Source: Tropicibacter oceani (GTDB lineage: Bacteria > Pseudomonadota > Alphaproteobacteria > Rhodobacterales > Rhodobacteraceae). Taken from it: a DNA stretch of 64,000 nucleotides. The DNA is taken from NCBI RefSeq assembly GCF_029958925.1, contig NZ_CP124616.1:3348001-3412000 (forward strand). The letters run 5' to 3'. The stretch's first letter is position 1; each line of letters starts with the position of its first letter. Below, piece by piece: positions 1 to 64,000 of the stretch. The position numbers and the translations under genes are program-made. The notes beneath the pieces are model-generated. The model ran no database searches. It was not told where the DNA came from and saw only the letters and a list, made by a program, of their open reading frames with translations.

Positions 1-24
1 TCAAGTAAGCGCGTTCCACTGACA

Positions 25-64
25 AAACGCTTGCGCCGGGCCCTTTGCCCGGCGCTTTGCGTTT
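25..64. terminator. GC-rich hairpin, probable terminator of an upstream gene
   Basis: A perfect 9-bp stem (33-41 with 47-55) has a 5-nt loop, and outer arms 25-30 and 59-64 extend it. Short T runs follow on the + strand. It lies before the first gene, so it probably ends a gene left of the window. No coding sequence could be supported in bases 1-130. Confidence 0.45.
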
Positions 65-130
65 GGGGCCATTGCCAGCGGCTGTAGCTCTGCCTAGGCT
101 TGTGCCGATGGACACAGGAAAGGCGCTGCG

Positions 131-820
131 ATGCTGCACCCGTTTGGACAGGACATCTGGCTGGCAGACGGCCCGGCGCTGGTCGCGACGCTTGGTTTTC
201 ACTACCCCACCCGCATGGCGGTGATCCGCCTTGCAGGCAACCAGCTGTTGCTCTGGTCGCCCATCGCCTACAGCGACGCGCTTCGGCAAGAGGTTGAAAC
301 CCTGGGGGAAATTACCCATCTCGTCGCGCCGAACGCGCTGCACCACGTCCATATCGGCGACTGGAAAAAGGCCTGCCCCGATGCCCGTATCTGGGCCGCC
401 CCGGGGCTGGACCGCAAACGCCCCGATCTGGATATTGCCGGCCAGCTGACCGAAACACCGCCGCCCGACTGGGGCGACCAGATCGCGCTGGCCCTTTATC
501 GCGGCAATGCCATCACGACCGAGGCCGTGCTGTTTCACCGGCCCAGCGGCACCGCCCTGTTTACCGATCTGCTGCAACAGATGCCGCGCGACTGGTTCAC
601 CGGCTGGCGCCGGGTGATCGCGAGGCTTGACCTGATGACACAGGACGAACCCACCGTGCCGCGCAAGTTCCGGCTTGGCTTTACCAACCGCAAGGCCGCC
701 CGCGCCGCCCGCGACATCGTGCGGTCCTGGCCGGTCAGCGCCGTTGTCATGGCCCACGGGAAACCCGTGACCCAGGACGCCAAGGCCTATCTCGACCGTG
801 CCTTTGCCTGGCTGGACTGA
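131..820 (+). CDS. DUF4336 family protein
   Basis: A 229-residue protein that matches the DUF4336 family in length and pattern. The visible signature is a HHxHxxDW stretch at residues 71-78, followed by an APGL segment near 90, and a MAHGKPV segment near the C-terminus. These recall the His/Asp metal-binding layout of metallo-beta-lactamase-fold proteins, but the full set of metal ligands is not obvious and no reaction can be assigned. A purine-rich AGGAAAGG lies a few bases before the ATG and supports this start. The gene converges on the sensor kinase gene, with only 15 bp between the two stops, and looks monocistronic. Confidence 0.8.
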   Translation: MLHPFGQDIWLADGPALVATLGFHYPTRMAVIRLAGNQLLLWSPIAYSDALRQEVETLGEITHLVAPNALHHVHIGDWKKACPDARIWAAPGLDRKRPDLDIAGQLTETPPPDWGDQIALALYRGNAITTEAVLFHRPSGTALFTDLLQQMPRDWFTGWRRVIARLDLMTQDEPTVPRKFRLGFTNRKAARAARDIVRSWPVSAVVMAHGKPVTQDAKAYLDRAFAWLD

Positions 821-835
821 CGGGGCAGCGCGCGC

Positions 836-2290
836 TCAGCCCGGATCGCGGCGCGGGACAAAATGCTGCCCCGGCACCGTGATCGACCAACGCACTTGCC
901 CAGGGCCGATGTCATAGTCTGACGCCGTGTCCAGCATCGAAGGCGCCAGCATGGTCAGCACGCTGCTGCCAAAGCCCCGGCGCCGCTCGGGTTGCGGGTC
1001 TGGTTTGATCTCGGTCTGCTCGTGCCAGCGCACCTGCAGGGCCCGGCCATCCTGCCCCTCTTCCAGCGCCCAACTGACGCGGATCTTGCCCTCGGGCAGG
1101 GTCAACGCGCCGTATTTGGCGGAATTCGTGCCCAGTTCATGGATCGCCATGCCGATGGTCTGCACCGACTGCGGTTGCAGGTCGATTGGCGGCCCCGTGA
1201 CCTCGATCCGGCTGTCGTTGCGTTCGGCAAAGGGTTCTAGGTGACGCAGCACCAATTCGCCCAGCGGCACCGTCGTCCATTCCCCCGCCACAAGCAGATC
1301 GGTCGAGCGCGCCAGCGAATGGATGCGCTCTTCGAACTTGCGGTTGAACCCGTCGAAATCGCGTTCCGAGCGCGCCGTCTGACGCTGGATCGCGCTGACG
1401 ATGGTCAGCATGTTCTTGGCCCGGTGGATCACCTCGCGCGCGATCAGCTCGCGCGCCTTTTCGGCCTTGCGGATCTCGGTCACGTCGCGGTGGATGTTGG
1501 AAATCGCCACGATCTCGCCGCTGGCGCCGCGAATGGGCGCGCAGCTGATCCAGACCTCGTGCTCTGTGCCGTCCTTGGCCACCCGCGTCGCTTCGAAATT
1601 CGACAGGCGGCCCGCGATGATCTCATCTCGGTAATAGGCGATGGGGTGCGGCCAATTCGGCGGATACAGCATTTCCAGCGACTGGCCGACGACCTCCTCG
1701 GCGCTATAGCCATACAGCCGCTGCGCCGCGCGGTTCCAGGTGGTGATCCGCCCCTCCAGATCATAGCTCAGGATCGCGTCCGAGGTGCTGGCCACCAGGG
1801 CCGCCAGCGCGCTCGAGTTGATGAAGGCCTGCTCGACATCGTCGGCCTGCACGTATCGCGCGGTGATGTCGCGGTGCTGGACAAGCAGATAGGCGCTGCC
1901 GGCCTCGCTCAGACGGCTGGCGGTCATCTCGAACCAGCGCTTTACCTCGGGGCTGTCACAGGGGTATTCATGCCGGAACGTCTGCCCGGTCTCCAGGACC
2001 CGTTCGAATGCATCCGCAATGGTACCGGCCCCGGCGCTGGAAGTCCCCGAGGCCGCGCGGCAGATCTCAAAGTAATTGGTGCCGACATAGAAATCCTGCT
2101 GGTTTCCGCCATTGTCGGCACAAAACGCCCGCCAGGCCCGATTGGTCGCAACAATGGTGCCACGGGCATCGGTGATCACAACCTCATCGTGCAGCGCATC
2201 CATCAAGGATGTCGGCGCAAACCGGTCGACGAAATTCTCAGCTGTCTGCTGCACCCTTGGCGCACCTCGCTTTCCCTCCAAAACTGGCAT
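836..2290 (-). CDS. PAS-PAS sensor histidine kinase, HWE family
   Basis: A 484-residue soluble sensor kinase. Two PAS domains (about residues 31-145 and 162-275) are followed by an HWE-type transmitter. The H-box HRAKNML places the phospho-acceptor at His289. The family-defining WHE triplet is in the ATPase domain near residue 435, and a GFGSSVL glycine motif follows. There are no membrane segments, so the signal is probably cytoplasmic (redox, light or a small ligand bound by PAS; the cofactor is not deducible). No response regulator is adjacent, so it is an orphan in this window. In alphaproteobacteria such kinases often feed the PhyR/EcfG general stress pathway, but that is inference here. 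Met30 is an alternative start. Confidence 0.88.
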   Translation of the reverse strand: MPVLEGKRGAPRVQQTAENFVDRFAPTSLMDALHDEVVITDARGTIVATNRAWRAFCADNGGNQQDFYVGTNYFEICRAASGTSSAGAGTIADAFERVLETGQTFRHEYPCDSPEVKRWFEMTASRLSEAGSAYLLVQHRDITARYVQADDVEQAFINSSALAALVASTSDAILSYDLEGRITTWNRAAQRLYGYSAEEVVGQSLEMLYPPNWPHPIAYYRDEIIAGRLSNFEATRVAKDGTEHEVWISCAPIRGASGEIVAISNIHRDVTEIRKAEKARELIAREVIHRAKNMLTIVSAIQRQTARSERDFDGFNRKFEERIHSLARSTDLLVAGEWTTVPLGELVLRHLEPFAERNDSRIEVTGPPIDLQPQSVQTIGMAIHELGTNSAKYGALTLPEGKIRVSWALEEGQDGRALQVRWHEQTEIKPDPQPERRRGFGSSVLTMLAPSMLDTASDYDIGPGQVRWSITVPGQHFVPRRDPG

Positions 2291-2451
2291 CTTGGGGCAG
2301 CTTGCGCAAGAAGCATGTATTCCATTTACATCTTTGACGGTGGCGGGTTCTGGTCAAGTTGGCTCCGCGAACCGAGCGCGAAAAAAGGCCGCCAAAAGCA
2401 ACCGGGTGGACAAGCGCGGAACGGCTGGATCATGAACTTCTGCCGTGAACG

Positions 2452-2470
2452 GGCTCTGTTGCACAAATCG
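2452..2470 (+). repeat. IS terminal inverted repeat, left
   Basis: 19 bp, identical to the reverse complement of 3483-3501. It lies beyond the transposase stop codon. Confidence 0.9.
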
Positions 2471-2505
2471 GCTGAACGCCGAGTTTCCCCTTTCCCCGGG
2501 CGGAC

Positions 2506-3438
2506 TTATCCTACGACTTCCGTGACGGGCATGCCGAGCGCGGTGTAGCCGTTCAGGACGGCAATGCGGACCTGGAGTTCCGCGACCTGGCGGTCGAAGT
2601 CCCGCGCCATGAGCCGCTGGCCCAGCAACTTCATACAATGCATTTTTGTCTCGACGCGGCTTCGGCGGTGGTATCCGCTCCATCGTCGCCAGAGTGCGCG
2701 GCCCAGGTATTTCGCCGCGCGCAAGGCCTCGTTTCGCGCCACGGCTCCGGCGGTGATCGTCTTCCAGGGCTTCGCGTTTTTGCGGGGCGGGATGACGGCA
2801 TGGGCGCCGCGATCTGCAATCGCATCGTGGCATTTGCGCGTGTCGTAGGCGCCATCAGCCGTGACGCTACCGATTTCCTGGTCCTGCGGGATTTGGTCGA
2901 GAAGGTCGGGTAGGATCGGCGCATCACCGATGTGGCTCCCGGTGATTTCGACGGCCCGAACCTCCAGCGTTTCCTCATCAATCCCCAAGTGGATCTTGCG
3001 CCAGACGCGGCGTTTAGGGCCGCCATGCTTGCGGGCGTGCCACTCGCCTTCGCCCTCGACCTTGATCCCGGTGCTGTCTATCAACAGGTGCAACGGCCCC
3101 TTGGAGCCGCGGTATGGGATGTTGACGGCCAAGGTCTTCTGGCGGCGAGATAGCGTGCTGAAGTCGGGCACCGTCCAGTTCAGACCGACCAGCTGCAGCA
3201 GGCTCTCGACGAACCCGGTCGTCTGCCGGAGCGCCATGCCGAACAGCACTTTCATCGAGAGGCACGTCTGTATGGCGGCGTCGCTATAGCTCTGCTGGCG
3301 GCCACGCCTGCCTGTCGGCACGGCATCCCAGATCATCTCAGGGTCGAACCAGATCGTCAGCGAGCCCCGGCGCTTGAGCGCTTCATTGTAGGCTGGCCAG
3401 TTTCTGGTCTTGTAGGTCGGGGGTATGGGTCTGCTCAT
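2506..3438 (-). CDS. IS5-family (IS903-like) DDE transposase
   Basis: A 310-residue transposase that cuts and joins the element ends. The N-terminus carries the YKTRNWPAYNEALKRRGSL segment typical of the IS903 group. The first catalytic Asp is in LLIDSTGIKV, the second in TADGAYDT, and the Glu lies in the C-terminal region RRSRVETKMHC. The reading frame is uninterrupted over the family's usual length, so the element may still be active. It is the only gene inside the inverted repeats and has no partner frame or programmed frameshift. Confidence 0.93.
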   Translation of the reverse strand: MSRPIPPTYKTRNWPAYNEALKRRGSLTIWFDPEMIWDAVPTGRRGRQQSYSDAAIQTCLSMKVLFGMALRQTTGFVESLLQLVGLNWTVPDFSTLSRRQKTLAVNIPYRGSKGPLHLLIDSTGIKVEGEGEWHARKHGGPKRRVWRKIHLGIDEETLEVRAVEITGSHIGDAPILPDLLDQIPQDQEIGSVTADGAYDTRKCHDAIADRGAHAVIPPRKNAKPWKTITAGAVARNEALRAAKYLGRALWRRWSGYHRRSRVETKMHCMKLLGQRLMARDFDRQVAELQVRIAVLNGYTALGMPVTEVVG

Positions 3439-3468
3439 GCATCCCAGCTACCACGCTGGATTCACGAG

Positions 3469-4068
3469 ATGAATCCCACACGCGATTTGTGCAACAGAGC
3501 CGTGTTCACCTATAAATACGGACATTCTGACAAAGGAGACGAAACTTTTCGGGACACTCCTCCGCCGGAGCTATACCCGAACCGGAAAACACCAATAAAA
3601 ACGGGAAAAATCCGCCCTCCTCATTTTGACGAAAAGACCTCTGAACATCTCGAACAAAAGCGCGTCTTGACTGGCGCCGCCTATGTTACCGATGGCGACA
3701 CAATAACGATCAAGAAAACTCAGATTCGCTTGTTCGGAATTGATGCCCCCGAGTTGAACCACCCCTACGGCAAGAAATCCAAGTGGGCTTTGCAAAAATT
3801 GTGCAAAGGTCATGTCATCCACGCAGAAATAACCGACGAAGATGAATATGGTCGAACAGTAGCACACTGCTACCTGCCGGACGGTCGGGATCTTTCTGCT
3901 GAAATGGTAAAGCAGGGTTTGGCAATAGATTGGCCCAAGTTCTCGGGGGGAAAATACAAAAGCATGGAAACACTCGATGCCCGAAAAAAGCTATTTCTAG
4001 CTGATGCGCGCCAGAAGGGTCGCATGCATATTTGGGAGAAATTCGAAGCGAAACAAGAAGAAAACTAA
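3469..4068 (+). CDS. Thermonuclease-family (SNase-like) protein, 5' end replaced by IS sequence
   Basis: A 199-residue frame with a staphylococcal-nuclease fold domain at about residues 66-175. Catalytic positions are visible: Asp75 in TDGDT, Arg87 and Glu95 around IRLFGIDAPE, and Arg129 in DEYGRT. It should hydrolyse nucleic-acid phosphodiester bonds in a calcium-dependent way. The annotated ATG lies inside the IS right end. The first codon outside the element is a GTG at 3502, in the same frame. No signal peptide is visible, although most secreted relatives have one, so the native start was probably lost or displaced by the insertion. The DNA is clearly more AT-rich than its neighbours, which suggests transfer together with the IS. 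Confidence 0.72.
   Translation: MNPTRDLCNRAVFTYKYGHSDKGDETFRDTPPPELYPNRKTPIKTGKIRPPHFDEKTSEHLEQKRVLTGAAYVTDGDTITIKKTQIRLFGIDAPELNHPYGKKSKWALQKLCKGHVIHAEITDEDEYGRTVAHCYLPDGRDLSAEMVKQGLAIDWPKFSGGKYKSMETLDARKKLFLADARQKGRMHIWEKFEAKQEEN
3483..3501 (-). repeat. IS terminal inverted repeat, right
   Basis: 19 bp, identical to the reverse complement of 2452-2470. It lies inside the 5' end of the nuclease reading frame. Confidence 0.9.
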
Positions 4069-4151
4069 CCTGGGACGGCTTGGCTATGCTTCGGCCGCCA
4101 GCGCCGCGCGAAAGCGGTCCATCAAGAACCGCACACAGTCTCTCAAAGGCC

Positions 4152-4616
4152 CTATCCCCAGCCGCCCGCATCCGGGTCGCGCAACCCGTGCAGGCGCCGT
4201 GCGGCGTGCATGGCGAACTTGCGGGTCAGCTTGGTGCGCCGTGCGCCGGCCAGCTTGTCCTCTGGTCCCATGCGCAGCACCTCGGCGTCATAACCGTCGG
4301 CGATGATCAGCCCGGTTCCTTCGGGCAACAGGTCCACGTCAAACGCCTGATCCACCGCCCAAAAAAACCGGTCGCAATAGCCCAGGTAGCCCTGCCATTT
4401 GGCGTCGCTCATGTAATCGGCGCGGCTGCTCTTGCACTCGATCACCCATAATTCGCCCTTTGGGCCCAGCGCCATAACGTCCACCCGCAGCCCGCGGTCG
4501 GGCACGAATTCCTCGATCACCGCAAAGCCAAGGCTGGCCATGTGACGGCAGACGCCCCGCGCCAAAAGCTGGCCGGGCATGAGATCGGGCGTGGGGGTCA
4601 GAACGGGCGAAACCAT
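4152..4616 (-). CDS. mmcB: MmcB family DNA repair protein
   Basis: A 154-residue PD-(D/E)xK nuclease-fold protein of the MmcB family, linked to mutagenesis and DNA repair in alphaproteobacteria. The conserved core is Asp46 in LRVDVMAL and Glu60-x-Lys62 in VIECKSS, followed by LPEGTGLIIADGYDAE. I chose the ATG at 4616. An in-frame ATG at 4634 would lie inside the SOS box upstream, whereas 4616 falls where transcription from the predicted promoter would begin. The 83 bp between this stop and the convergent nuclease gene hold nothing obvious. Regulation is probably by LexA (see the promoter entry). Exact biochemistry is unknown. Confidence 0.85.
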   Translation of the reverse strand: MVSPVLTPTPDLMPGQLLARGVCRHMASLGFAVIEEFVPDRGLRVDVMALGPKGELWVIECKSSRADYMSDAKWQGYLGYCDRFFWAVDQAFDVDLLPEGTGLIIADGYDAEVLRMGPEDKLAGARRTKLTRKFAMHAARRLHGLRDPDAGGWG

Positions 4617-4622
4617 GCCCAA

Positions 4623-4651
4623 ATTTATGAACATTCCGTGAACAGATGCAA
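4623..4651 (-). promoter_or_regulatory. SOS-type promoter of mmcB with LexA box
   Basis: On the - strand there is a TTGCAT -35 (4646-4651), a 17-bp spacer and an ATAAAT -10 (4623-4628). The spacer starts with GTTC-N7-GTTC (4629-4643; GAAC-N7-GAAC on the + strand), the direct-repeat SOS box recognised by alphaproteobacterial LexA. The start point would fall at about 4616-4617, the first base of the chosen ATG, so the message may be leaderless. The box matches exactly; binding is inferred. Confidence 0.75.
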
Positions 4652-4724
4652 GCCCCGGCATTCCCGGCCTTCTAAACCGCTGATTTGTGGCTACCTTGCA
4701 CGGGGTATCAACACGAGGGGCCCC

Positions 4725-6041
4725 ATGGCGGACGACCACAACCTGACCCGCGCCGAGGCGCGCGGGGTGCGCCATGCGCGTGAACTTGAAACCCACCTGA
4801 CCTGGCTGGAAACCTTTTCCGGCACCGCGCTGGGGGTGCTGGCCGTGGCCTCGGGCATCTATACCTATCTCGGGGTGTCCTCTCTGCTGGATGAAAACGG
4901 CGCCATGTCGGTCTTTGCCGCCATCGCCTATTCCGTCGCCGTGTCGGTGGGGATCTTCGTCTTCTGGTCCTACATGATGCGGCTGTTCCCGGCGGTGCGC
5001 ACCGCCCGCGCCCGGGTCGGGCTGCTGGGGGCCATGGGTCTGGGTTCCTTGGCAATAGTCGCCATGTCGTCCTGGCTGAACGCCGCCGCGCTGGCCGGAT
5101 CGGCCGCCGTCGAACAGCACCTTGCCGAAACCGTGCAGGACTACCAGTCAGCACTGGAACGCGCGCATGAAATCGCCCTGTCGGGGCAGGCCCTGCAACG
5201 CGACGTGGCCCGCACCCGCCAAAGCTTTGAGGACCTGTCCGAACAAGAGGCCGCAGGCTCGCTTTCGGGGCTTGCCGGGCGCGGCGCGGTGTTCCGCGTG
5301 TTGCGCCAGAAAAGCGCCGAACTGGCCGCGCTGGAAACCCAGATCACCGCCCAGACTCCGCTGGTCGAAAACGCCTTTTCCGAGGGCAATACCATCCTGT
5401 CGCGGATGCGCGCCCTGACGGTCGAACCGGGGCCCGTCGAGGCCCGCTCGGTCGAGTTTTCCGAGGCCGCCGTGCGCCTTCAGGGCCTGATCACCCAGCT
5501 GCGGCAACTATCGGTCGCGCAACTGGTGGAACGCGCGGCGCAGGATCTGTCGGCCTCGGTCGTGCTGCCCGAACTGGACGGGCGGACCGAAGAAACCCGG
5601 GCCGACCAATCCGCCACCATCACCTCGGTCCTTGACGTGCTGGCCGCCCGCGCCGCCACGCTGGAAAAGGCCGCGCAGGCCGTGGGCGCGCTGCAGCCCC
5701 CCGGCGACGTGACCTATACGCCGATTTCCTCGGCCGATGCCGTGATTCTTTATGCCCGCAACTTCGTGCCATCCTGGGCCGGGGCCATTGCCATCGACCT
5801 GCTGCCCGGCGTTCTGGTCTTTATCCTTGCCATCACCCACGGCGCGATCCGGCAGGGCCGCGATGGTGCCTCGATCGAGGACACCCTGACCCTGGCCGAA
5901 TTGCGCGCCGCGGTCAGCGCCATCCGCGACGTGGAATCCACCCTGCAGCTGACCGACCCGAAACCCGAAGCCCCCGCAAGACCCGAAACCACCCCCAATC
6001 CCGACACCACCGTGGCCGAGCTGAAAGGCAAAAGCGCATGA
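4725..6041 (+). CDS. Membrane protein with central coiled coil, function unknown
   Basis: A 438-residue protein I cannot assign to a characterised family. Three hydrophobic segments (about 32-53, 62-86, 98-124) are followed by a long Ala/Glu/Gln-rich helical stretch (about 125-330) with heptad-like spacing. A last membrane segment (about 365-390) and a Pro/Thr-rich tail follow. A periplasmic coiled coil anchored at both ends is the likely shape. The ATG at 4725 follows a GAGGGG ribosome site; in-frame codons upstream lack one. It overlaps the next gene by 4 bp (ATGA), so the two are translationally coupled and probably cooperate. An MCP-like or scaffold role is possible but no signalling domain is seen. 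Confidence 0.75.
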   Translation: MADDHNLTRAEARGVRHARELETHLTWLETFSGTALGVLAVASGIYTYLGVSSLLDENGAMSVFAAIAYSVAVSVGIFVFWSYMMRLFPAVRTARARVGLLGAMGLGSLAIVAMSSWLNAAALAGSAAVEQHLAETVQDYQSALERAHEIALSGQALQRDVARTRQSFEDLSEQEAAGSLSGLAGRGAVFRVLRQKSAELAALETQITAQTPLVENAFSEGNTILSRMRALTVEPGPVEARSVEFSEAAVRLQGLITQLRQLSVAQLVERAAQDLSASVVLPELDGRTEETRADQSATITSVLDVLAARAATLEKAAQAVGALQPPGDVTYTPISSADAVILYARNFVPSWAGAIAIDLLPGVLVFILAITHGAIRQGRDGASIEDTLTLAELRAAVSAIRDVESTLQLTDPKPEAPARPETTPNPDTTVAELKGKSA

Positions 6042-6781
6042 AGGCCAGCACCGTCGCCCGCACCCTGTCAGCCGTGCTGATCTTTCAACTCGGGATCGGC
6101 GCGTTCCTCGTGCTGTCGGACATGCAGGCCGGGGCCTTTTCCCTGCCGCGCCTGTCGCCCGATGCCCCGCGCCTGTCCGAACCGATCCGCCCGGGTGATC
6201 AGACCCGCCGCTTTGCGCCCGACCGCGACCGCCCCGCCGTGCGCCCCGCCCGCGACCCCGGCCAACTGCCCGACCGCCTGACCCTGACGCAAGAGGGCGG
6301 AGCATGGCGGCTCGAAGGGGCCATCGCCCCCGACGACGCCCCGCGCATCATCACGCAACTGTCCAACGCCGACCCGGCGATCGAAACCCTGATCCTGCAA
6401 AGCCCCGGCGGCTCGGTCCGCGACGCGCTCGAAATCGGTCGCCACCTGCGCGCCTCGGACATCGCCACCCAGGTCCTGCCCGGCGAATACTGCTATTCCG
6501 CCTGCCCCTACCTGCTGGCCGGAGGCCCGACCCGCACCATCGCCCCCGCCGCCAGCATCGGCGTGCACCAGCACAGCTTTGGCGAAAACACCCTGCTGCC
6601 CGCCTTCATGGCCGTGTCGGACATCCAGCGCGGTCAGGCCGAGGTCATGGAATACCTCGACGAGATGGGCATCGACACACGCGTCATGCGCCACGCATTG
6701 GCCACGCCCGCCGATGAAATCTATGTCCTGATCCCCGAGGAACTCGAACGCTACGGCTTTGTCACAAAAGACGACAGCTGA
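6038..6781 (+). CDS. Membrane-anchored ClpP/crotonase-fold protease-like protein
   Basis: A 247-residue protein with an N-terminal signal anchor (about 8-28), a Pro/Arg-rich linker (35-80) and a ClpP-like domain (about 90-240). The oxyanion strand ILQSPGGSV (120-127) and the nucleophile region EYCYSACPYLLAGG, with Ser154, are clear. His177 in IGVHQHSF is a candidate catalytic base. It resembles predicted periplasmic ClpP-like proteins (COG3904 type), whose substrates are unknown. It is translationally coupled to the upstream coiled-coil membrane protein, suggesting a membrane-bound protease-scaffold pair. Proteolytic activity is inferred from the motif only. Confidence 0.78.
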   Translation: MKASTVARTLSAVLIFQLGIGAFLVLSDMQAGAFSLPRLSPDAPRLSEPIRPGDQTRRFAPDRDRPAVRPARDPGQLPDRLTLTQEGGAWRLEGAIAPDDAPRIITQLSNADPAIETLILQSPGGSVRDALEIGRHLRASDIATQVLPGEYCYSACPYLLAGGPTRTIAPAASIGVHQHSFGENTLLPAFMAVSDIQRGQAEVMEYLDEMGIDTRVMRHALATPADEIYVLIPEELERYGFVTKDDS

Positions 6782-6922
6782 CCCCTTGTCAGACCGCCCC
6801 CGCCGCCTTACCTCAGGGCTTGGCGGGTTCTGCCCTTTCCGTGAACGGATACATTCCGGTGGCCTTAAGCAAATCCGAGGGAGCTGGCTCTGTCGTAGCC
6901 GTGGCTTCGTTACCTGGCGCCC

Positions 6923-6938
6923 ACCTGTATATACAGGT
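6923..6938. repeat. Perfect 16-bp palindrome (ACCTGTATATACAGGT)
   Basis: Perfect dyad 6923-6930/6931-6938 with a TATATA centre, typical of an operator for a dimeric regulator. No promoter of an annotated gene starts from it, so its role is open. Confidence 0.6.
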
Positions 6939-6975
6939 CCTCGGGAATGCACTATCCACACGTCTGCGGCGGTTC

Positions 6976-7007
6976 CCGTCATAGTTTGCGAAGGCAAACT
7001 ATGACGG
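6976..7007. repeat. 14-bp perfect inverted repeat with GAAG loop
   Basis: Arms 6976-6989 and 6994-7007 pair perfectly around a 4-nt loop. No T tract follows on either strand, so this is not a normal intrinsic terminator. The right arm is part of the 60-bp repeat unit that follows; the second copy of the unit lacks the left arm. Confidence 0.7.
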
Positions 7008-7050
7008 TGGCAAGGTCATGGTCGCAACGCGACCGTGACAGCCACTCCCC
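6991..7050 (+). repeat. 60-bp direct repeat, copy 1
   Basis: Differs from copy 2 (7080-7139) at two positions only. It contains a 6-bp hairpin, 7020-7025 with 7029-7034. One of the two differences lies in its 3-nt loop, so the stem is preserved. Confidence 0.8.
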
Positions 7051-7079
7051 AAAGATTTGCGGTCCATCCCATGTTTTCA

Positions 7080-7139
7080 AAGGCAAACTATGACGGTGGC
7101 AAGGTCATGGTCGCAAAGCGACCGTGACGGCCACTCCCC
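7080..7139 (+). repeat. 60-bp direct repeat, copy 2
   Basis: 58 of 60 bases match copy 1, at a spacing of 89 bp. It has the same internal hairpin with loop AAA instead of AAC. Confidence 0.8.
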
Positions 7140-7241
7140 GGCAAATCCGAACGCCTCCAAGCGGCAAACGCAGCACCAGCCCCACCGCAACAAAAAAGGC
7201 GCCCCAAACGGAGCGCCCCGCAAGACCGTTTCACTCTGCGA

Positions 7242-7574
7242 TCACAGCTGGCTGCGAACCCCCAGCACGTCTTTCGGCGCCTCGGCCGCAACTGTCACCC
7301 TGGCCTTTTCGCCGGTGATCAACGGCTGACGCTTGCCGCCGCCGGTGCTGTCATCCTCGGCCATCCGCATGATGGAAATCCCGAACTGAACGCCGGCGAA
7401 CACGATCCCGTTGAACACCCAAAGCATGATCACGGCCACCAAGCCGCCATCGCTATGGGTCACCAGATGCCACAGGTTGGCGACGTTGAATTTCAGCAGC
7501 AGCCCCACAAAGACCGCCGACAGGCCGAACCCCGCGATCACCTGAAGGATATAAAGACGGATAAGCTTGGGCAT
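7242..7574 (-). CDS. Small two-helix membrane protein, hypothetical
   Basis: A 110-residue protein with two hydrophobic helices (about 8-30 and 46-70) and a charged C-terminal tail. The start at 7574 is set by an AAGGAG ribosome site just upstream; an upstream in-frame extension lacks one. I do not recognise a named family, although the size and composition resemble conserved hypothetical proteins of Rhodobacteraceae. It is divergent from the small membrane-protein/TPR gene unit and has no operon partner. Function unknown. Confidence 0.7.
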   Translation of the reverse strand: MPKLIRLYILQVIAGFGLSAVFVGLLLKFNVANLWHLVTHSDGGLVAVIMLWVFNGIVFAGVQFGISIMRMAEDDSTGGGKRQPLITGEKARVTVAAEAPKDVLGVRSQL

Positions 7575-7695
7575 GATGCGACTCCTTGCATTCCATGAAC
7601 AGGATATATCCCCCACGCCCACTTTCAACCCCTCACCTTGCCGCAGGCGCAAAGCTGCTGTTAACTGGCGTCAGACAGGCAAAGGATGAAACAGC

Positions 7696-7902
7696 ATGTT
7701 GGAAGACACCGCACTCTGGGTCACGATCCTTGGCCTGCCCGTTGCCATCCTCAGCGCCTATTTCGGATGGAAGGCCCTGCGCAGCCGCAAATCCGACACC
7801 ACCAACATCGCCACCGGCAGCAAACGGGTCCGCCAATCCGGCGGCAAGGGCCAGACCTACAACCACGCCGAAAACAGCGAAGATGTGGAGCAATCCGGCT
7901 GA
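7696..7902 (+). CDS. Small single-pass membrane protein with Gly/Asn/Gln-rich tail
   Basis: A 68-residue protein with one transmembrane helix (about 7-27), a basic stop-transfer RSRKS, and a polar tail rich in Gly, Asn, Gln and Ser ending in EDVEQSG. The tail pattern (NIxxGSxxVxQSGGxGQ) recurs at the start of the next protein (NTADGSSNVQQAGGD), as if the two carried related short beta repeats. TGATG overlaps the stop and start of the next gene, so the two are coupled. No known family. It is probably the membrane component of the three-gene unit 7696-9171. Confidence 0.62.
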   Translation: MLEDTALWVTILGLPVAILSAYFGWKALRSRKSDTTNIATGSKRVRQSGGKGQTYNHAENSEDVEQSG

Positions 7903-8216
7903 TGCCTTTCAACAAGACTGGCAACACCGCCGACGGGTCCTCGAACGTCCAGCAGGCGGGGGGCGATATCCATATTCAGGGTGTCCCAGCCGAACAACAT
8001 ACCGAGTTAGTGAGAGCTTTAATCGAACAACATGAAAGGGACAAAGAACAACTGCGCCAAGACTTGGAAGCAAAACATGAAGGTGTGATTCGGGCATACG
8101 CAATAGAAGTCGACTTTCTTAGACTTCAAATTTTGTACCTTGGGGGCGGCCGTCAAACGGATTTCCGTTCCACCTTGTTAAAAGAGCCTCAGAACGGTGG
8201 GAAAGAGAATGGATAG
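7902..8216 (+). CDS. Hypothetical protein with polar beta-repeat start and coiled coil
   Basis: A 104-residue protein of unknown function. Residues 1-25 form a Gly/Asn/Gln-rich stretch containing NVQQAGGDIHIQ, similar to short linkers found before helical or STAND-type domains. Residues about 28-75 (EQHTELVRALIEQHERDKEQL and onward) should form a charged coiled coil. The start codon overlaps the upstream stop (TGATG) and the end overlaps the TPR gene. Base composition falls sharply within the gene to near 50 percent GC, unlike the flanks. This points to acquisition or to a foreign-derived module. Confidence 0.6.
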   Translation: MPFNKTGNTADGSSNVQQAGGDIHIQGVPAEQHTELVRALIEQHERDKEQLRQDLEAKHEGVIRAYAIEVDFLRLQILYLGGGRQTDFRSTLLKEPQNGGKENG

Positions 8217-9171
8217 CGAACTCCGTCAAAGGGCAATGGCCATTGCTGCTGGGGCGCAGGAATTGATCGATGTTGGCGATTTGAAGGCAGCAAGGCGCGA
8301 GATCGAATTGGTACTGTCATTGCTGCAGTCTTTTGAGGAGCGTAACAGCCCAGAATCGATTTTCGCCCTAAATACACTAGCGGGCCTCGCGGAAAAGGAA
8401 GGGAATCTTGAGCAAGCTGCGGGCATCTACAGAGTTGCGCTAGAAAAGAGTGCCAACTATTTGGACAATAGTTCGCCAGCATACGTAAATGGTTTGGCGA
8501 ACTTGGCAGCAATTCTTGGAAAACTGGCCCTCTACGAAGAGGCGGCAGCACTATATCGCCAAGCCATCGAGATCGGCAAAGCAACCCACGGCGAGGATCA
8601 CCCAAGTTATGCCATACGTTTGAACAACCTCGCGGAACTTCTCAGCACCATGGGCCGCTTCGACGAAGCCGAACCGCTGTACCGCCGCGCCATCGAGATC
8701 ACCAAAGCCACCTTGGGCGAGGATAATCCGACCTATGCGAGCGGCCTGAACAACCTCGCGAACCTATCCGCTTCGCTGGGCCGCTTCGACGAGGCCGAAC
8801 TCCTGTATCGCCGCGCCATCGAGATCGACAAGGCCACTTTGGGCGAGGATCATCCAGACTATGCGACCCGCCTGAACAACCTCGCGGGTCTGCTTCAAGC
8901 CCTGGGTCGCACTGACGAGGCCGAACCACTGTACCGCCGCGCCATCGAGATCGACAAGGCCGCCCTCGGCGAGGATCATCCGACCTATGCAAACCGCCTG
9001 AACAACTTCGCAGTGTTTTATGCCGAAACGTCCCGTTTCGATCAGGCCATCCCACTGGCGGAAAGGGCATTGCGGATCTGCGAGGCCAGGTTGCCCGAGG
9101 GCCATCCAAAAACCGAAGAAATCCGCCGCAGTCTCGACGCGATGCGCAGGGATCAGGCCGACACCGACTGA
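8209..9171 (+). CDS. Tetratricopeptide repeat protein, kinesin-light-chain-like
   Basis: A 320-residue protein made almost wholly of 42-residue TPR units of the TPR_10/TPR_12 type. The unit pattern is EAExLYRRAIEIxKAxLGEDHPxYAxxLNNLAxLxxxLGRxD. At least five units run from about residue 75 to 290. The three central DNA units (126-bp period, starting near 8665, 8791 and 8917) are almost identical and GC-rich, whereas the first two are diverged and AT-richer. Recent internal duplication is likely. I chose the ATG at 8209, preceded by GGGAAAGAG, over the GTG at 8197. It is coupled to the coiled-coil gene upstream. It should be a protein-binding scaffold; the partner is unknown. Confidence 0.8.
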   Translation: MDSELRQRAMAIAAGAQELIDVGDLKAARREIELVLSLLQSFEERNSPESIFALNTLAGLAEKEGNLEQAAGIYRVALEKSANYLDNSSPAYVNGLANLAAILGKLALYEEAAALYRQAIEIGKATHGEDHPSYAIRLNNLAELLSTMGRFDEAEPLYRRAIEITKATLGEDNPTYASGLNNLANLSASLGRFDEAELLYRRAIEIDKATLGEDHPDYATRLNNLAGLLQALGRTDEAEPLYRRAIEIDKAALGEDHPTYANRLNNFAVFYAETSRFDQAIPLAERALRICEARLPEGHPKTEEIRRSLDAMRRDQADTD

Positions 9172-9178
9172 CGCCGTA

Positions 9179-9198
9179 GGCCGGGCTTCAGCCCGGCC
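9179..9198 (+). terminator. Hairpin after the TPR gene
   Basis: 8-bp perfect GC stem (9179-9186/9191-9198) with TTCA loop, 7 bp past the stop. There is no T run, so termination strength is uncertain. Confidence 0.4.
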
Positions 9199-9280
9199 CT
9201 GTTCCGGCCCCGCTCCGGGCCGCCATTAACGAAATCTGCCGCAAGGTCATCCACGTGTCGTACGAAAACCCCGCTGCGGG

Positions 9281-9299
9281 TTTGCAATCTGTACCAAAC
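9281..9299 (+). repeat. Dispersed 19-bp intergenic repeat, copy 1
   Basis: A 19-bp sequence beginning TTTGCAATCT that recurs exactly at 52373-52391. Around it the core (G/C)TACCAAA occurs three more times between 9310 and 9405, within the non-coding gap between the TPR gene and nusB. Confidence 0.7.
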
Positions 9300-9451
9300 T
9301 TGGGGAAAACCGTACCAAAGCCTTGATCCCGGGCGCCAAACCGCCCCGGGCGGACCGGTGCAATCCCTACCAAACCCGGCTGGTTTTGTACCAAACTTCT
9401 GGCGCAACGGGGTTTGCGCGGCGCATTAACCCCACCGTGCGGGGCCTTAAA

Positions 9452-9925
9452 TCAAAAGGCTTCGGGCTTGGCCTCGCGGGCCATGTGGTCCAGCACCGCG
9501 TTGACGAATTTCGCCTCTTTCCCGTCCGGAAAAAACGCCGCCGCAACGTCCAGATATTCCACGATCACCACCTTGGGCGGCGTCTCCATCGCGACCAGTT
9601 CGGCCCCCGCCGCGCGGAACAGCGCGCGCAGGGTCGGGTCGATCCGGGCGATCGGCCATTTCGCCACCAGCGCGCGGTCGGTCATCTGGTCGATCTTGGC
9701 CTGATAGCTGACCGCTTGCTCCAACAGCTTGGAAAACAAGGGGATATCGCCGTCGATCAGCTCTTCTCCCTCGATCTGCTCTTCGCCGAAACGGAACTCC
9801 AGGAACTCTTGACGGACCTTGTCCAGCGGCTGGCTGGACTGCTCCATCTGGAACAACGCCTGCACGGCATAGAGCCTGCTGGCGCTTTTCATCTTGCGTT
9901 TTTGATTGCCGGAAAGTGCGGTCAT
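9452..9925 (-). CDS. nusB: Transcription antitermination factor NusB
   Basis: A 157-residue all-helical NusB, which binds BoxA RNA with NusE (S10) in antitermination of rRNA operons. Recognisable features are SASRLYAVQALFQMEQ at the N-terminus, the central IARIDPTLRALFRAAGAEL, and VVIVEYLDVAAAF near the end. Length is normal. The ATG overlaps the ribH stop by 4 bp (ATGA), giving the common ribB-ribH-nusB order on the - strand. Expression probably depends on the promoter upstream of ribB. Confidence 0.95.
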   Translation of the reverse strand: MTALSGNQKRKMKSASRLYAVQALFQMEQSSQPLDKVRQEFLEFRFGEEQIEGEELIDGDIPLFSKLLEQAVSYQAKIDQMTDRALVAKWPIARIDPTLRALFRAAGAELVAMETPPKVVIVEYLDVAAAFFPDGKEAKFVNAVLDHMAREAKPEAF

Positions 9926-10473
9926 GCGCGGTTGGGTCCCTTGGCGTCGCCTGCGATCTGGAATTCGTCGCGCGCAGGGACGAATCCGACCCCCTTGCGC
10001 GAAGCGCCCCACCTACGGGCAAGCGCGATCAGATGCAAGGCCGCCGCCGCCGCCCCGCCGCCTTTGTTTTGGCCTTTCGCCTCGGCGCGCGCCGCGGCTT
10101 GTTCAATGTTTTCAACGGTCAAGATGCCGTTGCCGATGCACAGCCCCTGCAGGCCCAGCAGCGTCAAACCACGCGACGAATCATTGCAGACCGTGTCGTA
10201 ATGCGTCGTCTCGCCCCGGATCACACAACCCAGCGCAACATAGCCGTCAAAGTTGCTCATCCGTTCAGCGATTCCAATCGCCGTCGGCACCTCCAGCGCG
10301 CCCGGCACCTCGACGGTTTCGTGGAAACCGCCCGCCGCTTCGATCTCGGCAATCGCGCCGGCGACCAGCTGGTCGGCAATGTCCTTGTAGTAGGGCGCGA
10401 CGACGATCAGGATCTTGACCGGCTTGTCGAACGTGGGCCGCGCCAGCGTGTAATGCGTTTCGTTCGATGCCAT
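9922..10473 (-). CDS. ribH: 6,7-dimethyl-8-ribityllumazine synthase
   Basis: A 183-residue RibH that condenses 5-amino-6-ribitylaminouracil with 3,4-dihydroxy-2-butanone 4-phosphate. Key motifs are ILIVVAPYY, VEVPGALEVPTAI, the GCVIRGETTHYD loop with the catalytic His, and GNGILTVEN. The C-terminus is about 25 residues longer than the compact form. The start is the ATG overlapping the ribB stop (ATGA); the preceding TTG is an unlikely start. It acts directly after RibB in riboflavin synthesis and the two are coupled. Confidence 0.95.
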   Translation of the reverse strand: MASNETHYTLARPTFDKPVKILIVVAPYYKDIADQLVAGAIAEIEAAGGFHETVEVPGALEVPTAIGIAERMSNFDGYVALGCVIRGETTHYDTVCNDSSRGLTLLGLQGLCIGNGILTVENIEQAAARAEAKGQNKGGGAAAAALHLIALARRWGASRKGVGFVPARDEFQIAGDAKGPNRA

Positions 10474-11600
10474 CAACCCAGCTCCGAGATTTTACGAGTT
10501 CCAACGATTTCAAGGCCATAGGCATCCAGCCCCACGACCTTGGGGGTCGGGGAATTGGTCAGAAGCTCCAGCTTGGACAAGCCCAGAGACGACAGGATCT
10601 GCGCCCCCAGCCCGTATTGCCGCAGCGTCTTGGGCGATACGTCGTCCGAGGCGTCGATCTTGTTCGAGGTGTCGCGCAGCAGCACGACAACGCCGCGCCC
10701 TTCGGCGGCGACGGCCTGCATGGCATGGGCGAATTCATCGGCGCGCCCCTTGGGCCCGGTGCCGATGATGTCCAGCATCGGGTCCATCGCATGCATCCGC
10801 ACCAGAACCGGTTCAGGCGTGGTGATATCGCCCTTGGTCAGCACGATATGTTCGTCGCCGTGGGTGGTGTCGGTATAGACCCGCATGGTCCAGGAGCCGC
10901 CGAATTCGCTGGTGATTTCCTCTTCCTTGCAGACGCGGACCAGGTTGTCGTGTCGGCGCCGGTAGGAAATCAGGTCGCTGATCGTGCCGATCTTCAGCCC
11001 GTGCTTTTGGGCAAAGGCGATCAGTTCCGGCAGACGCGCCATCGACCCGTCATCGTTCATGATCTCGCAGATCACGCCGGCGGGGTTCAGCCCGGCCAGG
11101 CGCGAGACGTCCACGGCCGCCTCGGTATGGCCCGCACGCACCAGCACGCCGCCATCGCGCGCGCGCAGCGGAAAGACATGGCCCGGGGTCGCGATGTCCT
11201 GCGCCCCTTTCGAGGAATCGACCGCGACGGAAATCGTCAGGGCGCGATCAGCGGCCGAGATGCCGGTGCTCACGCCTTCGCGGGCCTCGATCGAGGTGGT
11301 AAACGCGGTCTCGTGACGTGACGAATTGTTCGTCGACATCAGTTGCAGGCCCAGGGCGTCGATGCGCTGGCTGGTCATCGCAAGGCAGATCAACCCGCGC
11401 CCATACAGCGCCATGAAGTTGATCGCATCGGGCGTGGCCCATTGCGCCGGGATCACCAGATCACCTTCGTTTTCGCGGTCTTCGTGATCGACCAGGATGA
11501 ACATGCGTCCGTTGCGGGCATCCTCGATGATTTCCTCTACCGGGGAAATCGCGTCGCGCAGGTTCCGTTCCACCGCGCCGGGGGTCTCGTAATCGACCAT
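10473..11600 (-). CDS. ribB: 3,4-dihydroxy-2-butanone-4-phosphate synthase with degenerate GTP cyclohydrolase II-like domain
   Basis: A 375-residue protein that makes 3,4-dihydroxy-2-butanone 4-phosphate from ribulose 5-phosphate. The RibB domain (about 15-215) has the acidic [11 protein letters not shown] motif, [13 protein letters not shown] and [10 protein letters not shown]. The C-terminal part (about 220-370) aligns with RibA but lacks the zinc-binding cysteines; [11 protein letters not shown] stands where the family has its Cys-containing metal loop. That half is therefore unlikely to open GTP, and a separate RibA should exist elsewhere. A GGAGG site precedes the ATG. No FMN riboswitch is seen between 11601 and 11744. 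Confidence 0.92.
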
Positions 11601-11744
11601 GGGGCCTCCGTATCCGTTGCCTTGTCAGATACGCCAGAGGGGCCACAAAGACCAGAGCCGATGCGCCCGGCCGGATCGGCCGTGCCGCGCGATCACGGAT
11701 CGACGGTGAGTGGATTTTTCGGCGCAAAAGCCGCTGGCAGGCGG

Positions 11745-12077
11745 TCAGTCGAAAATATCCTCGATCAGGTCAAAGGCTTCTTCGAAAAAGCTGCGCGCCA
11801 GGCTCTTGCGCGGTTTCTTCTTTCGCTTTGCGGCGGGCGCCTGCCTTTGGTCGCGCGGGCCAGTGGCCGTTGCCCCGATATGCCGCGTCTTGCCTTTGCG
11901 GCCCGGTTGCGGGGCGCGGTGCGCCTGCGCGTCCACTGCCTCGGTCCGCAGCATCTTCATGTTGTGCAAGGGGGCGCCGCAGCTTGAACAGGCCAGTTCA
12001 TGCCGGTCGCGGCCTTTGAGGACAAGCGCGGCGCGGGTTCCGCAGTAACAGCAGGTGGCGATCTTTGTCTGGGGCAT
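11745..12077 (-). CDS. Small zinc-ribbon protein, hypothetical
   Basis: A 110-residue protein. CCYCG (residues 9-13) and CSSCG (about 30-34) form a probable four-Cys zinc ribbon. A basic Lys/Arg-rich linker follows (about 60-90) and an acidic amphipathic helix ends the protein (FFEEAFDLIEDIFD). Composition suggests nucleic-acid or ribosome contact, but no family name is certain. It lies between ribB and rlmB on the same strand, 55 bp after rlmB, and may be co-transcribed with it. Function unknown. Confidence 0.7.
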   Translation of the reverse strand: MPQTKIATCCYCGTRAALVLKGRDRHELACSSCGAPLHNMKMLRTEAVDAQAHRAPQPGRKGKTRHIGATATGPRDQRQAPAAKRKKKPRKSLARSFFEEAFDLIEDIFD

Positions 12078-12132
12078 GCGCCCTAGATGGGCCCAAAGCG
12101 CCGGTTTTTCAAGGCGATGCCGCCGGCGATCG

Positions 12133-12906
12133 TCAGCCGCGCACCGCGTACAGCGCCACCGCCGCCGCGTTCGACACGTTGAGCGAGCCAAAGGCCCCCT
12201 CGGCATCGATGCGCACCAGCTTGTCGACCGTTTCCTTTGTCTTGGCGCGCAGCCCCGGGCCTTCGGCGCCCAGAACCAGCGCGATGGCGCGGTCGCGCAG
12301 CCCGTCCACGGCCTCTTCGATGGTTTCCTCGGCCTCGCCGTCCAGACCCAGGACGATATAGCCCATGGCCTGCAATTCGACGATCGCGTCGGCCAGGTTG
12401 CGCACGCGCACATAGGGCTGGCGTTCCAGCGCGCCGCTGGCGGTCTTGGCCAGTGCCCCGGTTTCCGGTGCGGCGTGATGGCGCATGCCGACCACCGCCC
12501 GCGCCCCCAGCACTTCGGCCGAGCGCAGGATCGCGCCCACATTGTGCGGATCACTGACCCGGTCCAGCAGAATCATCCGTGCGGGCCCTTCGCCCAGCGC
12601 CACATCCTCGAGGCTGCCCCAATCCAGCGGCTTGACCTCCAGCGCGGCCCCCTGATGCACGGATTGCGGATCGAGAGGCGCATCAAAGCGGCGCGGGTCC
12701 TGGATTTCCGGCTCGATTCCCGCTTCGGCCACCGCGTCTTCCAGCTTGGCCGCGGCGTTGGGCGTCAGAATCAGGCGCAGCTTTTCCCGCCGGGGGTTGA
12801 GCAGGGCATCACGCACCGCATGCAGGCCGAACAACCAGACGGTTTCCGCCGCGCTGGCCTTTTTCGCCTGTTCCTTTGCCACGACCCACTTTGGTTTCTT
12901 TACCAT
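12133..12906 (-). CDS. rlmB: 23S rRNA (guanosine-2'-O-)-methyltransferase RlmB-type, SPOUT family
   Basis: A 257-residue TrmH/SpoU-type methyltransferase. The N-terminal substrate-binding domain (about 25-100; WLFGLHAVRDAL) precedes the knotted catalytic domain. SPOUT motifs are visible: LDRVSDPHNVGAILRSAE, then ALVLGAEGPGLR and LNVSNAAAVALY. It methylates a guanosine of 23S rRNA in E. coli (G2251); the target here is by homology. I chose the ATG at 12906 with an AAAGG site; an ATG 12 codons upstream lacks one. It is divergent from tRNA-Tyr. Confidence 0.92.
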   Translation of the reverse strand: MVKKPKWVVAKEQAKKASAAETVWLFGLHAVRDALLNPRREKLRLILTPNAAAKLEDAVAEAGIEPEIQDPRRFDAPLDPQSVHQGAALEVKPLDWGSLEDVALGEGPARMILLDRVSDPHNVGAILRSAEVLGARAVVGMRHHAAPETGALAKTASGALERQPYVRVRNLADAIVELQAMGYIVLGLDGEAEETIEEAVDGLRDRAIALVLGAEGPGLRAKTKETVDKLVRIDAEGAFGSLNVSNAAAVALYAVRG

Positions 12907-12974
12907 ATCACGCGCCTTTTGCCCTTTCGGGCCTGTCTGCACGGGTCATCCTGTCAGGGCAAGGGAATTTCCTG

Positions 12975-13003
12975 TTGACGCCGCTTTTGGGGATCGGTAA
13001 TCC
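12975..13003 (+). promoter_or_regulatory. Promoter of tRNA-Tyr
   Basis: TTGACG (12975-12980), 17-bp spacer, TAATCC (12998-13003), 31 bp before the mature tRNA 5' end. It fits the strong vegetative promoters of stable RNA genes. Confidence 0.6.
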
Positions 13004-13034
13004 CCCCTCACACCGGGTTCGCCCGGTGCCCGGT

Positions 13035-13118
13035 GGGCGACAGGCCGCAAGGTGTGGCAGGGGACTGTAACTCCCTCGAGGCGACTCACGCCTGGTTCGA
13101 TTCCAGGGTCGCCCACCA
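13035..13118 (+). tRNA. tRNA-Tyr (anticodon GTA)
   Basis: A type II tRNA of 84 nt including an encoded CCA. The acceptor stem pairs 13035-13041 with 13108-13114, the anticodon loop reads CTGTAAC (anticodon GTA), a long variable arm follows, and the T arm is CCTGG-loop-CCAGG. A long variable arm is normal for bacterial tRNA-Tyr. Confidence 0.95.
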
Positions 13119-13365
13119 TTTCATTCTTAAATTAGCGAACACAAAAGCTGGTTGCGCGCAGCGCATTGGCCTTGCTGCGCCCTTTTCAGACCTGGCGCGG
13201 CCCAACGCGCGCCGTTTTCGCTATGCGCATGTCCCTATGCGCAATCCATTCCAAAAACTCATCACACGCCTGATTATTTCGAATTTTACTTACCAAAGAA
13301 CTCTTCCTAATCCCTGTTGGCCAATCGTATCCATCCACGCCCCGCACACAGGAGAGCCCAGAACA

Positions 13366-13776
13366 ATGTCGCAATCGCAAAACCCGCAGCAGTCAGACAA
13401 TGCGTTTGTCGAAACCCTGGTCCTTCCCGGCTCCGATACGCCCTTTGGGCTGCGCCTGAACGGCGCTTCGGCCGGACCGCAGGTCGTCATCGCGGGCACC
13501 TGCGACGCAGCGAAGACCGTGTTCGACCGGCTGCTCTCGATCCCGACACTTCCCTGGATGCGTGGTTCTCTGGTGATGATCCAGCTCGAAACACTCGACG
13601 GCATGTTAGGCGATCTGTCCGACCTCACACCGCTTGGTCCCATCGACCGCACCGTCGTTCTGCCTTGGGCCAACAGCGTTGAGCCGGACGAGCTTCAGGT
13701 CCGTCGCAACTATCATATGGTGCTGCGCCTGTGCGCCGACATGGGCATGATTGCCGGTCGCGGCGTCGCACGCTGA
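13366..13776 (+). CDS. Hypothetical protein, distant desuccinylase-like N-terminus
   Basis: A 136-residue protein starting after a GGAGAG site. Its core (GPQVVIAGTCDAAKTVFDRL, then WMRGSLVMIQLETLDG) loosely follows the N-terminal beta strands of succinylglutamate desuccinylase/aspartoacylase proteins. However, the HGDE zinc motif is missing and the protein is less than half the family length. It may be a small inactive relative or a truncated piece. Its stop lies only about 10 bp from the decayed enolase-superfamily gene on the opposite strand, so the 3' end may sit at a deletion junction. The 247 bp between tRNA-Tyr and this gene are AT-rich and hold no clear element. Confidence 0.55.
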   Translation: MSQSQNPQQSDNAFVETLVLPGSDTPFGLRLNGASAGPQVVIAGTCDAAKTVFDRLLSIPTLPWMRGSLVMIQLETLDGMLGDLSDLTPLGPIDRTVVLPWANSVEPDELQVRRNYHMVLRLCADMGMIAGRGVAR

Positions 13777-13789
13777 CGGCCCCGGTCGC

Positions 13790-14062
13790 TCGCACATCAG
13801 GTCGTAGACCTTGTGCCAGATCGCATCGCGGTCAAGTGGGTCCACCCCCAGGACCATCGTCTTGATGGCCCACTCGACGACGCCTTTGCTCGCCGCTGCG
13901 ATATGGGCAGCGCCAAAAACATCCACCCCAGCCGGTCACGCCCTCGTCGGCTTCGATCCCGGCCAGACGGGCGGCGCATTTACCCTAGCATTGCTGCGAA
14001 TAGCCCAGTTCCTCGGGCATGTCATATTGCAACACGTGGCTGGTGATGCGGGCGATCTTCAT
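13790..14062 (-). pseudogene. Decayed enolase-superfamily (mandelate racemase/muconate lactonizing) gene, N-terminal remnant
   Basis: The - strand starts with a good N-terminus (MKIARITSHVLQYDMPEELGY) typical of mandelate-racemase-like dehydratases. It then hits an in-frame TAG (13985-13987). Homology continues in the same frame (IEADEGVTGWG), then shifts frame at a T5 run (A5 at 13915-13919 on +) and resumes with VEWAIKTMVLGVDPLDRDAIWHKVYDLM. Everything after about residue 90, including the catalytic barrel, is missing. The start overlaps the stop of the upstream NTF2-like gene by 4 bp, so it was the second gene of that operon. The probable lost role is sugar-acid dehydration or isomerisation. 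Confidence 0.75.
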
Positions 14063-15060
14063 TGTGCGGCCCCTTCGATCCCGGTTGCCCGGCCAAGGAT
14101 ATCCACACCTTGGGATTTCCAGAAATGCAAAAGGTCGATGAAGACCCAGTTTTCCGCCAGCTTGTCCCCATCCCGGCGGTAGATGTCGATCACCCGGAAT
14201 TCCCCCGGCTTGCCCGTGGCCGGCATCCCCATGAAGCCGCCCGTCGGCCGGGCGGTAAAATTGGGCCAGCCGAAAAAGCCGCCATAGTCGCCCTCGGCCA
14301 GCCGCGCCACGTGGCCGGTGCCGGTGCGGTCGGTAAAACCGGCGCGGAACGGGCCGGCGTGCTGACGGGCATAGCGTGCGATCGTATAGGTCGCGCCGAT
14401 GCCTTCGGGGCCCCACCAGATCATGTCGTCATGCCAGGTCAGGGCCAGCTCTTCCTCAAGCGGCAGGCCCGATTGCCATTGCCCCAGGTCGGAAATCATC
14501 TTGTTGATCAGCGCCAGCGTCGCCTCGCCCTGCGCGGCGGGCTGGGCGCCCTGCAGCAGGCCGTCATGGGTCCGCGGTCCCGGCTGCACCAGATGCGCCG
14601 CGGTCTGCGGACCAAAGGGCGCCTGCCCGGCCTGCGCCATCAGGTGCGGAATGTCAAAGAACAACGCGGTTTCGGCGATCTTGCCCGCCTCGACCCGGTA
14701 AAAGCTGCAATAGCGCAGAAAGGTCATCTTGCCGGTTGGCCGAATGCCCAGCCAGGGCGCGTCGAACAGGCCCATCAGATGCCCCATCGACACCACCCAG
14801 ACGCTGGCAAAACCGTCCATCTGGTTGCGCCCGGCAAAAAACACATCCTCGCGCCGCTGCATCCGGGTCAGCGCGGATTTCAGCGGCCCCCAGAATCGCG
14901 TCGCCAGCGCCCGCGCGCCGGCAATCTCGCCAAAGGGGTGGTAGCCGCGCCAGCGGTGCCCTTCGGTCAGGTGCGGCATCCAAAGCGCCGCGCCCCCTGC
15001 CCCGTCAAGATCCCGGTGGAAATCCCTGACCACCTGTTTTTCCTGCTGAAAATCCGTCAC
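14059..15060 (-). CDS. NTF2/SnoaL-like protein, two-domain
   Basis: A 333-residue protein with two tandem NTF2-fold (SnoaL-like) domains. Each domain ends in a PxTG turn followed by a strand and an aromatic/acidic motif (PTGKMTFLRYCSFYRVEAGKI; PATGKPGEFRVIDIYRR). The fold binds small hydrophobic or polyketide-like molecules, and some members are isomerases or cyclases. The substrate is unknown. I chose the GTG at 15060, preceded by GAGGG, because the in-frame ATG at 15097-15099 lies inside a LacI-type operator. It was transcribed with the downstream gene that is now a pseudogene and is divergent from the ABC transporter operon. Confidence 0.78.
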   Translation of the reverse strand: MTDFQQEKQVVRDFHRDLDGAGGAALWMPHLTEGHRWRGYHPFGEIAGARALATRFWGPLKSALTRMQRREDVFFAGRNQMDGFASVWVVSMGHLMGLFDAPWLGIRPTGKMTFLRYCSFYRVEAGKIAETALFFDIPHLMAQAGQAPFGPQTAAHLVQPGPRTHDGLLQGAQPAAQGEATLALINKMISDLGQWQSGLPLEEELALTWHDDMIWWGPEGIGATYTIARYARQHAGPFRAGFTDRTGTGHVARLAEGDYGGFFGWPNFTARPTGGFMGMPATGKPGEFRVIDIYRRDGDKLAENWVFIDLLHFWKSQGVDILGRATGIEGAAQ

Positions 15061-15083
15061 GAGAATCCCTCTGTCGCGCCACC

Positions 15084-15099
15084 TTGCATACGTTTGCAA
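15084..15099. promoter_or_regulatory. LacI-family operator O1
   Basis: TTGCATA-CG-TTTGCAA, a near-perfect dyad with the central CG and TTGCA arms typical of LacI/GalR operators. It lies 24 bp before the GTG of the - strand NTF2-like gene. Confidence 0.75.
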
Positions 15100-15137
15100 A
15101 ATTAGCTTGCCAAAAGATGCAGGCCGCGTCTAGCGTT

Positions 15138-15153
15138 ATGCAAGCGTATGCAA
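15138..15153. promoter_or_regulatory. LacI-family operator O2
   Basis: ATGCAAG-CG-TATGCAA, the same consensus as O1. Centre-to-centre spacing is 54 bp, about five helical turns, so one regulator could bind both and control both divergent operons. The likely regulator is the LacI-type gene at 23250. Confidence 0.75.
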
Positions 15154-15176
15154 AATACGAATCTGAGGAGGGGACC

Positions 15177-16226
15177 TTGGCCGAAATTCAGCTGCGCAAT
15201 CTGTCCAAGCGCTGGGGCTCATTCGTTGGGGTCAAGGACTTCAACCTGACGATCGCGGACCGCGAGTTCCTTGTGCTTCTGGGGCCGTCGGGCTGCGGCA
15301 AGACCACGACCATGCGGATGATCGCCGGGCTCGAGGATCCGACCGGCGGCGAAATCCTGGTCGACGGCAAGGTGGTCAACGACCTGGAACCCAAGGACCG
15401 CGATGTCGCCATGGTGTTCCAGAGCTATGCCCTCTACCCCAACATGAACGTCTACGAAAACATCCGCTTTCCGCTGCGGGTGCGCGGCACGCCGCAGGCC
15501 GAACATGACGAAAAGGTCCGCCGCGCCAGCGCAATGGTAGAGCTGGACGATTTCCTGCACCGCAAGCCGGCCGAACTGTCCGGCGGCCAGCGCCAGCGCG
15601 TTGCCCTGGCCCGCGCCATCGTGCGCCAGCCCAACGTCTTCTTGATGGATGAACCGCTGTCGAACCTGGACGCCAAGCTGCGCGTGTCGACCCGGGCGCA
15701 GATCAAGAACCTGAGCCATGAACTGGCGATCACCACGATCTATGTCACCCATGACCAGATCGAGGCGATGACCCTGGCCGACCGTGTCGTCGTCATGGAA
15801 AAGGGCATCGTCCAGCAGGTCGGCAGCCCGACGGAAATCTACGACCGCCCCGCCAATACCTTTGTCGCCAGCTTCGTCGGCAGCCCGGCGATGAACCTGA
15901 TCCAGGGCACCATGGCGGGCGGCACCTTTACCGCGCCGGCGACCCGGATCACCGGGCTGGACGCGCCCGACGGCCCGATCACCCTGGGCTTTCGCGCCGA
16001 GGATGCCGAGGTCACCCCCGAGGGCGGTGAAATCGCCGCGCCGATCTACACGCTGGAGCTGCTGGGCGATGCCACCATGGTCAGCCTGCGCATCGGCGGT
16101 GTGCTGGTCAGCGCCAAGACCGACAAAAGCTTTCGTGCCGAAATCGGTGATCCGATTTCCATCCGCGTTCCGCGTGAACACTGCCATCTGTTCGACGCCG
16201 GAACCGGGGCGCGACTGGGCGGATGA
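15177..16226 (+). CDS. ABC transporter ATP-binding protein, MalK/UgpC family
   Basis: A 349-residue ATPase energising a carbohydrate-type importer. It has Walker A GPSGCGKTT, Q-loop VFQSYALYP, signature ELSGGQRQR, Walker B VFLMDEPLSNLD and a switch His in YVTHDQIEAM. A TOBE-type regulatory domain occupies about residues 235-345. The start is a TTG at 15177, five bases after a perfect AGGAGG; in-frame upstream codons run back into the operator. It is the first gene of the importer set, in unusual order ahead of the binding protein, directly downstream of operators O1/O2. Confidence 0.92.
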   Translation: MAEIQLRNLSKRWGSFVGVKDFNLTIADREFLVLLGPSGCGKTTTMRMIAGLEDPTGGEILVDGKVVNDLEPKDRDVAMVFQSYALYPNMNVYENIRFPLRVRGTPQAEHDEKVRRASAMVELDDFLHRKPAELSGGQRQRVALARAIVRQPNVFLMDEPLSNLDAKLRVSTRAQIKNLSHELAITTIYVTHDQIEAMTLADRVVVMEKGIVQQVGSPTEIYDRPANTFVASFVGSPAMNLIQGTMAGGTFTAPATRITGLDAPDGPITLGFRAEDAEVTPEGGEIAAPIYTLELLGDATMVSLRIGGVLVSAKTDKSFRAEIGDPISIRVPREHCHLFDAGTGARLGG

Positions 16227-16319
16227 CCCGCCCCAACACGGACCGGCAAAAACGCCGGCCATGACACCCGGATGCGCGATTGCAAGGCGCATCCCGACAC
16301 AGGAAACAGGGAGGATAAC

Positions 16320-17549
16320 ATGTTTCTCAAAAGTCTCGCCACGGCCGGCGCAATGGCCATCCTGACCACCTCGACCGCTATGGCCTGTGAAATCAGCGCC
16401 CGCGTCAGCATCGTCGGCAATGAATTCCCCGCGATCCAGACCGTGGGCGCGGGCGCGCAGGCCTGCACCGGCGCCGAGGTCACGACGAACCTCACCGCCG
16501 ATCACCAAAAGATCAACCTGCCCGGCATGCAGGGCAACCCGGCCGAATACACCTCGGCGATCATTGCCAACTCGTCCATCGTGGCGCTGATCAACGAAGA
16601 CGTCATTCGCCCGCTCGATGACCTGGTGGCCAAGCACGGCCAGGACCTGGCCAAGACCCAGCTGATCACCATCGACGGCAAGGTGATGGCCGTGGCCTTC
16701 ATGGCCAACGCGCAGCACCTGGTCTACCGCTCGGACGTACTGGAACAGATTGGCGTCGAGCCGCCCAAGACCTACGAAGAGCTGTTGGCCGCTGCCCAGA
16801 TGATCCGCGAAAAGGGCATCATGGAAAACCCGGTTGGTGGCGCCTTTGCCTCGGGTTGGAACCTGGCCGAGGAATTCGTGAACATGTTCATCGGCTATGA
16901 CGGCGACTTCTTTGTTGCCGGCACCGCCCAGCCCAGCGTCAATTCCGAAGCCGGCATCAAGGCGCTGGAAACGATGAAGGCGCTGTCGGAATACATGAAC
17001 CCCGACTTCCTGACCCATGACAGCAACGCCACCAACGCCGAGTTCCGCGCCGGCAACGTGGCCTTGATGAACATGTGGGGCAGCCGCGCCGCCACCATGA
17101 CCGAGGCCGAAGGCGTCCCGCAAGAGGTCATCGACGGCTTTGCCATCGCGGGTCCGATGACCGTCGGCGGCGGCTCTGTCCCGGCCTCGACCCTGTGGTG
17201 GGATGGCTGGACCGTGGCCAAGAACATCAGCGACGAAGAGGCCGAGGCCACCTTTGTCGCCATGATGAACGGCATCCGCCCCGAGATCCTGTCCGACGCC
17301 GAGGTCGCCAAGCAGGCGGTCTGGCTGATCCCCGGCTACGAGCCGACCGAAGCCGCCGTCGGCGTCTTTGCCGCCGCCAATTCCGGCACCGTGCCCTATC
17401 CGATGCTGCCCTACATGGGCCTGATGCACACGGCCCTGGGCAACGAACTGTCGGACTTCATGCAGGGCAAGGAAAGCGCCGAACAGGCGCTGGCCGATGT
17501 CGAGGCGGCCTATACCGCCGCTGCCAAGGAAAACGGCTTCTTGCAGTAA
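16320..17549 (+). CDS. Extracellular solute-binding protein (family 1, sugar-type)
   Basis: A 409-residue periplasmic binding protein. A signal peptide (1-21, ending TAMA) precedes a mature protein beginning with Cys. Sequences such as VYRSDVLEQIGVEPPKTYEEL and FRAGNVALMNMWGSRAA are typical of the MalE/UgpB cluster. It should capture a sugar or polyol-like compound and deliver it to the permeases encoded next. A GGAGG site precedes the ATG. The closing GFLQ is followed by an intercistronic hairpin that could keep its mRNA abundant compared with the permease part. Confidence 0.9.
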   Translation: MFLKSLATAGAMAILTTSTAMACEISARVSIVGNEFPAIQTVGAGAQACTGAEVTTNLTADHQKINLPGMQGNPAEYTSAIIANSSIVALINEDVIRPLDDLVAKHGQDLAKTQLITIDGKVMAVAFMANAQHLVYRSDVLEQIGVEPPKTYEELLAAAQMIREKGIMENPVGGAFASGWNLAEEFVNMFIGYDGDFFVAGTAQPSVNSEAGIKALETMKALSEYMNPDFLTHDSNATNAEFRAGNVALMNMWGSRAATMTEAEGVPQEVIDGFAIAGPMTVGGGSVPASTLWWDGWTVAKNISDEEAEATFVAMMNGIRPEILSDAEVAKQAVWLIPGYEPTEAAVGVFAAANSGTVPYPMLPYMGLMHTALGNELSDFMQGKESAEQALADVEAAYTAAAKENGFLQ

Positions 17550-17556
17550 ACCACGC

Positions 17557-17580
17557 GCGGAGGGGTTCGCGCCCCTCCGC
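17557..17580 (+). other. Intercistronic hairpin after the binding-protein gene
   Basis: 9-bp perfect stem (17557-17565/17572-17580) with 6-nt loop and no T tract. Such hairpins after binding-protein genes usually block 3' decay and raise their expression over downstream permease genes. Confidence 0.6.
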
Positions 17581-17616
17581 ATCCTGTGCCCCTGACTGAT
17601 CCGATCGGCGAGTGCC

Positions 17617-18642
17617 ATGAAACACCGCACCTTCTTCTGGTTCTTCCTGCCCACGGGACTGGCCATGCTGCTGTTCATCGCGGCCCCCATCGTGTCGGTG
17701 GTGATGCAGTCGATGTTCGCCCCGCACGAGGCGGTGCTGAGCGTGGTGGAAAACTGCGGCCCCTTCGGCTGCACCCAGGAAACCGCCATCGACCAGCAGG
17801 CCACCCAGGCGCTGCGCGATGCCGCGCCGCTGGGGCGGTTCGTCGGGCTGGATATCTACCTGGATCGCGGCCACCTGGCGGTGAACGAAGTGCGCGCCGC
17901 CTGGCAATCCGCCGAGGGGTTCGGCGATTTCCTGTCCGGCCTGAGCAACCTGCCGTTTTACCGGGCGATGGCCTTTACCCTGACTTATACCTTTACCGTC
18001 ACCCCGCTGCTGATCGTGCTGGGGCTGATGATCGCACTGGCGGTCAACACGCTGCAGGCCCGGATCAAGGGGCTGGTGATCTTCTTTTCGCTGCTGCCGA
18101 TGATCGTGACGCCGCTGGTGGGGTCGCTGATCCTGTTCTGGATGATCGACAGCCGCGGCGTTCTGGGCTCGGCCATCCAGTGGCTGGCCAGTGACCCCGG
18201 GCTGTCGCTCAAGGCCTCGACCGGGCTGACCTGGGCGATGCTGATCGTCTATGGCGTATGGCACTCGGCGCCCTTTGCCTTTGTCGTCTTTTACGCCGGG
18301 CTTCAGACCCTGCCCCGCGACCAGATCGAAGCGGCGCAGATCGACGGCGCGACGCGCTGGCACCAGGTCCGCTTTGTGGTGATCCCGCACCTGATGCCGC
18401 TGGTGACCTTTGTCGCGCTGATCCAGCTGATGGACAATTTCCGCGTCTTCGAACCGATCGTCGGCTTCAACGCCTCGGCGCATGCGACATCGCTGTCGTG
18501 GATCATCTTCAACGACATGGGCGGCGAAACCCGCCAGCTGTCGGCGGCGGCGGCGACCTCGGTCATCACCATCGTCGGCGTGGCGATCCTGCTGTCGCCC
18601 GTCCTTGTGCGCACATGGCGCGATTTCCGGAGCAAGCACTGA
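17617..18642 (+). CDS. ABC transporter permease, MalF type
   Basis: A 341-residue inner-membrane permease. The first helix (about 8-30) is followed by a large periplasmic loop (about 35-110), as in MalF-type subunits, then five or so helices. The ATPase-docking EAA loop is visible as QIEAAQIDGATRWHQVRFVVIP near residues 235-260. It pairs with the second permease, which starts at its stop codon (TGATG). With the MalK-like ATPase and the binding protein it forms one importer. Confidence 0.92.
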   Translation: MKHRTFFWFFLPTGLAMLLFIAAPIVSVVMQSMFAPHEAVLSVVENCGPFGCTQETAIDQQATQALRDAAPLGRFVGLDIYLDRGHLAVNEVRAAWQSAEGFGDFLSGLSNLPFYRAMAFTLTYTFTVTPLLIVLGLMIALAVNTLQARIKGLVIFFSLLPMIVTPLVGSLILFWMIDSRGVLGSAIQWLASDPGLSLKASTGLTWAMLIVYGVWHSAPFAFVVFYAGLQTLPRDQIEAAQIDGATRWHQVRFVVIPHLMPLVTFVALIQLMDNFRVFEPIVGFNASAHATSLSWIIFNDMGGETRQLSAAAATSVITIVGVAILLSPVLVRTWRDFRSKH

Positions 18643-19523
18643 TGGCCTCGAAAGCACAACGCATGCCGCTTGGCCTGAAGCTGGCCACCTACGGGTTTGT
18701 CATCCTATGGCTGATCCTGGCCGCCTTTCCGTTCCTGTGGACCCTGTGGGGATCGTTCAAGGTTGAGCTTGATTTCTTTTCCATCGCCGACTGGACCAAT
18801 GCCCTGACCGGCAAGAACACCAAGGCGGCCACCGGCAGCCCGCTGACCGGCGCCGGGTATCACGGCGCCTGGGTGCAGGAGGATTTCTGGCGCCCGGCGA
18901 TCAACACCTTCATCGTGTGTTTCTTCGTGGTCTGCACCTCGCTGACCATCGGAACGCTGGGGGGCTATGCGCTGTCGCGCTCGTCCTACCGCTATACCTT
19001 CTGGCTGCTGATCACGGCGCTGATCTTTCGCGCCATGCCGCCGATCACGCTGGTCGCGGGCTACCTGCTGCCCTTCTTCGAATGGAACCTCTGGGGCATC
19101 CTGCCGACCACGATCATCGTCCTGGTGGCGATCAACCAGCCCTTTACCCTGTGGATGCTGCACAGCTTTTTCCAGAACATCCCCAAGGAACTGGACGAAA
19201 GCGCCAAGGTCGACGGCTGCACCCAGTTCCAGGCCTTTCGCACCGTGATCGTGCCGGTCATGTGGCCGGGCGTGATCACCACCGGGCTGTTCAGCTTTCT
19301 GCTGGCCTACAACGACTTTGCCGTCACCTCGATGCTGCTGAGCGAAAGCAACCGCACCATGGTACCGGAAATCGCCGCCTTTCTGGGCACCACCTATACC
19401 GAAGGCAACGTGATGTTCGCCGTCGCCGCCGTGGTTTCGGCCACCGCGCCGCTGTTCATCCTTGTCATGTTCTTCCAACGCCAGATCGTCTCTGGCCTCA
19501 CCGCCGGAGCCGTCAAGGGATGA
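18642..19523 (+). CDS. ABC transporter permease, MalG type
   Basis: A 293-residue inner-membrane permease with six predicted helices. Its EAA-type loop is LDESAKVDGCTQFQAFRTVIVP (about 190-215); note Cys in place of the usual Ala after Gly. The helix 1 to helix 2 loop (about 38-75) is longer than in most MalG proteins. It begins within the stop of the MalF-type gene and overlaps the following SnoaL-like gene by 4 bp, so transport and metabolism genes are co-translated. Confidence 0.92.
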   Translation: MASKAQRMPLGLKLATYGFVILWLILAAFPFLWTLWGSFKVELDFFSIADWTNALTGKNTKAATGSPLTGAGYHGAWVQEDFWRPAINTFIVCFFVVCTSLTIGTLGGYALSRSSYRYTFWLLITALIFRAMPPITLVAGYLLPFFEWNLWGILPTTIIVLVAINQPFTLWMLHSFFQNIPKELDESAKVDGCTQFQAFRTVIVPVMWPGVITTGLFSFLLAYNDFAVTSMLLSESNRTMVPEIAAFLGTTYTEGNVMFAVAAVVSATAPLFILVMFFQRQIVSGLTAGAVKG

Positions 19524-20071
19524 AGGGATCACGACCACAGCAGGCCGCGCTCAGCCGCGATACGGACATGTCCAAAACCGAAGACACCCGTGCCGTAATC
19601 GAAGGCATGGTCGATGGGCTGAACGACCACCGCATCGACGATATCGGCGCCTTCTTTGCCGATGGCTTTCGCTGGATGGGCAACACCGGGTGCGGCACCA
19701 AGACCGGGCTCAAGGAATTCCAGGACAACTGGCAACGCCCCTTTCAGGCGGCCTTTTCCGACAAGGTCTGCGTCGACGAAGCGCGCCTGTTCATGGGCGA
19801 ATGGGCCGCCGCCTTTGGCCGGCAAGAGGCCACGCATTCCGGCACCTTCATGGGGGTGCCCGCCACCGGCAAGCGCATCCAGATCCGCTATATGGATTTC
19901 TGGAAGGTCGAGGACGGCAAGATCACCGACAACTGGGTGATGGTCGATTTCCCGCATGTGCTGGCCCAGCTGGGCGTCGACGTGTTCAACGGCGAAGGCT
20001 GGGAGGCCTACGACCGGGGCGACCGCGTGCCGCCCCGCCCCGAACCACAGGACAACGCGTCCCGGGCCTGA
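19520..20071 (+). CDS. SnoaL-like/NTF2-fold protein, single domain
   Basis: A 183-residue protein with one SnoaL-like domain (about 20-155). The motif [19 protein letters not shown] and the closing [20 protein letters not shown] are shared with the two-domain relatives in the same locus. The ATG at 19520 overlaps the permease stop; a second ATG at 19568 is also possible and would remove 16 poorly conserved residues. SnoaL-type proteins catalyse ring closure, hydration or isomerisation of small molecules; which one applies here is unknown. Confidence 0.78.
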
Positions 20072-20126
20072 CCCGGGACCTCAACGGCAGAGGCCCCGGG
20101 TCACCCCCGGGGCGGGAGAGACGAGA
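20072..20126 (+). repeat. Two-hairpin intergenic repeat before the HisD-family gene
   Basis: Contains a GACCCGGG/CCCGGGTC stem enclosing a CGGCAGAGG loop, then CCCCCGGGGCGGGAGA, whose end supplies the ribosome site of the next gene. The same architecture occurs at 26218-26293. Confidence 0.55.
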
Positions 20127-21437
20127 ATGGCGATCCAGCACCTCAAACAGGGCAAACCCGAAACCGAACGCGCCGAGGATGATGCCAAGGTCCGCGCCGT
20201 GGTGGAAACCACGCTGGCCGATATCGAGGCGCGCGGCGACGCGGCGTTGCGCGATCTGTCCGAAAAATTCGACGGCTACACGCCGCAGGCCTTTCGCCTG
20301 ACCGCGTCGGAAATCGAGGCGGCGATGCAAAAGGTCAGCGCCCGCGACATGCAGGATATCCGCTTTGCCCAGGACCAGATCCGCAACTTTGCCCAGGCCC
20401 AGCGCGCCTCGATGACCGATATCGAAGTGGAAACCCTGCCCGGCGTGATCCTGGGCCACCGCAATATCCCGGTGCAGTCGGTCGGCTGTTATGTTCCGGG
20501 CGGCAAATTCCCGATGGTCGCCAGCGCCCATATGTCGGTGCTGACTGCCGCCGTCGCCGGGGTGCCACGCATTGTCGCCAGTGCGCCGCCGGTCAACGGC
20601 GCGCCGCACCCGGCCATCGTCGCCGCCATGCATCTGGGCGGCGCACATGAAATCCTGTGCCTTGGCGGCATCCAGGCCGTGGGCGCCATGGCCATCGGCA
20701 CCCAGACCCTGGACCCGGTCCACATGCTGGTCGGCCCCGGCAATGCCTTTGTCGCCGAGGCCAAGCGACAGCTTTATGGCCGCGTCGGGATTGATCTGTT
20801 TGCAGGCCCCACCGAAACCATGGTGATCGCCGATGACACGGTCGACGCCGAGCTTTGCGCCACCGACCTTCTGGGCCAGGCCGAACACGGCTACAACTCG
20901 CCCGCCTGCCTGATCACCACCAGCCGCAAGCTGGCCGAGGCAACCCTGGCCGAGATCGACCGCCTGCTGACGATCCTGCCCACGGCGGAAACCGCCAGCG
21001 TGTCCTGGCGCGACTATGGCGACGTGGTGCTGTGCGACAGTCACGACGAAATGCTGCAGGTGGCCAATGACATGGCCTATGAACACGTGCAGGTGATGAC
21101 CGACCGCGACGACTGGTATCTGGAAAACATGCACAGCTATGGCGCGCTGTTCCTTGGGCCGCGCACCAATGTCGCCAACGGCGACAAGGTCATCGGCACC
21201 AACCACACCCTGCCGACCCGCAAGGCGGGCCGCTATACCGGCGGGCTCTGGGTGGGCAAGTTCCTGAAAACCCACAGCTATCAAAGGATCACCACCGACG
21301 AGGCCGCCGCCAGGGTCGGGGAATACGGATCGCGCCTGTGCATGCTCGAAGGTTTTGTCGGCCATGCCGAGCAATGCAACATCCGCGTGCGCCGCTTTGG
21401 CGGCAAGAACGTCCCCTACGGCAAGGCCGCCGAATGA
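20127..21437 (+). CDS. HisD-family NAD-dependent alcohol dehydrogenase, HpsN-like
   Basis: A 436-residue enzyme of the histidinol dehydrogenase family. Motifs include [51 protein letters not shown] and the GTNHTLPT loop with a metal/catalytic His. The sequence reads much closer to the catabolic branch represented by (R)-sulfopropanediol 3-dehydrogenase (HpsN) than to biosynthetic HisD, as far as I can recall the family. It should oxidise a primary alcohol to a carboxylate in two NAD-dependent steps. A GGGAGA site precedes the ATG. It overlaps the next gene by 4 bp inside the LacI-controlled island, which also argues against histidine synthesis. Confidence 0.85.
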
Positions 21438-22489
21438 CCGACACCGGCGCGCACAACAAGGCGGCGCTCGGGCTGTTGCGGGCCGCCCAATATGACTGGG
21501 ACACGCCCGCGCTGGCGGCTGCGCTGCACGGCGTCATGGCGCCGGACGCCGCGCTGCACCTGTGCCACCCCATCGGCGATCTGACCGGCCCCGAGGCGCT
21601 GCTGACGCGCGCCCTGACCCCGCTGCGCACCGCCCTGCCCGACGCCGAGCGCCGCGACTGGATCGTGATCGAAGGCAGCGATGCCGAAGGCCAGCACTGG
21701 GTCGGCTGCGCCGGGCACTACGTCGGCACCTTTGTCGCGCCCTTCCTGGACATTCCGCCCACCGGGCACCTGGCGCATATGCGCTTTCACGAATTCTACC
21801 GCTTTCAAGACGGCAAGATCGTCGAGATGCAGGCGATCTGGGACCTGCCCGAACTGATGATGCAGGCCGGGGCCTGGCCCATGGCCCCCGCCCTGGGGCG
21901 CGAGCTCTGCGTGCCTGGCCCGGCCTCGGGCGATGGGCTGCACCGCGCGCCGCGCGACCCGCAGCTCAGCGCGCAAAGCTGCCAGCTGGTCATCGACATG
22001 CTTGACCACATGATCCGCCACCCCGCACAGGGCGGCCCCGAGGTGATGGAACTGCCCCGGTTCTGGCATGACACGATGACCTGGTACGGCCCGGCCGGGA
22101 TCGGCACCGCGCGCGGCATCGCGGGCTTTCGCAACTGGCACCAGATCCCCTTTCTGTCGGCCATGCCGGACCGTGGCCAGCACCCCGAGGGCCTGCGCTT
22201 TCACTTCTTTGGCGACAACGCCTATGCCGCCGTGACCGGCTGGCCGAACATGCGCCAGACGCTCAGCGGCGGCGGCTGGCTGGGCCTGCCGCCCACCGGC
22301 CAGCAGATCACCCTGCGCAGCCTGGATTTCTGGCGCATCGAGGCCGGGAAAATCCGGGAAAACTGGGTTCTGGTCGATCTGCTGGACCTTTATCAACAAC
22401 TTGGCGTTGATGTGCTGGCCCGGATGCGAGAGTTCAACAAGGCCCGCGTGCCGGGCCATGTTCCCTTTTCCGCAGGAGACGCCGAATGA
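21434..22489 (+). CDS. NTF2/SnoaL-like protein, two-domain
   Basis: A 351-residue protein with two NTF2-fold domains. The first (about 10-150) contains [19 protein letters not shown], the second (about 185-340) contains [21 protein letters not shown] and [20 protein letters not shown]. It is clearly paralogous to the 14059-15060 protein in layout. The cavity residues differ, so substrates or steps may differ. ATGA overlaps couple it to the HisD-like gene before and the SDR gene after. No catalytic assignment can be made. Confidence 0.78.
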
Positions 22490-23250
22490 CCTTGCCCCAA
22501 ACCCCTTCCTTCCGACTGGATGGCCAGCGCGCCGTGATCGCGGGCGCCTCCTCCGGGATCGGCCTTGGCTGCGCCACCGCGCTGGCCGAGGCCGGGGCCG
22601 ACGTGACCCTGATCGCCCGCCGCGCCGACCGGCTGCAGGAGATCACAGCGCAGATGGCCGCGCGCGGCTGGACCGCCCATGCGCTGCCGCTGGACATCAC
22701 CGACATTGCCGCAACCCAGGCCGCCGTTGCCGCCCATGGTCCCTTTGACATCCTGCTGAACGCGGCCGGACTGGCGCGCCATGCCCCGGCCATCGACACT
22801 GTGCCCGACGATTTCGACGCGGTGATGAACATCAACCTGCGCGCCGCCTATTTCCTGACCCGCGCCGTCGCCGCCGGTCTGCTGCAGGCCGGCAAAACCG
22901 GCAGCCTGATCAACATCTCGTCGCAGATGGGGCACGTGGGCGGGCCCGATCGCGCGGTCTATTGCGCCTCAAAGCACGCGATCGAAGGCATGACCAAGGC
23001 GATGGCGCTGGAATGGGGCCCGCGGAAGATCCGCGTCAACACCATCTGCCCGACCTTCATCCTGACCGACCTGACCCAGGCCACCTTTGACGATCCGGCC
23101 AAACGCGCCTGGATCGAGGAAAAGATCAAGCTGGGCCGCGCCGGCCAGGTGACCGACATCATGGGCGCGGCGCTTTACCTGGCCTCGCCGGCCTCGGATC
23201 TGGTGACCGGCACGGCGCTAATGGTCGACGGAGGCTGGACGGCGGACTGA
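22486..23250 (+). CDS. SDR-family oxidoreductase
   Basis: A 254-residue classical short-chain dehydrogenase. The cofactor loop is AGASSGIGLG (about 17-26), NAAG is near residue 91, and the catalytic Ser is in LINISSQMG. The YCASKHA motif supplies Tyr and Lys. The C-terminus (TGTALMVDGGWTAD) is canonical. It should interconvert a hydroxyl and a keto group of the pathway intermediate using NAD(P). It overlaps its upstream neighbour by 4 bp and its TGA shares bases with the regulator's ATG (TGATG). Confidence 0.92.
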   Translation: MTLPQTPSFRLDGQRAVIAGASSGIGLGCATALAEAGADVTLIARRADRLQEITAQMAARGWTAHALPLDITDIAATQAAVAAHGPFDILLNAAGLARHAPAIDTVPDDFDAVMNINLRAAYFLTRAVAAGLLQAGKTGSLINISSQMGHVGGPDRAVYCASKHAIEGMTKAMALEWGPRKIRVNTICPTFILTDLTQATFDDPAKRAWIEEKIKLGRAGQVTDIMGAALYLASPASDLVTGTALMVDGGWTAD

Positions 23251-24266
23251 TGGCACAGGTCAAGGTCACATCAGCCGAAGTGGCCCGCCTTGCGGGGGTA
23301 TCGCAATCGGCGGTCAGCCGGGTGTTCACCCCCGGGGCCTCGGCCTCGAAGAAGACCGTGCAGAAGGTGCGCGAGGCGGCGGACAAGCTGGGCTATCGGC
23401 CCAATGTCCTGGCCCGGGCCATGGTGTCGGGCAAAAGCCGGATCATCGGGCTGGTGGTGGCCTACCTGGAAAACCAGTTCTATCCCGTCGCGCTGGAACT
23501 GCTGTCGAACGCACTGCAGGCGCGCGGCTATCACATCCTGATCTTTACCGCGCCCAATTCGACCGATGGCATCGACGGCGTGATGCAGGACCTGATGGAT
23601 TACCAGGTCGACGGGATCATCGCCGCCTCGGTCTCGATGAGCTCGGACCTGGCCCGCAGGGCGCGGCAGGCCGGTATCCCGGTGGTGCTGTTCAACCGCG
23701 GCCAGGATGGCCCGGGGCTGTCCAATGTGACCTCGGCCAATCATGCGGGGGGGCGGCGGGTCGCGCAGTTCCTTCTGGCGGGCGGTCATCGGCGCATCGC
23801 CCATGTCGCCGGCTGGCAAGGCAGCTCGACCGGGCGCGACCGGCAGGCGGGGTTCCTGTCCGCCATGGACGAGGCCGGCCAGCGCCCCTTTGCCCTGGTG
23901 GATGGCATGTACAACCGCAAGGTCGCCGCGCAATCCACCCGCCTGCTGTGCAGCGGCAGCGCCCGGCCCGACGCGATCTTTGTCGGCAACGACCACATGG
24001 CCTTTGCGGTGATCGACACCCTGCGCGCCATGCGGCTGGAGCCCGGGCAGGACATCTCGGTCGTGGGCTATGACGATGTGCCCATGGCCTGCTGGGGCGC
24101 CTACGACCTGACGACCCTGCGCCAGCCGGTCAACCGCATGGTCGATGCCACGGTGTCGATCCTGCTGGACCAGATCGAAACCGGGGAATCCCGCCCCGCC
24201 CGTATCGAAATCGAGGGAGAGCTGATCTTGCGCGGCTCGGCCCGCATTCCCGAAGGATGGACCTGA
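23250..24266 (+). CDS. LacI-family transcriptional regulator
   Basis: A 338-residue regulator. The N-terminal helix-turn-helix (about 5-28, SAEVARLAGVSQSAVSRVF) is followed by the hinge (KLGYRPNVLARAMVSGKS) and a periplasmic-binding-protein-like effector domain (about 62-335; VVGYDDVPMACWGAYDLTT). It sits inside the island it probably controls. The only LacI-type dyads found are O1 and O2 at 15084 and 15138, so it is the likely ligand of both. The effector is presumably the imported compound or an early metabolite. Confidence 0.93.
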   Translation: MAQVKVTSAEVARLAGVSQSAVSRVFTPGASASKKTVQKVREAADKLGYRPNVLARAMVSGKSRIIGLVVAYLENQFYPVALELLSNALQARGYHILIFTAPNSTDGIDGVMQDLMDYQVDGIIAASVSMSSDLARRARQAGIPVVLFNRGQDGPGLSNVTSANHAGGRRVAQFLLAGGHRRIAHVAGWQGSSTGRDRQAGFLSAMDEAGQRPFALVDGMYNRKVAAQSTRLLCSGSARPDAIFVGNDHMAFAVIDTLRAMRLEPGQDISVVGYDDVPMACWGAYDLTTLRQPVNRMVDATVSILLDQIETGESRPARIEIEGELILRGSARIPEGWT

Positions 24267-25255
24267 TGAAAGGCTTTGACGCCAAATTCGCCGATTTTCC
24301 CGACTATATCATCGGCATAACCAAAGAGATCTGGGAAGACCGCGGCATCGCCACGCTGCACCGCTATTACGCGCCCGATATCGTCGTGCGCTCGCCCGCG
24401 TCGGTGGTGATCGGCAACCAGGGGGTGATTGCAGCGACCATGGCCACCCTGGCCGAATTCCCCGACCGAGAGCTGCTGGGCGAAGACGTGATCTGGTCGG
24501 GCACGCCCGAAGACGGCATGCTGTCCTCGCACCGGATCATCTCGACCGCGACCCATGCCGGCGACGGGGTCTATGGCAAGGCGACCGGCAAACGCCTGCA
24601 ATACCGCATTCTCGCCGACTGCCACGCCAGGAACAACCAGATCGACGACGAATGGCTGATCCGCGATCAGGGCGCCATCGTGCGGCAGATGGGCTGGCTG
24701 CCCGATGCCTATGCCCGCGATCTGATCGCCCGCGAAGGCGGCCCCGAGGCCTGCGTCAAACCCTGCGCCCCGGGCAACGATCCCGAGGGTCCCTACAAGG
24801 GCCGCGGCAATGACAACCCCTGGGGCGCCGAGCTGGCCGATATCCTGACCCGGATCATGGGGGCCGATATGGCCGCCATACCGCAAAGCTATGACCGCGC
24901 GGCGCAGCTGGAATATCCCGGCCATGTCACCGCCCATGGCTGGGCGCCCGCCGACCGGCTCTGGATGGGGCTGCGCGCGGCCTTCCCCTCGGCCCGCTTT
25001 GAAATCCACCACCAGATCGGCCGCGACGATCCCGCCATGCCGCCGCGCGCCGCCCTGCGCTGGAGCCTGACCGGCAAACACGACGGCTGGGGCGCCTTTG
25101 GCCCGCCCACCGGCGCGCAGGTGCACGTCATGGGCATCACCCATGCCGAATTCGGAAGCCTTGGCGCCGCCCCCACCCGCCTGCGCCGCGAATGGACGCT
25201 TTTTGACGAAACCACGATCTGGAAACAGATCCTTTTGCACACAGGTACGCTATGA
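24266..25255 (+). CDS. NTF2/SnoaL-like protein, two-domain, divergent
   Basis: A 329-residue protein. Residues about 10-150 form an NTF2-like domain (TLHRYYAPDIVVRSPASVVIGNQG), and about 190-325 a second one (PPTGAQVHVMGITHAEF, then LRREWTLFDETTIWKQIL). It is more distant from the other island members than they are from each other. The start at 24266 is favoured by GAAGGA eight bases upstream; an ATG at 24257 is too close to that site. It begins exactly at the end of the LacI gene and overlaps the bicupin gene by 4 bp. Function unknown. Confidence 0.75.
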   Translation: MKGFDAKFADFPDYIIGITKEIWEDRGIATLHRYYAPDIVVRSPASVVIGNQGVIAATMATLAEFPDRELLGEDVIWSGTPEDGMLSSHRIISTATHAGDGVYGKATGKRLQYRILADCHARNNQIDDEWLIRDQGAIVRQMGWLPDAYARDLIAREGGPEACVKPCAPGNDPEGPYKGRGNDNPWGAELADILTRIMGADMAAIPQSYDRAAQLEYPGHVTAHGWAPADRLWMGLRAAFPSARFEIHHQIGRDDPAMPPRAALRWSLTGKHDGWGAFGPPTGAQVHVMGITHAEFGSLGAAPTRLRREWTLFDETTIWKQILLHTGTL

Positions 25256-26217
25256 CCCCCCAGGAAATGGAAAGCCGCATCGTCCGGTACGGCGATTTGC
25301 AGCCTTGCAAGACCGCCTTCATCGACGCCCACACGCCGGGCAGCGACCAGAAGGAAAACTTTACCATCATCGGCGGCGGCGTGTCGGAAAGCCCAGACCA
25401 GCACGTGCACATCTCGATCCCGCATGGCTTCAACATCGGGGCGGCGGGGCAACCGCCGAAATGCCGCAACTCGCTGCACGACCACCGCACCGCCGAGGCG
25501 TTTTTCGTCCTGTCCGGGCGCTGGCGCTTTTTCTGGGGGCGCTGGGGGAATGCGGGCGAAGTGGTGCTGGAACAGGGCGACATCTTCAACATCCCCACCG
25601 GCATCTTTCGCGGCTTTGAAAACATCGGCACCGATTACGGGATGATCATGGCGATCCTGGGCGGCGATGACGCCGGCGGCGGCGTCATGTGGGCGCCACA
25701 GGTGATCGAAGATGCCGCCGACCACGGCCTGGTGCTGGGCGAGGACGGCAAGCTGTACGACAGCAAGAAACAGCAGCGCCTGCCCGAAGGCGTCAAGCCG
25801 ATGCCGCTGATGAGCGCCGAAGAACTGGCCAAGCGCCCCGAACCGACCACGGCGCAGGTGCTGCCGAACCACGTGGCCCGCTACTGGGACATGGTCGCAC
25901 TGGCCGACCGCAAGCCCTGCAAGGTCATCGGCGAAACCGGGCTGCTGCGCGACAAACCGGGCTTTGAGGTCGATTTCATCACCCGCGCCTCGGCCAGCGA
26001 CAGCCGGCACAGCCACACCGTTCCCTCGGTGCTGATGCCGGTCAAGGGGCACTGGCGCGTCACCTGGGATGGCGGCGCGGCGGTGCTGGCCCCCGGTGAC
26101 ACCATGAGCGTTCCGGAAAACCTGGCCCACAGCGCCGTGCCCTCGATGACCGGCGAGGCGGCGCTGTATCACGTGGTCGCCACCGGTGACCCCGCCGGAC
26201 TGACCTGGAAAGGCTGA
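25252..26217 (+). CDS. Bicupin protein
   Basis: A 321-residue protein with two cupin barrels. The first (about 60-140) has LHDHRTAEAFFVLSGRW followed by LEQGDIFNIPTGIFRGFEN, so two His and one Glu are placed as metal ligands. The second (about 235-310) has SRHSHTVPSVLMPVKGHW and LAPGDTMSVPENLAH. It may be a metal-dependent dioxygenase, isomerase or decarboxylase. The gentisate-dioxygenase-like two-barrel plan is an analogy only. ATGA overlap links it to the NTF2-like gene. Confidence 0.82.
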   Translation: MTPQEMESRIVRYGDLQPCKTAFIDAHTPGSDQKENFTIIGGGVSESPDQHVHISIPHGFNIGAAGQPPKCRNSLHDHRTAEAFFVLSGRWRFFWGRWGNAGEVVLEQGDIFNIPTGIFRGFENIGTDYGMIMAILGGDDAGGGVMWAPQVIEDAADHGLVLGEDGKLYDSKKQQRLPEGVKPMPLMSAEELAKRPEPTTAQVLPNHVARYWDMVALADRKPCKVIGETGLLRDKPGFEVDFITRASASDSRHSHTVPSVLMPVKGHWRVTWDGGAAVLAPGDTMSVPENLAHSAVPSMTGEAALYHVVATGDPAGLTWKG

Positions 26218-26293
26218 CACCCCGCGCCCCGGCCCCGTGCCGGGGCCTCATTCGCAGAGGTCCCGGCGCAAGACCGGGACGGGAGACCGAACC
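26218..26293 (+). repeat. Two-hairpin intergenic repeat before the MetE-like gene
   Basis: Hairpins GGCCCC/GGGGCC (26231-26247) and GTCCCGG/CCGGGAC (26260-26280), then GGGAGA as the ribosome site. It shares CTCA-NN-CGCAGAGG and the closing CGGGAGA with 20072-20126. Confidence 0.6.
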
Positions 26294-27412
26294 ATGACCG
26301 TAAAGACAACCCATGTCGGATCGCTGCCGCGCACGCAGGCTGTGGTCGATTTCATCTTTGCCCGCGAACGCGGCACGCCCTATGACGCGCAGGCCTTTGA
26401 CGCCTGCATGACCGATGCGGTCAGCGAAACCGTGCGCCGCCAGAAGGACGCCGGCATCGACATCGTCAGCGATGGCGAAACCTCCAAGATCAGCTATGCC
26501 ACCTACGTCAAGGACCGCTACACCGGCTTTGACGGCGACAGCCCGCGCAATGCGCCCGCCGATCTGCAACGCTTTCCGACCTTCCTCAAACGGCTGGCCG
26601 ACGAAGGCGGCACCCCGCAATACGCCCGCCCCATGTGCGTCGGCGAAGTGCGCTCCAAGGGCCAGGGTGAGCTGCAGAAAGACATCGACAACCTGCGCGC
26701 CGCCATGGCCGAACACGGGGTCGCGCGCGGCTTCATGAACGCCGCATCGCCCGGGGTCATCTCGTTGTTCCTGCAGAATGATTTCTACAAGACGCGCGAT
26801 GCCTACCTGGCGGCGCTGGCCGACGCGATGAAGCAGGAATACGAAACCATCGTCGCCTCGGGGCTGGATCTGCAACTGGACTGCCCCGATCTGGCGCTGT
26901 CGCGGCACATGCTGTTCAACGACCTGTCCGACGCCGAATTCGTCAAGGTCGCCGGCGCCCATGTCGAGGCCCTGAACCACGCCCTGCGCGACATTCCCGA
27001 AGACAAGGTGCGCATCCACATCTGCTGGGGCAACTACGAGGGCCCGCATGTCTGCGACATCCCGATGGCCAAGATGTTCGACACGCTGATGTCCGCCAAG
27101 GCGCGCTATGTCCTGTTCGAAACCTCGAACCCGCGCCATGGCCATGAATGGACCGTGTTCCGCGACCGCAAATCCGACATCCCCGATCACAAGGTGCTGG
27201 TGCCCGGCGTCGTCGACACCACCACCAACTTTGTCGAACACCCTGATCTGGTGGCCCAGCGCATCGCCCGCTTTGTCGACATCGTCGGCAGTGACCGGGT
27301 GATCGCGGGCAGCGATTGCGGCTTTGGCACCTTTGCAGGCTTTGGCGCGGTCGATCCCGAAATCGCCTATGCCAAGCTGGGCGCGCTGGCGACGGGGGCG
27401 AAACTGGCGTGA
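26294..27412 (+). CDS. Cobalamin-independent methionine synthase II (MetE C-terminal core) family protein
   Basis: A 372-residue barrel protein corresponding to the catalytic half of MetE only. It begins with the family's THVGSLPR. It has the substrate loop DGETSKISYATYV, the zinc-region segment HICWGNYEGPH and a second Cys in SDCGFGTF. Full-length MetE has a second N-terminal barrel that is absent here. Such core proteins act as methyl- or group-transferases in diverse catabolic settings. Its place in a LacI-controlled catabolic operon suggests demethylation or transfer of a methyl/thiol group rather than methionine synthesis. A GGGAGA site precedes the ATG. Confidence 0.85.
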   Translation: MTVKTTHVGSLPRTQAVVDFIFARERGTPYDAQAFDACMTDAVSETVRRQKDAGIDIVSDGETSKISYATYVKDRYTGFDGDSPRNAPADLQRFPTFLKRLADEGGTPQYARPMCVGEVRSKGQGELQKDIDNLRAAMAEHGVARGFMNAASPGVISLFLQNDFYKTRDAYLAALADAMKQEYETIVASGLDLQLDCPDLALSRHMLFNDLSDAEFVKVAGAHVEALNHALRDIPEDKVRIHICWGNYEGPHVCDIPMAKMFDTLMSAKARYVLFETSNPRHGHEWTVFRDRKSDIPDHKVLVPGVVDTTTNFVEHPDLVAQRIARFVDIVGSDRVIAGSDCGFGTFAGFGAVDPEIAYAKLGALATGAKLA

Positions 27413-28104
27413 CACCGCTGATCTATCTGCCCGGCATGATGTGCGACGCGCGGCTTTTCGGGCCGCAGGTCGCCGCCTTGCCCGGCACGGTGTACAGCTT
27501 TGGCTTTGATGAGACCTCGGTTCAGGCCATGGCCGAACATCTTCTGGCATTTGCGCCGGAACGGTTCGCGCTGGCGGGGCTGTCGATGGGCGGCATCGTG
27601 GCGATGGAGATGCTGCGCCAGGCACCTGGGCGGGTTGCGGGCCTTGCCCTGCTGGACACCAACCCGCTGGCCGAGCGTGATGAGATCAAGGCCCGGCGCG
27701 GCCCGCAGATCGAAAAGGTGCGCGCCGGCAAGCTTGCCGAGGTGATGCGCGACGAGATGAAGCCCAACTACCTCGCCCAGGGTCCCAACCGTCAGGCGAT
27801 CCTGGATCTGTGCATGGATATGGCTGTTTGCCTGGGGCCCAAGGTGTTCGAGAACCAGTCCATCGCCCTGCGCGACCGCCCCGACCAGACCGCCACCCTG
27901 CGCGCCTTCACCGGCCCCGCGCTGGTGCTCTGCGGGCGCGAGGATGCGCTCTGCCCGGTCGCGCGGCATGCCCTGATGCACGCGCTGATGCCGCAATCCA
28001 CCCTGACGGTGATCGATGGCGCGGGCCACCTGCCGACGCTGGAACAACCCGCACAAACAACCGCCGCGCTGCGCGCCTGGCTCAAGGAGACCGACCATGA
28101 ATGA
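27409..28104 (+). CDS. Alpha/beta hydrolase
   Basis: A 231-residue alpha/beta hydrolase. The oxyanion region is LIYLPGMMCDARLF, the nucleophile elbow is GLSMGG with Ser near residue 64, the acid is in CGREDALCPV and the base is His in DGAGHLPTLEQP. The start is a GTG overlapping the upstream TGA. Length is at the short end because the cap is small. An esterase or C-C/thioester hydrolase role in the island pathway is likely; the substrate is unknown. Confidence 0.88.
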   Translation: MTPLIYLPGMMCDARLFGPQVAALPGTVYSFGFDETSVQAMAEHLLAFAPERFALAGLSMGGIVAMEMLRQAPGRVAGLALLDTNPLAERDEIKARRGPQIEKVRAGKLAEVMRDEMKPNYLAQGPNRQAILDLCMDMAVCLGPKVFENQSIALRDRPDQTATLRAFTGPALVLCGREDALCPVARHALMHALMPQSTLTVIDGAGHLPTLEQPAQTTAALRAWLKETDHE

Positions 28105-28792
28105 CGCCCTGCTGACCCTGTTGCGCAGCGTCGATACCCCCACCGTCTGCAACGCCATCGAGGTGATCGAGGGCAAGCGCGGCTTTGACCGCTTTACCCG
28201 CGGCACCGTGCTTTGCAGCGCCCCGGACGAAGGCGCCATCGTCGGCTATGCGCGCACTGCCCGGATTTCCGCCATCGTCCCGCCCAGCGAAGCCCCCGAG
28301 GTGATCCGCGCCCGCCGCATGGACTATTACCGCCACATGGCCAGCGGCCCCCGCCCCGCCATCGCCGTGGTCGAGGATATCGACGGCGACAAGGCCATCG
28401 GCGCCTATTGGGGGGAAATCAACACCACCGTTCACAAGGGCTTTGGCCTGTCGGGCGCGCTGACCAATGGCGTGATGCGCGATCTTGGCGATCTGCCCGA
28501 TGGCTTTCCCGTCATCGCCGGGTCGATCGGCCCCAGCCACGGCTTTGTCCACGTCACCGAGGTCGCCAGCGATGTCACGGTCTTCGGGCTGACCATCCGC
28601 GACGGTGATCTGGTCCATGCCGACCGCCACGGCGCGCTGGTCATCCCGGCCGAGTATGTCGACAACCTTCAGGCGGCCATCAACACCATGCGCCGCACCG
28701 AGGACATCGTCCTGTCCGCTGCGCGCAAGCCCGGCTTTGACTTTGACAGCTTTGCCGCCGCCTGGGAGGCCTTTGAAAAGGCCCGCACCTGA
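28097..28792 (+). CDS. RraA-family protein (aldolase/decarboxylase-like)
   Basis: A 231-residue RraA-like protein of the 4-hydroxy-4-methyl-2-oxoglutarate aldolase group. The defining motif is TNGVMRDLGDLPDGFPVIA, with the Arg-Asp pair that binds substrate and metal, followed by HADRHGALVIP. Members of this family cleave or decarboxylate 2-oxo acids, or have no known enzymatic role. As last gene of the island operon (8-bp overlap with the hydrolase) it could release pyruvate or oxaloacetate. It converges on znuB with 7 bp between stops. Confidence 0.88.
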   Translation: MNDALLTLLRSVDTPTVCNAIEVIEGKRGFDRFTRGTVLCSAPDEGAIVGYARTARISAIVPPSEAPEVIRARRMDYYRHMASGPRPAIAVVEDIDGDKAIGAYWGEINTTVHKGFGLSGALTNGVMRDLGDLPDGFPVIAGSIGPSHGFVHVTEVASDVTVFGLTIRDGDLVHADRHGALVIPAEYVDNLQAAINTMRRTEDIVLSAARKPGFDFDSFAAAWEAFEKART

Positions 28793-28799
28793 GGGCGCG

Positions 28800-29585
28800 C
28801 TAGCGGGGCCGCCGCGCCAGCAGGCTGAGCGCAAAGATCCCGGCCGCGGCGCAGACGATGCTGGGGCCGGCGGGGGTGTCGAATTCCCAGGCCCCCCACA
28901 ACCCGCCAAGCGCCGCGGCAACGCCGACCGCGCCGGCGCCCAGCGCCATCTGTTCCGGGGTTCGGGCCAGCGCGCGGGCGGCGGCCGCCGGAATGATCAG
29001 CAGCGCGCCGATCAGCAGCGCGCCGACGACCTTGATCGCCACCGCCACCACCACGGCCAGCGCCAGGATCAGGATGCGCTGTTCACGCTCGGGGTCGATC
29101 CCCGACGCCCAGGCCAGGTCCGGTGACACGGTGGCGGTCAACAGCCTCTGCCAGCGCCAGGCCAGCAAGGCCCAGACCAACGCCCCGCCGCCCCAGATCA
29201 CCGCCAGGTCGCTTTTGCCGATGCTCAGGATGTCGCCGAACAAAAAGGCGCTCAGGTCCAGTCGCGCGCCCGCCACAAGGCTGGCCGCCACCAGCCCAAA
29301 GGCCAGCGCCGCATGCGAGGCAACCCCCAGCAGCATGTCGCTGCCATAGCCGCGCCCGGTCAGCCGGGCGACCATCAGCGCCATGGCCAGCGCCACCACC
29401 AGCGTTCCGGCCATGACCGGCACCGAAAAGGCCAGCGCAAGCGCGACGCCCAGAATGCCAGCATGGGCCGTGGCATCGCCGAAATAGGCCATCCGCCGCC
29501 AGACCACGAAACTGCCCAGGGGCGCCGCCGCCAGCCCCACACCCACCGCGCCCAGAACCGCGCGCACCAGGAAATCGTCAAGCAT
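28800..29585 (-). CDS. znuB: Zinc ABC transporter permease
   Basis: A 261-residue inner-membrane permease of the ABC-3 family, with about eight hydrophobic segments. Family landmarks are AYFGDATAHAGILGVALA and LLIGALLIIPAAAARALA. Together with ZnuC it imports zinc delivered by ZnuA. Its start overlaps the znuC stop by 8 bp, and it is the last gene of zur-znuC-znuB. Zinc rather than manganese is inferred from the adjacent zur gene and the His-rich ZnuA. Confidence 0.93.
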   Translation of the reverse strand: MLDDFLVRAVLGAVGVGLAAAPLGSFVVWRRMAYFGDATAHAGILGVALALAFSVPVMAGTLVVALAMALMVARLTGRGYGSDMLLGVASHAALAFGLVAASLVAGARLDLSAFLFGDILSIGKSDLAVIWGGGALVWALLAWRWQRLLTATVSPDLAWASGIDPEREQRILILALAVVVAVAIKVVGALLIGALLIIPAAAARALARTPEQMALGAGAVGVAAALGGLWGAWEFDTPAGPSIVCAAAGIFALSLLARRPR

Positions 29586-30324
29586 GATCGCAGCCCTCGT
29601 GCGCGTGATCGTGATCGTGGCTGTGGGTGTGTTCGTGCCGGTACAGCGCCAGCGCGCCCCCCGTGCCCGTGCCGAACAGCGCCCGGTATTCTTCGGCCTG
29701 CGCGACCACCTCGGGGTGGCCTTCGCAGCAGACATGACCATTCAGGCAGATCACCCTGTCGCTTGCGCTCATCACCACGTGCAATTCGTGGCTGACCAGC
29801 AGCACGGCACAGCCCAGCCGGTCGCGGACCTCTTCGATCTGGCGATAGAACGCCGCCTGCCCCGGCTGATCCAGCCCCTGCGTCGGCTCGTCCAGCAGCA
29901 GCACCTCGGGCAGGTTCAACAGCGCCCGCGCCAGCAGCACCCGCTGCAACTGCCCGCCCGACAGATCGGCAATCTGGCGATCCGCATAGCCTTCGGCCCC
30001 GGCTTCGGCCAGGGCGGCGGCGCACATATGCGCCGGGATGCGGTCCGGCAGGCTGAGGAATCGCGCCACCGTCATCGGCAGGCTGGGGTCCAGCGCCAGC
30101 TTTTGCGGCACATAGCCCAGACGCAGCCCAGGCTTGCGCGTCACCTTGCCCGAATGCGGGCGCACCGCGCCGATCAGGCTGCGCAGAAAGGTCGATTTGC
30201 CCGACCCGTTCGGCCCGACGACCGTCACGATCTCGCGCGGGTTCAGGGCGAAATTCACGTCCCGCAGCACCTCTTGCCCGCCCATGTGCAGGGTCAGGTC
30301 GCGGGTTTCGATCAGGGCGGTCAT
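29578..30324 (-). CDS. znuC: Zinc ABC transporter ATP-binding protein with His-rich tail
   Basis: A 248-residue ATPase. Walker A is GPNGSGKST, the signature is DLSGGQLQRV, and Walker B is EVLLLDEPTQGLD with the switch His in VSHELHVV. The last 20 residues form a His/Asp tail (HEHTHSHDHDHAHEG, then CDHA) not needed for ATPase activity and likely to bind zinc in the cytoplasm. It overlaps zur by 4 bp and znuB by 8 bp, giving one Zur-regulated transcript. Confidence 0.94.
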   Translation of the reverse strand: MTALIETRDLTLHMGGQEVLRDVNFALNPREIVTVVGPNGSGKSTFLRSLIGAVRPHSGKVTRKPGLRLGYVPQKLALDPSLPMTVARFLSLPDRIPAHMCAAALAEAGAEGYADRQIADLSGGQLQRVLLARALLNLPEVLLLDEPTQGLDQPGQAAFYRQIEEVRDRLGCAVLLVSHELHVVMSASDRVICLNGHVCCEGHPEVVAQAEEYRALFGTGTGGALALYRHEHTHSHDHDHAHEGCDHA

Positions 30325-30800
30325 TGCGCCTTGCCCGCGCAGCGCGGGCACAGGCCCTCGGCCTCGATGACCATGCGTTCGGTGACAAAGCCAACCTGCG
30401 CCGCCGCCTCGCGCAGCGCCTCCGACACCGCCCGGCCCGGCGCTTCGGCGACGGCCGAGCAGACCCGGCAAATCAGGAAGCTGGGGGCATGACGCTGGCC
30501 GGGATGGGCACAGGCGATAAAGGCGTTCAACTGTTCGATCCGATGCGCAAAGCCATGGCTGACCAGGAATTCCAGCGCCCGGTAGGCCACCGGCGGCTGC
30601 GATCCAAGGCCCGCATCGCGCAGGTGTTCCAGCACGTCATAGGCCCCAAGGGCGCGGTGCTGCGCCAATAGCACCTCAAGCGCCTTGCGCCGCACCGGGG
30701 TCAGTTGCAGCCCGCGCGCCGCGCAATCCGCCTCGACCGCCTGCAGGCTTGCGGCGATGCAGCTGTCGTGGTCGTGCCGAACAAAGCCTTTTGCCTCCAT
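30321..30800 (-). CDS. zur: Fur-family zinc uptake regulator
   Basis: A 159-residue Fur-like repressor. The winged helix lies in about residues 20-85 (QLTPVRRKALEVLLAQH, GSQPPVAYRALEFLV). The dimer domain has a HAPSFLICRVC stretch and a C-terminal CPRC pair, which together supply the structural zinc Cys set. The ATG at 30800 is preferred over an adjacent GTG because AAAGGA lies seven bases upstream. Co-transcription with znuC/B and two dyads in the intergenic region argue for Zur rather than Fur or Mur. Confidence 0.9.
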   Translation of the reverse strand: MEAKGFVRHDHDSCIAASLQAVEADCAARGLQLTPVRRKALEVLLAQHRALGAYDVLEHLRDAGLGSQPPVAYRALEFLVSHGFAHRIEQLNAFIACAHPGQRHAPSFLICRVCSAVAEAPGRAVSEALREAAAQVGFVTERMVIEAEGLCPRCAGKAQ

Positions 30801-30835
30801 CACGGATTCCTTTGCCTTCTGGGGGGTCTTGAACT

Positions 30836-30848
30836 GTTACATCATAAC
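30836..30848. promoter_or_regulatory. Zur-like box 1
   Basis: GTTACATCATAAC, a 13-bp imperfect dyad close to the alphaproteobacterial Zur consensus (GTTATA-rich palindrome). It is 36 bp from the zur start. Confidence 0.65.
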
Positions 30849-30869
30849 GCGCTAAAAGCCGGGCGCAAC

Positions 30870-30882
30870 GTTATATCATAAC
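30870..30882. promoter_or_regulatory. Zur-like box 2
   Basis: GTTATATCATAAC, one base different from box 1 and 34 bp from it. It is 31 bp before the znuA start, so one repressor could close both divergent promoters. Confidence 0.68.
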
Positions 30883-30912
30883 ACACCTCTCTGTAACACA
30901 CCGGTGCCCTCC

Positions 30913-31911
30913 ATGACCCTTCGCCTTGCCGCTGCCTGCCTGTTCTTCGCCCTGCCCGCCCACGCCGAGGTGCCCCGCGTCGTCACCGACATCGCGCCCG
31001 TGCACAGCCTTGTTTCCATGGTGATGGAGGGTGTCGGCGCGCCAGAGCTGTTGCTGCCGCCCGGCACATCGGCGCATCATTTCGCGCTCAAACCCAGCCA
31101 GGCGCGCGCGCTGGCCGAGGCGGAGCTGATGGTCTGGATCGGCCCGGCGCTGACGCCCGCGCTTGGCGAAAGCATGGCCAACCTGGCCCCACAGGCCGCG
31201 CAACTGGTGCTGGCCGAGGCCCCGGGAACGCTGACCCTGCCCTATCGCGACCTGGACGAGATCGGTCAGTCCGAACAGGCCGACGGGCATGACGACCACG
31301 CGGATCACGATGACCACGAAGCGCACGATGACCATGAAAAACACGAAGAACACGAAGACCATGCCGAGGCGGACCCCCACGAAGGCCATGACCACGCGCA
31401 CGGCGGCACCGACCCGCACCTTTGGCTGACGCCGGTCAATGCCCGGCTTTGGCTGACCACGATTTCCCAGGCGTTGGCGTCGCAGGACCCGGACAATGCC
31501 CTGACCTACCAGCAAAACGCCGCAGCCGCCCAGGCCCGCGTCGACGCGGCCGAGGCCGAGGCCCGGCAAAGCCTGCGCGCCCTTGAAAACGCCCGCTTCG
31601 CCGTGTTTCACGATGCCTTTCAGTACTACGAACAGGCCTTTGGCCTGACCGTCATCGGCGCGATTTCCGACAGCGAGGCCGCCGCCGCCGGTCCGGCCCA
31701 GCTGGATGCCCTGCGCGATCACCTTGCCGAACAACGGCCCGCCTGCATCCTGACCGAACCGGGTGCCAACCTGAAACTGGTTCAGGCCGTCGCGCCCGAT
31801 CTGCCGATGGTCGAACTGGACCCGATGGGATCGACCTTGCCGTTGGGCTCCGGGCTTTACCCGGCGCTGTTGCAGGACATCGCGGCGCGCCTTGGCGGCT
31901 GCGCCCCCTAG
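30913..31911 (+). CDS. znuA: Zinc ABC transporter substrate-binding protein
   Basis: A 332-residue periplasmic zinc-binding protein with a signal peptide (1-19, ending AHA). A long His/Asp/Glu loop (about 118-165) separates the two lobes and precedes the conserved DPHLWLTP. Zinc ligands are expected at the His of TSAHHFALKPS, at DPHLW, at the VFHDAFQYY His and at a late acidic residue. The loop is unusually rich in HDDH repeats, as in high-affinity zinc proteins. The ATG at 30913 is preferred over a GTG at 30904. The stop overlaps that of pxpA on the other strand. Confidence 0.94.
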   Translation: MTLRLAAACLFFALPAHAEVPRVVTDIAPVHSLVSMVMEGVGAPELLLPPGTSAHHFALKPSQARALAEAELMVWIGPALTPALGESMANLAPQAAQLVLAEAPGTLTLPYRDLDEIGQSEQADGHDDHADHDDHEAHDDHEKHEEHEDHAEADPHEGHDHAHGGTDPHLWLTPVNARLWLTTISQALASQDPDNALTYQQNAAAAQARVDAAEAEARQSLRALENARFAVFHDAFQYYEQAFGLTVIGAISDSEAAAAGPAQLDALRDHLAEQRPACILTEPGANLKLVQAVAPDLPMVELDPMGSTLPLGSGLYPALLQDIAARLGGCAP

Positions 31912-32696
31912 GCCAGCGCCCCGCGCCGCCCTTCAAAGGCGCGCACCGCGATGCCTGCCGTCTCCAGCCCGCCGCGCACGGCCCTTGCGATCTGCAGGGC
32001 CGTGGCCCCGTCGCCGTGCAGGCAGATGGTGTCGACCGCCGCCGGGATCGGCGCGCCGGATTCCGGCAGGATCGCCCCGGCCTGCACCATTTTCACAATC
32101 CTTTCAGCGGCATAGCCCGCATCATGGATCACCGCACCGGGCAGGCTGCGATCAACCAGCGTCGCATCGGCGTTATAGGCCCGGTCGGCAAATATCTCTC
32201 CGGCCCATAGGCAATCCAACCCTTCGACCGCGCGCTGCTGCGCGGTGGCGGCCAGAACCATGACGATGATCTCGGGCGCGATTTCCAATGCGGCGCCGTA
32301 ACAGGCGCGCGCCATGCCCTCATCTTCGGCCGCCATATTGGCCAGCGCGCCGTGCAGTTTCAGGTGCCGCACCTGTGCGCCCTGCGCCCGCGCCATGGCC
32401 AGCGCAGCCCCCAGCTGGTATTGCACCATGTTGCGCAAGGACGCCTCGGGCAGATGCATCCTGCGCCGCCCGAACCCCTGCAGATCGGCAAAGCCCGGAT
32501 GCGCCCCGATCCCGACGCCGCGCGCATGGGCGGTGGCCATGGTCTGCGCCATCACGTCCGGATCGCCCGCGTGAAAGCCGCAGGCGATATTGGCCGAACT
32601 CACCACCTCCAGCAGCGCCGCGTCCTGCCCCATGACCCAAGGGCCAAAGCTTTCGCCCATATCGGCGTTCAGATCGACGGATGTGACCGTGCTCAT
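31908..32696 (-). CDS. pxpA: 5-oxoprolinase subunit PxpA (LamB/YcsF family)
   Basis: A 262-residue LamB/YcsF protein, one of three subunits of the ATP-dependent prokaryotic 5-oxoprolinase that opens pyroglutamate to glutamate. Landmarks are VDLNADMGESFG at the start, ANIACGFHAGDP, GAHPGFADLQGFGRR, LKLHGALAN and DTICLHGDG near the end. It is the last gene after pxpB and pxpC, each overlapping by 4 bp. The stop codons of pxpA and znuA overlap. Confidence 0.93.
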   Translation of the reverse strand: MSTVTSVDLNADMGESFGPWVMGQDAALLEVVSSANIACGFHAGDPDVMAQTMATAHARGVGIGAHPGFADLQGFGRRRMHLPEASLRNMVQYQLGAALAMARAQGAQVRHLKLHGALANMAAEDEGMARACYGAALEIAPEIIVMVLAATAQQRAVEGLDCLWAGEIFADRAYNADATLVDRSLPGAVIHDAGYAAERIVKMVQAGAILPESGAPIPAAVDTICLHGDGATALQIARAVRGGLETAGIAVRAFEGRRGALA

Positions 32697-33703
32697 GGCT
32701 CTTCCTTTCCGGTGATGGCCCCGCTGATCAGGGTATAGGACAACAGGTCCGCGATCTGCGCCGGGTCGCGGTACATCGGTGCCGCCAACCCCGGCAAGGC
32801 CTTGAGATGCTTGACAAAAGCCGCCTGCGCGGTCAGCGCCTCGTCGCGGGTGACAAAGCGGAAGTGGATGTCCGACCCGGCGGGCGCCTGCGCGATGCGC
32901 GGCAGATCGGCGGGAATGACCGTGCCGATGCGCGGATAGCCCCCCGTGGTCTGACATTCCGACAACAGCACATAGGGCGCGCCATCGCCGGGGATCTGGA
33001 TATCGCCGGGGGTGATCACCTCGGACAGTATGGTCTGCCCCGCCTGCAGGCCAAAGCCTTCGCCCTCGGGCGCCAGGCGCACACCCATCCGGTTGCCGCG
33101 CGCATCGCGGGTGAACCGCGTCGCGGCAAAGCGGTCCCGGTCCTCGACAGGGTATAGCCCGGTTTGCAGGCTGGGCAGGATGCGCAACTCGCCGCCGCTC
33201 CAGCGCGGCTCGGGGGTCAGGATCAGGCCGGTCGCGTCACCGGTCTCGTCCCCCAGCGGCAGGCTTTGGCCCACCGTCACCGGCGCGCCCAGCCCCGCCG
33301 CCAGATGGGCGCTTTGCGCGCCCAGGATATGCGGAAGGACCAGCCCGCCACCGAAACTCAGATAGCCATAGACCCCGGCCTTGGCTCCGCCAATCTCCAG
33401 CACCGCGCCGGGCGGGACCAGGTGCGAGGCCTGCCAGGCCAGCGGCGCACCGTCCAGCGTTGCCTTCATCGGGGCACCGGTCAGGGCGATCCGGGTCGGG
33501 GCCGTCACCGTGAACCGCCCGCCCATTCCGGCCATTTCCAAAGCCGCGCCAATGGGTTGGCGCAGCAGCGCCGCGCCTTCGGCTAGCGCCAGCCGGTCCG
33601 CCGCCCCGCCCCGCGACAGCCCCTGCGACAGGTATCCGGGGCGGCCCATGTCCTGCACCGTCACCCCCGGCCCGATCTGCTGCACGATCACGGCGCGGGT
33701 CAT
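32693..33703 (-). CDS. pxpC: 5-oxoprolinase subunit PxpC (biotin-dependent carboxyltransferase-like, KipA)
   Basis: A 336-residue protein of the KipA/allophanate hydrolase subunit 2 family. The N-terminus (GPGVTVQDMGRPGYLSQGLSRGGAADR) is diagnostic, and TGGYPRIGTVIPADLPRIAQ is a conserved late motif. It works with PxpB as a carboxyltransferase-like pair to phosphorylate or activate 5-oxoproline before PxpA acts. It is coupled by 4-bp overlaps to both neighbours. Confidence 0.93.
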   Translation of the reverse strand: MTRAVIVQQIGPGVTVQDMGRPGYLSQGLSRGGAADRLALAEGAALLRQPIGAALEMAGMGGRFTVTAPTRIALTGAPMKATLDGAPLAWQASHLVPPGAVLEIGGAKAGVYGYLSFGGGLVLPHILGAQSAHLAAGLGAPVTVGQSLPLGDETGDATGLILTPEPRWSGGELRILPSLQTGLYPVEDRDRFAATRFTRDARGNRMGVRLAPEGEGFGLQAGQTILSEVITPGDIQIPGDGAPYVLLSECQTTGGYPRIGTVIPADLPRIAQAPAGSDIHFRFVTRDEALTAQAAFVKHLKALPGLAAPMYRDPAQIADLLSYTLISGAITGKEEP

Positions 33704-34449
33704 GGCAGCGGCCTTTGCGTCAGCCCGCCCATGGGGTCGCCGCGCAGCGTCTCGAACACCTCGCGCGAGACGGCGGGAAACTGCACCTCGTCCCCGGGGC
33801 GCAACAAAAAGGGCGTGTCGCTGTCTGGCTGGAACAGGCGTACGGCGGTCTGCCCCACATGCCGCCAGCCGGTCGGCGTGGTGACCGAAAACAGCACCAG
33901 TTGCCGGATCGCCACCACCAGCGCCCCAACCGGCACCTGCGGCGTCAGGGCCGTCTGGCGCGGGATGTTCCAGGCCTCGGGCAAGGTGCCCAGATAAGGC
34001 TGGCCGGGGGCAAAGCCAATGGCCGTGACCCTGACTCGCGCTTGGGACATAGACGCAATCGCGGCTTCGACGCTCATCCCGGCCAGCTGCGCGGCCTCGT
34101 CCAGTTGCGGCGCCAGATCGGTGCCGTAAACCGTTGGAATCGATAGAAACCTACGCCCCTCGGGCAGGGCGGCCTGATACCAGTCGCGCGTTGCCAGCAG
34201 CGCGCTCAGCCGCTGCGACAGGGCCTCGGGCGCGACGGCCAGCGGATCGAACCGCAAGAAACACGACACCAGCGAGGTCGCGCATTCCTCGACCCCTTCG
34301 GGGCTGTCCCCCTCCAGCGCCGCCTTGAAGGCCAGTGCCGCGCGATTGGCAGGCTCGTCCAGAACCTCGCCAAAACGCACCAAAAGCCCGTCCAGCCCGA
34401 CAGGGTCGATGCGGGGGAAATCAGGGGTTTGCATTGGGGTGTCGCTCAT
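33700..34449 (-). CDS. pxpB: 5-oxoprolinase subunit PxpB (KipI family)
   Basis: A 249-residue KipI/allophanate hydrolase subunit 1 protein. Diagnostic parts are IPTVYGTDLAPQLDEAA, IGFAPGQPYLGTLPE, the IPR-containing strand, TPTGWRHVGQTAVRLF and LRPGDEVQFPAVS. It forms a complex with PxpC. The ATG at 34449 is chosen; an ATG five codons further in is possible. A 65-bp gap separates it from the aminotransferase gene, long enough for its own promoter, although none is clear. Confidence 0.92.
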   Translation of the reverse strand: MSDTPMQTPDFPRIDPVGLDGLLVRFGEVLDEPANRAALAFKAALEGDSPEGVEECATSLVSCFLRFDPLAVAPEALSQRLSALLATRDWYQAALPEGRRFLSIPTVYGTDLAPQLDEAAQLAGMSVEAAIASMSQARVRVTAIGFAPGQPYLGTLPEAWNIPRQTALTPQVPVGALVVAIRQLVLFSVTTPTGWRHVGQTAVRLFQPDSDTPFLLRPGDEVQFPAVSREVFETLRGDPMGGLTQRPLP

Positions 34450-34514
34450 TCGGGCATGAAGCCACGGCGCGCGGGCACTGTCCAGAGGCCCCGCGCGCCG
34501 ATGCCAGACAGGGC

Positions 34515-35771
34515 CTACCCCGCCTGCGCCGCGATCTCCTTGGCCGCCGCCAGAAACGCGCGCACCTCGTCCAGCGAGTTGTAATGCGCCAGCGACACGC
34601 GGATGCAATCGGGCTGCCCAAGCGGAGCAAGGATATTGCCCGAATAGTGATCGGCCTTGCGCATATGCGTGCGGATGCCCGCCGCGTTCAGCGCCGCGAC
34701 CACCTCGCCCGACGGGCGCCCGTCGATCCAGAAACTGACCAGCCCTTCGCGCGCCGAATTGTCCGCCCCGGCGACGATGCGAACCCCCGGCAGTTCCGCC
34801 AGCCCGGTCAGGTTGCCGATCCCGGTCAGCATGGCCTTGGTCAGGGCCGCCTCGTGAGCATGGATCGCCGCGCCTGCCGCCTCGATCCGTGCGCGGCGGT
34901 CGGTGGCGTCCGACACCTGCGCGCCCAGCCAGTCGAAATAGCCCACCACGTCGGACATGGTGGCATAGGCCCCGGTGTCGCGCGTGCCAAGTTCCCAATT
35001 GCCGTCCGGCCCGCCGACCAGCGCGTCATGCGCCAGCATGGTCAACCGGTCCGAGGCCCAGGCCACACCATAGCCATGGCGCGAAAACACCTTGTAGGGC
35101 GAGACGACATAGCCGTCGATCACCGCGTCGCTCAGATCAATGCGCCCGTGGCAGGCGTGCTGGATGCCGTCGACGATGATGTAACAGTCGGGCGACACCG
35201 CGCGGATCGCCCGCGCGATTCCCGCCACGTCATTGCCCATGCCGGTGACAGGCGAGGTGTGCAGGATCGTCGCCACCCGCGTGTCAGGCGTGACCACCTC
35301 GGCATAGGCCTGCGGGCTTACTGTCCCGGCCTCGTCATCATGCGGCACCAGAACATGCGGGCGTTTCGTCATCGCCGCCCAGCGCGCGCAGGCACTGCGC
35401 GAGGCCGGATGCTCGACCGTCGAGCTGACCACAACCCCGCCCTTTTCAGCGCCAAGGCAGGCATCCTGCACCAGCCGGAACAGCAGTTCCGTGCCGCTTT
35501 CGCCCCACAGCACCGCGCCGCCGGGCGCGTTGAACAAAACCTTCACATCCTCGCGCGCCTGGTTGATCACCTTGACCAGCGCCTGCGAGGCCGGGTTGTC
35601 GCGCCCCTGGTTGTCAGGAATACCGGCAAAGCGTGTCGTGGTGTCCACCACCGAATTCAACGTCAAAGCCCCGCCCGCGTTCTCGAAAAAGATGCGCGGC
35701 CCGGTGAACGGGCAGGTTTCGACATGGGCAAAACGGGCGCGGATCTGCGCCAACAGGTCGTCAGAAAACAT
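34515..35771 (-). CDS. Class V aminotransferase (cysteine desulfurase-like)
   Basis: A 418-residue PLP enzyme of the aminotransferase class V fold. The N-terminal IFFENAGGALT, the substrate loop STVEHPASRSACARWA, the PLP-binding DGIQHACHGRIDLSD and the Schiff-base Lys in GYVVSPYKVFSRHG are clear. It could be an isopenicillin-epimerase-like or selenocysteine-lyase-like protein; the mobile Cys of SufS-type desulfurases is not obvious, so sulfur transfer is uncertain. The start codon overlaps the yacG stop, so it belongs to the maf-RNase E/G-yacG transcript. Confidence 0.85.
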   Translation of the reverse strand: MFSDDLLAQIRARFAHVETCPFTGPRIFFENAGGALTLNSVVDTTTRFAGIPDNQGRDNPASQALVKVINQAREDVKVLFNAPGGAVLWGESGTELLFRLVQDACLGAEKGGVVVSSTVEHPASRSACARWAAMTKRPHVLVPHDDEAGTVSPQAYAEVVTPDTRVATILHTSPVTGMGNDVAGIARAIRAVSPDCYIIVDGIQHACHGRIDLSDAVIDGYVVSPYKVFSRHGYGVAWASDRLTMLAHDALVGGPDGNWELGTRDTGAYATMSDVVGYFDWLGAQVSDATDRRARIEAAGAAIHAHEAALTKAMLTGIGNLTGLAELPGVRIVAGADNSAREGLVSFWIDGRPSGEVVAALNAAGIRTHMRKADHYSGNILAPLGQPDCIRVSLAHYNSLDEVRAFLAAAKEIAAQAG

Positions 35772-35965
35772 CAGTGCGGCTTTCGTTGTTGATCGTCCAA
35801 TGCGCGAAGGGTCTCTTCGGCGGCCTTTTCCATATCCTCGGGGTCGTTCGAGGGGATCGCATAGGTGCCCCCCAGCCATTTCGCCAGATCCACATCGGCG
35901 CAGCGTTTCGAACAAAAGGGGCGGTATTTCGGATCGGTGTCCTTTGAGCAGATCGGACAGCTCAT
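35771..35965 (-). CDS. yacG: Zinc-binding protein YacG (DNA gyrase inhibitor family)
   Basis: A 64-residue zinc-finger protein. CPIC (3-6) and CSKRC (18-22) provide four Cys ligands, and RPFCSKRCADVDLAKWL is typical of YacG, which binds GyrB in E. coli and inhibits gyrase. The acidic C-terminal tail is usual. It overlaps RNase E/G by 4 bp upstream and the aminotransferase start downstream. Confidence 0.92.
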   Translation of the reverse strand: MSCPICSKDTDPKYRPFCSKRCADVDLAKWLGGTYAIPSNDPEDMEKAAEETLRALDDQQRKPH

Positions 35966-36996
35966 TTCAGCAGCTCCTTCAGCGGCTGGCGGTCACGTTT
36001 GCGCTGAATTTCCATCAGGCCCAGCGTGGTCCAACCAGCCAGAACCGACTCGGTCGCCTCGCGTTTCAGCCCGGCGCGCAGCATCCCCTCCAGCTGTTTG
36101 CGGTCCTTCTTGGGGCATGGCGCCGGATCGACGATGATCTGGCCGCCAAGCCCGCGCAGGCGCAACTGGCGCGGCAGATCGCGCATCGCCGCCAGATTGG
36201 CCTTGAGCCCCGCGGCAGGCGAAGTATCGCCGCCGGTGTTCACATCGACCGCCACCAGCGCGCTGGTCGGCTCGATGATCATCGTATAGCCGCCCGGCAG
36301 GGCGACGCGCGGGCGGCGCAAGTCGTCGATCATCTCGTCCACGCCTTGCCGTTCGAAACTGCCCGCCTCGGCGTCGATCTGCGCCTCTTCGCTCCATTCG
36401 CGCCAGGCCAGCGCGTGCGGGCCGTCGCCTTCGACCAGCACTTCGGCGTCAAAGCCTTCGTCGCCCAGCACATGCGCGGCCAGACGCGCCATGGTGGCCA
36501 CGTCCTCGGCGATCTCGCCCTGCCCGGCCGCCGCGCAGGACGACCGCAGGATCAGCCCCGCCTCTTCGGGCAGCGGCGCATCGGCCAGCGCCTCGTGCGC
36601 GGCCTCAAGCGCGGCGTCGCGCAGATCGTCGTCCTTGATCTGGCGCGACACATTGATGCCCGGCTTGCCGGCGGTCACGATGGCATAGCGCGACTTGAAC
36701 AGCAGGCTGGAGGTGACCGGGATCGCCTTGCCTTCCTCGGCAAAGCTGGTGACCTGCACCAGCATGGCCTGCCCCGGTTTCAGCCCCTTGACCTGACGCA
36801 GAAAGGCCGTGCCATCGGGGGTGCGCAGGAACATCCCGCCCTGCCCCTTGACCGGGCGTTCGGCGATGGCGCGATAGATCGTGCCGGGGCGCGGTGCATC
36901 GCTGTCGATCAGCAGATCGTCCAGCTTGCCATCGCGGATCAGCGCCGCCGCCTCGCGGGGGCCAAGATGATCCAGCGCTACAGTCAAACCCTTCAT
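35962..36996 (-). CDS. Short ribonuclease E/G family protein
   Basis: A 344-residue RNase E/G-like endoribonuclease without the N-terminal S1 domain plan of full RNase E. The catalytic acidic motif [13 protein letters not shown] (near residue 250) is present. Other family segments are [22 protein letters not shown] (the family usually has RT in place of RS) and [14 protein letters not shown]. Being less than half the size of RNase E, it is a second, compact paralogue that in related bacteria lies between maf and yacG. It should process or degrade RNA; targets are unknown. Overlaps of 4 bp on both sides put it in one operon. Confidence 0.88.
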
Positions 36997-37583
36997 GTCT
37001 TTTCCTTATACACCGGATAGCCCGCGGCGATCAGCAGATTGGCGGTTTCGGCCAGCGGCAGGCCCACAACAGCGGTGAACGAGCCGTTGATCCACGGGAT
37101 GAACGCCCCCGCCATGCCCTGAATACCATAACCGCCCGCCTTGCCCTGCCAATCCCCGCTGGCAAGATAGGCGTTCAGTTCCTCGTTCGAGATATTCTTC
37201 ATCTTGACCTGCGTGACCACGTCGCGTTCCCACAGCCTGTCACCCCGGCGCACGGCCACGGCGGTAATCACCCGGTGCCGCCGCCCCGACAGCTTGGTCA
37301 GGAATTCCGCCGCCTCGCCCGCATCGCGCGGCTTGCCCAGAATGCGGCGCCCCAGCGCCACGGTGGTGTCGGCGGACAGCACGATTTCATCCGCCGTTGC
37401 GGGGATCGCCTGCGCCTTTTCGCGCGCCAGCCGCACGCAATAGGGGCGCGGCAACTCTCCTGCCTTGGGGTCTTCGTCGATGTCCGGATGGCGGATGTCA
37501 TGCGGCGCCAGCCCCAGCTGCGCCAGCAGCTCGCGGCGGCGGGGGCTGCCAGAGCCCAGAATCAAATGGGGGGTGTCGGTCAT
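36993..37583 (-). CDS. maf: Maf-like nucleotide pyrophosphatase
   Basis: A 196-residue Maf/YceF-type house-cleaning enzyme hydrolysing non-canonical or modified nucleoside triphosphates (dTTP/UTP type by family). The family's substrate motif [12 protein letters not shown] (8-19), the acidic catalytic region [13 protein letters not shown] and [18 protein letters not shown] are all present. It is the first gene of the maf to pxp string on this strand and divergent from the reductive dehalogenase gene, with a 108-bp shared upstream region. Confidence 0.93.
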
Positions 37584-37691
37584 GGCGGTCCCTTGTCTTG
37601 CGCGACTGCCCATAACCCTTTGCCGCCCCAAGGGCAAACGCCGCTTGCCCCCCGCCGCCAGCGCGGTAGTCTGCCGCGCAGGAGGACCCCC

Positions 37692-40600
37692 ATGGCATTG
37701 CGTATCTTTTCGGACCGGAAACGGCCCGTTCACCTTGGCCCCTACCCGTTGGAGCGGTTGCAGCCTGGCCCGATGCCCGACCTTGCCGCCCTGCCCGCAT
37801 GGCAACCGCTGGATTTCCAGCGCGCCGCGCCTGAAAGCCTGGTCAACGCCATGGCCGATCATCAGGCCATGATGGACGCGATCCGCGACGGGCTGGTGAA
37901 CCGGGCGCAATCCGCCATTCCCGATGATCCGCAAGAGCGCGCCAACCACCTCAAGGCCTTCGGCTATTTCTCCGACGCCTCGATGGTCGGCTGCGCCCGA
38001 CTGCCCGCCCCGGCCCGCCTGCAATCACCAGTGATCAACCCCGGCATAGCGGCGCTGGCCGAGGCGCTGAAGACCCGCCAGACCAAGACGCTGGCCGCCG
38101 GGATCGACATGATCATGGCCGACCTCAAGGAATCGATGCAGGCCCCGCCCGCCTCGATCGACGGCCATACCCATGTGCTGGTCTTTGCCTATGAATACCC
38201 GCGCGATCCGCGCGAAGGTGAACCGGGGTTTGACTGGATCAAGGGCGCACAGGCCGAACGCGCCTGCCTGCGCGCCTCGGAAACCGCCACCGTCATCGCC
38301 AATTACATCCGCCTTCTGGGCCGGGACGCCAAGGCGCACACCGGCACCACCTCGGACCTTGACCTGACGCGGCTGGCCGTCGCCTCGGGGATCGCCTTTC
38401 CCGACGGCTCTGCGCCCTGGCTGGGGCGGCGCTATGGGCTGGCGGCGGTATCGACCACGCTGGAGATCGCGCCCGACACCCCGCTTGCCCCGCAAGACCA
38501 GCAACCCGCCAGCGAACTGTCCGGCCTGCACTGGCAGCTTGGCACCCGCTCGGCCAAATCCGCGCGCACCCAGGACCCCTTTGCCAAACGCGACTTTGCC
38601 GCCAGTCCCCACCCGTTCGAAACCCTGAAACGCGTGGACAGCCCCACCACCTATATAGATGAGCCCAACGTCGCCCGCGTGCCCAAACGCGCCGACATGT
38701 TCGCCCGCGCCCAGTTCGGCGACATGGGCAAGCCCCTGCAACAGGCGGCGACAGGCGGGTATTACGTTCGCAAGGCCGCGCCCTCGGGCGCGCAGCGCCG
38801 CCTGCTGGGGGCCTTTGTGCTGCTTCAGGACGGCGCGCCCGCAGCGCAGCCCCGGCCAACGGACCCGCACTCAGATGCCGAGGCGATCAAGGCCGCCAGC
38901 TACTTTCTGGGCATCGACGCCGTGGGGATATCGCGCTGCCCCGACTGGGCATGGTACAGCCACGATGCGGCGGGCGAGCCGATCCACCCGACCCACACCA
39001 ACGCCATCAGCATGATCGTCGACCAGGGGTTCGAGACGATGGAGGGTGCAAGCGGCGACGACTGGATCAGCGTCGCGCAATCCATGCGCGCCTACCTGCG
39101 GTTTTCCCTGCTGGGCGGGGTGATCGCCGCGCAGATCCGCCGCCTAGGCTATAGCGCCAAGGCGCACTCGGTGATGGACGGCGAGGTGCTGCAACCGCCG
39201 CTGTTGCTGCTGTCCGGCCTTGGCGAAGTCAGCCGCATCGGCGAAGTGATCCTCAACCCCTTCCTCGGGCCGCGCCTGAAATCCGGCGTTGTCACCACCG
39301 ACATGCCGCTGGCCCACGACAGGCCGATCGACTTTGGCCTGCAGAAATTCTGTGAAAGCTGCAACAAATGCGCCCGCGAATGCCCCTCGGGGGCGATCAC
39401 CGCCGGGCCGAAACTGATGTTCAACGGCTATGAAATCTGGAAATCCGACAGCCAGAAATGCGCCACCTACCGCATCACCACGACCGGCGGTGCCATGTGC
39501 GGGCGCTGCATGAAAACCTGCCCGTGGAACCTCGAAGGGCTGTTCGCCGAGGCGCCCTTTCGCTGGGCCGCCATGAACATGCCCGGCGCGGCCCCCCTGC
39601 TGGCGAAACTGGACGATGCCGCCAACCGGGGCAGCCTGAACCCGGTCAAGAAATGGTGGTGGGATCTGGAGCTGCAACCGGACGGGGCCTACCGCCCCAC
39701 CGACAAACCGTTGAACGAACGCGGCCTGCAAAAGGACCTGGACCTCAAATACGAGGACCAGACCCTTGCCGTCTACCCCGCGCCCCTTGCCCCGCACCCC
39801 TGGCCCTATCCCTTTGCCATGGACCGCGAGGCCGGGATCGAGGCCTATCAGGCCATGGTCACCGCGCAGGAATACCAGCGCCGCCGCGATGCGGGCGACG
39901 CTTCGGTCCTGCACCGCTACAACGCCGCCGAGCAAAGCCCGGTCCTGCGGGTGCAGATCACCATGGCCGAGGACATGGCCCCCGGCCTGACCAAATACGA
40001 ATTCAGCAGCCTTGACGGCAGCCCGCTGCCGGAATGGACCGCAGGCGCCCATATCGACATCGTCGTGGCCCCGGAGTACCTGCGCCAGTATTCCATGTCC
40101 GGCGACCCGGCCAACCGCACCACCTACCAGATCGCCGTCCTGCGCGAAGACGCGGGGCGCGGCGGATCGAAACTGCTGCACCGGATTTTCAGCGAGGGGC
40201 GCAAGGTCTTCATCTCGAAGCCGATCAACCATTTCCCCTTGGTCGAGGACGCGGTGCACAGCTATCTGATGGCGGGCGGGATCGGTGTGACGCCAATGAT
40301 CGCCATGGCCCATCGCCTGCACGCACTCGGGCAGCCCTTCAGCCTGCATTATTCCGTGAAATCAAAAGCCTCTGCCGGTTTCCTCAACGAATTGTTCAGC
40401 TTTCCATGGGCCGACAAGGTGAGCCTGCATATCTCGGACGAAGGCACGCGCTGCGATCTGGCGCAAACCCTGCGCTATCGCCCCGGCGCGCATGTCTATA
40501 CCTGCGGCCCCGAGGTTTACATGAACGCGGTTCTCGATGCGGCCGAGGCTGCGGGTTTCCCCGACGAGGCCCGGCATTTCGAATTCTTCTCGGTGCCAGA

Positions 40601-40883
40601 GCTGCCGGAATACGTTAACCATCCGTTCACCCTTCGCCTGAAGGACGGGCGCGAAATCCCTGTTTCAAAAGAAGAAACCGGGACAGACGCCCTTGCCCGC
40701 GCGGGCGTGCACGTGGATGTGAAATGCAGCGACGGGATTTGCGGCGTCTGCCAATGCGGGCTGATCTCGGGCGAGGTCGAGCACCGCGACTTTGTCATGT
40801 CCAAGGCGCAAAGACAAAGCCGCGTGATCCTGTGCCAAAGCCGCGCGGCACAGCCCGGCGGCGTGATCGAAATCGACCTTTGA
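37692..40883 (+). CDS. Self-sufficient reductive dehalogenase fused to flavin/2Fe-2S reductase
   Basis: A 1063-residue cytoplasmic reductive dehalogenase of the catabolic, respiration-independent type known from BhbA. The N-terminal part (about 1-540) is the cobamide-binding RdhA-like domain. Two [4Fe-4S] clusters follow: Cys554-x2-x2-x3-Cys ([12 protein letters not shown]), and a second set including Cys603 ([11 protein letters not shown]). From about residue 750 comes a phthalate-dioxygenase-reductase-like unit with flavin motif [13 protein letters not shown] motif [14 protein letters not shown], and a plant-type [2Fe-2S] domain starting at Cys1012 ([11 protein letters not shown]). No Tat signal is present, unlike respiratory RdhA. 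NAD(P)H should thus drive dehalogenation directly. A GGAGG site precedes the ATG. It is a stand-alone gene with no rdhB. Confidence 0.9.
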
Positions 40884-40919
40884 CCCCCAAACCGGGGGCC
40901 AAAATCCCGAACTGGATTT

Positions 40920-41399
40920 TTACTCCCCGTGCTCCGGCAGTTTGCCAGAGGGCGCAACATAGGGCCGGGTCACATCGCGCAACGACACTTCCAGCGCCTC
41001 GACCTCGGCCCGCAGCGCGCCGTCCCCCGCAAGGGTCAGAACCACGTGGCCCCCGGGCGCCTCACCCACCTCGAACGTCACGGACAGCACCGACAGGACC
41101 ACATCCGCGTCGCCGCGCGCGATGCCCTGGCTGGCAACCCCCAGGACGTTGTCGATCACCAACAGCGACTGCACCCGTTCAACCGGGCGGCCGCGCTTTT
41201 GCGCCGCCTCGACGTCTTCCCAGCGCAGCCGGTTCAGCAACAGCCCCAACCGGCGCAGGCCCGGTTGCCACTTGATTTCCGTCGCCGGAAACACCGCGTC
41301 CTGCACCAGCGCCGACAGCACGGCCAGATCCTGAGCGTCAAAGGCCCCAAGGTTCAGGGGGCGTTCGCCCCCGTCCTCAAATCGTGCATCCTCGCTCAT
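40920..41399 (-). CDS. DUF2948 family protein
   Basis: A 159-residue protein matching DUF2948, small proteins of alphaproteobacteria often next to murA. Visible features are [25 protein letters not shown] near the N-terminus and [14 protein letters not shown]. There is no membrane segment or catalytic motif. Its start codon overlaps the murA stop by 4 bp, so it is translated with murA. Role unknown. Between it and the dehalogenase gene lies a short A/T-stem hairpin (40901-40920) that might terminate either transcript. Confidence 0.82.
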
Positions 41400-42667
41400 T
41401 CGACTTTGACCCGCTCGATCTTGCCGCCCACGGCGGACAGCTTGCGCACCACATGCTCATAGCCGCGATCAAGGTGATAGACCCGGCTGACCACCGTTTC
41501 CCCGCGCGCCGCCAGCCCCGCAAGGATCAGCGAAACCGAGGCCCGCAGGTCCGTCGCCATGACCGGCGCGCCCTTGAGCTGATCGACACCCGTGACCTTG
41601 GCCGTACCGCCATGCACGTCGATCTTGGCCCCCATGCGGATCAGTTCCGGCGCATGCATGAACCGATTCTCGAAAATCTTCTCTTCCAGCTGGCTGGTGC
41701 CCTCGGCGGTGCACAGCAGCGCCATCATCTGCGCCTGCAGATCGGTCGGAAAGCCGGGATAAGGCTCGGTCGTCACATCGACGGCCCGCACGCGGTCGCC
41801 CTTGCGCGACACTTTCAGCCCCTTTTCGGTTTCCTCGACCGACACACCGGCCGCATCCAGCCGTTCGCAGAAGGATTCGACCAGGTTCATCTTGCCGCCA
41901 AGGCAGGTCACCTCGCCGCCGCAGATCGCCGGGGCCAGCATATAGGTGCCCAGTTCGATCCGGTCAGTCACCACGCGGTGCGTCGCGCCGCCCAGACGAT
42001 CGACGCCCTGAATGGTGATGGTGCTGGTGCCCTCGCCCTCGATCTGCGCGCCCATTGCCTGCAGGCAATGCGCCAGATCGACGATCTCGGGCTCGCGCGC
42101 GGCGTTTTTCAGAACCGTGGTGCCCTTGGCCAGGGTCGCGGCCATCAGCGCGTTTTCCGTCGCCCCGACCGAGACGAACGGGAATTCCACGACCGCGCCC
42201 TTGAGCCCGCCAGACGGGGCCTTGGCATGCACATAGCCATCGCGCAGCTCCAGATCCGCGCCCATCGCCTCGAACGCCTTGAGGTGCAGGTCGACCGGCC
42301 GCGCGCCGATGGCACAGCCGCCGGGCAGCGATACAACCGCCTGCCCCGCCCGCGCCAGCATCGGCCCCAGCACAAGGATCGAGGCGCGCATCTTGCGCAC
42401 GATGTCATAATCGGCGTGCAGGTTGTTCAGGTCGTGGCTGCTCATGGCCAGCACCTGCCCGCCCTGCAACCCCTGCACCTCGGCCCCCAGCGATTGCAGC
42501 AGGGCCGTCATCGTCTTGATGTCCGACAAGCGCGGCGCATTGGTCAGCGTCAGCGGCTCGTCCGACAGCAGGGTCGCCGGCATCAAGGTCAGACAGGCGT
42601 TCTTTGCGCCCGCGATGGGGATTTCCCCGTTCAGCGGGCCACCACCCGTCACCAAAATCGAATCCAT
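41396..42667 (-). CDS. murA: UDP-N-acetylglucosamine 1-carboxyvinyltransferase
   Basis: A 423-residue MurA, which transfers enolpyruvate from PEP to UDP-GlcNAc in the first committed step of peptidoglycan synthesis. The catalytic Cys is in [16 protein letters not shown] (fosfomycin target). Other motifs are the N-terminal [31 protein letters not shown] and the late [10 protein letters not shown]. Full length, no anomalies. It is followed by DUF2948 (4-bp overlap) and preceded 5 bp upstream by a small basic-protein gene. Confidence 0.96.
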
Positions 42668-42672
42668 GCCTG

Positions 42673-42834
42673 TCAGTCCTTGTTACCGCTGTTTTGTTCT
42701 GTGTCGCGCGCATCCTGCCCCTGACGCGCCTTGGCCTGCGCCTTGCGCCGTCCAAGATTCGCCTTCAGCGCCGCTTTCAGGCGCGCGTCCCGTGTCTTTT
42801 CGGGCGTTTTCGGGGGTGTTGCTTTGCGTTGCAT
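42673..42834 (-). CDS. Small basic protein, hypothetical
   Basis: A 53-residue Lys/Arg/Ala-rich protein ([22 protein letters not shown]) with no membrane helix, predicted helical. The ATG at 42834 is chosen; an in-frame upstream Met at 42858 would add only eight residues. It ends 5 bp before murA on the same strand and probably shares its transcript. I do not know a functional name; size and charge suggest RNA or ribosome association. Short basic frames arise easily in GC-rich DNA, so confidence is moderate. Confidence 0.55.
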
Positions 42835-42877
42835 GAGGTCTCTGTAACCTACGTGCAAAAAAGGGTCCAGTTTACGC

Positions 42878-42906
42878 TTGCACCCGAAAAGTTTTGCGGC
42901 TAATCA
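42878..42906 (+). promoter_or_regulatory. Promoter of tRNA-Thr
   Basis: TTGCAC (42878-42883), 17-bp spacer, TAATCA (42901-42906), 23 bp before the tRNA. Confidence 0.55.
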
Positions 42907-42929
42907 CCCGGCACGTTTCGACGGACGGC

Positions 42930-43004
<75 letters not shown>

Positions 43005-43069
43005 TTTCCCAATCCCGGAAAATTTCAGGTGACAGCGCGGTTTGACGCTGCGGCGGCGCTTTTGAAGCG

Positions 43070-43310
43070 TTACATCAAGTTTGCGCTGCAACCCTGCGAC
43101 ATCACTTGCAAACCTGGCGGGGCGATCCCGGTCATCTCAGTTGGGCTGATGCTTGGCAGGTCAGGAAAGGGCGGCGCCTGCAGTGCACCAGCCTGAAAAT
43201 CGGAAAATTGTTGTTTTAGTGAAAGCGAGGCCCCATAAATTGCCAATCCTAATGTAATATTATCGCTATAGTGATATTCGATCCCCAAGATTCCAGCTTC
43301 CCAACCTGAT
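43070..43310 (-). pseudogene. Remnant of a beta-barrel-type gene beside tRNA-Thr
   Basis: The - strand encodes about 75 residues beginning WEAGILGIEYHYSDNITLGL and continuing through LAIYGASLSLKQQF. This alternating pattern resembles the end of an outer-membrane beta barrel. No start codon precedes the conserved part, a stop lies just upstream, and the DNA is much more AT-rich than the flanks. It appears to be a decayed foreign fragment. The rest of the 43005-43402 gap holds nothing else recognisable. Confidence 0.45.
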
Positions 43311-43402
43311 CAATGCCTCGCCCAATGCGCCCCCTGGCGGCTTGCCAAGCCCCCCGCGCAGGGCCTATGCCGCTGGTGAAGTCCTCCAAGGAGCCCTTGG
43401 CA

Positions 43403-44629
43403 GTGTTGATCTACCGGATATTGCTAAGCCTTTTCTCTCTGGCCGTGCTTCTGCGCCAGCCCGGCAAGGCGTTGCGCCGCGCCCGTCTGGGGCATGGCAT
43501 GGCCCCCGCGCCCGGCCAGCACGTCTGGCTGCATGGCGCATCAAACGGCGAGCTGGCCTCGGTTCGCACGGTGCTCGACCATCTTGTCGCCGCGCGCCCC
43601 GATCTGAAATGGCTGATCACGGCAAACACCCCGACGGCGGTGCAGATGGTCACGGACTGGGCCCTGCCCGGGGTCAGCGCCCGGCTTGCCCCGCTGGACC
43701 TGGCGCGGGTGACGGCCCGGGTGCTGCGCGACTGGCAGGTGGTGGCGCATGTCTCGCTCGAATCTGAGCTGTGGCCGCATCGTTTTCGCCTGTGCCCAGG
43801 TCCGGTGATTCTGCTGGGCGCAAGGATGAGCCAGGGCACCGCCCGTGGCCTGGGCCGCCTGCCCGGGCTGTCGCGCGCCATGCTGGAGCATGTGACCCTG
43901 GCCATTGCCCAGGATCAGGGCAGCCTTGACCGTCTGACGCAGCTGGGCCTGCCACAGGAGGCGCGCGGGCCGGTTGTCGATCTCAAGGCGCTGTATCTTG
44001 CGCCGCAGGGCCAGACGCCCGATGCCGCCTTGCTGGCCGCCTTTCCCCGCGCCCGCACCTGGCTGGCCGCCTCGACCCACGCGGGCGAGGACGAGATCGC
44101 GCTGGACGCCCATGCTCTGGCGCTGCGCCATGCCCCGGACCTGCGGCTGATCCTGGCCCCGCGCCATCCGCGCCGGGGCGACGCGCTCGAATCGCTGATC
44201 GCCGCACGCGGACTGACCTGCGCGCGGCGCAGCAAGGGTCAGGCGCCGGGCACCGCACAGGTCTACCTGGTCGATACCATGGGCGAAATGGCACTGTGGT
44301 ATGCGCTGGCGGGGCGCGTTCTGGTCGCCGGCACGCTCAGCGACCGGGGCGGGCATACTCCTTATGAGCCCGCCGCCTTTGGCGCCGCGCTGCTGCACGG
44401 GCCGGATGTGGTCAACCACAAGGCGGGGTTCGAGCGGCTGGCGCAGGCGCAGGCATCCGTGCAGATCAATGATGCGGCGTCGCTGGCCGATGCGCTGATC
44501 GCCCTGACCAGTCCCGAAGACCAGCAAAGAGCCGGCAAGGCCGCGCAGGCGGCGCTGGCGCAGGACATCGACCTTGACGGGCTGTGCGCGCGGCTGCTGG
44601 ACCGGTTGCCCGCGTCTGCGCAACCTTGA
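43403..44629 (+). CDS. waaA: 3-deoxy-D-manno-octulosonic acid transferase
   Basis: A 408-residue GT-B glycosyltransferase (GT30) that adds Kdo to lipid A at the inner membrane. The N-terminal helix LIYRILLSLFSLAVLL anchors it. The catalytic Glu is in HGASNGELAS, and SLESELWPHRF, AASTHAGEDE and DRGGHTPYEPAAFG are family motifs. I chose the GTG at 43403, placed ten bases after AAGGAG; an in-frame ATG at 43367 would add 12 unconserved residues and lacks a good ribosome site. Asn in place of the usual Val before GE is a minor oddity. Confidence 0.9.
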   Translation: MLIYRILLSLFSLAVLLRQPGKALRRARLGHGMAPAPGQHVWLHGASNGELASVRTVLDHLVAARPDLKWLITANTPTAVQMVTDWALPGVSARLAPLDLARVTARVLRDWQVVAHVSLESELWPHRFRLCPGPVILLGARMSQGTARGLGRLPGLSRAMLEHVTLAIAQDQGSLDRLTQLGLPQEARGPVVDLKALYLAPQGQTPDAALLAAFPRARTWLAASTHAGEDEIALDAHALALRHAPDLRLILAPRHPRRGDALESLIAARGLTCARRSKGQAPGTAQVYLVDTMGEMALWYALAGRVLVAGTLSDRGGHTPYEPAAFGAALLHGPDVVNHKAGFERLAQAQASVQINDAASLADALIALTSPEDQQRAGKAAQAALAQDIDLDGLCARLLDRLPASAQP

Positions 44630-44678
44630 ACCCGGCGCGGTTAAGGCTATCTTCAGAGTATTCAGATCGGATACGGAC

Positions 44679-45110
44679 ATGATCCAGTACAGTCTTCGAT
44701 GCGATGACGGGCACCAGTTCGACAGCTGGTTCCAATCTGCCGGCGCCTTTGACAAATTGCAGGCCGCGGGCCATGTGGCCTGCGCCATCTGCGGATCATC
44801 CCAGGTGGTCAAGGCGTTGATGGCGCCGCGCGTCAATCATTCCGACAGCGAAACACCGGCCCCCAGGCCCAGCCTGTCGCAGCCCCAAAGCGTCGCGGAA
44901 CAGGCGCTGGCGCAGCTCAGGGCGCATGTCGAAGCCAACGCCAGCTATGTCGGCGGCAGTTTCGCCAAGGAAGCGCGCGCCATGCACCTGGGCGAGGCCC
45001 CGGAACGCCCGATCTGGGGCGAAGCGCGCAGCGACGAGGCCAAGGCCCTGATCGACGACGGCATCCCGGTCGCCCCGCTGCCCTTCACACCGACGCGAAA
45101 AAGCAACTGA
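44679..45110 (+). CDS. DUF1178 family protein
   Basis: A 143-residue protein of the DUF1178 family. The N-terminal SLRCDDGHQFDSWFQSAGAF and the CAICGSSQVVKALMAPRV segment, with Cys34 and Cys37, form a FmdB-like zinc ribbon together with Cys8 and His11. The C-terminal half (about 75-140) is conserved helical and ends in IPVAPLPF, typical of the family. Function unknown. It lies 49 bp after waaA and may be co-transcribed. Confidence 0.88.
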   Translation: MIQYSLRCDDGHQFDSWFQSAGAFDKLQAAGHVACAICGSSQVVKALMAPRVNHSDSETPAPRPSLSQPQSVAEQALAQLRAHVEANASYVGGSFAKEARAMHLGEAPERPIWGEARSDEAKALIDDGIPVAPLPFTPTRKSN

Positions 45111-45155
45111 CCCCAACGCATTCGCCCCCCGCGGCCCTGCGTCAGCATTGACATC

Positions 45156-45184
45156 TTGCCCTTTTCGTTTCTGCCGCCTAAACC
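45156..45184 (+). promoter_or_regulatory. Predicted promoter of lysC
   Basis: TTGCCC (45156-45161), 17-bp spacer, TAAACC (45179-45184), 27 bp before the ATG. It fits a vegetative promoter moderately. Confidence 0.4.
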
Positions 45185-45211
45185 GCGCGAAACTTAAACC
45201 GGGGAACTGTC

Positions 45212-46450
45212 ATGCCCGTTCTTGTGATGAAATTCGGCGGCACCTCTGTCGCCACGCTGGATCGCATCCGCCGCGCCGCCAAGCGCGTCGGCGTCGAGGT
45301 CGCCAAAGGCTATGACGTGATCGTCATCGTCTCGGCCATGTCGGGCGAAACCAACAAGCTGGTCGGCTTTGTCGAGGAAACCTCGCCGCTGTTCGATGCG
45401 CGCGAATACGACGCCGTCGTCAGCTCGGGCGAGAACGTCACCGCCGGCCTGATGGCGCTGACCTTGCAGGAAATGGACGTTCCGGCGCGCAGCTGGCAGG
45501 GCTGGCAGGTGCCGGTCAAGACGACCAACGCGCATGCCAACGCCCGGATCGAGGAAATCCCGACCGACAACATCAGCGCCAAGTTCGGCGAAGGCATGAA
45601 GGTCGCCGTGGTCGCCGGTTTCCAGGGCATTTCCCCCGAGGGCCGCATCACCACGCTGGGCCGGGGGGGCAGCGACACCACCGCCGTGGCCTTTGCCGCC
45701 GCCTTTGGCGCCGAGCGATGCGACATCTACACGGACGTCGATGGCGTCTATACCACCGACCCGCGCATCTGCGACAAGGCCCGCAAGCTGGACAAGATCG
45801 CCTTTGAGGAAATGCTGGAACTGGCCAGCCTCGGCGCCAAGGTCCTGCAGACCCGCTCGGTCGAGCTGGCCATGCGCTACAAGGTCCGGCTGCGGGTTCT
45901 CAGCAGCTTTGAAGAACAATCGGACGAAGCAGGCACATTGGTCTGCGACGAGGAGGAAATCATGGAAAGCAACGTGGTGGCCGGTGTGGCCCATTCCCGC
46001 GACGAGGCAAAGATGACCCTCGTGTCCGTCGCCGACCGTCCCGGTATCGCCTCGGCGATTTTCACGCCCCTGGCCGAGGCCGGCGTGAACGTGGACATGA
46101 TCGTTCAGAACATCAGCGAAGAAGGTCACACCGACATGACCTTTTCCTGCCCCACCAACCAGGTGGCGCGCGCTGAAAAGGCCATGAAAGACGCCCAGAA
46201 GAACGGCAGCATCGACTTTCAGGAAATCATCGCCGACGAAGGCGTGTGCAAGATTTCCGTCGTCGGCATCGGCATGCGCAGCCATACCGGCGTCGCCGCC
46301 AAGATGTTCCAGGTGCTGGCCAAGGAAGGCATCAACATCAAGGTCATCACCACCTCGGAAATCAAGATTTCCGTGCTGATCGACCGCAAGTACATGGAAC
46401 TGGCAGTGCAGGCCCTGCACGACGCCTTTGACCTCGACAAGGCGGCCTGA
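45212..46450 (+). CDS. lysC: Aspartate kinase
   Basis: A 412-residue monofunctional aspartokinase, first step of the Lys/Thr/Met branch. The N-terminal MKFGGTSVATLDRI is the kinase signature; GRGGSDTTAVAFAAAFGA and DVDGVYTTDPR complete the active site. Two C-terminal ACT-type domains (about 265-335 and 345-410) provide feedback control by lysine and threonine, as is usual for this class. It carries its own promoter and intrinsic terminator. Confidence 0.96.
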   Translation: MPVLVMKFGGTSVATLDRIRRAAKRVGVEVAKGYDVIVIVSAMSGETNKLVGFVEETSPLFDAREYDAVVSSGENVTAGLMALTLQEMDVPARSWQGWQVPVKTTNAHANARIEEIPTDNISAKFGEGMKVAVVAGFQGISPEGRITTLGRGGSDTTAVAFAAAFGAERCDIYTDVDGVYTTDPRICDKARKLDKIAFEEMLELASLGAKVLQTRSVELAMRYKVRLRVLSSFEEQSDEAGTLVCDEEEIMESNVVAGVAHSRDEAKMTLVSVADRPGIASAIFTPLAEAGVNVDMIVQNISEEGHTDMTFSCPTNQVARAEKAMKDAQKNGSIDFQEIIADEGVCKISVVGIGMRSHTGVAAKMFQVLAKEGINIKVITTSEIKISVLIDRKYMELAVQALHDAFDLDKAA

Positions 46451-46480
46451 CACAAAGCCGCCCGGCACCGATACCCAAAG

Positions 46481-46511
46481 CGAGCGGCCCTATGGCCGCT
46501 CGTTTCCGTTT
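46481..46511 (+). terminator. Intrinsic terminator of lysC
   Basis: 9-bp perfect stem 46481-46489/46494-46502 with CTAT loop, followed by TTTCCGTTT. Confidence 0.7.
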
Positions 46512-46677
46512 CGGGCCAGGTCAGGCCAGGCGCCCATGCGCCGCCCGCCGCGCCACCGCCGACAAATCAGGCAAAGCGCACGGTGAGACATCAAATCGCG
46601 GAAGAGTTGTGGAATACCCCTCCCTTTCCGTGGCCCGCTCGCCTATACCAGCCAGCAAGGACGACACAGGATTTCAG

Positions 46678-48936
46678 ATGCCCGACGGTCTTGAAAGCGA
46701 AAGCCGCAAACTTCTTGGACGGCTCAGGGATACCATGGCCGAAGAGGCCGCGGGCCAGGCCCGTCTGGACAAGATCACCCATCTGACCGCCGACTCGATG
46801 GGCACCGAAGTGTGCTCGATCTACCTGTTCCGCGACCCCGAAACGCTGGAACTCTGCGCCTCGCAGGGTCTCAAGCCCGAGGCCGTGCACCAGACCCGGA
46901 TGAAACTGGGCGAAGGCCTGGTCGGCCGTACGGCGCGTACCGGCAAGATCGTGAACACCGCCGATGCGCCCTCGGCCCCCGGGTTCCGCTACATGCCCGA
47001 AACCGGAGAAGAGATTTACTCCAGCTTCCTTGGCGTCCCGATCCAGCGGCTTGGCGAAAAGCTGGGCGTGCTTGTGGTGCAATCGAAACAGAAACGCGAA
47101 TTCACCGCCGACGAAGTCTATGCGCTTGAAGTGGTCGCCATGGTGCTGGCGGAAATGACCGAACTGGGCGCCTTTGTCGGCGAAGGCGCGGCGCTGTCGG
47201 CGCGCCACACCCAGCCGGCGATGTTCCGCGGCGCGGTCGGCCAGGAAGGCACCGCCATGGGCCACGTCTGGCTGCACGAGCCGCGCGTGGTGGTCACCAA
47301 CCTTGTGGCCGACGACCCCGAAAAGGAACTGGTGCGCCTGAACGCCGCCGTGGACGAATTGCGCGTCAGCGTCGACCAGATGCTCGAAGGGGCGGATGGC
47401 GATGGCGACAAGGACCAGATGCAGGTTCTCGAAGCCTATCGGATGTTCGCCAACTCCAAGGGCTGGCTGCGCCGGATGGAAACCGACATCGCCCGCGGCC
47501 TGTCGGCCGAAGCGGCGGTGGAAAAGGAACAATCGCAGGCCCGCGCCCGGATGAACCAGGTGTCCGATGCCTACCTGCGCGAACGCCTGCACGATCTGGA
47601 CGACCTGTCCAACCGCCTGCTGCGCATCCTGACCGGACAGGGCCGCGAAACCGGCAGCGCCATGCCCGAAGACCCAATCCTGATCGCGCGCAACATCGGC
47701 CCCGGCGAATTGCTGGAATATGGCCGCAAGCTCAAGGGCGTCGTGCTCGAAGAGGGTTCGGTCGGCAGCCATGCGGCGATTGTCGCGCGGGCGCTGGCGA
47801 TTCCGCTGGTGATTCACGCCGCGCGCATCACCAACGAGGCGCTGAACGGCGATCACATCATGGTCGATGGCGACCAGGGCATCGCGCATCTGCGCCCCGA
47901 CGACACCGTCGTGGCCGCCTTTGTCGACAAGATCGCCATGCAGGCCAAGGCGCAGGAACGCTATGCCTCGATCCGCGACGTTGATTGCGTGTCCGCCGAT
48001 GGGGTGCGGATTTCCTTGCAGATGAACGCCGGTCTGATGGCTGACCTGCCCTCGCTTGACAGTTCTGGCGCCGAGGGCGTCGGGCTGTTCCGCACCGAAT
48101 TGCAGTTCCTGATCCGCAACCAGATGCCGCGCCGCAACGAACTGGTCTCGATCTATTCGCGGGTCATCGACGCCGCCCAGGGCAAACGCGTGGTGTTTCG
48201 CACGCTGGACATCGGCTCGGACAAGGTGCTGCCCTACATGAAGCCGCAGGATGAACCCAACCCGGCGCTTGGCTGGCGGGCGATTCGTGTCGGGCTGGAC
48301 AAACCGGGCGTGCTGCGGATGCAGTTGCAGGCGCTGATCCGCGCCGCCAAGGGCCGCCCCCTGACCGTGATGTTCCCCTTTATCGCGCAATACAGTGAAT
48401 TCCGCGATGCGCGCGCCGAAATGGACAAGGCGCTGGCCCGCGAACTCAAGCTGGGTCATGCCACCCCGCAAAGCGTCGAAATCGGGGCGATGCTGGAAAC
48501 CCCCAGCCTTGCCTACGCCTCTCAGACGTTTTTCGAAGAGGTCGAATTCCTGTCGATCGGCGGCAATGATCTCAAGCAGTTCTTCTTTGCCGCCGACCGC
48601 GAGAACGAGCGCGTGCGCCGCCGCTACGATACCCTGAACGTGTCCTTCCTGACCTTCCTTCAGGACATCGTGCAGCGCTGCGAAAAGACCACGACCAAGC
48701 TCAGCTTTTGCGGAGAGGACGCAGGCCGCCCGATCGAGGCGCTGTGCCTTGCGGCCATCGGGATCACGACGCTGTCGATGCGCCCTGCCTCGATCGGTCC
48801 GGTCAAAAGCCTGTTGATGCGCACCGATCTGTCGGCGGTGCGCGCGGTGATCGACGCGGCCCGCGCGCGCGGCGATCAAAGCGTGCGCCAAGCGGTCAAG
48901 GACCACCTGAGCCAGGAAGGCTGGGCCCTGTCCTGA
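46678..48936 (+). CDS. ptsP: Phosphoenolpyruvate-protein phosphotransferase PtsP (EI-Ntr)
   Basis: A 752-residue enzyme I of the nitrogen PTS. An N-terminal GAF domain (about 20-165; MGTEVCSIYLFRD) senses nitrogen status, probably glutamine. The phospho-carrier His is His365 in EEGSVGSHAAIVARA, and the PEP-binding barrel contains GVGLFRTELQFL, SIGGNDLKQFF and Cys678 in FCGEDAG. It phosphorylates NPr, which then modifies EIIA-type regulators. The start at 46678 fits the usual N-terminus; an in-frame extension upstream has no ribosome site. The lysC-ptsP order is common in Rhodobacteraceae. Confidence 0.95.
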   Translation: MPDGLESESRKLLGRLRDTMAEEAAGQARLDKITHLTADSMGTEVCSIYLFRDPETLELCASQGLKPEAVHQTRMKLGEGLVGRTARTGKIVNTADAPSAPGFRYMPETGEEIYSSFLGVPIQRLGEKLGVLVVQSKQKREFTADEVYALEVVAMVLAEMTELGAFVGEGAALSARHTQPAMFRGAVGQEGTAMGHVWLHEPRVVVTNLVADDPEKELVRLNAAVDELRVSVDQMLEGADGDGDKDQMQVLEAYRMFANSKGWLRRMETDIARGLSAEAAVEKEQSQARARMNQVSDAYLRERLHDLDDLSNRLLRILTGQGRETGSAMPEDPILIARNIGPGELLEYGRKLKGVVLEEGSVGSHAAIVARALAIPLVIHAARITNEALNGDHIMVDGDQGIAHLRPDDTVVAAFVDKIAMQAKAQERYASIRDVDCVSADGVRISLQMNAGLMADLPSLDSSGAEGVGLFRTELQFLIRNQMPRRNELVSIYSRVIDAAQGKRVVFRTLDIGSDKVLPYMKPQDEPNPALGWRAIRVGLDKPGVLRMQLQALIRAAKGRPLTVMFPFIAQYSEFRDARAEMDKALARELKLGHATPQSVEIGAMLETPSLAYASQTFFEEVEFLSIGGNDLKQFFFAADRENERVRRRYDTLNVSFLTFLQDIVQRCEKTTTKLSFCGEDAGRPIEALCLAAIGITTLSMRPASIGPVKSLLMRTDLSAVRAVIDAARARGDQSVRQAVKDHLSQEGWALS

Positions 48937-49411
48937 GGCAGAAACCCTGCCGTGACAGGGCCGCGCTGCGCGCTTCGGCGCGCGCCCAGTCCGCCGGGTC
49001 CTGCCGTCGGCGCCGCATCCCGCGTTCGGTCCAGCCCTTGAAACCTGCACCCGCTGCGCGTGCCGTGTCCTGAACCCACATTCGCGGCCTGCACCCGCCC
49101 CGCCGATCAGACCGCCGCATGAAAAACGCCCGACCGCGGAGTTTTTCCGGCGACCGGGCGCAAAGACTGCGACGTCTGTTTGTGCTCTGGCCATTCTGGC
49201 CCGCGGCACCTATCCCGCGCTTTCTGCGCGGTTTTTCGACCCTCGTTTGCATTCCACGTCAGATGCGCCAAGTTTGACAAGGCGCGCATCACGGGCAGGT
49301 TTCAGCGCGGGGCCGATCAGGGGGCGATCACTTGCCCCTTCATCCATGACCCTAGCGCCGCATCCCTAACAAAGGGTGTACAGTTTTCGAAAAATTCGGG
49401 AAGAACTCGAT
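48937..49411. other. 475-bp intergenic region after ptsP
   Basis: No supportable gene. It contains a 6-bp GC hairpin with a TTCG loop (48968-48983) just after ptsP, the - strand terminator-like hairpin listed separately, and an isolated TTGACA (49274-49279) without a good -10. Confidence 0.5.
49122..49160 (-). terminator. Possible - strand terminator downstream of the EcsC-family gene
   Basis: On the - strand a CGCCCG/CGGGCG stem closes a 22-nt loop and is followed by TTTTT (49122-49126). It lies 250 bp past the EcsC-family stop. Confidence 0.4.
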
Positions 49412-50167
49412 TCAACCGTCAAGCCGCGCCGACAGCAGCTCGACCAGCTCTGCAAACGGGGTGCCGGTCTTTTCCTCAAGCGCGCGCAGGCCAAAGACCA
49501 CCTGCCCCATCTCGTGATAATAGCCCGAGTACGAATAATTCGTCACCGCCGCCGTGGCCGCCCCGATCACCGGAATCGTCTGCGCCGCCAGCTTGCGGCC
49601 CAGCACCATGGCCAGGCGCGGCGCGATCAACCCGATCCCGATATAGACGTTCACGCCCGTCAGCGTCACCCGCGACGACAGAAAGTTCAGATCCGGCTTG
49701 CCGCCCGCGTCTTTCAAAGGCCCTGCCGCGGCAAAGACCAGCAGCGCGTCCTTGCGGGTCTGCTCGTCATCGGGGTTGAACCCGTGCTCGGCGGCCACCG
49801 CCTGAACCGACCGCATCAGCATGGTCACCGTCACCGGCAATTCGGCCAGCGCCGTGGCCAGCCCGCCCATGCCACCGACGATCCCGACGGCGGTCGTGGT
49901 CGCGGTGTTGACCCAGGGCTTTTGATCCTTGACCAGGCTGCGCGACCCTGACGCCGCGCTCATCGCCGCCTCCAGCCCGCGTACCGTGGCGGTCTCCAGC
50001 TTGCTGCGGGCGTTTTCGGGAAGCCTCTCCAACAGGCCTTCGGCGGGCCAGTTCAACACGTTCAGAACCTGCACACCGAAATTGCCGGCAGCGCGATAGC
50101 GCGTGGCCAGATTGTCGATTTCGCGGTCCAGATCAATGGCCGCTTCCACCAGTTCAAAATCACTCAT
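49412..50167 (-). CDS. EcsC family protein
   Basis: A 251-residue EcsC-family protein. The helical N-terminal half (NLATRYRAAGNFGVQVLNVLN) leads to a Gly-rich amphipathic region (GIVGGMGGLATALAELPVTVTMLMRS) and a further hydrophobic patch (LTGVNVYIGIGLIAPRLAMVLGRKL). The family name comes from a gene of the Bacillus ecs transporter operon, but its molecular role is unknown, and eukaryotic relatives suggest peripheral membrane association. The ATG at 50167 has a GAGGGA site; an upstream in-frame start lacks one. Monocistronic. Confidence 0.85.
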   Translation of the reverse strand: MSDFELVEAAIDLDREIDNLATRYRAAGNFGVQVLNVLNWPAEGLLERLPENARSKLETATVRGLEAAMSAASGSRSLVKDQKPWVNTATTTAVGIVGGMGGLATALAELPVTVTMLMRSVQAVAAEHGFNPDDEQTRKDALLVFAAAGPLKDAGGKPDLNFLSSRVTLTGVNVYIGIGLIAPRLAMVLGRKLAAQTIPVIGAATAAVTNYSYSGYYHEMGQVVFGLRALEEKTGTPFAELVELLSARLDG

Positions 50168-50221
50168 GGTTGTTCCCTCGTCACGCCCCACTCCTAGAAA
50201 CTGGGTAGACTTGGCGATTTT

Positions 50222-50716
50222 TCAACCCTTTTGCGGCATCCGCGTGACCTCGCCCTGCACCCCATTCCAGGCGCCGGGGGTCAAGGCATAGCCCAGAACC
50301 CGGTCCGGATTGGTCGGCGGGGGCATCTCGACCCCTTCCAGGTGTTCGAACCCGAACCGCTTGTAATAGGGCGCATCGCCCACCAAAAGCACGCGGTCAT
50401 GGCCCAGTTCGCCCGCCCGCGCCAGGGTTTCGCGCACAAGCGCGCCGCCCAGCCCTTCGCCCTGTGCCGTCGGGTGAACCGCCACAGGCCCCAGCAGCAG
50501 CGCAGGCCAATCGCCCACCATGACCGGCCAATAGCGGATCGCGCCGCCAATCATGCCGCTTTCGTCGCGCGCCAGCACGCAAAGCTCGGGCACCGGCGGC
50601 ACATCATCACGAAGCCGGTACGAACTCAGCAAAGTCCGCCCCGGGGCAAAGCAGCTATCGTAGAGGGCCTCGACCTCCCACCAATCCTGCGGCAGTTCCT
50701 GTGCAAGGGTGAACAC
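50222..50716 (-). CDS. GNAT-family N-acetyltransferase
   Basis: A 164-residue GNAT enzyme. The acetyl-CoA site is VAVHPTAQGEGLGGALVRETL, and the C-terminal DAPYYKRFGFEHLEGVEMPPP is typical of the YhbS-like subgroup. The acceptor (small molecule or protein) is unknown. I chose the GTG at 50716 with GAGGG upstream; the frame stays open to a GTG at 50755 without a ribosome site. It is divergent from the flavin reductase gene, and the two share a short promoter region. Confidence 0.85.
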   Translation of the reverse strand: MFTLAQELPQDWWEVEALYDSCFAPGRTLLSSYRLRDDVPPVPELCVLARDESGMIGGAIRYWPVMVGDWPALLLGPVAVHPTAQGEGLGGALVRETLARAGELGHDRVLLVGDAPYYKRFGFEHLEGVEMPPPTNPDRVLGYALTPGAWNGVQGEVTRMPQKG

Positions 50717-50789
50717 AACGGCCCTCGTGCATTTCGGTGCATTCCGGCCTATCACGTGGGAAAATCCAGCGCAAACAGGAGAATGCAGA

Positions 50790-51395
50790 ATGTTCTATCG
50801 CCCCGAGCAAGGTCACGGCCTGCCCCACAACCCTTTCAACGCCATCGTGACCCCCCGGCCCATCGGCTGGATCTCGTCGCGCGGGGCGGATGGGCGCGAC
50901 AACCTTGCGCCCTATTCCTTTTTCAACGCGGTCGCCTATTTCCCGCCGCAGGTGATGTTTTCCTCGACCAGCGCCAAACCTGACCGCGACGGCACCAAGG
51001 ACAGCGTCGGCAATATCCGCGAAACCGGTGTGTTCTGCGTGAACGTCGTCGAATACGCCCTGCGCGATGCGATGAACGCCACCTCGGGACCCTGGGCGCG
51101 CGACGTGGACGAATTCGAGCTGGCCGGGCTGGACAAGGCCGAGTGTGAAACCATCCCCTGCGCCCGCGTCGCCGCCGCCCCCGCCAACCTCGAATGCAAG
51201 CTGACCCAGATCGTGCAATTGCCCGGAGAGGCGAACTTTGCCGTCTTTGGCGAGGTCACAGGCATCCACATGCGCGACGATTGCATGACCGATGGCCAGT
51301 TTGACGTGCTGAAATTCAACCCGCTCGCGCGCATGGGCTATCGCGATTACAGCGTGGTCCGCGAGGTGTTCGAGCTCAAACGCCCGGGCGAATAA
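50790..51395 (+). CDS. Flavin reductase-like (FMN-binding split barrel) protein
   Basis: A 201-residue protein of the flavoprotein oxygenase/DIM6-NTAB type. The N-terminal MFYRPEQGHGLPHNPFNAIVTPRPIGWIS and the flavin-contacting NLAPYSFFNAVAYFPPQVMFSS are the family core. It probably binds FMN and uses NAD(P)H, either as a reductase component or as an enzyme on an unidentified substrate. The ATG at 50790 follows CAGGAGA. It is followed by 257 bp before the acetyltransferase gene. Confidence 0.88.
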   Translation: MFYRPEQGHGLPHNPFNAIVTPRPIGWISSRGADGRDNLAPYSFFNAVAYFPPQVMFSSTSAKPDRDGTKDSVGNIRETGVFCVNVVEYALRDAMNATSGPWARDVDEFELAGLDKAECETIPCARVAAAPANLECKLTQIVQLPGEANFAVFGEVTGIHMRDDCMTDGQFDVLKFNPLARMGYRDYSVVREVFELKRPGE

Positions 51396-51584
51396 GGCTG
51401 CGCGCGTTCCGGCCCACACGGCGTCATTCCAGGCGCCCCCCCAAACCCGCCCTGTCCAACCCCTTGCCCGTCCTGGCACCGGGAAACGGGGCGGCGGGCG
51501 GGCGCCTTTCGGCACAGCCGAAACAGAGCGGCCCGCCACCCCTGTGCCCCTGTCGCGTTTCGTGCTATCCTGCCCCCACAACCG

Positions 51585-51640
51585 ATGGAGGACGTGATGG
51601 ACCAGCCCCTTTGAAACCCTGACTTTCAACCGGTTTTCAA
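51585..51640 (+). promoter_or_regulatory. Possible leader peptide and hairpin before the acetyltransferase gene
   Basis: A 9-codon frame (51585-51614), or its inner ATG at 51597 preceded by GGAGG (peptide MDQPL), ends at the foot of an imperfect hairpin TTGAAACC...GGTTTTCAA (51611-51640). This hairpin lies just before the GAGG site of the downstream gene. The layout recalls translational attenuation but is short enough to be chance. Confidence 0.3.
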
Positions 51641-51652
51641 AACGAGGTCCCC

Positions 51653-52321
51653 ATGCCCGTCACCTTTCCCCCTGCGCATCGCACGCATCCTATCACCCTG
51701 CCCGATGGCTCCGCCCATTCCGGCACCGTCTTTCTGAACACCGTGATCGACCACCCGCGCTTTCAGGTCGGCGATTACACCTATGCCAGCGATTTCGATC
51801 CGCCCGACGACTGGGCCGGCCGTCTCGCGCCCTATCTCTTTCCCTTCAGCCAGGAAACCCTGACCATCGGCCGGTTTTGCCAGATCGCCCATGGCGTGCG
51901 GTTCCTGACGTCCTCGGCCAATCACGACACGCGCGGGGCCAGCACCTTTCCCTTTGCCGTCTTTGACCCAGACAGCCTGCCGGGCTACCAGCCTGACACC
52001 CGTGACACGCAAATCGGCCATGATGTCTGGCTGGGCTATGGCGCGCTGGTCCTGCCGGGTGCCCGGATCGGCAACGGGGTCATCGTCGGCGCGGGCGCGG
52101 TGGTGCGCGGGTCTGTGCCCGACTACGCGGTGATCCTGGGCAATCCGGCGCAGATCATCCGGATGCGCTATTCAGCCGACCAGATCGAGACGCTGAACCG
52201 GATCGCTTGGTGGGATTGGAGTCGGGAAAAAATCGCGGCAGCGCAGCCTCTGTTGGTGGCCGAGGACATCGCCGCGCTGGCGCAATTCGACGCCGATTTC
52301 GGGAAAAACCCGCCGGACTAA
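51653..52321 (+). CDS. CatB-related O-acetyltransferase (left-handed beta-helix)
   Basis: A 222-residue hexapeptide-repeat acyltransferase of the xenobiotic/streptogramin acetyltransferase group. The hexapeptide coils run from about 75 to 170 (LTIGRFCQIAHGVRFLTSSANHD, then IGHDVWLGYGALVLPGARIGNGV). The catalytic His is in SANHDTRG, and ILGNPAQIIRMRYS is a signature C-terminal turn. It uses acetyl-CoA; the acceptor hydroxyl compound is not known, and resistance function should not be assumed. The start follows CGAGG. Confidence 0.88.
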   Translation: MPVTFPPAHRTHPITLPDGSAHSGTVFLNTVIDHPRFQVGDYTYASDFDPPDDWAGRLAPYLFPFSQETLTIGRFCQIAHGVRFLTSSANHDTRGASTFPFAVFDPDSLPGYQPDTRDTQIGHDVWLGYGALVLPGARIGNGVIVGAGAVVRGSVPDYAVILGNPAQIIRMRYSADQIETLNRIAWWDWSREKIAAAQPLLVAEDIAALAQFDADFGKNPPD

Positions 52322-52372
52322 CCGCTTTTGACGTTTGGTCATAGACGGGGGCCGGTACTCAGGCCCCTGTCT

Positions 52373-52391
52373 TTTGCAATCTGTACCAAAC
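52373..52391 (+). repeat. Dispersed 19-bp intergenic repeat, copy 2
   Basis: Identical to 9281-9299. It lies in the gap between the acetyltransferase and SulP gene ends. Confidence 0.7.
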
Positions 52392-52441
52392 AGGCTCCGA
52401 ATCGTACTGACTGCGGCGCCACGCGCTCCGTCCGGCGGCGG

Positions 52442-52476
52442 TAAAGAAAAAGGGCGCTTCGTTTACCGAAGCGCCC
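52442..52476 (-). terminator. Intrinsic terminator of the SulP gene
   Basis: 10-bp perfect stem 52452-52461/52467-52476. On the - strand it is followed by TTTTTCTTTA (52442-52451), directly after the SulP stop. Confidence 0.8.
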
Positions 52477-52486
52477 CGTAGCCCAT

Positions 52487-54115
52487 TCAGTGACCGCCAA
52501 GGATGCCCGTGCGCACCCCGTAATCCACCGCGATCTGGTAATCGGGGTCGTCGTCGCTGTCGACCATCAGGTGGCCCGCCTTGGTCAGCAGTTTATGGCA
52601 ATCGCGCGACAGGTGGCGCAGCTGGATCGACTTGCCCGCCGCTTCGTATTTGCCCGCGACCGCCTCGATCGCCTGCAGCGCGGACTGGTCGACCACCCGG
52701 CTGTCGTCGAAATCGACGATCACCAGCGCCGGGTCGGTATCCACCTGAAACAGCTCGATAAATCCGTCGGACGAGCCAAAGAACAATGGCCCCTGCACCT
52801 GATAGACCTTGGCCCCCTCGGGGGTTGTATAGGTCTTGGCATGGATGCGGCGCGCGTTGTTCCAGGCATAGGCCAGCGCGCTGACGATGACGCCCACAAC
52901 CACGGCGACGGCCAAATCCTCCATCACCGTGACCACGGTCACGAGGATGATCACAAAGGCATCCATAACGGGGACTTTTGCCAGAATTTTCAACGAGTTC
53001 CAGGCAAAGGTCCCGATCACCACCATGAACATCACCCCCACCAGCGCCGCCAGCGGGATCAGCTCGATCAAGGGCGAGGCAAAGAGGATGAAGATCAGCA
53101 GGAACAGCGCCGCCGCAATCCCCGAGATCCGCGTGCGCGCGCCCGACTTCACGTTGATCATCGACTGGCCGATCATCGCGCAACCGCCCATGCCGCCAAA
53201 GAACCCGGTCACGACGTTCGACGCGCCCTGCGCGATGCATTCCTGCGACGCGCCGCCACGCTTGCCGGTCATCTCGCCCACAAGGTTCAGGGTCAGCAGG
53301 CTTTCGATCAACCCGATCGCGGCCAGGATGACCGCATAAGGCAGAATGATTTCAAGGGTTTCCCAGGTCAGCGGCACGGCCGGAATATGGAACGGCGGCA
53401 GCCCCCCCTTGATCGACGCCATGTCGCCCACCCGCGGCACATCCAGGCCAAAGCCGATCACGATGGCCGCCACGATCCCGATCCCGGCCAAGGGCGCGGG
53501 CACCAGACGGCTGACCTTGGGCATGCCCCAGATGATCGCCATGGTCAGCGCGGTCAGCCCCAGCATCATGTACAGCGGCAGGCCGGTCAGCCATTCGCCC
53601 CCGCCCATGCCATGGCCGGTGTTCACGATCGACCCCGGCACTTTGAATTGCGACATCTGCGCCAGGAAAATCACGATGGCCAACCCGTTCACAAAGCCCA
53701 GCATCACCGGATGCGGCACCAGACGGATGAACTTGCCCCACTGCATAACCCCTGCAAAAACCTGAAGAATTCCCATCAGGACCACCGTGGCGAACAGGTA
53801 TTCAACCCCGTGCTGCGCCACCAGGGCCACCATGACCACCGCCAGCGCCCCGGTTGCGCCGGAGATCATCCCCGGACGCCCGCCAAACAGCGCCGTGATC
53901 AGGCCCACCATGAAGGCCGCGTAAAGCCCCACAAGCGGATGCACCCCGGCGACAAAGGCAAAGGCCACCGCTTCGGGCACCAGCGCCAAGGCCACGGTCA
54001 ACCCGGCCAGCAGCTCGATCCGCAGACGTGCCGGCGTCAGCTTTTCATCGGGCATCAGTGACAGGTCAGACAAAGCAAGACGATTGGCGAAACTCGCCAG
54101 AATGGCTTTTTTCAT
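52487..54115 (-). CDS. SulP family anion transporter with STAS domain
   Basis: A 542-residue SulP/SLC26-type membrane transporter with about 12-14 hydrophobic segments. The family core includes LVPEAVAFAFVAGVHPLVGLYAAFM, GRPGMISGATGALAVVM and the FFGGMGGCAMIGQS loop. A STAS domain occupies about 430-525 (VIVDFDDSRVVDQSALQAIEAVAGKY). Members move sulfate, bicarbonate or other anions; here the ion cannot be told. The start at 54115 is favoured by AAAAGGA upstream rather than the ATG at 54133. Confidence 0.92.
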   Translation of the reverse strand: MKKAILASFANRLALSDLSLMPDEKLTPARLRIELLAGLTVALALVPEAVAFAFVAGVHPLVGLYAAFMVGLITALFGGRPGMISGATGALAVVMVALVAQHGVEYLFATVVLMGILQVFAGVMQWGKFIRLVPHPVMLGFVNGLAIVIFLAQMSQFKVPGSIVNTGHGMGGGEWLTGLPLYMMLGLTALTMAIIWGMPKVSRLVPAPLAGIGIVAAIVIGFGLDVPRVGDMASIKGGLPPFHIPAVPLTWETLEIILPYAVILAAIGLIESLLTLNLVGEMTGKRGGASQECIAQGASNVVTGFFGGMGGCAMIGQSMINVKSGARTRISGIAAALFLLIFILFASPLIELIPLAALVGVMFMVVIGTFAWNSLKILAKVPVMDAFVIILVTVVTVMEDLAVAVVVGVIVSALAYAWNNARRIHAKTYTTPEGAKVYQVQGPLFFGSSDGFIELFQVDTDPALVIVDFDDSRVVDQSALQAIEAVAGKYEAAGKSIQLRHLSRDCHKLLTKAGHLMVDSDDDPDYQIAVDYGVRTGILGGH

Positions 54116-54333
54116 TGGGGCGGTCCTTTTCATTCGCGTTAGCGCCCATACTGCAATGCAGCGTAGAAGGCCAGAGACGCGCGGCCATCACTGGCCTTTT
54201 GCCCGGTTTATAGCGGGTTTCATGCCGGATGCACGGAAATCTTACCATTCCCTTGCCCGCCGGAACCGGGCGCGACTTTTCTTTGACCGGCCCGCCATGC
54301 AAGATGCACCAAACAGCAATGGAGCGCCCCAAA

Positions 54334-55218
<885 letters not shown>

Positions 55219-55244
55219 AAACCCCGCCCTGCGGGGGTGCTGCG

Positions 55245-55922
55245 ATGCGATGGAAATCGGTGACAGGGCTGCTGCTGGTCCCTGCGTCCCTTGCGGCGCA
55301 GGAGGTGGATTTCGTTGAAACGACGGGCCCGCTGAGCGACAGGGATTTCTATCGCCTTGTCGCCTGCGCCGCGCCGCCGGGCGCGGATTGCGCCAAACCC
55401 ATGCGGCGCTGGGTGATCGACCGCCCGCTGCGCGTTTCCATCACCCGCAGCGACCGCGCCTTTCTGGGCGGCAAACAGGCCCGCGCCAGGGCCGCGCTTG
55501 TGCGCGCGGTGCAATACCTCAACCAATCGGGCGCCGGGGTGCAGTTCCGCATCGTGCCGCCCGAAGACCCCGCCGATATCGAGATCTATTTCATCGACAC
55601 CGACGGCAGCGCCCCGATCAGCGGCACCGGGATCGACGGCATCGACGGCGCCACCGTCCAGGGCGCCCGCGTTCTGGTCTGGGCCAATTCCCGAACCGGC
55701 GCGATCAAGCGCTCGCGCATCGTCTTTGGCACAAGGCTCAGCATCCGCCAGTACGAATCCGCCCTGATCGAGGAACTGACCCAGTCGCTGGGCCTGTTGA
55801 CCGACATCCGCAACCCGCATTACGAAGGTCTTTCGGTGTTCTCGCAGGACAGCAACGACGCCAAGACCCTGGGCCCGCAGGACATCATCGCCCTGCGCCG
55901 CCACTACCCGCCAAAGGAGTAA
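55245..55922 (+). CDS. DUF2927 domain protein, exported
   Basis: A 225-residue protein with a signal peptide (1-18, ending SLAAQ) and a DUF2927 domain (about 55-215). Visible features are RWVIDRPLRVSITRSD, VQFRIVPPEDPADIEIYFID and SALIEELTQSLGLLTDI, where Glu-Glu replaces the usual zincin His motif. Fold resemblance to matrixin-like zinc proteases has been suggested for such domains, but the His ligands are not seen here. Periplasmic, function unknown. It sits between mtnP and a LysE-type exporter gene 4 bp downstream. Confidence 0.82.
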   Translation: MRWKSVTGLLLVPASLAAQEVDFVETTGPLSDRDFYRLVACAAPPGADCAKPMRRWVIDRPLRVSITRSDRAFLGGKQARARAALVRAVQYLNQSGAGVQFRIVPPEDPADIEIYFIDTDGSAPISGTGIDGIDGATVQGARVLVWANSRTGAIKRSRIVFGTRLSIRQYESALIEELTQSLGLLTDIRNPHYEGLSVFSQDSNDAKTLGPQDIIALRRHYPPKE

Positions 55923-55926
55923 CCCC

Positions 55927-56550
55927 ATGGCCCTTGAGCTTTGGCTGACCTTCGTCGCCGCCTCGACCGCGCTGCTGCTGATCCCCGGGCCGACAGTGCT
56001 GCTGGTGCTGTCCTATGCTCTGTCCAAGGGGCGCGGCGTGGCCGTCGCCTCGGCCGCCGGGGTCGCCACCGGGGATTTCGTCGCCATGTCGCTGTCGCTT
56101 GCGGGCCTCGGCGCGCTGGTCGCCGCCTCGGCGACGCTGTTCACCGTGCTGAAATGGCTTGGCGCGGGCTACCTGATCTACCTGGGGGTCAAACTGATCC
56201 GCTCGGCCCCCGCCGATGGCCTGACCTTGCCCGCAACCGACATCTCGGCGCGCGGCGTGTTCTGGCACAACGCCGCCGTGACCGCGCTGAACCCAAAAAG
56301 CATCGCCTTCTTCATTGCCTTCGTGCCGCAGTTCATCACGCCAGCCGCCCCGCTGCTGCCGCAGTTCGCCATCCTCGTCGGCACCTTCGTCACCCTTGCC
56401 GCGCTGAACGCGCTGGCCTATGCGCTTGCCGCCGACCGCCTGCGGCGCACCATCACCAGGCCGGGCGTCATCCCGTGGATCACCCGCGCCGGCGGCGCGA
56501 CGCTGATCACCATGGGCCTGCTCACCGCAACCCTAAGGAAAACCTCATGA
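55927..56550 (+). CDS. LysE family translocator
   Basis: A 207-residue inner-membrane exporter of the LysE/RhtB family with six predicted helices. The N-terminal [20 protein letters not shown] and the [19 protein letters not shown] segment are diagnostic. It should export amino acids or derivatives; the substrate is unknown. It starts 4 bp after the DUF2927 gene and overlaps apt by 4 bp, so these genes share a transcript although their functions look unrelated. Confidence 0.9.
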
Positions 56551-57077
56551 AACAGGTCCAGGACTATATCCGCACCATCGTCGATTTCCCGCACGAAGGC
56601 ATCCTGTTCCGCGATGTCACCACGCTGTTCGCCGACCCGCGCGGCTTTCGCATGGCCATCGACCAGTTGCTGCACCCCTACGCCGGGGTCCGCTTCGACA
56701 AGGTCGTGGGCCTCGAGGCGCGCGGCTTCATCCTTGGCGGCGCCATCGCGCACCAGCTCTCTGCCGGCTTCGTGCCGATCCGCAAGAAAGGCAAACTGCC
56801 CGGTGCGGTGATCTCCGAGGAATACAAACTCGAATACGGCGAGGCGGTCGTCGAAATTCACGACGACGCCATCCAGCCGGGCGAAAAGATCCTGCTGGTC
56901 GATGATCTTCTGGCCACCGGCGGCACCGCCGAGGCCGGGATCAAGCTGGTCGAACGGCTGGGCGGCGAAATCATCGGCTGCGCCTTCATCGTCGACCTGC
57001 CCGACCTGGGCGGCCACAAACGGCTGAAAGACATGGGGATGGAGGTCCACACCCTGTGCACCTACCAAGGCCTCTGA
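56547..57077 (+). CDS. apt: Adenine phosphoribosyltransferase
   Basis: A 176-residue phosphoribosyltransferase forming AMP from adenine and PRPP. The PRPP-binding motif [14 protein letters not shown] (about 117-130) and the [12 protein letters not shown] and SEEYKLEYG loops are typical. Normal length for the family. Its placement near mtnP suggests recycling of the adenine released there. Translation is coupled to the LysE gene by a 4-bp overlap. Confidence 0.95.
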
Positions 57078-57092
57078 ACCACCAGCCTCCCC

Positions 57093-57123
57093 CCTCTTCC
57101 AATTGCCTGAAATATCCCGGGGG
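57093..57123 (-). repeat. Roseobacter-type GGGATATTT intergenic motif, copy 1
   Basis: On the - strand, CCCCCGGGATATTTCAGGCAATTGGAAGAGG. It is related to 61307-61337 and followed in the window by a GGGGG/CCCCC hairpin (57124-57143). It lies after the apt stop. Confidence 0.5.
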
Positions 57124-57209
57124 TTTGGGGGCTGGCCCCCAAATCGGCCCTCTCCCCCCACACAGCCTCTCAATCTCAAACGCGCCTTCACCGCATGGCA
57201 CCAACGGAA

Positions 57210-57231
57210 ACGCCCGCCATAAGGCGGGCGT
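57210..57231 (-). terminator. Hairpin after phaZ
   Basis: 9-bp perfect stem 57210-57218/57223-57231, loop ATAA, with a short T run on the - strand. It lies 42 bp past the phaZ stop. Confidence 0.5.
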
Positions 57232-57272
57232 TGACAGGTCTGCGCGCCGCTAGGCGCACATTTTGAAAAAGA

Positions 57273-58553
57273 TCAGGCGGCGTTGACGTTGGCCGCCTTT
57301 TTCTTGGGCTTGTCCTTGGGTTCCGACGCGTTGGCGTCAATGAATTCCAGAACCAGCGGCCGGATATTGTTGCGCCAGCTCTTGCCCGCAAAAATCCCGT
57401 AGTGACCGGCACCCGGCTCCACGTGCGAAGCTTTCTTGTCATCCGGCAGACCGGTGCACAGGTTCAGCGCGGCAATGCACTGGCCCGGTGCCGTGATATC
57501 GTCCTTGTCGCCTTCGACGGTCTTGACGGCAACACGGGTGATCTTGCCCATGTCCACCTTGTGACCACCAACCACGAATTCGTTCTTGGCGATTTCGCAG
57601 TTCTTGAAGATCCGCTCGACCGTAGACAGGTAGAATTCCGCCGGCATGTCCATGACCGCAAGATATTCGTCGTAGAACCGGTTGTGCGCGTCGTGATCCG
57701 ACGCCTCGCCGCGGCAGACCCGCATGATCTGGTCGTTGAACGCCTTGGAGTGGCGATCCGAGTTCATGCTGATGAACGAGGTCAGCTGCAACAGGCCCGG
57801 ATAGACCATCCGCCCCACGCCCGGGTATTTGAAACCCACACGCTGGATCATCGTCTCTTCGAGCTGGCCCATGGTGACGCGCGCGCCAAAGTCGGTGACA
57901 TCGGTCGGCACCGCATCCGGGTCGATCGGCCCGCCGATCAGCGTCAGGGTGCGCGGCTGCGCATCGGGGTCCAGCTCGGCCAGGTAGGCGGTCGCGGCCA
58001 GGGTCAGCGGCGCGGGCTGACACACGGCGACCACGTTGGTTTCCGGCCCCATGTGGCGCATGAAATCCATCAGGTACAGCGTGTAGTCCTCGATATCGAA
58101 CTTGCCGGCCGAAACCGGAATGTCACGCGCATTGTGCCAATCCGTCACGTAAACTTCACAGTTCACGATCAATGATTTCACTGTCGAGCGCAGCAGCGTG
58201 GCATAATGCCCCGACATCGGTGCAACCAACAGGATCTTGCGCGGCTGCTCTTCGCGGCCGGACACATTGAAGTGGATCAGATCGCCAAAGGGCTTTTCCA
58301 CCACGGTTTCGATATTGACCAGATGGTCCTTGCCGTCTTCGCAGGTAAAGGTGCGAATCCCCCAGTCGGGCTTGACGACCATGCGTTCAAAGGTGCGCTC
58401 GGTCACCTCGCCCCAGGCGGCCATCCATTCCAGCGCCGGGTTCGGCACAACCGAAAAAGCCGGGTATGAGGCCATCGTTCTTGCCGTCGCACCCAACCAT
58501 TGCTGGGTGTTCCGGAAGGTTTCCATCATGTCGTAAGTGGCCATATAGCGCAT
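57273..58553 (-). CDS. phaZ: Intracellular polyhydroxyalkanoate depolymerase
   Basis: A 426-residue alpha/beta-hydrolase-type depolymerase that degrades native intracellular PHA granules. The nucleophile is a Cys, Cys178 in VAVCQPAPLTL, as in short-chain intracellular depolymerases. The N-terminal YDMMETFRNTQQWLGATARTM and the late VEPGAGHYGIFAGKSWRNNI, with the catalytic His, are family hallmarks. A Lys-rich tail ends the protein. It is divergent from phaC, so breakdown and synthesis share a 122-bp control region. Confidence 0.93.
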   Translation of the reverse strand: MRYMATYDMMETFRNTQQWLGATARTMASYPAFSVVPNPALEWMAAWGEVTERTFERMVVKPDWGIRTFTCEDGKDHLVNIETVVEKPFGDLIHFNVSGREEQPRKILLVAPMSGHYATLLRSTVKSLIVNCEVYVTDWHNARDIPVSAGKFDIEDYTLYLMDFMRHMGPETNVVAVCQPAPLTLAATAYLAELDPDAQPRTLTLIGGPIDPDAVPTDVTDFGARVTMGQLEETMIQRVGFKYPGVGRMVYPGLLQLTSFISMNSDRHSKAFNDQIMRVCRGEASDHDAHNRFYDEYLAVMDMPAEFYLSTVERIFKNCEIAKNEFVVGGHKVDMGKITRVAVKTVEGDKDDITAPGQCIAALNLCTGLPDDKKASHVEPGAGHYGIFAGKSWRNNIRPLVLEFIDANASEPKDKPKKKAANVNAA

Positions 58554-58615
58554 TGCTGCTGCTCCAAATCAAAGGTCGACTGCAACCCCAAGTTGGGTCG
58601 AGCCATTTCGTCGCT

Positions 58616-58644
58616 TTGCCTCCCGTCAAAGGCGACGCTATTCT
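58616..58644 (+). promoter_or_regulatory. Predicted promoter of phaC
   Basis: TTGCCT (58616-58621), 17-bp spacer, TATTCT (58639-58644), 31 bp before the ATG; an AGGGGGG site follows. Confidence 0.5.
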
Positions 58645-58675
58645 GCGTATGCGAACATAGGGGGGAATCGTTAAC

Positions 58676-60478
58676 ATGGCAACGAACACAGATGCCGCAT
58701 CCGAAAATCGTGAGCGGCTGGAGGCCAATCTGGCCCGTGTCGAGGAGCTTCAGCAGCGCCTTGTCAACGCAATCACCCACAAGAAATCGACACCGCAGGC
58801 CCTGAACGGTCCGGAGTCGGAGCTGTATTCCAAGGCCGCCCAGGCCTATTGGCAGGAATGGTTGTCCAATCCCGCCAAGGTTCTGGAACAGCAGGTGCAA
58901 TACTGGGGCAAGACGCTGACCCATTTCGTCGACGCGCAAAAGGCGCTGGCCAGCGGCGAGTTGAAGGCCCCCGACGACCCCGGCCCCAAGGACCGCCGCT
59001 TTGCCAACCCGCTTTGGGACACGCACCCCTATTTCAACTTCGTCAAGCAACAATACCTGATCAATGCCAGCGCCATCCGCGACGGCATCGACAAGCTGGA
59101 AGAACTGGACGGCAAGGAAAAGGCGCGTCTGCGCTATTTCGCCCAGCAGATCACCGACATGTTCGCACCCACGAACTTTCTGGCGACCAATCCCGACGCC
59201 CTTCTCAAGGCGGTCGAGACCGAGGGCGAAAGCCTGGTGCGGGGCCTGGAAAACCTGGTCAGCGATCTTGAGGCAAACAACGGCGAGTTGATCGTGCGTC
59301 TGGCCGACGAAAGCGCCTTTTCCGTGGGCGAGAACATCGCCACCGCCAAGGGCGAAGTCGTCTATCGCAACCGCATGATGGAGCTGATCCAGTACAGCCC
59401 GACCACCGAGCAGGTGCATGAAACCCCGGTTGTCCTGTTCCCGCCCTGGATCAACAAGTTCTACATCCTGGACCTGAAACCGCAAAACAGCCTGATCCGC
59501 TGGGTCGTCGATCAGGGCTATACCCTGTTCGTGGTCAGCTGGATCAACCCCGATCCCACCTATCGCGACATCGGTCTCGAGGAATATATCGATGAGGGCT
59601 ATCTGACGGCGATGAACATCGTCAAGGAAATCTGCGGCGTCGACAAGATCAACGCCGTTGGCTACTGCATCGCCGGCACGACGCTCAGCCTGACGCTGTC
59701 CTTGCTGAAGAAACGCGGCGACAAGTCGGTCAAATCGGCGACCTTCTTTACCGCGCTGATGGATTTTTCCGACCAGGGCGAATTCACCCCCTTCCTGCAG
59801 GACGATTTCGCCGAAGGCATCGAACAGGAGATCGACCAGGAGGGTATCCTGCCGTCCTTCATCATGGCGCGGACCTTTTCCTTTCTGCGCTCGAACGATC
59901 TGATCTATGGTCCGGCGATCCGCCATTACATGATGGGCGAAACGCCCCCGGCCTTTGATCTGCTGTATTGGAACGGTGACGGCGCCAACCTGCCCGGCAA
60001 GATGTTCAAGCAGTACCTGCGCGGATTGTGCCAGCGCAACGAATTCGCCGAAGGCCGGTTCGAACTATTCGGTGAAACCCTGTCGGTCAAGGATGTCGAT
60101 GTGCCGCTGATGTCCATCGCCACCGAAACCGATCACATCGCCGCCGCCCGCGACGTCTATCGCGGGGTGCAGATGATGGGTTCGAAATCCAAGCAGTTCG
60201 TGCTGGGTGAAAGCGGCCATATCGCCGGCATCGTCAACCCGCCGACCAAGGTCAAATACGGCCATTACACCAACGATGACCTGAGCTTGGCCTTCGACGA
60301 CTGGAAAGCCTCGGCTGACAAGCACGAAGGGTCCTGGTGGCCCCTGTGGGAGGCTTGGCTGAAGAAGCGTTCGGGCAAGAAAGTGCCCGCGCGTCAACCC
60401 GGTGATTCGCCTTATAAGAGCCTTTGCCCCGCCCCGGGCACCTATGTGGCGATCAAGGCCAGCAAGCAAAATCAGTGA
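58676..60478 (+). CDS. phaC: Class I poly(3-hydroxyalkanoate) synthase
   Basis: A 600-residue class I PHA synthase polymerising (R)-3-hydroxyacyl-CoA. The lipase-like box is GYCIAGT with Cys331; the catalytic Asp486 (TETDHIAA) and His515 (GESGHIAG) complete the triad. The N-terminal domain (about 60-210) contains FANPLWDTHPYFNFVKQQYL, typical of class I. The WPLWEAWLKKRSG tail is also conserved. It lies between phaZ (divergent) and phaP (same strand, 120 bp away). Confidence 0.96.
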   Translation: MATNTDAASENRERLEANLARVEELQQRLVNAITHKKSTPQALNGPESELYSKAAQAYWQEWLSNPAKVLEQQVQYWGKTLTHFVDAQKALASGELKAPDDPGPKDRRFANPLWDTHPYFNFVKQQYLINASAIRDGIDKLEELDGKEKARLRYFAQQITDMFAPTNFLATNPDALLKAVETEGESLVRGLENLVSDLEANNGELIVRLADESAFSVGENIATAKGEVVYRNRMMELIQYSPTTEQVHETPVVLFPPWINKFYILDLKPQNSLIRWVVDQGYTLFVVSWINPDPTYRDIGLEEYIDEGYLTAMNIVKEICGVDKINAVGYCIAGTTLSLTLSLLKKRGDKSVKSATFFTALMDFSDQGEFTPFLQDDFAEGIEQEIDQEGILPSFIMARTFSFLRSNDLIYGPAIRHYMMGETPPAFDLLYWNGDGANLPGKMFKQYLRGLCQRNEFAEGRFELFGETLSVKDVDVPLMSIATETDHIAAARDVYRGVQMMGSKSKQFVLGESGHIAGIVNPPTKVKYGHYTNDDLSLAFDDWKASADKHEGSWWPLWEAWLKKRSGKKVPARQPGDSPYKSLCPAPGTYVAIKASKQNQ

Positions 60479-60490
60479 CTTAGCACAATT

Positions 60491-60542
60491 ATGCTGCGGC
60501 GCAGCAAAAACTCTTGAATTTCTGCGCCGCAGCATGCATATT
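60491..60542 (+). promoter_or_regulatory. phaP promoter with two PhaR-type sites
   Basis: Two CTGC-N3-GCAG sites (60494-60504 and 60522-60532) sit in 14-bp perfect inverted arms (60491-60504/60522-60535). A TTGAAT -35 (60514-60519) and CATATT -10 (60537-60542), 17 bp apart, bracket the second site, so a bound repressor would block polymerase. CTGC-N3/4-GCAG is the motif known for PhaR of Paracoccus. phaR itself is not in the window. Confidence 0.78.
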
Positions 60543-60598
60543 CTTCTCAACTGCTAGTAAGTGGGGTGGGCCCACGCAGTAGAACAAGGATTGAGAAA

Positions 60599-61048
60599 AT
60601 GGCTAAAGCACAAGATTTCACCGGCATGATGAAAGACATGATGGGCGCATTCCCCGTCGACACCAAAGCCATGGAAGGCGCGTTCAAGACCACCGCCACC
60701 ATGAACGAAAAGCTGTCGACCGTTGCTCTGGAAGCGGCCGAGAAGTCGACCGAGATTTCCGCCAAGTGGACCAAAGACACCCTGTCCAAGCTGGCAGACA
60801 TGTCCAAAGCCAAAGCCGAGCCGGCTGACTACGCCAAGGCAATGACCGATTTCGCATCGGCCCAGGCCGAAGTTGCTGCCGAGAACATGGCTGCCTTCGC
60901 CGAGATCGCGAAAAAGGTCCAGATGGACACCGTCGAGCTGATGATGGCCGCAGGCAAGGACCTGTCCGAGGACGCGACCGCAGCCGTCAAGAAAGCCACC
61001 GACGAGCTGACCGCGACCGCCAAGAAAGCGACCGCAGCTGCCAAGTAA
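60599..61048 (+). CDS. phaP: Phasin (PHA granule-associated protein)
   Basis: A 149-residue amphipathic helical phasin that coats PHA granules. The central SKAKAEPADYAKAMTDFASAQ region and the Ala/Lys/Thr-rich tail are typical of the alphaproteobacterial phasin family. Low-complexity AAK repeats end the protein. AAGGA precedes the ATG. A strong intrinsic terminator follows. Control by PhaR is predicted from its promoter. Confidence 0.93.
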   Translation: MAKAQDFTGMMKDMMGAFPVDTKAMEGAFKTTATMNEKLSTVALEAAEKSTEISAKWTKDTLSKLADMSKAKAEPADYAKAMTDFASAQAEVAAENMAAFAEIAKKVQMDTVELMMAAGKDLSEDATAAVKKATDELTATAKKATAAAK

Positions 61049-61114
61049 TACTGGCCCTTCGGGGACAGACAGGAATTTGCGCCTTCTCCTCCCATTTTGG
61101 GCGCAATATCCTCG

Positions 61115-61145
61115 GGCGGGTTCTTCGGAACCCGCCTTTTTTATT
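61115..61145 (+). terminator. Intrinsic terminator of phaP
   Basis: 9-bp perfect GC-rich stem (61115-61123/61128-61136) with a TTCG tetraloop, followed by TTTTTTATT. The strongest terminator in the window. Confidence 0.92.
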
Positions 61146-61350
61146 GCCTGATCCGCATTCCGGCCGTTACCTGCCGGCCGTTACCTGAATGGGTGCTGCG
61201 CACGCTTTTTGTCTCGCCCTGCGCGCTCAGCGCTTGGGCTCGGGCGGGCGCTGGCCGAACGGTTGGTGCGGCCCTTGTGCCGATGTGGGGGCGGCTTGGG
61301 CGGATGCCTCCGGCGGGGATATTTGGAGCAAGAGGAAACAGCGGCGCGGC
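61146..61350. other. Non-coding gap between phaP and scoB
   Basis: No gene supported in this part of the 361-bp gap between phaP and scoB. It contains the duplicated word GGCCGTTACCTG near 61165-61190 and the dispersed GGGATATTT motif (listed separately). The gap also holds the phaP terminator on its left and the scoB terminator on its right. Confidence 0.5.
61307..61337 (+). repeat. Roseobacter-type GGGATATTT intergenic motif, copy 2
   Basis: CCTCCGGCGGGGATATTT followed by GGAGCAAGAGGAA. This is a motif I recognise as frequent between genes of Rhodobacteraceae; its role is unknown. Confidence 0.5.
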
Positions 61351-61389
61351 AAAGAAAAAGGCTGCGCCAGCGGAACCGACGCAGCCTTT
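61351..61389 (-). terminator. Intrinsic terminator of scoB
   Basis: 10-bp perfect stem 61357-61366/61380-61389 with a 13-nt loop. On the - strand it is followed by TTCTTT, 20 bp past the scoB stop. Confidence 0.65.
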
Positions 61390-61409
61390 GTTGTCGTGTT
61401 GGTCTGCGC

Positions 61410-62033
61410 TTAGACGATGGTCGCCTCGGTGGCGGCGCGCAGTTCCTCTTCGGTGACGCCATCGGCGCATTCGACGATTTTCAGCCCGCCTTCGACCACG
61501 TCGAGCACACCCAGGTTGGTGATGATGCGGTCGACCACGCCCTTGCCGGTCAGCGGCAGGGTGCATTCCTTGAGCACCTTGCTGTCGCCGTGCTTGTTGG
61601 TGTGGTCCATGACCACGACCACGCGGCCGACGCCCGCGACCAGGTCCATCGCGCCGCCCATGCCTTTGACCAGCTTGCCGGGAATCATCCAGTTTGCCAG
61701 GTCACCGTTTTCCGCCACTTCCATGGCGCCCAGGATCGCCGCTGCGATCTTGCCGCCGCGGATCATGCCAAAGCTGGTCGCGCTGTCGAAGTACGAGGTG
61801 CGGCGCAGTTCCGTGATGGTCTGCTTGCCGGCGTTGATCAGGTCGGGGTCTTCGTCGCCCTCAAAGGGGAACGGGCCCATGCCCAGCATGCCGTTTTCGG
61901 ACTGCAGGGTGATGTCCTTGTCGCCGACATAGTTGGCCACCAGCGTCGGGATGCCGATGCCGAGGTTGACGTACATGCCGTCTTCGAGTTCCTGGGCGGC
62001 GCGTGCCGCCATCTGGTTTCTGTCCCACGCCAT
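61410..62033 (-). CDS. scoB: 3-oxoacid CoA-transferase subunit B
   Basis: A 207-residue beta subunit of succinyl-CoA:3-ketoacid CoA-transferase. The catalytic Glu is in LQSENGMLGMGPFP, and GIGIPTLVANYV and GGAMDLVAG are typical. With ScoA it transfers CoA between succinate and acetoacetate, feeding acetoacetate released from PHB degradation into central metabolism. It follows scoA with a 3-bp gap. Confidence 0.94.
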   Translation of the reverse strand: MAWDRNQMAARAAQELEDGMYVNLGIGIPTLVANYVGDKDITLQSENGMLGMGPFPFEGDEDPDLINAGKQTITELRRTSYFDSATSFGMIRGGKIAAAILGAMEVAENGDLANWMIPGKLVKGMGGAMDLVAGVGRVVVVMDHTNKHGDSKVLKECTLPLTGKGVVDRIITNLGVLDVVEGGLKIVECADGVTEEELRAATEATIV

Positions 62034-62036
62034 GGC

Positions 62037-62741
62037 TCAGGCCTCCTCACGCTTGCGCACGGTGCGCTGTTCGATGCGTTTTTCGTGCTGTCCCTGCACG
62101 ATGCGGTGCACGTAGATGCCCGGCAGGTGGATGTGATCGGGGTCCAGCGTGCCGGGTTCGACGATCTCTTCGACCTCCATCACGCAGACCTTGCCGCACA
62201 TGGCGGCGGGCGGGTTGAAGTTGCGCGCGGTCTTGCGGAAGATCGCGTTGCCGGTCGTGTCGGCCTTCCAGGCCTTGACGATGGCGAGGTCGGCAAAGAT
62301 GCCTTCTTCGAGGATGTAATCCTGGCCGTTCCAGGATTTCACTTCCTTGCCCTCGGCGATCACGGTGCCGACGCCGGTCTTGGTGTAAAAGCCCGGAATG
62401 CCCGCGCCGCCGGCGCGCATACGCTCGGCCAGGGTGCCCTGGGGGTTGAATTCCAGCTCCAGTTCACCGCTCAGGTACTGACGCATGAATTCCGCGTTTT
62501 CACCGACGTAAGAGGACATCATCTTCTTGATCTGCTTGGTTTCCAGCAGCTTGCCCAGACCAAAGCCGTCAACGCCCGCATTGTTGGACGCGACGGTCAG
62601 ATCCTTGACGCCGCTGGCGACCAGCGCGTCGATCAGCAGTTCCGGAATCCCGCAAAGGCCAAAGCCCCCGCTGGCGATCAACATCCCGTCGTGCAGAAGA
62701 CCATCAAGGGCCTCTGCCGCCGAGCCGTATACCTTTTTCAT
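62037..62741 (-). CDS. scoA: 3-oxoacid CoA-transferase subunit A
   Basis: A 234-residue alpha subunit. The CoA-transferase motif [16 protein letters not shown] (about 25-40) and the [15 protein letters not shown] segment are diagnostic, as is [21 protein letters not shown] precedes the ATG. Pairing with scoB and nearness to the PHA genes fit a role in PHB/ketone-body carbon recovery, although acetoacetate as substrate is by family only. Confidence 0.94.
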
Positions 62742-62831
62742 GGATGAACTCCCCTGAATTCTGTGCTCGGGGGAGTTGTCGCCGCAGGGCAGCAAAGAGT
62801 CAATGACGCCCCTGCCCTGCGCGCGCTAACA

Positions 62832-63389
62832 TCAGATCATGCGCACCTGGGTGCCAATTTCGGCGATGCCGTACAGTTCCGCGATCTTTTCGTTGTACAG
62901 GCCGATGCAGCCATCGGACGACGGCCGCCCGATCTTGCGCGTGTCATGGGTGCCGTGGATCAGGTAGGCGGGCCAGTCCAGGTACATGGCGTGCGTGCCC
63001 AGCGGGTTGTCGGGCGCGCCGCCTTCGACCGGGTGCCAGTCGGGGAACCGCTCCATCTGGCTGGCGGTGGGGGTCCAGGTCGGGCCGACCTGCTTGCGCA
63101 CGATCTGGGTATATCCGCGGCGGGTCAGCTCATCGGTTTTGGGCACAGAGGTCGGGTAGACGCGGTAATCGCTGCCATCGGCGGACCAATAGTGCAAGGC
63201 GCGCGATCCGGTGTCGCAGACGATCGCCCCGACGCCCAGCGTCTCGAAGTGGTCACGCCAGTCCTGCGCCAGAAAGCTGGACACGTTGCGGCGGCTGAAA
63301 TCTTCGCTTGCGCGGGCGATGGCCGGGGTCATCAAGGTGGCGCCGACGCCCACAAGAAGGCCGCGCCGCGATAGAACTGTATGGGTCAT
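62832..63389 (-). CDS. L,D-transpeptidase (YkuD family), Tat-exported
   Basis: A 185-residue periplasmic L,D-transpeptidase. The N-terminus has a twin-arginine signal (SRRGLLVGVGATL) cut after about residue 27. The YkuD active site is His145 in YLIHGTHDTRKIG and Cys161 in SSDGCIGL. It cross-links peptidoglycan between meso-DAP residues or attaches proteins to it. The catalytic domain (about 50-185) has no peptidoglycan-binding module. It is 90 bp from scoA with no obvious link. Confidence 0.9.
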   Translation of the reverse strand: MTHTVLSRRGLLVGVGATLMTPAIARASEDFSRRNVSSFLAQDWRDHFETLGVGAIVCDTGSRALHYWSADGSDYRVYPTSVPKTDELTRRGYTQIVRKQVGPTWTPTASQMERFPDWHPVEGGAPDNPLGTHAMYLDWPAYLIHGTHDTRKIGRPSSDGCIGLYNEKIAELYGIAEIGTQVRMI

Positions 63390-63483
63390 GGATCTGTCTC
63401 CTGTCGCCGTTTCGCGGGCGACAGGATCACGATTCAGTGGAAATGAGAAGTCACATCCAGTTTACAGGATGTGACCTTCGGCA

Positions 63484-63507
63484 AAAGGGCGCCGAGACGC
63501 CCCCTTT
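63484..63507 (-). terminator. Terminator-like hairpin after topA
   Basis: AAAGGGCG pairs with CGCC..CTTT around a CCGAGA loop with two unpaired C; on the - strand it ends in a short T run. A second perfect stem (63450-63458/63467-63475) follows. Confidence 0.5.
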
Positions 63508-63514
63508 GCCTGGC

Positions 63515-64000
63515 TCACTTCTTGGCCTTGGGCTTGGCGGCGGGCTTTTTGGCGGCAGGTTTCTTGGCAGCGGATTTCTTGGGCGCCGCCTTCTTTTTCC
63601 CGCTCTTGCCGGCCTTTTCCTCGATCAGCTTGACCGCGGCGTCGATGGTGACATCCGCCGGTTCGACCCCTTTGGGAAGGGTCGCGTTGACCTTTTGCCA
63701 TTTCACGTAGGGGCCGTATTTGCCCTCCATGATCTGGATCGGACCGCCGTCTTGCGGGTGTTCGCCAAGGTCGCGCAGTGCCTTGGCCGCCGCGCCGCGG
63801 CCGCGACCGGGGTTGGCGCGCTTTTCGGCCAAAAGCTCGACCGAGTGGTTCATTCCGATCTCGAAAACCTCGATCAGTTCCTTGAGGTTCACATAGACGG
63901 GTTTTTCCTCGTCCGGGCGCTGGTGCATGATGTAGGGACCGAAGGGGCCAAGCGCCGCCTTGATGTCGCCGCCGTCGGGATGGGTGCCCACGGTGCGCGG
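63515..64000 (-). CDS. topA: DNA topoisomerase I, C-terminal fragment cut by window edge
   Basis: The last 161 codons of topoisomerase I; the gene continues beyond 64000. Visible are two C-terminal repeat modules of the alphaproteobacterial TopA type (LGPFGPYIMHQRP, then IMEGKYGPYVKWQKVNATLP). A Lys/Ala/Pro-rich tail (about 40 residues) follows and should hold DNA. The catalytic Tyr domain is outside the window. The tail is low complexity but in frame. Confidence 0.93.
   Translation of the reverse strand, partial: PRTVGTHPDGGDIKAALGPFGPYIMHQRPDEEKPVYVNLKELIEVFEIGMNHSVELLAEKRANPGRGRGAAAKALRDLGEHPQDGGPIQIMEGKYGPYVKWQKVNATLPKGVEPADVTIDAAVKLIEEKAGKSGKKKAAPKKSAAKKPAAKKPAAKPKAKK

Follow-up and report, generated by a model that had tools for sequence, protein, structure and literature searches.

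A predicted catabolic reductive dehalogenase fusion of the BhbA/JtRdhA type in Tropicibacter oceani, with its likely substrates and cofactor supply

A single gene of Tropicibacter oceani, rdhA, very likely encodes a catabolic reductive dehalogenase like BhbA and JtRdhA, cytoplasmic and self-sufficient, the likely substrates of which are ortho-brominated or ortho-iodinated phenols with a carboxylate side chain in the para position. It lies in a window of 64,000 nucleotides, the whole stretch of DNA analysed. The activity, the substrate, NADPH as the electron donor and the catabolic role are predictions. Taken alone, the enzyme is one more member of a family whose type enzymes have already been assayed. 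What is added is a testable substrate assignment, from the adjacency of rdhA and pobA in related loci and a 4-hydroxybenzoate cluster in the host genome, and a likely reliance on imported B12, which would link roseobacter-type bromophenol turnover to vitamin supply.

Domain architecture and catalytic residues

The rdhA frame has no internal stop codon between 37692 and 40883. A longer version of it in the list of open reading frames starts at 36894; the start was taken as 37692 because this fits both the ribosome-binding site and the starts of the homologous loci L001, L002 and L014. The features of the gene and its flanks are collected in Table 1.

Table 1. Features of rdhA and its flanking genes (positions in the window)
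Feature	Position	Strand	Basis
maf, divergent from rdhA; flanking, outside the system	36996..37577	-	PF02545
AGGAGG, likely ribosome-binding site	37680..37685	+	read directly; 6 bases before ATG
rdhA fusion ORF, 1063 aa; ATG 37692, stop 40881-40883	37692..40883	+	TIGR02486, NpRdhA and BhbA matches
Vestigial, duplicated RdhA-like domain, residues 75-266	37914..38489	+	hhalign
Cobamide-binding RdhA core, residues ~385-660	38844..39671	+	TIGR02486, NpRdhA alignment
Tyr468 (= NpRdhA Y426, proton donor)	39093..39095	+	identical in 51/51
Lys530 (= NpRdhA K488)	39279..39281	+	identical in 51/51
Two 4Fe-4S motifs (second C-X12-CGRCMKTCP), residues 554-613	39351..39530	+	Fer4_16; cysteines 51/51
Arg594 (= NpRdhA R552)	39471..39473	+	identical in 51/51
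Flavin- and NAD(P)-binding reductase module, phthalate dioxygenase reductase type, residues 747-967	39930..40592	+	2pia, structural model
C-terminal plant-type 2Fe-2S ferredoxin domain, residues 979-1063	40626..40880	+	Fer2 PF00111, 35.3 bits
DUF2948; flanking, outside the system	40920..41396	-	PF11164
murA, after DUF2948; flanking, outside the system	41396-42664		PF00275

The initial annotation had described a fusion of an RdhA core, two 4Fe-4S clusters, a reductase and a 2Fe-2S domain, and profile and structure matches bear this out. TIGR02486, the NCBIfam reductive dehalogenase model, matched residues 426-643 with 181.8 bits (cut-off 160.35). Among solved structures, phmmer matched NpRdhA (6zxu/4ras) at E ~1e-163, with residues 2-106 and residues 158-731 aligned separately, and the phthalate dioxygenase reductase 2pia at E 7.9e-52 over residues 748-1055. 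Fer4_16, Fer4_7, Fer4 and Fer2 scored above their Pfam cut-offs. NAD_binding_1 fell short of its cut-off (12.6 bits against 22), which leaves the flavin/NAD assignment to rest on 2pia and the relatives. The Pfam Dehalogenase model (PF13486) had no match in the window protein, nor in any of 14 control genomes. The vestigial domain was recognised when the alignment slice of residues 1-300 was compared with the core slice of residues 385-660 (hhalign probability 99.3, E 7.5e-21, 156 columns); such a duplication is reported as a mark that separates catabolic enzymes from others (PMC10463259).

An AlphaFold model of the protein has a pLDDT of 71.3 and a pTM of 0.68, with much of residues 495-620 below 50. 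Over model residues 1-736 it aligns with NpRdhA (Foldseek E 7.3e-51; VIA-align Z 26.7, rmsd 4.0 over 590 residues). For the C-terminal end of the model the matches are 2pia, with Z 18.9 and rmsd 11.1 over 294 residues, and 6kbh, the reductase of a self-sufficient P450, with Z 19.8 and rmsd 8.8; at these rmsd values the reductase fold is supported and the placement of the domains is unreliable. The structural check that had been proposed thus recovered the NpRdhA fold, but the active-site geometry was not drawn from a model of middling quality that is weak around the clusters.

The active-site residues of NpRdhA, as named in PMC10463259 and PMC7565698 (F291, S422, M423, Y426, K488 and R552), were placed manually on the window protein through the phmmer alignment. 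The corresponding F337, S464, M465, Y468, K530 and R594 are the same in all 51 aligned fusions, so that the Tyr/Lys/Arg set anticipated around the halide is present. Twelve cluster cysteines are likewise identical in 51 of 51, eight of them belonging to the 4Fe-4S motifs. The alignment from which the two slices above were cut comprised 49 of the 80 fetched loci and the window.

BhbA of Comamonas sp. 7D-2 (plasmid pBHB, WP_015585978, locus L101) is 51.0% identical to the window protein, full-length and co-linear, and has the same catalytic and cluster residues. This identity, the vestigial duplication and the fused reductase uphold the earlier placement among the catabolic, self-sufficient BhbA-type enzymes. 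The bhbA locus differs in lying on a plasmid with ring-cleavage and transport genes. NpRdhA of Nitratireductor pacificus (4ras, 6zxu) resembles the RdhA part in fold and in its Y/K/R set, at 37-40% identity over that part, but has no fused reductase.

Relatives and the likely substrate

The genome collection contained 547 relative stretches, the best 80 of which, 68-80% identical, were kept. Among these best 80, 79 are approximately full-length (L076 is clipped by a contig start), and most record titles name Rhodobacteraceae or roseobacter genera, while some are Rhizobiales-type or of other kinds. Identity to the plasmid copies was 58% (Aminobacter) and 52% (Nitratireductor sp. OM-1). A search of 61 genomes found full-length fusions in 13 of the 37 from the host's family, its own included, and in none of the 24 others, some of which hold reductase-free or partial relatives. 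The full-length fusion type is common in the host's family, contrary to the rarity first ascribed to it, and putative bhbA homologues are described as widespread in the Roseobacter clade (PMC13101508). The window enzyme is a genuine but unremarkable representative of an established family; its kind had been described before, and it is not a rarity.

Gene neighbourhoods were counted over 81 loci, the window and the best 80 of the 547 relatives, with flanks of unequal length; because only these best 80 were kept, the counts are weighted towards close relatives. A FastTree of 51 fusions was built from 40 of the 80 loci, five of the eight plasmid records, five additional genome loci and the window, and an extended tree with five more loci brought the number to 56.

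Directly downstream of rdhA, on the same strand, pobA (4-hydroxybenzoate hydroxylase) was found in 5 of the 81 loci (L021, L059, L061, L063 and L076). These PobA homologues start within ~30 bp of the end of rdhA and are 56-69% identical to the PobA of the host genome; the gap is 9-16 bp in four loci, and in L021 the position is from tblastn alone. In L049 a PobA homologue lies 5.6 kb from rdhA. Four of the pairs (L059, L061, L063 and L076) fall in a six-member group (support 0.919) with L041 and L068, both of which have no PobA match, and L021 groups apart from them with L009 and L013. The two separate tree positions mean that rdhA and pobA came together, or stayed together, at least twice. 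A limited literature search, partly of incomplete texts, found no description of this adjacency, which is not claimed as unpublished.

In the window no pobA adjoins rdhA. The host genome, however, has a pobA-pcaH-pcaG-BKACE cluster at about 1336.7-1340.6 kb of contig C1, the same contig as rdhA, in which pobA scores 703.5 bits against a cut-off of 538.7. With this cluster in the genome, a debrominated 4-hydroxybenzoate would have a route. PobA and PcaHG need oxygen, and this need, with the record titles of the relatives, is the basis for presuming the host to be an aerobic marine bacterium. The initial annotation had remarked that no ring-cleavage genes adjoin rdhA; this holds at the window locus, but such a pathway lies elsewhere on the contig and pobA follows rdhA in the five loci above. 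Queries with PcaH, PcaG and two LigB proteins had no match near rdhA in any of the 81 loci. Among the plasmid copies, the fusion of Nitratireductor sp. OM-1 has two such genes within 5 kb, pobA and one for a class III extradiol dioxygenase, and in Comamonas 7D-2 the genes immediately upstream of bhbA include ligA and one for an extradiol dioxygenase. The Ruegeria TM1040, Jannaschia and Aminobacter plasmid copies have no annotated 4-hydroxybenzoate genes within 8 kb in gene tables that are incomplete. The rdhA-pobA adjacency, together with the host pobA cluster, points to bromo- or iodo-4-hydroxybenzoates as the presumed substrates.

JtRdhA of the marine Jhaorihella thermophila (WP_104007082) was purified and assayed, and debrominates and deiodinates with NADPH (PMC10463259). 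It was active on ten brominated or iodinated phenolics (Table 1 of that report), which makes the earlier statement that few such enzymes have known substrates partly out of date. From the compounds tested it removed bromine and iodine, not chlorine or fluorine, and in E. coli W it allowed growth on 3-bromo-4-hydroxyphenylacetate (PMC10463259). By its description there, JtRdhA shares with the window protein the duplicated RdhA domain, two 4Fe-4S clusters, a C-terminal PDOR-type reductase, the lack of a Tat signal and the active-site set. By analogy, the window enzyme probably removes bromine or iodine from phenol-like compounds.

In the proposed reaction, NAD(P)H would reduce the bound flavin, and a base-off cobamide would receive the electrons singly by way of the C-terminal 2Fe-2S domain and both 4Fe-4S clusters. 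The cobalt would be ligated by the halogen of the substrate, while the phenolate would be held by the Y468/K530/R594 set, which would donate a proton, and the halide would be released. The electron path, the halogen-cobalt ligation and the roles of Tyr, Lys and Arg are taken from knowledge of the family (PMC10463259, PMC7565698). The most likely natural substrates would be 3-bromo- and 3,5-dibromo-4-hydroxybenzoate, and the 4-hydroxybenzoate formed would enter the host's own PobA-PcaHG route.

An enzyme of the same class could instead act on another halophenol, such as bromo-4-hydroxyphenylacetate, phenols derived from halotyrosine or simple bromophenols from algae or worms, and serve detoxification or halide removal, not growth on 4-hydroxybenzoate. 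This is quite possible, if short of probable. JtRdhA works on 3-bromo-4-hydroxyphenylacetate at 99% and on 2-iodophenol at 72% of its best rate (PMC10463259), and being equally good on the phenylacetate counts against the 4-hydroxybenzoate assignment. PobA had no match in 75 of the 81 loci, where 3 kb flanks on both sides were available in only 56 of the 80 fetched. The second-shell pocket is also unlike that of BhbA: the window protein has M336, A353, Y358 and V461 where BhbA has F, S, S and S (positions 353 and 358 are placed in a loosely aligned stretch), so that substrate preference may differ. In NpRdhA the position of V461 is taken by A419, part of the lining of the second-bromine pocket (PMC7565698). 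Against another halophenol stand the rdhA-pobA pairs at two tree positions, and the rdhA proteins of these five pairs have the window residues at all 11 compared positions, except for A in place of V461 in L059. The bromo-4-hydroxybenzoate assignment is the one put forward.

The locus and its history

On one side rdhA is flanked by maf and an RNase E/G gene, and on the other by DUF2948 and murA. In four related loci (L001, L002, L007 and L014) it lies between DUF2948-murA and a row of UPF0262, LMW-phosphatase, maf and rng genes (names partly by eye), with hisD recognised between rdhA and the UPF0262/maf/rng row in L002 and L014. The window and these four form one clade with support 1.0 in the FastTree of 51 fusions, and in all five, the window included, rdhA is on the same side of DUF2948-murA. 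The UPF0262/hisD part is missing from the window site; the best hisD match lies ~42 kb off, at C1:3341944-3343161 (TIGR00069, 529.6 bits). The arrangement speaks for inheritance of rdhA at this site within the clade, after which a local rearrangement may have taken place. A recent horizontal gain of the window copy is unsupported within the clade, given the shared DUF2948-murA site and the single clade with support 1.0. An RNA-family search of 34000-44000 gave one match, a tRNA at 42930-43001, beside murA. The break of the rearrangement was probably near the rdhA start, around 37578-37691, and may have altered the promoter. A sigma-70 promoter scan of 37500-37760 found none where shuffled sequences led one to expect 0.0, so it says little.

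Such a break close upstream could fit a decaying or silent gene, or the protein could reduce something else, such as a non-halogenated substrate, and no assay of the window protein was found in the literature, some of it available in part. Both are improbable, since the frame is intact, every checked catalytic and cluster residue is kept, and rdhA holds the same side of DUF2948-murA in the five related loci. Moreover dN/dS (NG86), calculated against homologues of ~80% identity, is 0.10 with L001, 0.20 with L002 and 0.19 with L014; window rdhA is under purifying selection. On its sequence features, rdhA is read as a real gene and not a chance frame.

A respiratory, membrane-associated periplasmic reductive dehalogenase, which would share the TIGR02486 core, is rejected on architecture as next to impossible: the lack of a Tat signal and of rdhB in the initial annotation is borne out by an N-terminus that, read by eye, has no twin-arginine motif or hydrophobic stretch, and by named neighbours (Maf, RNase E/G, DUF2948 and MurA) none of which is rdhB-like, and the protein has a fused NAD(P)H reductase and a vestigial duplication as in catabolic enzymes.

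Ros_A3X954 of Roseobacter sp. MED193 is, like the predicted window enzyme, a Roseobacter-lineage debrominase that lacks a Tat signal, but it is a short RDase with cluster motifs at 283-345, and the available part of the report mentions no reductase module (PMC13101508). It was assayed with methyl viologen and reported to be oxygen-sensitive (PMC13101508). MED193 also has a separate fusion homologue, L015, 72% identical to the window protein. Ros_A3X954 was ruled out as an assayed close homologue, since motifs at 283-345 belong to an RDase shorter than L015.

Several other neighbours were recorded. A conserved gene of ~275 aa, LuxR-like by eye only, lies on the opposite strand less than 40 bp from the rdhA start in L003, L005, L010, L015, L017, L019 and L020, where it is a candidate regulator; matches to it occur in 10 of the 81 loci in all. 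MarR and LysR genes, which stand beside the Jannaschia and Aminobacter copies, were dropped as recurrent partners: two MarR queries matched near rdhA in 1 and 0 of the 81 loci, and LysR in 3. A pxpA/pxpC/pxpB-like set of the 5-oxoprolinase type lies 3-6 kb upstream of rdhA in the window (~31908-34413, minus strand); Pfam confirmed only the pxpB-like CT_C_D, and the other two were named by eye. Thirteen of the 81 loci have such a set no more than 10 kb from rdhA. It is upstream on the same strand in 11, where it is 175-235 bp from rdhA in L023, L044, L045 and L065 and separated by an intervening gene in the other seven; it is reversed in the window and L001. Its presence may reflect shared descent, and no mechanism was found for a functional link to rdhA. 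In L013, L051, L060, L067 and L075, rdhA is within 10 kb of the murA-hisD-maf-rng row in other positions, and this neighbourhood is possibly an insertion-prone area.

Cobamide supply

The host genome, listed as 100% complete in 4 contigs, has no match to CobN (PF02514) or to CbiC/CobH (PF02570), which matched 5 and 7 of 14 control genomes respectively. As no alphaproteobacterium was among the matching controls, CbiC was run over 37 related genomes and found in 15 (13 of 23 family members and 2 of 14 others). Among these 37, it is absent from the host and its one congener, and its presence in 15 makes the absence in the host likely real. Of three TP_methylase genes in the host, two are uroporphyrinogen-III methyltransferases and one is a 16S rRNA methyltransferase, which leaves none for CobI, CobJ, CobL or CobM. 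CobT, CobS and CbiJ/CobK are present; cbiJ/cobK lies at C1:3130156-3130836 of the host genome, with no evident cob neighbours.

A cobalamin riboswitch (137.1 bits) precedes genes for a TonB receptor, a periplasmic binding protein, FecCD and an ABC ATPase. Of the NCBIfam models, the one for the B12 receptor fits the TonB receptor best, at a score of 233.9 that is under the cut-off of 599.7, and the transporter set is likely to serve B12 uptake. A second cobalamin riboswitch (127.7 bits) is at C1:3250289-3250492, with no clear downstream gene found. The suggestion that cobalamin genes be sought thus had a divided outcome, negative for synthesis beyond the three genes present and positive for a likely uptake set. 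The best reading makes the host a corrin-ring auxotroph dependent on salvaged cobamides, one that would supply its own electrons but not its own cofactor.

We put forward only tentatively, as rather doubtful, the wider proposal that the aerobic debromination of bromo-4-hydroxybenzoates is chromosomally encoded and common among marine roseobacter-type bacteria, where it supplies the PobA-protocatechuate route, with about half of the carriers, the host included, using B12 from other microbes. If true, natural organobromine turnover would be tied to B12 cross-feeding. CbiC was found in 5 of the 10 fusion carriers that both the fusion search and the CbiC search covered (G002, G008, G014, G015 and G021), and the other five are G000, which is the host, G001, G006, G010 and G016; the missing corrin-ring gene is not general among fusion carriers.
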